Positions 1 through 35,581 of a stretch of DNA of 35,581 nt are shown here, in pieces. The notes beneath the pieces are model-generated. The model ran no database searches, had not been told where the DNA came from, and saw nothing but the letters and a program-made list of their open reading frames with translations. The stretch lies in contig JAFQIB010000045.1 in NCBI GenBank assembly GCA_017397765.1, forward strand, positions 1 to 35,581, written 5' to 3'. The translations under genes were made by a program, and so were the position numbers. The DNA comes from Clostridia bacterium. Lineage in GTDB: Bacteria > Bacillota > Clostridia > Christensenellales > Aristaeellaceae. Numbering within the stretch: the first letter of the stretch is position 1; the number at the start of each line of letters is the position of its first letter.

Positions 1-98
1 TCGAGCATGATCTGATTGATGAACTTGGTCACAACCGTGGTCCCGTATACGGGATCCGGCAGAACCTCGCGCTTGGGTACAAAACCGCGACGGGGCAT
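1..98 (-). CDS. rpsG: 30S ribosomal protein S7, N-terminal part
   Basis: The first 32 codons of S7 are visible; the gene runs off the left edge. The protein starts [19 protein letters not shown], the strongly conserved S7 N-terminus, and continues into the VTKFINQIM stretch. S7 is a primary assembly protein of the small-subunit head and binds 16S rRNA. The ATG at 96-98 is preceded on the minus strand by GGAGG (107-111). It lies downstream of rpsL on the same strand, the standard str-operon order, but after an unusually long spacer of 386 bases. Confidence 0.93.
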
Positions 99-484
99 AG
101 TCAATACCTCCTGAAAATCGTCTGAATCTTGTCGTTTTGCAATCTGTCACGAAGCAAGGCACATGGCCCTGCTCAAACAGACTGCACATGTGGATTGCGG
201 GGGGTCTTCGACCCTTTTTCTGAGGGCTTGGACCCTCTTGAAGTATCCCCGGTTGGGTTACCTCTCCCCTGCTGCGGCAAGTCAGCATCAAGCCGCTCGG
301 AACCGATCAGTCCGCCAAACGCCATGCAGTGAGCAAACGCGCATCCTTCCGGTTCCAGGGAAGGCGCTTGTCTGCGCGGCACAGGTCGCGTCTGTCAGGG
401 GCTGCGAGGGATACTCATGTAGGCTCTTGTAAGCGTGTTCTCCGTTTATCAAGATCAACTCTTGAATAAACGGGTCGAAGACCC
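99..484 (-). promoter_or_regulatory. Long folded rpsL-rpsG intercistronic region
   Basis: No credible gene is seen here. Directly after the rpsL stop codon the minus transcript has two adjacent hairpins. The first is GGGTC-TTC-GACCC (472-484). The second is a 13-base-pair stem with one bulge and a five-base loop (442-473: arms CCGTTTAT+CAAGA and TCTTG+ATAAACGG). A second copy of the 13-base hairpin GGGTCTTCGACCC lies at 202-214 in the opposite orientation, and a weaker GAGGG/CCCTC stem is at 222-237. Neither hairpin next to rpsL has a U-tract on the minus side, so they are not simple terminators. In E. coli, S7 represses translation by binding the rpsL-rpsG spacer; a comparable role here is inference. 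Confidence 0.5.
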
Positions 485-859
485 TTACTTCTTCGGGCGC
501 TTGGCGCCGTACTTGGAACGAGCCTGCATACGCTTGGCCACACCGGCAGTATCCAGCGCGCCGCGGATGATGTGGTAACGGACGCCGGGCAGGTCGCGAA
601 CGCGGCCGCCGCGGATCAGCACAACGCTATGCTCCTGCAGGTTGTGGCCGATACCGGGAATGTAGCAAGTACCTTCGATACCGTTGGTCAGACGGATACG
701 GGCGATCTTACGCAGAGCAGAGTTCGGCTTCTTGGGCGTCGTGGTCTTGACGCTCAGGCAAACGCCGCGCTTCTGAGGGCAGCTCTGCAGAATGGGCGCG
801 GTAGACTTGTTGATAGCCTTCTCGCGACCCTTGCGAACCAGCTGATTGATCGTGGGCAT
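485..859 (-). CDS. rpsL: 30S ribosomal protein S12
   Basis: S12 forms part of the decoding centre and the interface with elongation factors. The 124 residues match the family length. Conserved blocks include [12 protein letters not shown] at the start, [13 protein letters not shown] (residues 39-51), [19 protein letters not shown] (69-87) and [11 protein letters not shown] at the C-terminus. Lysine is kept at position 43, but position 88 is arginine ([10 protein letters not shown]) where most bacteria have lysine; this bears on streptomycin sensitivity. The gene lies 85 bases downstream of the L7Ae-like gene and shares its promoter at 1297-1325. An AGGTGCTCTC-type ribosome binding site precedes the ATG. 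Confidence 0.98.
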
Positions 860-944
860 GAGAGCACCTCCAAATTTATATCCAAAAGATTCCGCAACCC
901 TCGGAAACTATTTGGCATGGTAATGGGGAAACCTGTTGTCGGGC

Positions 945-1187
945 TTACCTGCAGACCGCGGCAGCGGCGCAGCCGATACTGAGGCCGCAGACCCTGCCGA
1001 GCTCCTTCATCGAATCGACCTTGCTGACCGGAACGCCGGCCTCCGCGCAGGCGCGGGTGACCTTCTGGTACAGGAAGGTATCGATATCGCTGGCGACGAA
1101 AACGTGCGCAGCCTCATGGGCGTTCAGCGCACGAAGCACCGCCTTGGTTCCCACCGCCTTCTTCGCGGCGGACTTGAGCATCTCCAT
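945..1187 (-). CDS. L7Ae/L30e-family RNA-binding protein (YbxF-like)
   Basis: This 80-residue protein has the L7Ae/L30e fold signature: an N-terminal KAVGTKAVLRALN helix, then AAHVFVASDID, and AGVPVSKVDSMKELGRVCGLSIGCAAAAV at the C-terminus, the typical VDSMKELG-x-ACGI block. In Firmicutes a small L7Ae relative (YbxF in B. subtilis) sits just upstream of rpsL, as here; such proteins bind kink-turn RNA. The start at 1187 is fixed by an AGGAGG seven to eight bases upstream. The roughly 100-base leader contains a CGGGC-CAT-GCCCG hairpin (1207-1219) just before the ribosome binding site, which could allow translational control. Confidence 0.88.
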   Translation of the reverse strand: MEMLKSAAKKAVGTKAVLRALNAHEAAHVFVASDIDTFLYQKVTRACAEAGVPVSKVDSMKELGRVCGLSIGCAAAAVCR

Positions 1188-1296
1188 GGCACTGACCTCC
1201 TGTCATCGGGCATGGCCCGGTGGTGGCTTTTGCGCGTTTTTCGGATCGGCGCACCTCAAAAGGGCAGCTTTCTCCGTGCAAGCGCTCAACTCGTTC

Positions 1297-1325
1297 AGTG
1301 TATCATTTTTCATCCCCGATGTCAA
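1297..1325 (-). promoter_or_regulatory. Sigma-A-type promoter of the L7Ae-rpsL-rpsG operon
   Basis: On the minus strand TTGACA (1320-1325) is followed by a 17-base spacer and TACACT (1297-1302). This is a near-consensus vegetative promoter, as expected for ribosomal protein genes. It predicts a leader of about 100 bases before the L7Ae-like start. Confidence 0.8.
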
Positions 1326-1495
1326 CACTTTTTCCAAGAATTTTTGTGCATTTCTCGGACTTTTTTGAACTTTTACCAACTTCCACTGAAACCACTTACA
1401 TGCACACATAGTGTAGCGTGTCCATCCTTTGCGTAAATCCTGTTCTTTTCAAAATTTTTCGCAATTCCGCCATTTTTTCTTTCCGGAGGTCCGAT

Positions 1496-2437
1496 ATGCG
1501 CCGTTGCCGTCTGATGCCCGCCCTGCTTTCGCTGCTGATCCTGCAGGGCTGCGCCGCCGCCCACCCAAAGGATTTTTCCGCCCAGGTCCTCCCTCATTCC
1601 GACTCGCAGCTGCCGCAGCTGATGGTCTACGTTGTGTCGGAGGAGGCGCTTCACCCCATGGACATCGAAACCTACGTCACAGGCGTGGTTGCCGGAGAAA
1701 TGCCCAATACCTGGCCGCTGGAAGCGCTGAAGGCCCAGGCCATCCTCGCCCGGACCTTCGTGCTGAAATTCGTCACCGAGAAGGAGAGCCGCTATCCCGG
1801 CGCGGATATCTCCACCGATATCGCCGAGGCGCAGGCCTATGATGCCGCCGCCGTCAACGACCGGATCCGGCAGGCCGTGCAGGAAACCGCCGGACTCATC
1901 CTGCGCACAGAGGACGGCGCGCTCCCCTACACCTGGTTCCACAGCCATTCCGGCGGCATGACGGAGACCGCCGCCGACGGCATTGACTGGCAGGGTGACG
2001 AGCCCGCCTACATCCGCCCCATGCCGGGCAACGACGCCCCAGACGCACCGATGCAGGTCCAGGCGTGGACAGCCGAGTTTTCAGAGGAGGAATTTCTCGC
2101 TGCCTGCAGGAAGGCAGGCGCTGCCGTTTCCTCCTGTGAAACGGTGGAAGTCGGCCAAAAAGGGCAAAGCGGCCGCGCCGTCACGCTCCTGGTGGACGGC
2201 ACAGCCGTCAATGCAGCCCGCCTGCGCATTTCTTTGGGAAGCAGCAAAATGCGTTCCACCCTGCTGACAGCGCTGTCCGCATCGGACGGTGTGATCCGCA
2301 TATCCGGGCGCGGCTACGGGCACGGCGTGGGCATGCCCCAGTGGGGCGCTTATGCGCTGGCGCAGCAGGGCATATCCGGCGAAGAAATTGCCCTTCATTA
2401 TTATCATGGGCTGAAGCTTGTCCGGGCATGGGAATAA
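1496..2437 (+). CDS. SpoIID/LytB-domain lipoprotein
   Basis: The 313-residue protein starts at the ATG preceded by GGAGG (1485-1489); longer in-frame starts lack a ribosome binding site. It has a lipoprotein signal with lipobox LQGC (Cys19), so it should be anchored outside the membrane. The SpoIID/LytB domain follows. The VVAGEMP motif carries the probable catalytic glutamate Glu68, followed by W-EALKAQAILARTF, and the family signature GYGHGVGMPQWGAYALA begins near residue 273. SpoIID proteins are lytic transglycosylases acting on denuded glycan strands during spore engulfment; LytB relatives enhance amidases. The gene lacks the usual spoIIQ or spoIIIA neighbours, so a general cell-wall role is as likely as sporulation. 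The IS element begins 18 bases after the stop. Confidence 0.87.
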   Translation: MRRCRLMPALLSLLILQGCAAAHPKDFSAQVLPHSDSQLPQLMVYVVSEEALHPMDIETYVTGVVAGEMPNTWPLEALKAQAILARTFVLKFVTEKESRYPGADISTDIAEAQAYDAAAVNDRIRQAVQETAGLILRTEDGALPYTWFHSHSGGMTETAADGIDWQGDEPAYIRPMPGNDAPDAPMQVQAWTAEFSEEEFLAACRKAGAAVSSCETVEVGQKGQSGRAVTLLVDGTAVNAARLRISLGSSKMRSTLLTALSASDGVIRISGRGYGHGVGMPQWGAYALAQQGISGEEIALHYYHGLKLVRAWE

Positions 2438-2518
2438 AGAAAAGGCAGAGCCGCTGAAATGCCCCCCATTTGTTAGACAAGTATGGTATACTTGGAATAA
2501 CAGATGGGGGGTAAAACT

Positions 2519-2866
2519 ATGTCAAGAAGTAGAACGCAGCAGAGATATAGTGGAGAGTTCAAGCAGAAGGTGATCGAAACTATGCACGAAGAGAAACTCA
2601 GTATCCGAGAAGTGCTGAGACAATTCGAGATAGGAGATCACAACGCAGTAGCACGCTGGGAGCGAATCTATCTGACAGAAGGTCCTGAGGGCCTGTATGT
2701 AGAACGGCGAGGACGAGGAAGCAAAGGCCGTCCGCCGCAGATGCCCAAGAAGGTAGAAGAGGATCTGCTGGCGGAAGTACAGCGACTTCGTGCGGAGAAC
2801 GCGTACCTAAAAAAATTGAAGGCCTTGGTTCAAGAAGAGGAACGCCAAGCCAGAAGGCGCAAGTGA
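2519..2866 (+). CDS. IS3-family OrfA, helix-turn-helix protein
   Basis: OrfA (115 residues) binds the ends of the element. It begins MSRSRTQQRYSGEFKQKVIETM, a typical IS3/IS150 start, with a helix-turn-helix (about residues 15-55, including SIREVLRQFEIGDHNAVARWERIY). A C-terminal leucine-zipper-like coiled coil follows (EEDLLAEVQRLRAENAYLKKLKALVQ). The start at 2519 is chosen because a G-run (2505-2511) serves as ribosome binding site; an ATG at 2504 lies inside that run. The last four bases overlap orfB as GTGA. The slippery heptamer at 2809-2815 lies near the end of the coiled coil. Confidence 0.9.
   Translation: MSRSRTQQRYSGEFKQKVIETMHEEKLSIREVLRQFEIGDHNAVARWERIYLTEGPEGLYVERRGRGSKGRPPQMPKKVEEDLLAEVQRLRAENAYLKKLKALVQEEERQARRRK
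2809..2815 (+). promoter_or_regulatory. Programmed -1 frameshift site joining OrfA to OrfB
   Basis: Seven adenines lie in the orfA frame as CT-A AAA AAA, the classic slippery heptamer of IS3 elements. After a -1 shift the orfB frame is open from here through its GTG at 2863 and on to 3705, giving a fused OrfAB transposase. The join would read YLKK followed by IEGLGSRRGTPSQ and then the OrfB sequence. Confidence 0.85.
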
Positions 2867-3705
2867 TCCAGGAACTGAGGCCGGAGTTTGGTCTGGCAAT
2901 CCTGCTGGAGGTATCCGGCATGGCACGGGCAACCTTCTACTACCATAGGAAGCAGCTACAGAAGTCTGACAAGTATGCAGAAATCAAAGAGCAGATCACA
3001 CAGATATTCCATGAAAATCGAGGACGCTACGGCTACCGCCGAATCACGCAAGAACTGAAAAATCGCGGTTTCCGAATCAATCACAAGACCGTGGCACGCC
3101 TGATGAAGGCTCTTGATCTGGTCTGTCGCGTTCGGATGAAGAAGTACCGCTCCTACAAGGGTGAAGTGGGCAAGGTAGCGCCTAACCTGCTGCAGCGGGA
3201 CTTCCGTGCTGCTGCGCCTAACCAGAAGTGGGTTACCGACGTCACCGAGTTTGCGCTCTTCGGCCAGAAGCTTTATCTGTCACCGATCCTCGATCTGCAC
3301 TCTTCCGATCTGGTGACTTACACCATCTCGGATCGTCCAGTCCTTTCCATGGTCACCTCCATGGTAGAAAAGGCGATCGCCGTTCTGCCCCCGGGGGCAG
3401 AACCTATCCTGCACTCCGATCAAGGCTGGCAGTACCAGCACAAGCGCTACCAACGGCTTCTGGCTGACAACCACATCCGCCAGAGCATGAGTCGCAAGGG
3501 CAACTGTCTGGACAACGCAGTCATGGAGAATTTCTTCGGTTTGCTCAAATCTGAACTGCTCTATCTGCAATCCTTCGATTCTATCGTCCACTTCAAGGCT
3601 GAACTTATCGACTATCTTCACTACTACAATTTCCGCCGTATTAAAGCCAAGTTAAAAGGCTTGCCGCCTGCTATTCACAGACAACATGCCCTATTGGCTG
3701 CCTAA
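2863..3705 (+). CDS. IS3-family OrfB, DDE transposase catalytic domain
   Basis: OrfB (280 residues from the GTG) carries the rve/integrase-like DDE domain. An N-terminal HTH_21-type part (RGRYGYRRITQELKNRGFRINHKTVARLMK) precedes the catalytic residues: Asp in WVTDVTEF, Asp in ILHSDQGWQY, and Glu in DNAVMENFFGLLKSEL. The region near the C-terminus (HYYNFRRIKAKLKGLPPA) is typical of the group. It is probably made mainly as the OrfAB fusion by frameshifting at 2809-2815, since the GTG start overlaps the orfA stop and has no clear ribosome binding site. No stop or gap interrupts the frame. Confidence 0.95.
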   Translation: MIQELRPEFGLAILLEVSGMARATFYYHRKQLQKSDKYAEIKEQITQIFHENRGRYGYRRITQELKNRGFRINHKTVARLMKALDLVCRVRMKKYRSYKGEVGKVAPNLLQRDFRAAAPNQKWVTDVTEFALFGQKLYLSPILDLHSSDLVTYTISDRPVLSMVTSMVEKAIAVLPPGAEPILHSDQGWQYQHKRYQRLLADNHIRQSMSRKGNCLDNAVMENFFGLLKSELLYLQSFDSIVHFKAELIDYLHYYNFRRIKAKLKGLPPAIHRQHALLAA

Positions 3706-3762
3706 TTCTTTTCCTTGTCTAACTTTTTGGGGTCACTTCACGCAAGCCCTGCCTGAGTGTAC

Positions 3763-4521
3763 TCAGAGAAAGAGGATCCAGATCAGCTTCGACACCACAT
3801 GGCAGCCGCCGTGGGCGAGCATGGCGTAGCGCAGGCCAAACTTGCGGTACAGCCAGCCGAAGGCCAGGCCGAATACGCCGTTGAGCAGCATGCAGCGGAT
3901 GACGATCATCGGCGTCAGGCCGAACATCATCTCGTTTGCCGGCAGATGCCCCGCCGCAAACAGCAGCGCCGACAGCACATTCGCGGCGATCAGCACCGCT
4001 GTGCTGACTCCATCGCGCTTGCGTTCAAAGAGCAGATGCAGCACGAACGCCGCCAGCGACATCAGGAACAGCCGCAGCATGATCTCCTCGATCACCGCGC
4101 CGTAAGTGACCGTCGCCAGCAGGAAGGGGATCGTCGGCTTGGCTGCGTACATATCCAGCAGCGCCGGCTCGTATTTGCCGAAGAACAGCAGATCCGGCAG
4201 GATCAGCGACAGGCCGCCGACCACGCTGATGATCAGTGCCGCCAGCAGGGGCTTCTTCGTGATGTGCCGCTCATCCTTCCACAATCCGACCTTCTTGCCC
4301 AGCCAGATACCCGCCGCCCCCAGGATCAGCCCATAGCCCGCGCTCTGCACCGCTGACACCAGGCCCAGCAGCGTGTCGTTGAGGCCTTGGGCATACAGTT
4401 CACTTTTTATCTCTTCCGGATAGCTTTCCAGCTGATACAGCCCGACCGTATAGCCGCCGATCAGGCCCACCACAGCGAAGAAGAGCAGGGTTTTCCAATA
4501 ATTCCTGATGAATGCTTTCAT
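3763..4521 (-). CDS. CPBP-family intramembrane protease
   Basis: This is a 252-residue protein with about seven or eight hydrophobic segments. It carries the CPBP (CAAX protease/bacteriocin-processing) motifs: EEIMLR (EExxxR), then FAAGH (FxxxH), and a C-terminal AHGGCH motif in a hydrophobic segment. Family members are glutamate/histidine intramembrane proteases; in Gram-positive bacteria many act in bacteriocin processing or self-immunity. It is the last gene of a three-gene operon behind SdpR- and SdpI-like genes, 22 bases after sdpI. That context favours a role in immunity to, or processing of, a membrane-active toxin, but no toxin gene is visible nearby. Its original terminator has been split by the IS. 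Confidence 0.85.
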   Translation of the reverse strand: MKAFIRNYWKTLLFFAVVGLIGGYTVGLYQLESYPEEIKSELYAQGLNDTLLGLVSAVQSAGYGLILGAAGIWLGKKVGLWKDERHITKKPLLAALIISVVGGLSLILPDLLFFGKYEPALLDMYAAKPTIPFLLATVTYGAVIEEIMLRLFLMSLAAFVLHLLFERKRDGVSTAVLIAANVLSALLFAAGHLPANEMMFGLTPMIVIRCMLLNGVFGLAFGWLYRKFGLRYAMLAHGGCHVVSKLIWILFL

Positions 4522-4543
4522 TTATATATACGCCTCCGCAAGA

Positions 4544-5188
4544 TTACTTGATCTTCCCTTTGAACAGGAGGTAGGAGTACACCGTCGGCGCAGCGATCAT
4601 CACCACGAAGGCCGCCACCATCACCCACAGGAACGCGCCGCCGATCAGGCCGCAGAGCATGATCACCAGGCCGCATACCACCCAGATGGGGCCGGCAAAG
4701 CGATGGGTACGGTTCCAGTTGGTCTCGTCCGCCAGCGTCCAGGGCAGCTTGATGCCCAGGGTATAGGTCTGCTTGCACTTGGGCAGCCAGTTGCCGATGA
4801 TCGTCAGCAGCAGGCCGATCAGCAGCGGCAGGATGATCTGCACATTCATATCCATCCCCAGGGCGGTGCAGTACACCAGCGCATTCAGCACGACAGAAAG
4901 CACCGGGATGATCCACAACACCAGGCCGAACACCTTGCCCTCCAGATTCTCGGCCTTTGGGTCCATTTTGAGGCTGCCCAGGCCGCACAGCCACTGGAAT
5001 GCCACCAGGATCAGCGGCAGGCCAAACACGCCGAAGGTCTTGCTACTCCAGCCGTCCACCTCGCCGGCAGCATTGAAGTGAATCGGGAACTGCTCGGGCA
5101 GCTTATTCCACAGGATGATGCCTGCCAGCATCGGCAGCAGCGTGATGATCGTAGTAATGATGAGGGTCTTGCGGTATTTCTTCAACAT
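4544..5188 (-). CDS. sdpI: SdpI-family immunity-like membrane protein (DUF1648 plus SdpI domain)
   Basis: This 214-residue protein has about six transmembrane segments. The N-terminal DUF1648 part contains LPEQFPIHFNAAGEVDGWSSK (about residues 29-49). The C-terminal SdpI signature reads GNWLPKCKQTYTLGIKLPWTL followed by NWNRTHRFAG. In B. subtilis SdpI protects against the SdpC killing peptide and passes a signal to the repressor SdpR. Here the ArsR/SdpR-type gene lies five bases upstream and a CPBP protease follows, the same logic in an operon without sdpC. It could defend against peptides from other strains, or have a wider membrane-stress role. An AGTAACATAT-type gap separates it from sdpR, so the two are surely co-transcribed. 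Confidence 0.87.
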   Translation of the reverse strand: MLKKYRKTLIITTIITLLPMLAGIILWNKLPEQFPIHFNAAGEVDGWSSKTFGVFGLPLILVAFQWLCGLGSLKMDPKAENLEGKVFGLVLWIIPVLSVVLNALVYCTALGMDMNVQIILPLLIGLLLTIIGNWLPKCKQTYTLGIKLPWTLADETNWNRTHRFAGPIWVVCGLVIMLCGLIGGAFLWVMVAAFVVMIAAPTVYSYLLFKGKIK

Positions 5189-5193
5189 ATATG

Positions 5194-5457
5194 TTACTCC
5201 CCTTTCAGATTGGATACCCAGAACAGCACGTCCTCCAGCACGGAGGTGTTCAGGGTGTAGATGATGAATTTGCCGTCGCGCTGATCGCGGATGAGGTCTG
5301 CGTCCTTGAGGACGGACAGGTGGCGGGATACCGCCGCCGCCGTGATATCGAACCGTTCGCTGATTTCCCCGGCGGACTTGCTGCCGCTTCGCAGCATCTG
5401 GAGGATTTCCCTGCGCGTCGGGTCAGACAGCGCCTTGAGGGTTTCCTGCAATGACAT
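5194..5457 (-). CDS. sdpR: ArsR-family autorepressor, SdpR-like
   Basis: This 87-residue winged-helix repressor has LKALSDPTRREILQMLRSGSKSAGEISERFDITAAAVSRHLSVLKDADLIRDQRDGKFIIYTLN, the ArsR/SmtB fold. It has no cysteine metal site, as in SdpR. The start at 5457 is chosen because AGGAG lies eight bases upstream; an upstream in-frame ATG at 5499 would fall inside the operator. The promoter (5533-5561) and a 28-base palindrome (5497-5524) lie directly upstream, so it most likely represses its own operon. In the B. subtilis paradigm SdpI, when engaged by toxin, draws SdpR to the membrane and relieves repression. Confidence 0.86.
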   Translation of the reverse strand: MSLQETLKALSDPTRREILQMLRSGSKSAGEISERFDITAAAVSRHLSVLKDADLIRDQRDGKFIIYTLNTSVLEDVLFWVSNLKGE

Positions 5458-5496
5458 AGCATGGGCTCCTTTCCTGCCGGCTCCGGATACCGGCTT

Positions 5497-5524
5497 CACT
5501 TACGTTTAACATTTAACATAAGTG
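5497..5524. promoter_or_regulatory. Palindromic operator of the sdpR-sdpI-CPBP operon
   Basis: The outer arms CACTTA (5497-5502) and TAAGTG (5519-5524) are perfectly complementary, and the AT-rich inside is largely symmetrical. It overlaps the predicted transcription start just downstream of the -10 box, the usual place for an ArsR-family operator. Binding by the product of 5194-5457 is inference. Confidence 0.7.
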
Positions 5525-5532
5525 TTAATTGT

Positions 5533-5561
5533 ATGATAGCAGAAAACCGGGCCGCTGTCAA
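5533..5561 (-). promoter_or_regulatory. Promoter of the sdpR-sdpI-CPBP operon
   Basis: On the minus strand TTGACA (5556-5561), a 17-base spacer and TATCAT (5533-5538) form a near-consensus sigma-A promoter. The operator at 5497-5524 begins about nine bases downstream of the -10 box. Confidence 0.8.
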
Positions 5562-5588
5562 CCCGGTTCTCCAACTTTTTTTGCAAAA

Positions 5589-6488
5589 TCAGTATTTCAC
5601 CGCGGAGGGGATCTTTTCTGCAATCCAGGTCGTGCCGTCGGTTACCAGGTGTACCAGGTCAGGCACGGTGTAGGCATAGGGGATCGTATTCTGCGGACCG
5701 TTGATCCACTTCCAGCCGGCCGTCTGCCGGTGATTGTTGGTAATGACCAGGAACAGCGGACTCACCGCCGCCATGTAGTCCTCCCGCAGCACCTCGATGC
5801 CGTGATGGGGGTACTTGAGGATATCCGCATCCAGCGCTTCCCCGTGGGTCTCCACCAGCCACTTCTGACCGTCCTGCTGCAGGTCCGCCGCCATCAGGAA
5901 GGCGCGCTCGCCGAAGCGGACCATCATCTGCGCCGAGCAGTCGTTCATCTGCGCGACGGTGCCCTCCATCTTCCACACCTCGATGGTTGCACCGCCCAGG
6001 GTGAGGACGTCGCCGTCGGCGTAGGTCTTGACCGGAATCCCTGCCCTGCCGGCCGCCTTGACGGCGTTCTTCATATGATTGTTGACGTCCTCCGGGAAGC
6101 AGATCCAGAGCTCGCCCACCTCAATCTCCTTGATCACGTCCTTGAAGCCGCCGATGTGATCCTCATGGGGATGCGTGTTCACCACCCGGTCGATGCGGGT
6201 GACGCCCAGCTGCTTGCACAGATTGACGATCCGCTCGGAGTATGCCTGCTTGCAGGCGTCCACCAGCATCGTCTCGCCGCCGCAGCGCAGGAGGATGGCG
6301 TCGCAGTCCACCATCTGAGGGAAAATGACCTCCAGCAGCTCCGCATCCTCCGCAAAGGCGAAATCCGCATGCAGCTCCGGATGGGTGTGCCGGTCAATCA
6401 GGATCGGCAGCGTTTCCTCCTCCGCCAGGGCAGTCGTTGCCGCAAGCATCAGCAGCGCCAGCAGCAGACTCAGCATCCTTTTGAACAT
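5589..6488 (-). CDS. Secreted metallo-beta-lactamase-fold hydrolase, ComEC/Rec2-like
   Basis: This 299-residue protein has a clear signal peptide (MFKRMLSLLLALLMLAATTALA) and so is predicted to act outside the cell. The metal-binding motif THPHEDHIGG includes His106, His108, Asp110 and His111; later motifs are MAADLQQDG and YPHHGIEVL, as in the soluble MBL domain found in ComEC/Rec2 and in stand-alone relatives. Substrates of the stand-alone proteins are mostly unknown; phosphodiester or nucleic-acid hydrolysis is the usual guess. The start at 6488 has AGGAG ten bases upstream; an earlier ATG would add a non-signal extension. It is divergent from rpoB and has its own promoter. Confidence 0.83.
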   Translation of the reverse strand: MFKRMLSLLLALLMLAATTALAEEETLPILIDRHTHPELHADFAFAEDAELLEVIFPQMVDCDAILLRCGGETMLVDACKQAYSERIVNLCKQLGVTRIDRVVNTHPHEDHIGGFKDVIKEIEVGELWICFPEDVNNHMKNAVKAAGRAGIPVKTYADGDVLTLGGATIEVWKMEGTVAQMNDCSAQMMVRFGERAFLMAADLQQDGQKWLVETHGEALDADILKYPHHGIEVLREDYMAAVSPLFLVITNNHRQTAGWKWINGPQNTIPYAYTVPDLVHLVTDGTTWIAEKIPSAVKY

Positions 6489-6540
6489 ATTCAGGGAGCT
6501 CCTTTCAGCAAAAAGCGCCTTCCGGCGCAGTTTCTTCATT

Positions 6541-6569
6541 ATAATATACGCGCGCGTGAAGGCGCACAA
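6541..6569 (-). promoter_or_regulatory. Promoter of the secreted MBL-fold gene
   Basis: On the minus strand TTGTGC (6564-6569), 17 bases and TATTAT (6541-6546) fit a vegetative promoter. An overlapping TATAAT starts three bases further on. It stands back to back with the rpoB promoter, 30 bases away. Confidence 0.55.
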
Positions 6570-6599
6570 AGTTTCACCGGACAAAATATGAATTATCAC

Positions 6600-6628
6600 T
6601 TGACATTTGCAGCAGGATATGATAACAT
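6600..6628 (+). promoter_or_regulatory. Promoter of rpoB-rpoC
   Basis: TTGACA (6600-6605), a 17-base spacer and TAACAT (6623-6628) form a good sigma-A promoter about 140 bases upstream of rpoB. The AT-rich leader between promoter and start shows no other gene. In most Firmicutes rpoB is read from the rplJL promoter; here the ribosomal genes are absent and rpoBC needs its own. Confidence 0.68.
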
Positions 6629-6766
6629 TATAAATTGCATCAGTATCTTTGTGTATTGCTGCCAGTTTTCCTATGCCTTTGTATTTTACACGGATTCCGC
6701 GGAAAATGCAAGAGGAAATTGCAGTTGTTACACTTTCCCAACAAGTAGGAGGGGTGATAGCTTTTT

Positions 6767-10657
<3,891 letters not shown>

Positions 10658-10681
10658 GCGATAACTCTCGCTTTTGCATAC

Positions 10682-10732
10682 GGGTGCAGCATGATGCAAG
10701 TCCTCTGCTGCACCCCGCCAGAGCCTTCTGGC
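10682..10732 (+). promoter_or_regulatory. Two tandem hairpins between rpoB and rpoC
   Basis: GGGTGCAGC (10682-10690) pairs perfectly with GCTGCACCC (10707-10715). One base later GCCAGA-GCCT-TCTGGC forms a second perfect stem (10717-10732). Neither is followed by a U-tract, so complete termination is unlikely. They may serve RNA processing, stability or pausing between the two large cistrons. Confidence 0.6.
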
Positions 10733-10784
10733 ACCGGGGCCGATGAACCTGCGGCCCTCGACAGTGAAGGGAGTGTGTACCCTT

Positions 10785-14780
<3,996 letters not shown>

Positions 14781-14787
14781 GCAATTC

Positions 14788-14822
14788 GGGGAGCTTCCAA
14801 TGCAGGAAGCTCCCCTTCTCTT
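14788..14822 (+). terminator. Terminator of rpoB-rpoC
   Basis: GGGGAGCTTCC and GGAAGCTCCCC form a perfect 11-base-pair stem (14788-14798 with 14805-14815) around AATGCA, followed by TTCTCTT. It begins eight bases after the rpoC stop. Confidence 0.92.
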
Positions 14823-14845
14823 ATGCATGACAGCGAGGTGAACAT

Positions 14846-15364
14846 ATGCTGCGCCTGATCGAGCCCTGTGAATCTTACCTGGCCTCCTATGTCGAGGCCT
14901 TTGATGCGTATGAGGACTTCCCCCGCCGCGCCGGCAATCCCTTCTGCGATCCCCGCAGCGGTGATCTGCTCACCCGGTTCGACGACTTCCGCCATGCCCG
15001 GAATCTTCCTGACGGCTGGGTCGGTTCCTCCACCTGGTGGCTGGTGGACGACGAGCAGCAGCGCTTCCTGGGGCAGATCGACGTCCGCCACGAGCTGACG
15101 GAGAGCCTCCTGCGCTACGGCGGACACATCGGCTACGCCATCCGACTGGGCGAGTGGAACAAGGGCTACGGCACGCTGATGCTTTCCCAGACCCTCCCCT
15201 ATGCCAAAGCGTTGGGCATCACCCGCTGCCTCATCACCTGCGACGACGACAACCCCGGCTCCGCGCGCGTGATGGAGAAAAATGGCTTCGTCCTGGGCGA
15301 TAAGGTGCCCAATGTGATCGACGGCCACGCCATCATCACCCGCCGCTACTGGAAAGAACTCTGA
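14846..15364 (+). CDS. GNAT-family N-acetyltransferase
   Basis: This 172-residue protein of the GCN5-related acetyltransferase fold has the acetyl-CoA-binding region LGEWNKGYGTLMLSQTLPYAKALG (beta4 and motif A) and the later DNPGSARVMEKNGF (motif B). The first half contains GSSTWWLVDDEQQRFLGQIDVRH and GGHIGYAIRL, as in the RimJ/RimL-type group that modifies small molecules or protein N-termini. The substrate cannot be read from the sequence. A GAGGTG site lies just upstream of the ATG. It begins 24 bases after the rpoC terminator and has no clear promoter of its own, so some expression may come from read-through or from a weak unrecognised promoter. Confidence 0.83.
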   Translation: MLRLIEPCESYLASYVEAFDAYEDFPRRAGNPFCDPRSGDLLTRFDDFRHARNLPDGWVGSSTWWLVDDEQQRFLGQIDVRHELTESLLRYGGHIGYAIRLGEWNKGYGTLMLSQTLPYAKALGITRCLITCDDDNPGSARVMEKNGFVLGDKVPNVIDGHAIITRRYWKEL

Positions 15365-15516
15365 CCCGAAGGTTTCCAAAGGGCATCGTGCAGAAGCGGC
15401 TACACGGTGGGGAGGTTCCGAAGGCAAAGCTTCAAGCGATGTCGGAAAGCCCTTTGGCCGCCTCCGCAGAGGCGGAATCCGCCCTTTCCAAGACTGCATC
15501 AAGGAGTGAATCTCCC
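15365..15516 (+). other. Folded spacer between the GNAT gene and aroK
   Basis: No gene is seen. CCAAAGGGC (15376-15384) pairs with GCCCTTTGG (15449-15457), and CCGCCTC-CGCA-GAGGCGG (15458-15475) forms a perfect seven-base-pair hairpin with a four-base loop. The sequence GGTTTCNAAAGGGC just after the upstream stop codon is also found, in the same orientation relative to the gene, just after serC (minus strand, about 34057-34079). This suggests a dispersed intergenic element. Confidence 0.5.
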
Positions 15517-16011
15517 ATGAAGAACATGATCCTCATCGGCATGCCCGGCTGCGGCAAATCCACCGTCGGCGTGGTGCTGGCCAAAGCCCTGGGTATGGAT
15601 TTCATCGACTCCGACCTGGTGATCCAGAAAAAGACCGGCGTGAAGCTCTCCCAGCTCATCGACGAGCACGGGGACGAGGGCTTCCGGGCCATCGAGAATC
15701 GCATCAATGCGGAACTGGAGGCTGACAACAGCATCATTGCCACCGGCGGCAGCGTCATCTACGGCGAGGACGCCATGCGCCACCTGAAGGAGATCGGCAC
15801 CATCATCTACCTCAAGCTCAGCTGCGAAGCCATTGAAGATCGCCTGGGCGACCTGCATGCCCGCGGCGTGACGATCCAGCCCGGCTGGACGCTGCAGGAT
15901 CTGTACAACGAGCGCGTTCCGATGTATGAAAAGTGGGCGGATATCACCGTGGACTGCGAGCAGCTCCGGCTGCGCGAGGTCGTCGGCTATATCCGGGAAC
16001 GGGTAGAATGA
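15517..16011 (+). CDS. aroK: Shikimate kinase
   Basis: This 164-residue enzyme phosphorylates shikimate with ATP to give shikimate 3-phosphate in the route to aromatic amino acids. The P-loop is GMPGCGKST (residues 8-16), followed by DFIDSDLVIQKKTG with the substrate-binding aspartate, FRAIENRINAE, and IATGGSVIY, the GG loop of the shikimate site. The C-terminal RVPMYEKWADITVDC is typical. The ATG at 15517 has AAGGAG ten bases upstream; a longer frame from 15388 has no family similarity before this point. No other aro gene lies in the window. The transcript ends at 16061-16085. Confidence 0.92.
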   Translation: MKNMILIGMPGCGKSTVGVVLAKALGMDFIDSDLVIQKKTGVKLSQLIDEHGDEGFRAIENRINAELEADNSIIATGGSVIYGEDAMRHLKEIGTIIYLKLSCEAIEDRLGDLHARGVTIQPGWTLQDLYNERVPMYEKWADITVDCEQLRLREVVGYIRERVE

Positions 16012-16060
16012 TCCTTCGGCTGGAATATCTGGATGACCGCAGCCGTGAGGCTGGGCATTG

Positions 16061-16085
16061 ACCGCCTTCTCCGGGCGGTTTTTTC
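16061..16085 (+). terminator. Terminator after aroK
   Basis: ACCGCC (16061-16066) pairs with GGCGGT (16074-16079) and is followed by TTTTTTCTT. Confidence 0.88.
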
Positions 16086-16127
16086 TTGTATATCCTGACA
16101 AATTTGTGCGAACACCCATTCTTTTAC

Positions 16128-16156
16128 TTGCCATTATCCACAAAATGTGGTATAAT
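16128..16156 (+). promoter_or_regulatory. Promoter of the topoisomerase operon
   Basis: TTGCCA (16128-16133), a 17-base spacer and a perfect TATAAT (16151-16156) make a strong sigma-A promoter about 75 bases upstream of the ATG at 16232. The spacer contains the inverted repeat CCACA-AAA-TGTGG (16138-16150) and a DnaA box, so a protein bound here would sit between -35 and -10. Confidence 0.82.
16134..16142 (+). promoter_or_regulatory. Perfect DnaA box in the promoter spacer
   Basis: TTATCCACA is identical to the consensus DnaA-binding 9-mer. It fills the first nine bases of the 17-base promoter spacer. A single box by itself can occur by chance, but its placement makes regulation by DnaA plausible. 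Confidence 0.55.
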
Positions 16157-16231
16157 AAGGTGTTGTAGTATACACTATTCGTCCATTGCAGCAACAATGG
16201 ACTTGTCCTCCGCGAAAGGAGTATAGATCGA

Positions 16232-18202
16232 ATGGCGAAGCAATACGACGCCGGCCAGCTGACGGTGCTGGAGGGCCTGGAGGCCGTCCGGATGCGTCCC
16301 GGCATGTACATCGGCACCACCTCCAGCCGCGGTCTCCATCATCTGCTGTGGGAGATCGTGGACAATGCCATCGACGAGGCCAGCAACGGCCACGCCGATG
16401 AGGTTCGCGTGACGCTGCACACCGACGGCTCGGCCTCCGTGTTTGACAATGGCCGCGGCATGCCCGTGGATGAGCATCCCACCATGCATATTTCCGGCGT
16501 GGAGGTCATCTTCACCAAGCTGCACGCCGGCGGCAAGTTCAACAACGACAACTACGCCTACTCCGGCGGTCTGCACGGCGTAGGCGCATCGGTCGTGAAT
16601 GCGCTGTCCAAGTGGCTGACGGTGGACATCTACCGCGATTTCACCCATCACTTTATCCGCTTCACCTCGACCACGGACGGAAACGGCAAATGCCATGCCG
16701 GCATCCCGGACGCTCCCCTTGCCAAGGTGGGCAACACCCGCAAGAAGGGTTCGCTCATCCGCTTCATGCCTGATGACGCCATCTTTGAGGACGTGAAATT
16801 CAACGGCGATACCGTCTCCCGCCGCCTGCAGGAGCTGGCATACCTCAATCGCGGGCTGAAGATCGTCTTCCTGGACGAGCGGGTCAAGGGCGAGAGCAAG
16901 GAGAAGGTCTTCCAGTACGACGGCGGCATCATCGATTACGTCAAGTACATCAACGACGGCAAGAACGCCATGCACGAGGAGCCCATCTATCTGGAGGGCA
17001 CGAAGGACAGCGTCATCTGCCGTGCCGCCATCCAGTATACCGACGGCTACACGGAGAGCATGTTCTCCTACGTCAACAACATCCCCACCGGCGAGGGCGG
17101 CAGCCATGAGACCGGCTTCAAGGCCGCCTTTACCAAGATGTTCAACGACTATGCCCGCCGCATCGGCGCGCTGAAGGACAAGGACAACAACCTCTCCGGC
17201 GAGGACTTCCGCGAGGGTCTCTCCTGCGTGCTGACCACCATGGTCAAGAATCCCCAGTTCGAGGGCCAGACCAAGGGCCGCCTGGGCAACAGCGAGGTCC
17301 GTCCGGCGGTGGAGGGCATCATCACCCAGCAGCTGACCGACTGGCTGGAAAACCTGAAAAATCAGGACATTGCCCAGGCCATCGTCGCCAAGGCGATCAA
17401 GGCCGCCCAGGTGCGCGAGGCTGCCCGCAAGACCCGCGACAATGCCCGCAAGGCCAATCAGCTGGACGCCGCCCCCCTGGTGGGCAAGCTTTCCGCCTGC
17501 CGCGGCAAGAAGGCAGAGGACAACGAGCTGTTCATCGTCGAGGGCGACTCCGCAGGCGGCAGCGCCAAGCAGGGCCGCGACAGCCGCTATCAGGCCATAT
17601 TGCCCCTGCGCGGCAAGCCCCTGAACGCGGAGAAGAAGCGCCTGGATCAGGTGCTGTCCAACGAGGAGTTCCGCAGCCTGATCACCGCCCTGGGCACCTC
17701 CATCGACGAAAGCTTCAACCTGGACAACCTCAAATATCACAAGGTCATCATCCTCTCCGATGCGGACCAGGACGGCGCTCACATCCGCGCGATCCTGCTG
17801 ACCTTCTTCTTCCGCTACATGAAGGAGCTGGTGACCAACGGCCATGTCTACATCGGCATGCCGCCGCTGTACAAGGTGCAGAAGGGGGCCAAGGTGCTCT
17901 ATGCCTACGACGACAAGGAGCTGCAGAAGTGCATCAAGGAAGCCGGCAAGGGCTATACCCTGCAGCGCTACAAGGGCCTTGGCGAAATGAACCCCGAGCA
18001 GCTCTGGGCCACCACCATGGACCCCGAGCAGCGTAAGCTCATGCAGGTCACCATCGAGGATGCTGCCCTGGCGGACCGCCGCATCACCATCCTCATGGGG
18101 GACAAGGTGGAGCCCCGCCGCGATTATATCACCGAGCATGCGGACTTCAACAAGCCCGATAACTTTGAAGTGCCCACGGCCCAGCAGGAAGGAGGTAACT
18201 GA
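16232..18202 (+). CDS. parE: Type IIA topoisomerase ATPase subunit (ParE/GyrB)
   Basis: The 656-residue B-type subunit drives strand passage by ATP hydrolysis. The GHKL ATPase part shows EIVDNAIDEA, DNGRGMPVDEH and GGLHGVGASVVNALS; the transducer has FEGQTKGRLGNSEVR; the Toprim domain has IVEGDSAGGSAKQGRD and DADQDGAHIR with the metal-binding acidic residues; the end reads YKGLGEMNPEQLW. GyrB and ParE are hard to tell apart by eye, and parts here look GyrB-like (ALGTSIDESFNL). The ParE name rests on its partner, two bases downstream, which lacks a GyrA box. If the genome has no other gyrB, this pair would have to be reinterpreted. Confidence 0.8.
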   Translation: MAKQYDAGQLTVLEGLEAVRMRPGMYIGTTSSRGLHHLLWEIVDNAIDEASNGHADEVRVTLHTDGSASVFDNGRGMPVDEHPTMHISGVEVIFTKLHAGGKFNNDNYAYSGGLHGVGASVVNALSKWLTVDIYRDFTHHFIRFTSTTDGNGKCHAGIPDAPLAKVGNTRKKGSLIRFMPDDAIFEDVKFNGDTVSRRLQELAYLNRGLKIVFLDERVKGESKEKVFQYDGGIIDYVKYINDGKNAMHEEPIYLEGTKDSVICRAAIQYTDGYTESMFSYVNNIPTGEGGSHETGFKAAFTKMFNDYARRIGALKDKDNNLSGEDFREGLSCVLTTMVKNPQFEGQTKGRLGNSEVRPAVEGIITQQLTDWLENLKNQDIAQAIVAKAIKAAQVREAARKTRDNARKANQLDAAPLVGKLSACRGKKAEDNELFIVEGDSAGGSAKQGRDSRYQAILPLRGKPLNAEKKRLDQVLSNEEFRSLITALGTSIDESFNLDNLKYHKVIILSDADQDGAHIRAILLTFFFRYMKELVTNGHVYIGMPPLYKVQKGAKVLYAYDDKELQKCIKEAGKGYTLQRYKGLGEMNPEQLWATTMDPEQRKLMQVTIEDAALADRRITILMGDKVEPRRDYITEHADFNKPDNFEVPTAQQEGGN

Positions 18203-18204
18203 GG

Positions 18205-20688
18205 ATGGCCCGCAAGAAGACAAGCGATAACCGCCCCATCCCCAAGGACGATCCTTCCCGCATCCTCCAGACCTCCGTGGAGGACGTGATGCACAACTCC
18301 ATGATTCCCTACGCGGAGCACGTCATCCTGGAGCGCGCCCTGCCCCGGGTGGAGGACGGCCTCAAGCCCGTGCAGCGCCGCATCCTCTACACCATGCTGG
18401 AGCTGGGCACCACGCCGGACAAGCCCCATCGCAAATGTGCCCGTATCGTCGGCGACTGTCTGGGTAAATATCACCCCCATGGCGATTCCTCCGTGTATGA
18501 CGCGCTGGTGCGCATGGCCCAGGATTTCTCCATGCGCGGCCCGATGGTGGACGGCCACGGCAACTTCGGCTCCATCGACGGCGACAGCGCCGCCGCCATG
18601 CGATACACCGAGGCCCGTATGGCCCCGCTGGCCATGCTGATGCTCCGGGACATCGAGAAGGACACCGTTCCCTTCCGCCTGAACTTTGACGATACCCTCA
18701 AAGAGCCGGACATGCTGCCCGCCCGCTTCCCCAATCTGCTGGTGAACGGCGCAACCGGCATCGCCGTCGGTCTGGCCACGAATATCCCGCCCCACAACCT
18801 GGGCGAAACCATCCGTGCCGTCATCGCGCAGATCGAAAACCCGAAGATTACCCTGGATGAGCTGATGCAGATCCTCCCCGGCCCGGACTTCCCCACCGGC
18901 GGTGTGCTGGTGCAGAACGAGGAGATCCGCAAGGGCTACGAGACCGGCCGCAGCAAGCTCTCCGTCCGCGCCCGCGTGGATATTGAGGACGGCAGTGCAG
19001 GCCGCAAGCTGATCGTCATCCATGAGATCCCCTACACGGTCAACAAGGCCGCGATGCTGGAGAAGATCCTCAAGCTGAGCGAGGAAAAGAAGGCCCAGCT
19101 GGGCTGCATCTACGATATCCGCGACGAGTCCGACCGCAACGGCATGCGCGCCGTGATCGAGCTGAAAAAGGACACCGACGTGCAGAAGGTGCTCAACTAT
19201 CTGTACAAGTATTCCGACCTGCAGGTCACCTTCGGCGTGAACATGGTCGCCATCGCCGAGGGCAAGCCGGTGCAGATGGGCCTGAAGACCATGATCGGCC
19301 ACTTCATCCGCCACCAGAAGGACGTGGTCACCCGCCGCACCGAGTACGACCTGAAGCATGCCCGCGCCCGCGCCCACATCCTGCAGGGCCTGATGATCGC
19401 CGTGGACAATCTGGACGAGGTGATCGCCCTCATCCGCTCCTCCAAGACGCCCAAGGAGGCCAAGGAGAAGCTGATGGCCCGCTTCGACCTGACGGACGTG
19501 CAGGCCCAGGCCATCCTTGATATGCGTCTGCAGCGCCTGACGAACCTGGAGATCGTCGCCCTGCGCAAGGAGTACGAGGAGATCCTGAAGCTGATCGACA
19601 AGCTGGAGGGCATCCTGGGCAGCGAGCGCAAGCTGCTCGCCGTCATCAAGAAAGAGCTGCAGGAGATCTCCGATGAGTACGCCGACGAGCGCCGCACCAC
19701 CATCGAGGCTGCCGAAGAGGTGTCCGCCGAAGCCTTCAAGGAGGTCATCGCGCCGGAGGAGGTCATCGTGGCCTACACCCGCGCCGGCTTCCTCAAGCGG
19801 ATGCGCCCCGATGTGTACCGCAAGAATCCCCTGCCCACCCGGGAGGAGAACGAGCCGGACTCCGCCGAGTTCCTCTTCATGTCCCGCACGGACGAGACGC
19901 TGCTGATCTTCACCGATCACGGCAACTGCTACCCGCTGAGCGTGAACAGCCTCAACGAGTGCAAGCCCCGGGACCGCGGCCAGCTGCTCACGGGCGTGCT
20001 GGTTGGCCTGGAGGACGGCGAGAAGGCGCTGTGGATCGCCTGTTTGCGCATGGCGGATATCGGCCACATGCCCGACTTCCTCTTTTTCACCAAGCAGGGC
20101 ATGGTCAAGCGCACCGCCGCCTCCGACTATGACGTGCGCAGCAAGAAGTTTGTGGCCGTCAACATCAAGAAGGACGACGCGCTCTTCGCCGTGCTGCCCG
20201 CCGCCAGCCGGGACGACCTGCTGATGTTCTCCCGCAGCGGCATGTGCATCCGCTTCGCGCTGGACACCGTGCCCGCCCAGGGCCGCGTGAGCGCCGGCGT
20301 GAAGTGCATGCAGGTGGAGGATGACGACGAGGTGATCTGGGTCGATCAGATCGGCGACACGGAGCAGATGGTGCTCTTCTCCGAGCGGGGCTACGCCAAG
20401 CGCCTGCTGGCGGTGGACTTTGAAAAGCAGAACCGCAACGGCAAGGGAGTCCGCTCCTTCAACTTCAACAAGAACGGCTCCAACGGCCGGTATCTGGCCG
20501 GCATCGTCAAGGTGGAAAAGGCTGCCTGTGATCTGGTCATCACCCAGCATCAGAGCCCTGCCACCCGCATCAGCAAGGACGCCATCCGCCTGCAGAATAA
20601 ATCTGACCGCGGCACGCCCTGCGTCATGGCCATTCTGGAGGACGTGGTCACCGGCGTGACGGCAGTTGATCCGGAAGCGGCAGAATAA
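18205..20688 (+). CDS. parC: Type IIA topoisomerase DNA-cleavage subunit, ParC-like
   Basis: The 827-residue A-type subunit has the winged-helix breakage region with [18 protein letters not shown] and [10 protein letters not shown] (catalytic Tyr). The quinolone positions equivalent to GyrA Ser83 and Asp87 are wild-type-like. The coiled coil holds [17 protein letters not shown]. The C-terminal propeller has no QRRGGKG-type GyrA box in the first blade, where [18 protein letters not shown] stands instead. Later blades ([29 protein letters not shown]) resemble B. subtilis ParC. GyrA boxes are needed for DNA wrapping and negative supercoiling, so decatenation or relaxation is the likelier job. 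A late blade has [12 protein letters not shown], which only loosely resembles a box. GGAGG overlaps the end of parE, so the two are translationally coupled. Confidence 0.8.
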
Positions 20689-20726
20689 GCCGCACCGGCA
20701 AATCTGTCCGGATGCGTCCGTTCCCC

Positions 20727-20755
20727 TTGTCATCGCTGCGAAAACATGCTATCAT
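20727..20755 (+). promoter_or_regulatory. Promoter before the DUF4097-ybaB-recR genes
   Basis: TTGTCA (20727-20732), 17 bases and TATCAT (20750-20755) form a good sigma-A promoter 26 bases upstream of the DUF4097 start. No strong terminator is seen between parC and this point, so some read-through is possible. Confidence 0.75.
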
Positions 20756-20781
20756 ATTCCCCAGCGAAGGGAGGTACGACG

Positions 20782-21522
20782 ATGAACCGCAACGAGTTTT
20801 TCCAGGCGCTGCCCATTACCCGGCTGGCCCTCAAGCTGACCGGCGCAACCCTGGAAATCTGCACGGATGATATCGAAGACATCCACGTAATGGTCTCCGG
20901 CGGTCAGACAGATACGGAAACGCTGCGCATCAGCGCCGCTTCGGATACGCTGACGGTCGAGCAGCCCGTTTCGGCCATGGCCAGATCGGCCACCTCTGCA
21001 GGCAGCTGGCTTCAGCTCGCCATCCGCCTGCCCCGCACCTGGAAGGGCGCCATCGAGGCGCGCACCGTCACCGGCTGGATGAATATCCGCTCGGTCTCCG
21101 GTACGGACTTGTCCCTGGATTCCGTCAGCGGCATGATCATGGGCAGCGACCTGAGCTTTATCACCCTCAGCGCCCGTTCCGTCACCGGCGACGTCAAGCT
21201 GACCCAGACCGGCTGCAGCCGCTGCAGCCTCTTCTCCACCTCCGGCAGCCTGATCGCTGACAGCATGCAGCTGAGCACAGGCACCGCCAGCACGGTGACC
21301 GGCCTGATCTCCCTGGCGCTGCTATCGCCCTTTGAGGAGCTGAGCCTGAACTCCGTCACCGGCGACCTGAGCGTGGACGCGCCCATCATCGAATGTGACG
21401 CGGTGCTGCGCAGCGTGTCGGGACGCATCCGGACCGGCGGCGTTTCCATTACGGAGGGCGCAGCAAAGCTTCGCGCCACCACCGTCTCCAGCGATCTGGA
21501 TATCGCCTGCAACCTGGAATAA
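20782..21522 (+). CDS. DUF4097-like beta-helix protein
   Basis: This 246-residue protein has no signal peptide or membrane segment. It consists of short repeated strands such as ARTVTGWMNIRSVSG, LDSVSGMIMGSD, ARSVTGDVKL, STVTGLISL, LNSVTGDLSVDA and LRSVSGRIRTG, spaced about 20 residues apart. The repeated (S/T)VSG or (S/T)VTGD turn is the hallmark of DUF4097 (putative adhesin) right-handed beta-helices. Function is unknown for the family; members often lie beside membrane-stress regulators. The start at 20782 has GGGAGG eight to nine bases upstream. It lies directly ahead of ybaB-recR, in the place where many bacteria have dnaX. Confidence 0.78.
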   Translation: MNRNEFFQALPITRLALKLTGATLEICTDDIEDIHVMVSGGQTDTETLRISAASDTLTVEQPVSAMARSATSAGSWLQLAIRLPRTWKGAIEARTVTGWMNIRSVSGTDLSLDSVSGMIMGSDLSFITLSARSVTGDVKLTQTGCSRCSLFSTSGSLIADSMQLSTGTASTVTGLISLALLSPFEELSLNSVTGDLSVDAPIIECDAVLRSVSGRIRTGGVSITEGAAKLRATTVSSDLDIACNLE

Positions 21523-21556
21523 ACAAACTTTTACGCAATATAAGGAGGAATTTCCC

Positions 21557-21901
21557 ATGGCACGACAGAATTTCGGCGGTTTCGGCGGCGGCAACATGCA
21601 GCAGCTCATGCGCCAGGCCCAGAAGATGCAGCAGATGATGACCGAGGCCCAGGAGAAGCTGGACGCCGCGGAGTACGAGGCGTCTTCCGGCGGCGGCATG
21701 GTCTCCGTCAAGGTCAGCGGCAAGCGCGAGCTGCTCGCCATCACCATTGATCCCCAGGTGGTCGATCCTGACGATGTGGAAATGCTGCAGGATCTGGTCA
21801 TGGCAGCGGTCAACGAGGCGCTGCGCAAGGGTGAAGAGACCCGCGAGGCAACCATGAACAAGATGGCCCCCGGCATGGGCGGCATGGGCGGCCTGTTCTG
21901 A
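21557..21901 (+). CDS. ybaB: YbaB/EbfC nucleoid-associated protein
   Basis: This 114-residue DNA-binding protein starts at an ATG nine bases after AAGGAGG. The N-terminus has a glycine-rich GGFGGGNMQQLMRQAQKMQQMMTEAQEKL helix, then ASSGGGMVSVKVSGKRELLAITIDPQVVDPDDVEMLQDLVMAAVNEALRK, the YbaB core, and a methionine/glycine-rich tail. YbaB forms dimers that bind DNA and is usually encoded with recR. Here its TGA overlaps the recR ATG by one base (TGATG), so the two genes are translationally coupled. Confidence 0.95.
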   Translation: MARQNFGGFGGGNMQQLMRQAQKMQQMMTEAQEKLDAAEYEASSGGGMVSVKVSGKRELLAITIDPQVVDPDDVEMLQDLVMAAVNEALRKGEETREATMNKMAPGMGGMGGLF

Positions 21902-22500
21902 TGGCCGGGCAAATCGAACCCATCCAGCGGATGGTATCGGAGCTGGCGCGGCTTCCCGGCATTGGCCAGAAGACCGCGCAGCGCCTGGCGTATCACATTG
22001 TCGGGCTGCCGCTGGAGGAGGTGCACGCGCTGGCCGCTGCCCTGTGGCAGGGCCGCAAGGCCATCCGCTATTGCGAGCGCTGCGGCAATTACGCCTCTGC
22101 GGAAAAATGCAGCGTATGCGCGGATGAAAAGCGGGCCAACGGGCAGATCTGCGTCGTCCGCGATCCGCGGGATGTGGCGGCCATGGAGCGCATGCACGAT
22201 TATCACGGGCTGTACCATGTGCTGCACGGCACGCTGTCCCCCATGGACGGCGTAGGCCCGAACGATATCCGCATCAAGGAGCTGATTGCCCGCATCGGCG
22301 CCGAGGAGGTCAGCGAGGTTATCCTCGCCACCAACCCGGACATCGAGGGCGAAGCCACGGCGACCTACATCGCCCGCATCCTCAAGCCCATGGGCGTCAA
22401 GTGTACCCGCATCGCCCATGGCGTACCCGTCGGCAGCGATCTGGAGTACGCGGATGAGGTGACCCTCTCCAAGGCCATGGAGGGCCGCAGGGAGCTGTAA
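21901..22500 (+). CDS. recR: Recombination mediator RecR
   Basis: The 199-residue RecR works with RecO (and RecF) to load RecA on gapped DNA. In order: a helix-hairpin-helix with LARLPGIGQKTAQRLAYHI (residues 15-33), a four-cysteine zinc finger with Cys58, Cys61, Cys70 and Cys73 (CERC...CSVC), then the Toprim domain with ICVVRDPRDVAAMER and ILATNPDIEGEATATYIARIL. The C-terminal Walker-B-like region is THIAHGVP-like (TRIAHGVPVGSDLEYADEVTLSKAMEGR). Length and all key residues are normal. Confidence 0.97.
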   Translation: MAGQIEPIQRMVSELARLPGIGQKTAQRLAYHIVGLPLEEVHALAAALWQGRKAIRYCERCGNYASAEKCSVCADEKRANGQICVVRDPRDVAAMERMHDYHGLYHVLHGTLSPMDGVGPNDIRIKELIARIGAEEVSEVILATNPDIEGEATATYIARILKPMGVKCTRIAHGVPVGSDLEYADEVTLSKAMEGRREL

Positions 22501-22574
22501 GCAACAGCCTCCGGCTGCCACTCCCACTGTTTTTTCGCTGCGCGTTGCCGGACTTCCGTCTCTGCGCAGCATGC

Positions 22575-22603
22575 AGCACACCTTCTGCAGGTGTGCTTCT
22601 TTG
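22575..22603 (+). terminator. Terminator between recR and rmuC
   Basis: AGCACACC (22575-22582) pairs with GGTGTGCT (22590-22597) around TTCTGCA, followed by TCTTTG. A shorter CAGCC-TCC-GGCTG hairpin and a TTTTTT run lie upstream, between the recR stop and here. The rmuC ribosome binding site follows closely, so some read-through may supply rmuC. Confidence 0.6.
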
Positions 22604-22621
22604 CTATACAGGAGCGTTTCT

Positions 22622-23929
22622 ATGGAATATATGCTTCTTGCAATCATCGCGCTGCTGCTCGTCGCCGTGGTGCTGCTGGTGGTCGTTCTTCTCCGCCAGC
22701 GCAGCCTGACCCATCTGCAGGAGCAGCAGAACCGCCGCATCAGCGACTATCTGCAGCAGTTCGGCTACGAGGTCTTTGACGAGCTGGACGCCCAGCGGGC
22801 GGATCATACCGCTGCCATGCAGCAGACCGGCGACCGGATCACCGCCGCCATGTCCCACATAGGGCAAAGCCAGACCGCCCTGCTGGAGAGCATGCAGCGC
22901 CAGCTGCTGCTGTCCACAAGGAATCAGGAGGAGCGCATCGGGCAGATGTCCACCGGCGTCAACGAGACCCTGACCCAGCTGGACGTCCGGATGGAGCAGG
23001 TGCGCCGTTCCACCGCAGAGGGCATGGACAATCTGCGCCAGGAGAACACCCGCCAGCTGACGGAAATGCGCCGCAGCATGGATGAGCGATTGACCCAAAG
23101 CCTGGACAAGCGGCTCAACGACTCCTTTGCGCTGGTCAGCCAGCGGCTGGAGCAGGTCTACAAGGGCCTGGGCGAAATGCAGACCCTCGCCACCGGCGTG
23201 GGCGACCTCAAGCGGGTGCTGACCAATGTCAAGACCCGCGGCGTCTGGGGCGAAATGCAGCTGGGCAGCCTGCTCAGCGCCGTGCTGAGCCCGGAGCAAT
23301 ACGAGGAAAACGTTGCCGTCGTGCCCGGCAGCCAGGAGCGGGTGGAGTTTGCCGTCCGCCTGCCCGGCAAGGAAAGTACCGTCTACCTCCCCATCGACAG
23401 CAAGTTCCCCGTGGAGGACTATGCCCGGCTGCAGGAAGCCAGCACCAATGCCGACGCGGCAGCCGTGGAGGCAGCCCGCAAGGCGCTCCTGGCGCGCATC
23501 CGCACGGAGGCCAAACGCATTGCCGGAAAGTATATCGCGCCGCCCCACACCACGGATTTCGCCATCATGTTCCTGCCCGTGGAGGGGCTGTACGCCGAGG
23601 TCGTGCAGCAGGTGGACGTGGTGGACGCCATCCAGCGGGAGCAGCGGGTGGTGATTGCCGGCCCCAGCACCTTCTCTGCGCTGCTGAACGCGCTGCAGAT
23701 GGGCTTCCGCACCCTGGCCATCGAGAAGCGCTCCGGCGAGGTCTGGAAGCTGCTGGGCACGGTCAAGGCAGATTTCGGCGCCTTCTCCGAGGTGCTGGAA
23801 AAGACTCAGCTGCGGCTGCGCCAGGCCAGCGAATCCATCGACAGCGCCTTCGTCAAAACCCGGAATATCCAGCGGCATCTGGGACAGGTGGAATCCCAGG
23901 GCCCCGGCCTGCCGCCCGACGGCGAATAA
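22622..23929 (+). CDS. rmuC: DNA recombination protein RmuC
   Basis: This 435-residue protein has one N-terminal transmembrane helix (MLLAIIALLLVAVVLLVVVLL), a long coiled coil (about residues 35-195, with repeats like MRRSMDERLTQSLDKRLND), and the RmuC domain of restriction-endonuclease-like fold. Typical RmuC blocks are TRGVWGEMQLGSLLSAVLSPEQYEENV, YLPIDSKFPVEDYARL, TTDFAIMFLPVEGLYAEV and VVIAGPSTFSALLNALQMGFRTLAIEKRS. RmuC limits inversions at short inverted repeats in E. coli; the biochemistry is not settled. AGGAG stands seven bases before the ATG at 22622. Confidence 0.94.
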   Translation: MEYMLLAIIALLLVAVVLLVVVLLRQRSLTHLQEQQNRRISDYLQQFGYEVFDELDAQRADHTAAMQQTGDRITAAMSHIGQSQTALLESMQRQLLLSTRNQEERIGQMSTGVNETLTQLDVRMEQVRRSTAEGMDNLRQENTRQLTEMRRSMDERLTQSLDKRLNDSFALVSQRLEQVYKGLGEMQTLATGVGDLKRVLTNVKTRGVWGEMQLGSLLSAVLSPEQYEENVAVVPGSQERVEFAVRLPGKESTVYLPIDSKFPVEDYARLQEASTNADAAAVEAARKALLARIRTEAKRIAGKYIAPPHTTDFAIMFLPVEGLYAEVVQQVDVVDAIQREQRVVIAGPSTFSALLNALQMGFRTLAIEKRSGEVWKLLGTVKADFGAFSEVLEKTQLRLRQASESIDSAFVKTRNIQRHLGQVESQGPGLPPDGE

Positions 23930-23965
23930 GCCCCGCCCCAGCAGAACAAGAAAAGGAGCATCCCC

Positions 23966-24754
23966 ATGAAGTTTACCGTTCTGATTGAAAACACTGCCTG
24001 CCGGGAGGACCTCACTGCCGAGCACGGCTTATCCCTGTATCTGGAGGCCGGCGGCCAGCGCATCCTGTTCGACGCAGGCCAGTCCGGTGCATTTGCGGAC
24101 AATGCTCAGAAGCTGGGCATTGACCTGAGCCAGGTCGATCTGTGTATCCTCAGCCACGGCCATTATGACCACGGCGGCGGCCTGAAGCGCTTCCTGGAAC
24201 TCAACGACCATGCGAAGGTATATGTCAGCCGCCATGCCTTTGGGGATTATTACAACGCAGAGGACAAGTTCATCGGGCTGGACTGGGAGCTGCTGAACGA
24301 CGATCGCATCACCTTTGTGGGCGACAATCTGACCCTCAGCGACGCCCTCAGTCTGCACACCTGCCCCAACTTCCCCCAGCCCTATTTCACCGACGCCTAC
24401 GGCCTGCAGGCCAAGCGCAAGGGCCAGCTGGCCCCGGACGACTTCCGGCACGAGATGTATCTGCTCATCCGCGAGGGCGAGCGGCGCATTATCGTCAGCG
24501 GCTGCAGCCACCGGGGCGTGATGAACATCAAGACCTGGTTTGCGCCGGATGTGTTCATCGGCGGCTTCCACCTGATGAAGGTCGATCCGGAGCAGGACGC
24601 CGTCCGCCTGAAGTTCACCGCCAAGGAGCTGCTGGTGAAGGACACGGTGTACTATACCGGGCACTGCACCGGCGAAAAGCAGTATGAGGCGCTGAAGGCC
24701 CACATGGGTGATCAGCTCCACGCGCTGCGCACCGGCGCTTCCTTCGAGGTATAA
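23966..24754 (+). CDS. MBL-fold metallohydrolase of the dihydropterin phosphate synthase-like group
   Basis: This 262-residue cytoplasmic metallo-beta-lactamase-fold protein has ILFDAGQSGAFADNA, LSHGHYDHGGGL (the HxHxDH metal motif), VSGCSHRGVMNI, IGGFHL and YYTGHCTGEKQYEAL. This motif set is typical of proteins related to the archaeal aminobenzene phosphate synthase of methanopterin synthesis. Bacteria of this kind do not make methanopterin, so the true substrate is unknown. AAGGAG lies upstream of the ATG. No terminator separates it from rmuC (36-base gap), so it is probably in the same transcript. Confidence 0.88.
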   Translation: MKFTVLIENTACREDLTAEHGLSLYLEAGGQRILFDAGQSGAFADNAQKLGIDLSQVDLCILSHGHYDHGGGLKRFLELNDHAKVYVSRHAFGDYYNAEDKFIGLDWELLNDDRITFVGDNLTLSDALSLHTCPNFPQPYFTDAYGLQAKRKGQLAPDDFRHEMYLLIREGERRIIVSGCSHRGVMNIKTWFAPDVFIGGFHLMKVDPEQDAVRLKFTAKELLVKDTVYYTGHCTGEKQYEALKAHMGDQLHALRTGASFEV

Positions 24755-24788
24755 GGCAAGCACCCGCAGCAGCAGGCCAACTTCTGCA

Positions 24789-24817
24789 TTGACCTGTTTC
24801 TGCGGGTGTGCTATAAT
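24789..24817 (+). promoter_or_regulatory. Promoter of tRNA-Leu
   Basis: TTGACC (24789-24794), a 17-base spacer and a perfect TATAAT (24812-24817) stand ten bases before the mature tRNA. CACCCGCAG (24761-24769) and CTGCGGGTG (24800-24808) form an inverted repeat whose right arm lies in the promoter spacer. Confidence 0.82.
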
Positions 24818-24827
24818 GTTTCTGCTC

Positions 24828-24912
24828 GCGGTAGTGGTGGAATTGGCATACACTTCAGACTTAAAATCTGACGCCTCCGGGATTGCGGGTTCAAGTCCCG
24901 CCTGCCGCACCA
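24828..24912 (+). tRNA. tRNA-Leu (anticodon TAA)
   Basis: The 85-base gene folds as a class II tRNA. The acceptor arms are GCGGTAG and CTGCCGC (one T-G pair), followed by discriminator A and an encoded CCA. The anticodon arm is TCAGA-CTTAAAA-TCTGA with anticodon TAA, reading UUA and, by wobble, UUG leucine codons. The T arm is GCGGG-TTCAAGT-CCCGC. An extended variable region, as expected for leucine, separates anticodon and T arms. It has its own promoter and terminator. Confidence 0.97.
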
Positions 24913-24922
24913 GATCATCGAG

Positions 24923-24958
24923 ACCGAATCGGCCAACGCCGGTTCGGTTTTCTTTTTT
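24923..24958 (+). terminator. Terminator of tRNA-Leu
   Basis: ACCGAATCGGC (24923-24933) pairs with GCCGGTTCGGT (24938-24948), 11 base pairs with one T-G, around CAAC, followed by TTTCTTTTTT. Confidence 0.93.
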
Positions 24959-25057
24959 GGGGACTGCAGCCGCGGTCTACCGTTCTACCATCATTTGTCA
25001 CAACTGTAAAACTTCCGGGTTTATGGAACAAAATGCCGGGACAGCACCTGCTCGTTC

Positions 25058-25105
25058 GTTGAATTGATTGAGCGGCCAAACCGCTCAGCACATCAATCCT
25101 TCAAC
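25058..25105 (+). promoter_or_regulatory. Structured leader upstream of the secreted-protein genes
   Basis: GTTGAA (25058-25063) pairs with TTCAAC (25100-25105), TTGAT (25064-25068) with ATCAA (25092-25096), and TGAGCGG (25069-25075) with CCGCTCA (25081-25087) around a CCAAA loop, with two small bulges on the 3' side. The stem ends just before the ribosome binding site of the next gene and has no U-tract. It could be an RNA control element or a protein-binding palindrome. Bases 24959-25057 show no gene and no convincing promoter. Confidence 0.5.
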
Positions 25106-25122
25106 GCAACGGAGGTACATTC

Positions 25123-25941
25123 ATGAAAAAGCTCATCAGCACCCTGCTGCTCCTGGCCCTGACGGCCGCCTTCCCCGCGCAGGCAGAAGAAGCAGCCTAT
25201 TACTTCAATCCAGACGGGGGCCGATATTATCACAGCATCCGGGAATGCAAAACCATGCGTGCCGTCTATCAGGAGCAGATGCTTCAGATCACCGCCGCGC
25301 AGCTGACAGAAGCGCCCTATGCGCAGCTGAAGCCATGCAATATCTGCTGCAAGGAGCCCCCCAGCCCCCGCATCCTGCCAGCCGGCACGATGAAATTCTA
25401 CCACCACAGCAGCTATGACACCGGAGATGCGGACGCTCAGTTCACCGCCGGCAGCTATCATGCCGGCAAGTCCATCCTGCCGGGCATCTACACCGCCGTT
25501 TCCGGGCCGGAGGCAGCGGATGCACTGCAGCTCCTCAGCCAAGAAGAAGCGCTGGTGCACACCTATCCCATGCAGGGAGAAACCAGCCTTACCTTCTATC
25601 TGGGTGAAGGCATGCACCTCATTATCCCGGAGCATTGCACGGTGCAAAAGGTCATCCATCAGCCCGGCTTCCAGGAGGCCTATGTGCGCACCCCCATCAC
25701 CCACGCGCGCTACTTCACCATGCTGGAAATTCCCGGCGCACAGTACTGCGTGGAAAGCATGCCCGGAAAGAACGGGTACTACGTCCTCTCAACCATTCAG
25801 AGCGAGCTGGGGCAGGCATCGCCGACCGTTGTGAAGCTCGCCGAGGGAGACGTGGCAGAACTCAATTTGCAGGGGGCATATGATGTTTTTGTGGAATTTG
25901 TCGATTGTATTGTCTGGCCGTCTGAGCAGGGCGTTGGCTGA
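25123..25941 (+). CDS. Secreted cysteine-motif protein of unknown function
   Basis: This 272-residue protein has a signal peptide (MKKLISTLLLLALTAAFPAQA) and is predicted to be exported. Residues about 26-76 hold YYFNPDGGRYYHSIRECKTMRAV...LKPCNICC, the YHxxxxC...PCxxC pattern seen in small zinc-binding Ada-like modules that end many secreted Firmicute proteins. Two beta-rich segments follow (about 105-180 and 190-260), each with a Gly-Tyr turn (LPGIYTAVSG, and MLEIPGAQYCVES) and a late hydrophobic strand (EGMHLIIPEHCTV; EGDVAELNLQGAYDV), suggesting a repeated domain. I do not recognise a function. Its 3' end overlaps the next gene by 62 bases, so the two are probably translated as a pair. ACGGAGG lies nine bases before the ATG. 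Confidence 0.72.
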   Translation: MKKLISTLLLLALTAAFPAQAEEAAYYFNPDGGRYYHSIRECKTMRAVYQEQMLQITAAQLTEAPYAQLKPCNICCKEPPSPRILPAGTMKFYHHSSYDTGDADAQFTAGSYHAGKSILPGIYTAVSGPEAADALQLLSQEEALVHTYPMQGETSLTFYLGEGMHLIIPEHCTVQKVIHQPGFQEAYVRTPITHARYFTMLEIPGAQYCVESMPGKNGYYVLSTIQSELGQASPTVVKLAEGDVAELNLQGAYDVFVEFVDCIVWPSEQGVG

Positions 25942-26953
25942 CATCCGCCGCAAAGCAGCAGGCGCAGGTGTACTCAGTCTGCTGCTTTGCGTCATGCTGC
26001 TGTCCTCCGGCACGGCTTCTGCCGAGCCCCTGGGCTGGGGCTATGTCAACGCAACTGACGTTGCGCTCCGTCGGGGAATCGGCGGAAAAGTCCTGACCCG
26101 TCTGCCCCTGGATACCTGTGTCTGGATCAACGACAGCCAGACGGACAGCAGCGGCGTACTCTGGTACGAGATCCGGACGGGACTGAACATCAATCATACC
26201 AATTATGACTATTCCGGCTGGATGAAGGCTGCCTTCATCAACGCCGGTGCAGACGTCTGGCATGACATCACCGCCATTGCCGCCTCCAGCTGCGGCCTCA
26301 TTGCGCTCCGGGCTGACGGCAGCAGCGAAACGGCAGGCCGCCCCATCGTTGCCATGGACGGCTCCGGCTGGGTCTCTCCCCGGGGCTGGGCTGCGCCCTA
26401 TGGCAAAGCCATCCGCGTGGGTGTTCCAACCACAGGCAATGAATATTTCATCGTCACCGAGGCAAACGAGCTCGTCTCCACCGTCAACGGCCTTCGCGTC
26501 GCCGACGGTCTGCGGAAAGCAGCCGCCCTTGAGGCTGCTGAAGCCGTCATCTGCGACGTTCCCTTCCCCGTCTGGGGCCAAGATGCGGAAACCGTGGTGT
26601 TCCGCTCTGCCGGCATGGCGCCCCCCAGGGGCAATCTGCCGATCGAGATCTACATCGGCGTCCGGGCAGACGGATCGGTGATCGCCGAGCCCGCTTTCAT
26701 GGCAGAGCGGCTCGCAGATTGGAACGATCTGACGGATCTTCGCCTGACCAACCGGTATGTAATGGGGCTGAAAAAGGACGGGCGCGTACTGCTGGCCCCC
26801 TACGTCGAGGGCGTTGACCTGGACGTTTCCCACTGGCAGGGCATCACCGCCATCGGCGCCGGAAACGACTGGTGTGTTGGGCTGCAGGCAGACGGCACGC
26901 TGATCTTCGCAGGCGACCATGTTTTCATGGACGAGGGGCATACCCGGAAGTAA
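25880..26953 (+). CDS. Membrane-anchored or secreted SH3-like/RCC1-like repeat protein
   Basis: This protein of 357 residues (356 if the second ATG at 25883 is used, which has better spacing from AGGGGG) begins with about 28 hydrophilic and basic residues, then a hydrophobic segment (GVLSLLLCVMLLSSGTASA) that may be a signal peptide or anchor. Residues about 52-120 resemble a bacterial SH3 domain (YVNATDVALRRGIGGKVLTRLPLDTCVWI...WYEIRTG). The rest has RCC1-like repeats: WHDITAIAASSCGLIALRADGS, LTDLRLTNRYVMGLKKDGRVLL, and WQGITAIGAGNDWCVGLQADGTLIFAG. Such proteins often bind cell wall or other surfaces; function here is unknown. It is tied to the gene upstream by a 62-base overlap, and no terminator is visible behind it. 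Confidence 0.72.
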   Translation: MMFLWNLSIVLSGRLSRALADIRRKAAGAGVLSLLLCVMLLSSGTASAEPLGWGYVNATDVALRRGIGGKVLTRLPLDTCVWINDSQTDSSGVLWYEIRTGLNINHTNYDYSGWMKAAFINAGADVWHDITAIAASSCGLIALRADGSSETAGRPIVAMDGSGWVSPRGWAAPYGKAIRVGVPTTGNEYFIVTEANELVSTVNGLRVADGLRKAAALEAAEAVICDVPFPVWGQDAETVVFRSAGMAPPRGNLPIEIYIGVRADGSVIAEPAFMAERLADWNDLTDLRLTNRYVMGLKKDGRVLLAPYVEGVDLDVSHWQGITAIGAGNDWCVGLQADGTLIFAGDHVFMDEGHTRK

Positions 26954-26980
26954 AATGCTTTTCCAGCAGGTGAAAACCGC

Positions 26981-27009
26981 TTGCCAAAGCCGTGCCCGCA
27001 TGGTAAGAT
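26981..27009 (+). promoter_or_regulatory. Promoter of the methyltransferase-like gene
   Basis: TTGCCA (26981-26986), 17 bases and TAAGAT (27004-27009) lie so close to the gene that the predicted start of the RNA almost coincides with the GAGGTG ribosome binding site (27016-27021). The leader would therefore be very short. Confidence 0.6.
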
Positions 27010-27027
27010 GAGCCCGAGGTGATTCCC

Positions 27028-27885
27028 ATGCTCCACGCGGACAACGAGCGTCTGCTGACGCTCATCAGCGAATATCTGACCTTTACCCCGGAAGCCATCC
27101 GCCCCGAAGACGTGACCAGGCTGGCGGCGGACTGCGGCATTTCCATGAACGAGGCTTATCTGGCGCTGCTGGCGGCACACTGCGGCCTGGATACCGGTAA
27201 GCCCGAGGACGCCCGGCTCTACCGGAGCTACTTCCCGCAAATGGTGCACCGGCTCGATCCCCTGCCCTTTGCGCAGGACGCCTATATGCAAACCATTCAT
27301 CCTGACAGCGGCAGGCAGGGCAGCATCGATCTGGTCTATGAGACCGTACAGCCCATGGAGCTCTTTGTCGCGGATGATTTCCTGGTGGACGCACAGGGGC
27401 GGGTTCTTCCCCAGCTGGGCTGGTTTGACCAGGCCTTCTCCTTCCCCGCCATCCGCGAGGAGGGGCGCGTCTGGATGACCGTCACGCCCAATGAGATCAA
27501 CACCATCCAGCCCGCCGTCCGGAAAAGCCGGGGCAAGGTGCTGACCTACGGCCTGGGGTTGGGGTATTACGCCTTCCACTGCCTGCTGAAAAAGGAGGTG
27601 GAGAGCGTCACCGTGGTGGAGAAGAATCCGGCGGTCATCGATGTGTTCCGTCGTCGGCTGCTGCCCTTCTTCCCCCGGCAGGATGCGCTGCGCATCATCC
27701 GGTCAGACGCCTTTGACTATGCAGAAAAGGTCATGCCGGGAGAGGGGTACGACACGGTGTTCACCGATCTCTGGCACGACGTGGCGGACGGACTCCCCCT
27801 GTACAGGCGGATGAAGGCGCTGGAATGCCCCGGGCCGGAGTTCCTCTACTGGATCGAAAAGACGCTGCAGGTCTACATGGCCTGA
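27028..27885 (+). CDS. SAM-dependent methyltransferase-like protein (spermidine synthase-type fold)
   Basis: This 285-residue protein starts at an ATG six bases after GAGGTG. Residues about 165-230 hold a Rossmann methyltransferase core: GKVLTYGLGLGYYAFHCLL (motif I), VESVTVVEKNPAVIDVFRRRLLP (acidic end of beta2), ALRIIRSDAFDYAEKV, and YDTVFTDLWHDVADGLPLY. This order is like spermidine synthase and related class I methyltransferases, but the protein lacks clear polyamine-site residues that I can name, so the substrate stays open. The first 150 residues are not recognised. Its last 13 bases overlap the end of the convergent Noc-like gene, and no plus-strand terminator appears until 28531-28551. 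Confidence 0.72.
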   Translation: MLHADNERLLTLISEYLTFTPEAIRPEDVTRLAADCGISMNEAYLALLAAHCGLDTGKPEDARLYRSYFPQMVHRLDPLPFAQDAYMQTIHPDSGRQGSIDLVYETVQPMELFVADDFLVDAQGRVLPQLGWFDQAFSFPAIREEGRVWMTVTPNEINTIQPAVRKSRGKVLTYGLGLGYYAFHCLLKKEVESVTVVEKNPAVIDVFRRRLLPFFPRQDALRIIRSDAFDYAEKVMPGEGYDTVFTDLWHDVADGLPLYRRMKALECPGPEFLYWIEKTLQVYMA

Positions 27886-28445
27886 TAGCGCTCCGTCCTG
27901 CGCCTGCGGGCCGGATAGGCAATCGTCAGCTCCTGCATGCTGCCGGTTTTGCGCTCCGTGAAGGTGGCGCGAACGCCGGCAGCATTCATTTGTCCTGCAA
28001 TATCCCGCACGGCGTTGCGATAGAGCCGGATATCCCGGATGACGGCAATCACCCGGGGCTGCTGCGGGGATGGTTGACAGCGCGGGCTGCGTCCGGCGGC
28101 AGCCACCAGCAGCGCAGCGTCCCGGATGCAAAGCCGCTCCTGCACGATCCTTTGGGCCACCCGCCGCCGCAGGTCGGGATCAGGCAGCGCCAGCAGGCAG
28201 CGTGCGATCTGCTCCGGTGCATTCTCTGCCCGCAGATAGGCCCGAAGTCCTTCCTCCAGCCCCATCAGCTGCAGCCGATCCATTGCCTGCGCCGGATTCA
28301 GCCCGCACAGGGCTGCCGCCTCTGCCCGGGAACGCCCCTCTCCCAGCAGGCGGTTCAGCAGCTCCGCCGAGTCAAAATAGTGCATTTGGGCAATCGGGTT
28401 TCGCTTCCGGACCGGCAGGAACCGTGGCAGCTCAGTGTACAGCAT
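27873..28445 (-). CDS. Noc/ParB-like protein lacking the N-terminal CTPase domain
   Basis: This 190-residue protein has only the middle and C-terminal parts of Noc/Spo0J. The DNA-binding region (about residues 38-115) reads SRAEAAALCGLNPAQAMDRLQLMGL...APEQIARCLLALPDPDLRRRVAQRIVQERLCIRDAALLV, the helix-turn-helix layout of ParB proteins. The C-terminus, RDIRLYRNAVRDIAGQMNAAGVRATFTERKTGSMQELTIAYP, matches the Noc dimer domain (RDTRIAMNTIRQSLSMVEDSGV in B. subtilis). The ParB/CTPase domain with its GERRWRA-type box is absent: only about 36 residues precede the HTH. AAAGGAG nine bases before the ATG and a promoter at 28479-28507 argue against a simple truncation by mis-annotation. It follows rsmG, the position of noc in B. 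subtilis. Confidence 0.75.
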   Translation of the reverse strand: MLYTELPRFLPVRKRNPIAQMHYFDSAELLNRLLGEGRSRAEAAALCGLNPAQAMDRLQLMGLEEGLRAYLRAENAPEQIARCLLALPDPDLRRRVAQRIVQERLCIRDAALLVAAAGRSPRCQPSPQQPRVIAVIRDIRLYRNAVRDIAGQMNAAGVRATFTERKTGSMQELTIAYPARRRRTERYQAM

Positions 28446-28478
28446 GGCAGATTTCTCCTTTGAATGGCAGCTGTCTTA

Positions 28479-28507
28479 ACTATATGACAATCCCCCGCGC
28501 ACCGCAA
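28479..28507 (-). promoter_or_regulatory. Promoter of the Noc-like gene
   Basis: On the minus strand TTGCGG (28502-28507), 17 bases and TATAGT (28479-28484) fit a sigma-A promoter, giving a leader of about 25 bases. Confidence 0.6.
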
Positions 28508-28530
28508 GCAGAATCGTTCGACACGTTCTG

Positions 28531-28551
28531 CCCCGTGCACGGGGGATTTTT
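28531..28551 (+). terminator. Plus-strand terminator behind the Noc-like gene
   Basis: CCCCG-TGCA-CGGGG (28531-28544) is followed on the plus strand by GATTTTT. No plus-strand gene ends here; the nearest is the methyltransferase-like gene ending at 27885. On the minus strand there is no U-tract, so it is not the rsmG terminator. Confidence 0.55.
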
Positions 28552-28573
28552 CTGTGCTTTCAGGAAGCTATTG

Positions 28574-29308
28574 TCATTTCTTATCGTTTCCGCCCAGGGG
28601 GGACTTGCCGGGCGTGCCGGCTTTTCGGGGATACTGTCGAGCGGTTTTTGCAGCTTTGGCAATGGGCAGCAGCATATGCTGCCAGTCCCGCCCGGGGAAG
28701 GTGATGCTGATCGGCTCCTGCACCTTGCCGCCCAGCAGATACGCCGCCTTCCGGCCCTGGGGCAGCTCCTCCATCAGCGCCGGGCCCTTCCAGCACACCG
28801 CCTTGCCGCCCACCTTTACATAGGGCAGCAGGTATTCCGACAGCACCGCCAGCGAGGCCACCGCCCGGGCCACCGCTACATCATACTTCTCCCGGTGGTT
28901 GGGGAACTGAGCGCCGTCCTCTGCACGGGCATGCACCAGGGTCACATTGCGCACCCCCAGATCATCGATCACTGCCTGGAGGAAGTTGAGGCGCTTCTGC
29001 TGGGCGTCCATGAGCGTCACGCGAAGGTTCGGGCAGGCCAGGGCCAGCGGCAGACCGGGAAAACCCGCGCCGGTGCCCACGTCGATCAGCGAGCCGTTCT
29101 CCGGGATCAGCCCCGGCACCGCCAGCGCGATCAGGCTGTCCACATAATGCTTGTCGATCATCTCCGCTTCCTCGATCACAGCGGTCAGATCCATGCGGGT
29201 ATTCCAGTCCAGCAGCAGCTCATGATAGCGCAGCAGCTTCGCCGGCAGCTCCGCATCATGGGCGATGCCGCATTCCTGCAAGCGGGCGGAAAGCATTTCA
29301 GTCGTCAT
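28574..29308 (-). CDS. rsmG: 16S rRNA (guanine527-N7)-methyltransferase
   Basis: This 244-residue enzyme (GidB) methylates G527 of 16S rRNA. Conserved blocks are LLRYHELLLDWNTRMDLTAV, KHYVDSLIAL, LIDVGTGAGFPGLPLAL (SAM site), VTLMDAQQKRLNFLQAV and AVARAVASLAVLSEYLLPYVKVGGKAVCWKG. The start at 29308 follows GGAG at seven bases; a longer frame to 29380 overlaps the upstream gene. Loss of RsmG gives low-level streptomycin resistance in several bacteria. It is the last gene of the 31404-32531 operon, four bases after the DUF218 gene. Unlike most Firmicutes, mnmG is not next to it, but a noc-like gene follows as in B. subtilis. Confidence 0.95.
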   Translation of the reverse strand: MTTEMLSARLQECGIAHDAELPAKLLRYHELLLDWNTRMDLTAVIEEAEMIDKHYVDSLIALAVPGLIPENGSLIDVGTGAGFPGLPLALACPNLRVTLMDAQQKRLNFLQAVIDDLGVRNVTLVHARAEDGAQFPNHREKYDVAVARAVASLAVLSEYLLPYVKVGGKAVCWKGPALMEELPQGRKAAYLLGGKVQEPISITFPGRDWQHMLLPIAKAAKTARQYPRKAGTPGKSPLGGNDKK

Positions 29309-29312
29309 ATCG

Positions 29313-29963
29313 TCACTCCAAAGGCAGGTGCAGATACTTCTGCATCCAGTATTTGATCCATGCCAGGCCCTCACGGCCATGGTTCTTGAGCCAGAAATTC
29401 AATCCCAGCTTGGTGGGCGAGCCCAGCCCGCTCGCGTCCAACCCTGCGTCCTCCGCGATGGCCATCGCCCGGGGCAGATGGTAATCGCTGGTGACCACCA
29501 GCACATGATCGACCCCGCGTCCCTCCAGGAGCTTGACCGCATTGGCAATATTCTGCCGGGTGTTGAAGCTCCTGTCGTCCATGAGGATACTGTCTGCCGC
29601 CACGCCCTGACGCTGCAGCTCGTCCCGCATGACATGCGCTTCCGGCGCGGGCTCATTGGCCCCCTGCGCGCCGCACACGACGATCAGGCATTCCCGTTCC
29701 TTCCAGGCCTTCGCCGCTGCGTCAATGCGCCACTGCAGCTGCAGGGACGGTTCGCCGTCCGGCTTCACCTGCGCCCCCAGGACAATGATTGCGTCATATT
29801 CGCCCACCGGCGGCACATGTTTCTCCCGGTAACAGAGCATCGCCACCACTCCCAGATAAAAGAGTATGCCCAGCAGCATCAGCGTCAGGCCGAGCTTCAA
29901 AAGCTTTTTCAACAAACCTTTGGGCTGTTTCACGTCACTTCGATTCCTTTCGTTCAGACCCAT
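29313..29963 (-). CDS. DUF218 (YdcF/SanA-like) membrane-anchored protein, copy 1
   Basis: This 216-residue protein has an N-terminal transmembrane helix (KLLKLGLTLMLLGILFYLGVVAML, about residues 20-43) and an extracytoplasmic DUF218 domain. The domain shows YDAIIVLGAQVKPDGEPSLQLQWRIDAA, CLIVVCGAQGANEPAPEAHVMRDEL, DDRSFNTRQNIANAVKLL and VLVVTSDYHLPRAMAIAEDAGL. SanA and related proteins affect the cell envelope barrier and vancomycin sensitivity; a general enzymatic role is not known. The gene overlaps the end of radC by 10 bases and stands four bases from rsmG, so it is part of one operon. The domain is related to the gene at 30785-31414. Confidence 0.88.
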   Translation of the reverse strand: MGLNERNRSDVKQPKGLLKKLLKLGLTLMLLGILFYLGVVAMLCYREKHVPPVGEYDAIIVLGAQVKPDGEPSLQLQWRIDAAAKAWKERECLIVVCGAQGANEPAPEAHVMRDELQRQGVAADSILMDDRSFNTRQNIANAVKLLEGRGVDHVLVVTSDYHLPRAMAIAEDAGLDASGLGSPTKLGLNFWLKNHGREGLAWIKYWMQKYLHLPLE

Positions 29964-30697
29964 TCTTCATCCCATGCGCCGTCCTCCCGGAAGTAGCGCA
30001 TGGCTCCGCCGCGGATCACGCTGCAGACATAATCCCCATGCTGGATCATGCTGTAGGTATCCGTATCCGACACGATGATATGATCGACCAGCGCGATGCC
30101 AAGCTTGGCCAGCACTGCTTCCAGATCCACCGTCGCGTCCACATCGCCGATGGAGGGCAGCGCCTCGCCGCCGGGATGGTTATGGCACAGGATGACGCCG
30201 TAAGCATTCTGATGCAGGGCCGTTTCCGCCACCACGCGCGGATTGGCTGCCACCTCGGACAGGCTGCCCTCGTTGATCAGCCGGTGTCCCAGCACCTTCA
30301 TCTGTGCCGTGACGGAAATCACATAGAATCTTTCCTTCCCCAGCCCGGTCAGCAGCGCCTTGCAGTAGGCCGTCACATCGCCGAAACGCTTCAGCTTCTT
30401 TGTCTGCTGGCACAGGCAAAGCTCATACCGGCGGAACATGGGCACCATCATGGACAGGAGTGTGGCGGTTTCCTCGCCCACACCGTCCACCGACATCAGC
30501 TGCTCCGGCGGTGCCTCCAGCACCCCTCGGAGGCTCCCGAAGGTCTCCAGCAGCCGGTGAGCCAGCGGATTCACATTGCCCCTCGCCCGCCCGTAAAACA
30601 GCAGCAGCTCCAGCACCTCATGGGGCTGGAAGCCCTCCAGTCCTTCCAGGCGGAAGCGCTCCCGCATCCGTTTGCGGTGTCCATCGTGCATGGTCAT
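29954..30697 (-). CDS. radC: RadC-like JAB-domain protein
   Basis: This 247-residue protein has an N-terminal helix-hairpin-helix part (HEVLELLLFYGRARGNVNPLAHRLLETFGSLRGVL, then MSVDGVGEETATLLSMM) and a C-terminal JAB/MPN metal domain with GVILCHNHPGGEALPSIGDVDATVDL, equivalent to the HxH...D metal site of RadC. The role in repair first assigned to RadC has not held up; the function is unsettled. The start at 30697 (MTMHDGHRKRMRERF) is chosen for an AGGA site five bases upstream. A GGGGCT-TGA-AGCCCC hairpin (30714-30728) lies just before that site in the 87-base gap to the upstream DUF218 gene and might set the ratio between the two halves of the operon. Confidence 0.9.
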   Translation of the reverse strand: MTMHDGHRKRMRERFRLEGLEGFQPHEVLELLLFYGRARGNVNPLAHRLLETFGSLRGVLEAPPEQLMSVDGVGEETATLLSMMVPMFRRYELCLCQQTKKLKRFGDVTAYCKALLTGLGKERFYVISVTAQMKVLGHRLINEGSLSEVAANPRVVAETALHQNAYGVILCHNHPGGEALPSIGDVDATVDLEAVLAKLGIALVDHIIVSDTDTYSMIQHGDYVCSVIRGGAMRYFREDGAWDEEWV

Positions 30698-30784
30698 CAG
30701 TTTCCTGCTTTCCGGGGCTTCAAGCCCCTGCATGTTCAACGGAGAAGCCGCCGTTTCTCTTCCAGCATATCGGAAGCTCCGGCC

Positions 30785-31414
30785 TTATTCCTCCTCCAGC
30801 ATCATTTCAAACACTTCATTGACCTGGCTGCCAAGCCGCTGCACCTCGCCCAGCACCCGGTCTCTGCCCTTCGGAGTCAGAAACCAGTCCTCCCGGGTAT
30901 AGCCAGGTGTCGGCGCCGGACATACCAGGAAGCGCGTCTTCGGCATTGCCGCCTGATAATACAGCAGCGCCCGCCGGGCATGGAAGGCATGGCAGCACAA
31001 TATGGCAGTATCGCAGGGCAGCCCGGCCGTTTGCAGCACATCCCGGGACTTTTGGGCATTCTCCCAGGTATAGGTCGCCTGATCCTCCCGGAGGATGGCG
31101 CTGTCCGGCACGCCGTGCTTCCTCAGCACCGCCCGCAGGAAGGCCCACTCCGTCTCATATGCATCAGGATACTCTGCCTGATACCGCTCCGGCACGCCCA
31201 GAAAGCGCCCATAGGTCGTGGCATAGCGGCCCGAGGGCAGCACATAGGGCGCATAGCCCGCCCGGTACAGCGCCGCCGCCCGGATGGCATTTTCAATCTT
31301 CCGCGAACCCGGCACCAGAATCACATCCGCTTGTTCGGGCTGATCCTCCACGAAGATGAACTCCGTCACCGCCCGGATGAACCGTTCCGCTCCCGCTGTC
31401 AGCTTATCCTGCAT
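30785..31414 (-). CDS. DUF218 (YdcF-like) protein, copy 2
   Basis: This 209-residue protein has the DUF218 core without a membrane anchor: ADVILVPGSRKIENAIRAAALYRAGYAPYVLPSGRYATTYGRF, then DSAILREDQATYTWENAQKSRDVL and AILCCHAFHARRALLYYQAAMP. The longer middle part (VPERYQAEYPDAYETEWAFLRAVLRKHGVP) resembles YdcF proteins that bind nucleotide-like ligands; the function is unknown. It overlaps the end of the alcohol dehydrogenase by 11 bases. Together with copy 1 it brackets radC within one operon. Confidence 0.86.
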   Translation of the reverse strand: MQDKLTAGAERFIRAVTEFIFVEDQPEQADVILVPGSRKIENAIRAAALYRAGYAPYVLPSGRYATTYGRFLGVPERYQAEYPDAYETEWAFLRAVLRKHGVPDSAILREDQATYTWENAQKSRDVLQTAGLPCDTAILCCHAFHARRALLYYQAAMPKTRFLVCPAPTPGYTREDWFLTPKGRDRVLGEVQRLGSQVNEVFEMMLEEE

Positions 31415-32531
31415 ACTGCCTCCACAGGGCCGCCAAGCGCGCCCTGTTCTCCTCCGTCACCGGTGTAAAGGCCTGCAAATAGATCGCCCGCAGCGCCGCC
31501 TGATTCAGCTGCTCCGGGTGATTGCCCAGCCGCTGCACATTCACAGAGACCGCCAGGGCATCCAGCGTTTCCTCGTCGGGCATTTCTGCCGGCAGCATAT
31601 CCGTGGCCGCCAGCAGGCCCTGCAGCAGCTGTCCGCCGGACGCGCCGCCGTCATTCAGCCCCAGGATCTCCGCCAGCGCCACCAGCGTCGGCTCTGCCGC
31701 TTTTTCCTCCCACAGGTGCTGCCAGAGGTGGGGCAGCGTCAGCATGCAGGCGTGGCCGTGAGCATAGCCCAGCCGCTTGGTGATCTGATAGCTCATGGCA
31801 TGGGCCGCCGTCGTGCGGCTGATGCGGATCGCACAGCCGGATTCATAGGCAGCCTCCAGCATGGCGTCGGCGGCTTCCGCCTCCCCTGCCAGGTAGGCAG
31901 ACAAATGCCGCAGTACACCGAGGATTGCCCACTTTGCATGGATGCGGCTCTCCGCCGTTGCCTTCGCCGCCCAGAAGGATTCGATCCCCTGGCACAGCGC
32001 ATCCATCGCGCAGGCCTTTCTGTGATACACAGGCAGCGTATCCAGCAGCGAACCGTCCAGGATGATCGCCTCCGGCAGCAGCGCCGGATGATCGAGGGAC
32101 AGCTTCTCATTGTTTTCATACACAACGGCAATGGGCGTTGCCTCCGCGCCGGTACCTGCCGTGCCGGGAATGGCAATATGCGGCAATGCAGCCTCCTGAG
32201 GCAGCGCGTTTTTGCGCACGGCCTCCATCTCGCCGGTCAGGAGCAGCGCCTTGACCGCCTTGGCCGTATCCATCGCGGAACCGCCGCCCACGGAGATCAG
32301 CCCGTCACAGCCGTTGGCGCGGAACACGTCCGCCCCGGCAGATGCATCCGCCAGATCGGGGTTGGGGTGATAGCCGCTGAACAGCGGCAGCTGCAGCCCC
32401 GTACGCGCCGCAAAATCCGCCTGCATCCGTTCGCTGCACACCAACATGGGACGGTGCATACGGAGCGCTGCACACAGCTGGGCAATATGGTCGGCATTCA
32501 GGCTGCCGCGGCCCCGAATCACATGCTGCAT
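31404..32531 (-). CDS. Iron-containing (type III) alcohol dehydrogenase family protein
   Basis: This 375-residue NAD(P)-dependent dehydrogenase has the nucleotide site GLISVGGGSAMDTAKAV (about residue 80 on), then AIPGTAGTGAEATPIAV, and metal-site residues in CAMDALCQGIES (Asp), TTAAHAMSYQITKRLGYAHGHACML (His residues). The SRTTAAHAMSYQIT form is like phosphonoacetaldehyde reductases and relatives, but no phosphonate gene is nearby, so the substrate stays open. The start has AGGGAG seven bases upstream. It is the first gene of a five-gene operon behind a strong promoter. Confidence 0.88.
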   Translation of the reverse strand: MQHVIRGRGSLNADHIAQLCAALRMHRPMLVCSERMQADFAARTGLQLPLFSGYHPNPDLADASAGADVFRANGCDGLISVGGGSAMDTAKAVKALLLTGEMEAVRKNALPQEAALPHIAIPGTAGTGAEATPIAVVYENNEKLSLDHPALLPEAIILDGSLLDTLPVYHRKACAMDALCQGIESFWAAKATAESRIHAKWAILGVLRHLSAYLAGEAEAADAMLEAAYESGCAIRISRTTAAHAMSYQITKRLGYAHGHACMLTLPHLWQHLWEEKAAEPTLVALAEILGLNDGGASGGQLLQGLLAATDMLPAEMPDEETLDALAVSVNVQRLGNHPEQLNQAALRAIYLQAFTPVTEENRARLAALWRQYAG

Positions 32532-32562
32532 CCCTGCACTCCCTTCGGTCTTTTTCTCTTCT

Positions 32563-32591
32563 ATTCTACCCTATTCCCCCTGTTCTGTCAA
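32563..32591 (-). promoter_or_regulatory. Promoter of the dehydrogenase-DUF218-radC-DUF218-rsmG operon
   Basis: On the minus strand TTGACA (32586-32591), a 17-base spacer and TAGAAT (32563-32568) make a strong promoter directly after the serA terminator and about 30 bases before the dehydrogenase start. Confidence 0.82.
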
Positions 32592-32592
32592 A

Positions 32593-32619
32593 GAAAAAAG
32601 CAGGAGCCGAAGCTCCTGC
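32593..32619 (-). terminator. Terminator of serA
   Basis: On the minus strand GCAGGAGC (32612-32619), loop TTCG and GCTCCTGC (32600-32607) form a perfect stem followed by TTTTTTC. It starts within ten bases of the serA stop. Confidence 0.95.
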
Positions 32620-32626
32620 CATGGTT

Positions 32627-33796
32627 TTATGCAAAGGTGCGGACGCGGATCACGCCGGGCAGCGCCTTGATGGCGGCAATGGCGTTCTCGCTGGGCAGGT
32701 CCGCCATGTCCATGACGGTCACAGCCATCTCCTTCTTGGACTTGTTGGTCAGGTCGGTGATGTTCACGCCCTCCGCAGACACGCATGCGGTAATGGTGGC
32801 AATGGTGTTGGGGATGTTCTCGTGAATGACCAGGATGCGCGCGCCCTCCGGCTTGCCCAGAGGGACTTCCGGCAGGTTGACGCTGTTGTGGATGGAGCCG
32901 GTCTCCAGGTAATCGCGCAGCTGCGCGGCGGCCATGGAGGCGCAGTTTTCTTCGCTCTCGGGGGTAGAAGCACCCAGATGGGGGATCGCCACGACCTTGT
33001 CAACGCCCAGCAGATCCGCAGAGGGGAAGTCCACCACATAGCCGCCCAGCTGACCGCTTTCCAGCGCCGCCAGCACGTCGGCATTGTTCGCCAGCTCGTT
33101 GCGGGAGAAGTTCAGCAGCACTGCGCCGGGCTTCATCTTGGCGATGACGTCGGCGTTGATCATGCCGCGGGTCTTGTCGTTCAGCGGCACATGGATGGTC
33201 AGGTAATCCGCCTGCGCGAAGACCTCCGCATCGTTGGCAGCATGGATGACCTTGCGGGACAGGGCCCAGGCGCTGTCCACGCTGATGTAGGGATCATGGC
33301 CCACTACGCGCATACCCAGGCCCTCGCTGGCCGCATTGGCCACCAGACGGCCGATGGCGCCCAGGCCGATCACGCCCAGGGTCTTGCCGCGGACTTCGGG
33401 GCCCACAAACTGGCCCTTGCCCTTTTCCACCAGCTTGCCGACGGCGTCGCCCTCATTCTTCAGGCCCTGCGCCCAGTTCACGCCGCCAATGACATTGCGG
33501 CTGCCCAGCAGCAGACCGCACAGCACCAGCTCTGCCACCGCATTGGCGTTGGCGCCGGGGGTGTTGAACACGCAGATGCCCTGCTTGGAGCACTTGTCGA
33601 TCGGGATATTGTTCACGCCGGCGCCTGCACGGGCGATGCCCAGCAGGTTCTCGCCCAGCTCCATGTCATGCATGGCGGCGGAGCGGACCAGGATGCCGTC
33701 CGGCACGGGCTCTTCCTTGGCGACGGTGTACTTGTCGGCGGAGAGCTGGGTGTAGATAATATCGGAGATCGCGTTGAGCGTTTGGATCTTGTACAT
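32627..33796 (-). CDS. serA: D-3-phosphoglycerate dehydrogenase, short form with ACT domain
   Basis: This 389-residue enzyme oxidises 3-phosphoglycerate, the first step of serine synthesis. The NAD site is LGVIGLGAIGRLVA; catalytic blocks are LLNFSRNEL (Arg) and AIPHLGASTPESEENCA (His). The short form uses a VVDFPSADLLG segment in place of the DVFxxEP block that carries the catalytic glutamate in E. coli SerA; here the nearby acidic residue is Asp. A C-terminal ACT domain (about residues 315-389: ARILVIHENIPNTIATITACVSAEGVNI) suggests feedback by serine. GGAGG precedes the ATG. It lies 288 bases downstream of serC on the same strand, so the pair is probably one transcription unit. Confidence 0.94.
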   Translation of the reverse strand: MYKIQTLNAISDIIYTQLSADKYTVAKEEPVPDGILVRSAAMHDMELGENLLGIARAGAGVNNIPIDKCSKQGICVFNTPGANANAVAELVLCGLLLGSRNVIGGVNWAQGLKNEGDAVGKLVEKGKGQFVGPEVRGKTLGVIGLGAIGRLVANAASEGLGMRVVGHDPYISVDSAWALSRKVIHAANDAEVFAQADYLTIHVPLNDKTRGMINADVIAKMKPGAVLLNFSRNELANNADVLAALESGQLGGYVVDFPSADLLGVDKVVAIPHLGASTPESEENCASMAAAQLRDYLETGSIHNSVNLPEVPLGKPEGARILVIHENIPNTIATITACVSAEGVNITDLTNKSKKEMAVTVMDMADLPSENAIAAIKALPGVIRVRTFA

Positions 33797-34084
33797 GGGG
33801 GGATTCCTCCTTTTGATCTGCGGGAACGTCTGTGGTTGTTCACCGCAGGACTGGCAGCGTCAGGGGCTGCTTTTTTGGGGCTGGGCGAGCTGTTTCGGCT
33901 GATCCTGGCGGAGCAGCGAAAGGCGCGCGCTTCTTTGCGCCTGCGGGCGCGAGGCCTCCGGCGGCAGGGGCCCTGCCCCTTATTCAACATTTGCTTTTCG
34001 CTTTCGCCTTCGGCGAAATCCCCACTGGGGACACGCTTTCAGCAAATGCCCCGCAAAGGGCCATCGGCCCTTTCGAAACCCTTT
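33797..34084 (-). other. Strongly folded serC-serA spacer
   Basis: No credible gene is present. An outer stem CATTTGCT (33988-33995) with AGCAAATG (34041-34048) encloses two hairpins, TTTCGCC-TTC-GGCGAAA (34002-34018) and TCCCC-ACT-GGGGA (34019-34031). Outside it are AAAGGGCC-ATC-GGCCCTTT (34055-34073) and GGCAGG-GGC-CCTGCC (33963-33977). The closest hairpin to the serC stop has no U-tract on the minus strand. The branched form recalls dispersed intergenic repeats; part of it (GGTTTCNAAAGGGC) recurs at 15371-15384. A processing site or attenuator between serC and serA is possible. Confidence 0.6.
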
Positions 34085-35161
34085 TTAGGCGTTCGCGGCT
34101 TCGAACTTCTTCATGAAGTCGACCAGAGCCTTCACGCCTTCCACGGGCATGGCATTGTAGATGCTGGCGCGCATGCCGCCCACGCTGCGGTGGCCCTTCA
34201 GGTTCACCAGGCCCTCGGCAGCGGCAGCCTTGACGAAGGCAGCGTCCTTGTCCGCATCGCCGGTGATGAAGGTCACGTTCATCAGGCTGCGGTATTCCTT
34301 CTGCGCCGTCGCCTTGAACAGCTTGGAGTTATCCAGGAAGTCATACAGCATGGCTGCCTTCTCCACATTGACCTTGTGGATGGCGTCGATGCCGCCGTTC
34401 TGCAGCAGCCAGTCGAAGGTCAGGCCGGCCAGGTAGATGCCCCAGGTGTTGGGGGTGTTGTACATGCTGCCCTTTTCGGACTGGACAGTCCAGTTCATCA
34501 GCTTGGGACAGAGCTTGTTGGCATTGCCCAGCAGCGCCCTCTTGACCACCATGACGCACAGGCCGCTGGGTCCGATGTTCTTCTGGGCGCCGGCGTAGAT
34601 CACGCCGTACTTGGTCACGTCCATGGGCTCGGAGAGGATCATGGAGGAGCAGTCCGCCACGATGGGTGCCTTCACATCAGGCAACTCGATGTAACGGGTG
34701 CCGTAGATGGTATTGTTCTGGCAGATGTGGACGTAATCCGCATCGGCGGAGAAATTGGCGGTCTTCATATCCGGCACGTAGGTGTAGGTATCCTCGCGGC
34801 TGGAGGCGGCAATGTTGACCTCGCCGTAGCGCTTGGCTTCCTCGGCAGCCAGGTGAGCGAAGTTACCGGAGTCCACGTAATCGGCCTTGCCGTTCACCAT
34901 CAGGTTCAGCGGGATGGCGGAGAACTGCTCGGTCGCGCCGCCCTGCAGGAACAACACGTCGTAATCGTCCGGGATGTTCATCAGCTTGCGGAGATCGGCG
35001 ACCGTCTTGTCATAAATGTCGGTGTACATCTTGGAGCGGTGAGACATCTCCATCACGGACATACCGGTATTGCCGTAGCACAGCAGATCCTTCTGTGCCT
35101 TTTCCAACACAGGCTGAGCCAGCATAGAGGGGCCGGGAGAGAAGTTAAATACGCGATCCAT
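34085..35161 (-). CDS. serC: Phosphoserine aminotransferase
   Basis: This 358-residue PLP enzyme converts 3-phosphohydroxypyruvate and glutamate to phosphoserine and 2-oxoglutarate. It starts MDRVFNFSPGPSMLAQPVLE, typical of SerC, at an ATG eight bases after AAGGAGG; upstream in-frame sequence is non-coding. Other blocks are GNTGMSVMEMSHRSK, LFLQGGATEQFSAIPLNL, IVADCSSMILSEPMDV and YAGAQKNIGPSG with the PLP lysine Lys194, plus the C-terminal GHRSVGGMRASIYNAMP. With serA it gives two of the three steps to serine; serB is not in the window. Confidence 0.97.
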   Translation of the reverse strand: MDRVFNFSPGPSMLAQPVLEKAQKDLLCYGNTGMSVMEMSHRSKMYTDIYDKTVADLRKLMNIPDDYDVLFLQGGATEQFSAIPLNLMVNGKADYVDSGNFAHLAAEEAKRYGEVNIAASSREDTYTYVPDMKTANFSADADYVHICQNNTIYGTRYIELPDVKAPIVADCSSMILSEPMDVTKYGVIYAGAQKNIGPSGLCVMVVKRALLGNANKLCPKLMNWTVQSEKGSMYNTPNTWGIYLAGLTFDWLLQNGGIDAIHKVNVEKAAMLYDFLDNSKLFKATAQKEYRSLMNVTFITGDADKDAAFVKAAAAEGLVNLKGHRSVGGMRASIYNAMPVEGVKALVDFMKKFEAANA

Positions 35162-35260
35162 AACAAGTTCCTCCTTATATTGCGTTGATGTGTTATCACT
35201 TTGCCGCATTGCAGTGGGACGTTTTTTGCCCGGTGGACAATATCCGTACCGTGCTTCTAT

Positions 35261-35289
35261 AGTATGCACTATCTTGCTGAAAATTGCAA
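35261..35289 (-). promoter_or_regulatory. Probable promoter of serC-serA
   Basis: On the minus strand TTGCAA (35284-35289), 17 bases and CATACT (35261-35266) give a moderate sigma-A promoter. The leader of about 90 bases shows no clear riboswitch. Confidence 0.5.
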
Positions 35290-35370
35290 GCGAAATACAC
35301 AGGAAGAACAACACAAAATCGCCTGGGGGATCAGGCGCTCCTTCAGGCTGGATCGACCATGCGGCGAGAG

Positions 35371-35401
35371 AAGAAAACCCGCAAGCCTTACAGCCTGCGG
35401 G
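35371..35401 (-). terminator. Minus-strand terminator upstream of serC
   Basis: CCCGCA-x-GC (read on the minus strand from 35401) pairs with GC-x-TGCGGG around a six-base loop, with one mismatch, followed by TTTTCTT. It probably ends a minus-strand gene lying beyond the right edge. A second hairpin CGCCTG/CAGGCG (35320-35337) followed by ATTTTGT may back it up. Confidence 0.6.
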
Positions 35402-35408
35402 CAGCGTG

Positions 35409-35437
35409 TCGAAAAAGTGCTTTAGGCACTTTTTCGA
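35409..35437. repeat. Perfect 12-base-pair inverted repeat
   Basis: TCGAAAAAGTGC (35409-35420) and GCACTTTTTCGA (35426-35437) are exactly complementary around TTTAG. The A/T runs lie inside the stem, so it is not a standard terminator on either strand. Confidence 0.65.
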
Positions 35438-35581
35438 GGATTTGCACTCGCGCACTGGTCGAGCCATAAATGGCTCTCCCGGCCGTTTGCTCGTGTAAGG
35501 AAGCGATTTTGCAACGCGTTATTATGTAGAGGAAGGTTTACCCCTCCTCGTCATGAGTCGCGGGAAATACAAGTAATTCAA
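35438..35581. other. Right-edge region without a recognised gene
   Basis: No ORF with family similarity, ribosome binding site or RNA gene is recognised. A few short stems are present (for example GAGCCAT/ATGGCTC at about 35460-35475). It may be the 3' flank of a minus-strand gene beyond the edge. Confidence 0.4.

Follow-up and report, generated by a model that had tools for sequence, protein, structure and literature searches.

A conserved Noc-derived protein without a ParB/CTPase domain, encoded next to a putative Spo0A site in a genus of Clostridia

What can a Noc protein still do once its ParB/CTPase domain is gone, and is a gene for such a protein a working form, a relic or an artefact of assembly? 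The question is raised by a gene in a 35,581-nucleotide stretch of a Clostridia draft genome of the family Aristaeellaceae (GCA_017397765.1, contig JAFQIB010000045.1), hereafter the window, whose relevant features are listed in Table 1. An initial annotation, made from the letters alone, had described a 190-residue ORF in the noc position after rsmG, with a ParB-type helix-turn-helix (HTH), a Noc-like C-terminus and no CTPase domain, and profile and structure searches bear out each of these parts. Pfam HTH_ParB matches residues 21–115 (E 1.9e-8), and ParB_N is absent in the Pfam search of the 190 residues. The rsmG stop lies 128 bp from the ATG of the short gene, and rsmG adjoins noc at all 16 loci found in the genus.

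The Noc profile TIGR04285 aligns residues 40–176 with positions 117–252 of its 255 positions (E 2.1e-13), that is, with its second half only. Since the Spo0J protein of the same genome reaches only position 201, the match up to position 252 marks a Noc-type C-terminus, a domain assigned here by sequence profile. The score of 50.2 bits is below the family cut-off of 315, which separates poorly in these genomes, because the full-length Noc of a genus member (G131) also misses it at 164.7 bits while the Spo0J of the window genome reaches 218.1. The HTH block is predicted with pLDDT >90 (AF2), and structure comparison confirms the claimed similarity to Noc: residues 16–123 match the DNA-binding domains of Noc and ParB. 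We regard the structure of the short Noc as well supported. Searched as a single protein with phmmer against PDB sequences, it gave nothing significant (best E 0.11, a ParB), and scanning contigs with this one protein as query confirmed no relative.

In common with Noc of the Bacillus subtilis type (TIGR04285), the short protein has its position after rsmG, the ParB-type HTH fold and the Noc-type C-terminal domain, whereas it differs in having no CTPase domain, 2 of 9 DNA-contact residues (see below) and about 50 bits against the cut-off of 315. Where Noc has an amphipathic membrane helix, none is predicted for the short N-terminal tail, though at low confidence: residues 1–20 have pLDDT <60 (in blocks of ten), and the first AF2 helix does not begin before residue 17. 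With Spo0J/ParB, the protein shares the HTH fold family but neither the CTPase domain nor the C-terminal domain.

Table 1. Features of the short noc locus (positions in the window)
Feature	Positions	Strand	Evidence
Short gene derived from noc, 190 aa, ParB/CTPase domain absent	27873..28445	-	ATG start, profile searches
rsmG (gidB) ORF, upstream, marks the noc position; true start may be internal	28574..29380	-	PF02527 and TIGR00138 above cut-off
Residues 1–20, N-terminal tail (MLY..), in place of the tail and ParB/CTPase domain of full-length relatives	28386..28445	-	
Residues 21–121, ParB/Noc-type HTH, recognition helix altered (GLNPAQAMDRLQL)	28083..28385	-	Pfam HTH_ParB, AF2
Residues 130–190, Noc-type C-terminal (presumed dimerisation) domain, basic RRRR tail	27876..28058	-	TIGR04285
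RBS AAAGGAG	28455..28461	-	AAAGGAG in 7/8 clade members, GAAGGAG in G153
Sigma-A-like promoter TTGCGG-N17-TATAGT (putative)	28479..28507	-	pattern conserved in clade
TGTCGAACGATTC, conserved element holding Spo0A box TGNCGAA	28511..28523	-	motif search, conservation
Strong hairpin, Spo0A-box-like element in tip	28489..28548	-	-42.1 kcal/mol, z -6.8

An open frame extends only 10 codons ahead of the ATG of short noc, and the N-terminal domains of three relatives, compared with the window, gave a best E of only 0.34, so no remnant was recovered. Across the genus, the ParB_N family PF02195 matches noc loci at 60 down to 27 bits, with none listed for the five short forms described below, and Spo0J at 115–123 bits in 18/18 genomes. 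The domain is absent by deletion, and a frameshift is not the cause. A free-standing CTPase domain acting in trans was also considered and rejected for the window genome, where PF02195 matches in a single place, the Spo0J gene on contig C88. Extra ParB_N matches away from noc, besides Spo0J, occur in three other genomes with short forms (G151, G155 and G159), and several genomes with full-length noc likewise carry further ParB_N proteins away from noc.

In a family-wide sample, a match was present in 81 of 150 genomes, and within the genus in 16 of 18, the window genome counted. The other two genus members, G150 and G154 (73% and 77% complete), yielded neither noc nor rsmG in a search run without a positive control. 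Five of the 16 genus copies are short and every one is an intact ORF: those of the window genome (190 aa), of G156, G151 and G159 (182, 183 and 188 aa) and of G155 (216 aa), which retains the last helix before the HTH and has a different breakpoint from the rest. Start codons were chosen by hand for the genus and, for outgroups, by an automatic rule based on the RBS; the counts depend on these choices. The five come from separate assemblies; G156, G151, G159 and G155 share identical upstream sequence with the MAG records L050, L049, L051 and L053, two of which carry titles naming the rectum of sheep and of roe deer. The window, one contig of a 158-contig draft, is a setting in which a sequencing, assembly or frameshift artefact might conceal an N-terminal domain. 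We give this explanation practically no credence, given the mere 128 bp between the rsmG stop and the ATG without remnant, the like architecture in G156, G151 and G159 and the other breakpoint in G155. The short Noc is a conserved form, not an assembly error, and the survey of rsmG neighbourhoods suggested by the initial annotation shows that it recurs.

The full-length relatives indicate how such a form could have arisen. The GERR motif reads GN.. in all 11 full-length genus members, with Asn at the position of E87 of B. subtilis Noc, and 10 of the 11 have lost the Asn of box III (ENxQR; N121 in B. subtilis), which G089 keeps; four of the 11 carry Ser there. Both motifs are intact in eight of the other family proteins compared, and in G033, from a different genus, neither CTP box of Noc is intact. 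Since full-length members of the genus already carry broken GERR/ENxQR motifs, decay of the CTP site appears to have preceded the deletion. The four full-length members with Ser are natural counterparts of CTP-defective laboratory mutants (N121S, R89A). In B. subtilis, Noc N121S is reported to bind CTP more weakly and to lose hydrolysis, spreading, liposome binding and rescue (PMC8429893), and such mutants fail to rescue B. subtilis (PMC8429893), whereas the window protein has no such domain at all and is nevertheless conserved. The M-x-Y start is common to the short forms and to full-length Noc of G153, G157 and G148; therefore, an internal in-frame deletion sparing the start region fits best. 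The protein alignment (A1) comprises 13 of the 16 genus proteins (without G064, G089 and G158) and two family outgroups. In other genera, the Noc proteins of G065, G025 and G090 (L012, L013 and L014) and of G106 (L020) have lost box III too, perhaps independently, and those of G065 and G025 retain 7 of 9 contact residues despite this loss.

The DNA-reading residues have changed as well. Nine contact residues (Q147, G155, K156, Q158, N163, K164, K169, R186 and R189 in B. subtilis numbering) were taken from PMC7383237 and mapped by alignment; the tenth contact position given there (S172 in Caulobacter, Gly in B. subtilis) was left out, and L014 (G090), nearly identical to L012, was omitted from this count and from the trees. 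The window protein keeps 2 of the 9 and genus members 0–4, and the eight family proteins in which GERR and ENxQR are intact retain 6–8. The recognition helix common to the five short forms reads GL[TSN]..Q...R[LM].L. The full-length proteins of G157 and G148 keep none of the nine, and specific DNA binding is possibly gone in this clade for that reason; these proteins (L040–L043) have a ParB domain with broken CTP motifs and an inserted linker before a well-kept C-terminal domain.

Because most mapped contact residues are replaced, binding of the short Noc to NBS (the Noc-binding site) is unlikely, and it may have gained a new site specificity or lost specificity altogether; our searches revealed no site to which the short protein would bind. 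Within one mismatch, the window genome has 3 NBS sites (reversed control 0), seven sampled genus members have 0–3 and other genera 0–23. A classical Noc-NBS system may exist elsewhere in the family, for example in G020, G047 and G039, whose genomes hold 23, 21 and 12 such sites with none in the reversed control. The link between contact residues and sites is loose, since G143, G125, G011, G065 and G025 have 6–7 contact residues and zero NBS sites. A conserved 13-mer upstream of noc (see below) was rejected as a chromosome-wide Noc site, with 0–2 exact copies per genome and 0–3 matches to a 19-mer at three mismatches.

The interval between rsmG and noc carries a conserved sequence. The element TGNCGAACGATTC is exact in 14 of 16 genus copies, with one change in each of G148 and G024, and its columns (N position excluded) are 0.98 identical between the two halves of the genus, compared with 0.47 for the other columns; the one further block that is comparably kept (up to 0.89) is where the rsmG gene ends. 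Across the 18 genomes, exact copies beyond noc number three (G152, G131 and G156), all upstream of spoIIA. Exactly 3 bp after the element begins the pattern TTGNNN-N17-TANNNT, found at the same offset in all eight members of one clade, which holds all short forms, and in none of the other eight genus members. The initial annotation had claimed a good RBS and promoter for this start. The RBS is confirmed, and for the putative promoter the -10 (TATAGT) is good and the -35 (TTGCGG) weak; a generic sigma-70 scan did not call it, as might be expected if an activator were required.

The element also lies within a hairpin. In G131 (L003), a T-run follows a hairpin of this kind, giving a terminator-like arrangement, and the palindrome CCCCGTGCACGGGG (28531–28544), in one arm of the hairpin in the window, is called terminator-like on the + strand, with 0.6 occurrences expected in shuffles. 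This palindrome was initially considered as a Noc site and was set aside as part of the rsmG-noc hairpin. An Rfam search of 27800–29400 gave zero matches. In another genus, G106 has TGACGAACGATTC between rsmG and its noc.

The motif TGNCGAA is the published Spo0A box (PMC7643835), and in G152, G131 and G156 the exact element lies about 110 bp upstream of spoIIAA-spoIIAB-sigF. In G152, NCBIfam places SpoIIAB above its cut-off and SpoIIAA 1.15 bits under its own; sigF was called from gene order and sequence reading, and in G156 only spoIIAA and spoIIAB are readable. Of 18 spoIIA loci scanned, L123 (G150) gave no match and stands outside the following count: of 17 spoIIA promoters in the genus (L106–L122), 13 have a forward TGNCGAA at -105 to -114, a nearly constant distance, and the remaining four have none at the usual place. 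In 11 of the 13, the window genome among them, the box reads TGTCGAACG. Spo0A_C matches in 18/18 genomes, at 137–142 bits in 14 (141.2 in the window genome) and at only 88–108 bits at best in G131, G024, G150 and G159, the last a fragment. SpoIIAA-family matches were likewise found in 18/18, with a true SpoIIAA-like score in 17. Because of the Spo0A box, the spoIIA copies and the presence of Spo0A_C in all 18 genomes, we read the conserved rsmG-noc element as a putative Spo0A site. The box is a single 7-mer within the conserved 13-mer and the hairpin, and the additional CGATTC is not accounted for by Spo0A. From their genes, these bacteria presumably sporulate. MinC_C had no match in the 18 genus genomes, while a control search was positive in 6 of 14 genomes, and division-site selection in this genus may differ from that of Bacillus. 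In the literature searched by title and abstract opening, we noticed no report that noc is under Spo0A control.

Could the short gene nevertheless be a fading relic, Noc having become dispensable in the genus and its gene eroding piece by piece into a pseudogene that serves no new role of its own? Losses that came in steps, of CTP motifs, of DNA-contact residues and last of the domain, would suit such a course, as would noc branches that are longer than rsmG branches on the trees. Selection estimates, rough as Nei-Gojobori values at high dS, cut both ways. Among the four core short forms, dN/dS is 0.28–0.44 and dS 0.56–0.97 in 5 of 6 pairs; outside this group, the pairs G157–G148 and G153–G155 have higher overall dN/dS, 0.54 and 0.53. 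For the core four, mean dN/dS is 0.45 for the HTH, which agrees with decay, and 0.21 for the C-terminal domain, which argues against it; in four full-length members the two values are 0.24 and 0.25. Constraint on the short forms is thus strongest in the C-terminal domain, which ends in the RRRR tail, and weaker in the HTH. Because the frames are intact at dS 0.56–0.97, we argue that short noc is not a pseudogene. Retention of the promoter, RBS and upstream element, and presence in all but two incomplete genomes of the genus, speak against a relic in the same way, and we consider this reading unlikely, without dismissing it.

Two further readings give the protein a definite partner. It might be an autoregulator, its dimer binding an imperfect inverted repeat, GAATCGT-GNCGA-ACGATTC, that precedes the gene. 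That repeat lies just upstream of the promoter, is found throughout the genus whatever the length of Noc and has few copies per genome. Its right half is conserved, however, while its left half drifts, the same 13-mer also stands before spoIIA, a Spo0A target, in three genomes, and the element is kept despite the changed recognition helix, with one base change in G148, whose Noc has 0 of 9 contacts; these points make autoregulation a decidedly weak contender. Modulation of full-length Spo0J/ParB, through shared dimers or competition for sites, would draw on the ParB-family HTH and on a suitable partner in the same genome, where Spo0J looks normal (GERR and ENIQR kept, gene next to ParA) and three parS-like sites, one of them exact and two a single mismatch away, lie within 4 kb on one contig, with none in the reversed control. 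The C-terminal domain is of the Noc type and is absent from Spo0J, however, and the residues that read parS/NBS are mostly replaced, so that we think this quite improbable.

The reading that we prefer is that of a CTP-independent, non-spreading, dimeric DNA-associated protein, probably controlled by Spo0A and loosely RefZ-like, and taken as a whole it has in our judgement an even chance of being right. Points against it are the lack of a binding site in our searches, the weaker constraint on the HTH, the low Spo0A_C scores in four genomes, the four spoIIA promoters with no box at the usual place, the unexplained CGATTC and the weak -35. The initial annotation had likewise proposed a Noc descendant without CTP-gated spreading; the profile and the relatives uphold the descent and the domain loss, the Noc-type C-terminus tells against its idea of a ParB regulator, and the non-spreading role on DNA is one that we infer. 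From a noc ancestor, the lineage would have ceased to maintain the CTP site (GERR to GN.., ENxQR lost), with change in the NBS-reading residues. The upstream region holds a Spo0A box, which in one clade adjoins a sigma-A-like promoter, and in that clade an internal in-frame deletion would then have taken the whole ParB/CTPase domain, sparing the region around the start, the HTH fold and the C-terminal domain.

The product would presumably dimerise through the C-terminal domain, presenting two HTH domains and basic tails. It should be incapable of CTP binding, clamp closure, sliding and a CTP-gated membrane switch, there being no ParB domain to form a CTP-closed clamp. It would most probably stay in place on DNA, either recognising new sites or held chiefly by contacts of the C-terminal domain and basic tail, produced under Spo0A control around sporulation entry, and might tune septum or chromosome placement as RefZ does in Bacillus. 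RefZ of B. subtilis is a DNA-binding protein of early sporulation, switched on first by sigma-H and later by Spo0A~P, and has been proposed to act in developmental nucleoid occlusion (PMC6657595). It serves here as a working analogy only, being a TetR-family protein unrelated to the short Noc, whose function we infer. A wider scenario, in which a lineage showing no MinC remade Noc, a CTP-gated sliding clamp, as a developmental nucleoid factor that works without CTP and under Spo0A control, losing the CTP site and the NBS code first and the ParB/CTPase domain afterwards while keeping the C-terminal domain, is tentative and more apt to fail than to stand.

If that wider scenario holds, the short Noc would be a natural, selected separation of the DNA/dimer function of Noc from its CTP switch. 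A conserved Noc free of the CTP domain, beside a normal-looking Spo0J/parS system, offers a setting made by nature in which to learn what the HTH and C-terminal domains achieve by themselves, and a Spo0A box on noc would tie nucleoid occlusion to the sporulation decision. We found no report of a ParB lacking its N-terminal domain, and the papers retrieved on Noc, Clostridia and evolution mention no such short form in title or abstract opening. A 2025 survey of the ParB-CTPase fold, as presented, starts from that fold (PMC12704722) and therefore should not see the short Noc.

How often the domain was lost depends on the tree consulted. All five short forms group on the Noc C-terminal tree (86/77) and on a four-protein tree (67/56), and the core four group with 87/81 on rsmG and 96/100 on the four proteins. 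On the rsmG tree, the five are together in 0% of 200 bootstrap trees, and the 216-aa form of G155 pairs with the full-length G153 (94/88). The domain was thus deleted once, or possibly twice. At its 3' end, the short noc (- strand) overlaps by 13 bp (27873–27885) with the 3' end of a + strand ORF at 27019–27885, which gave weak spermidine-synthase matches.
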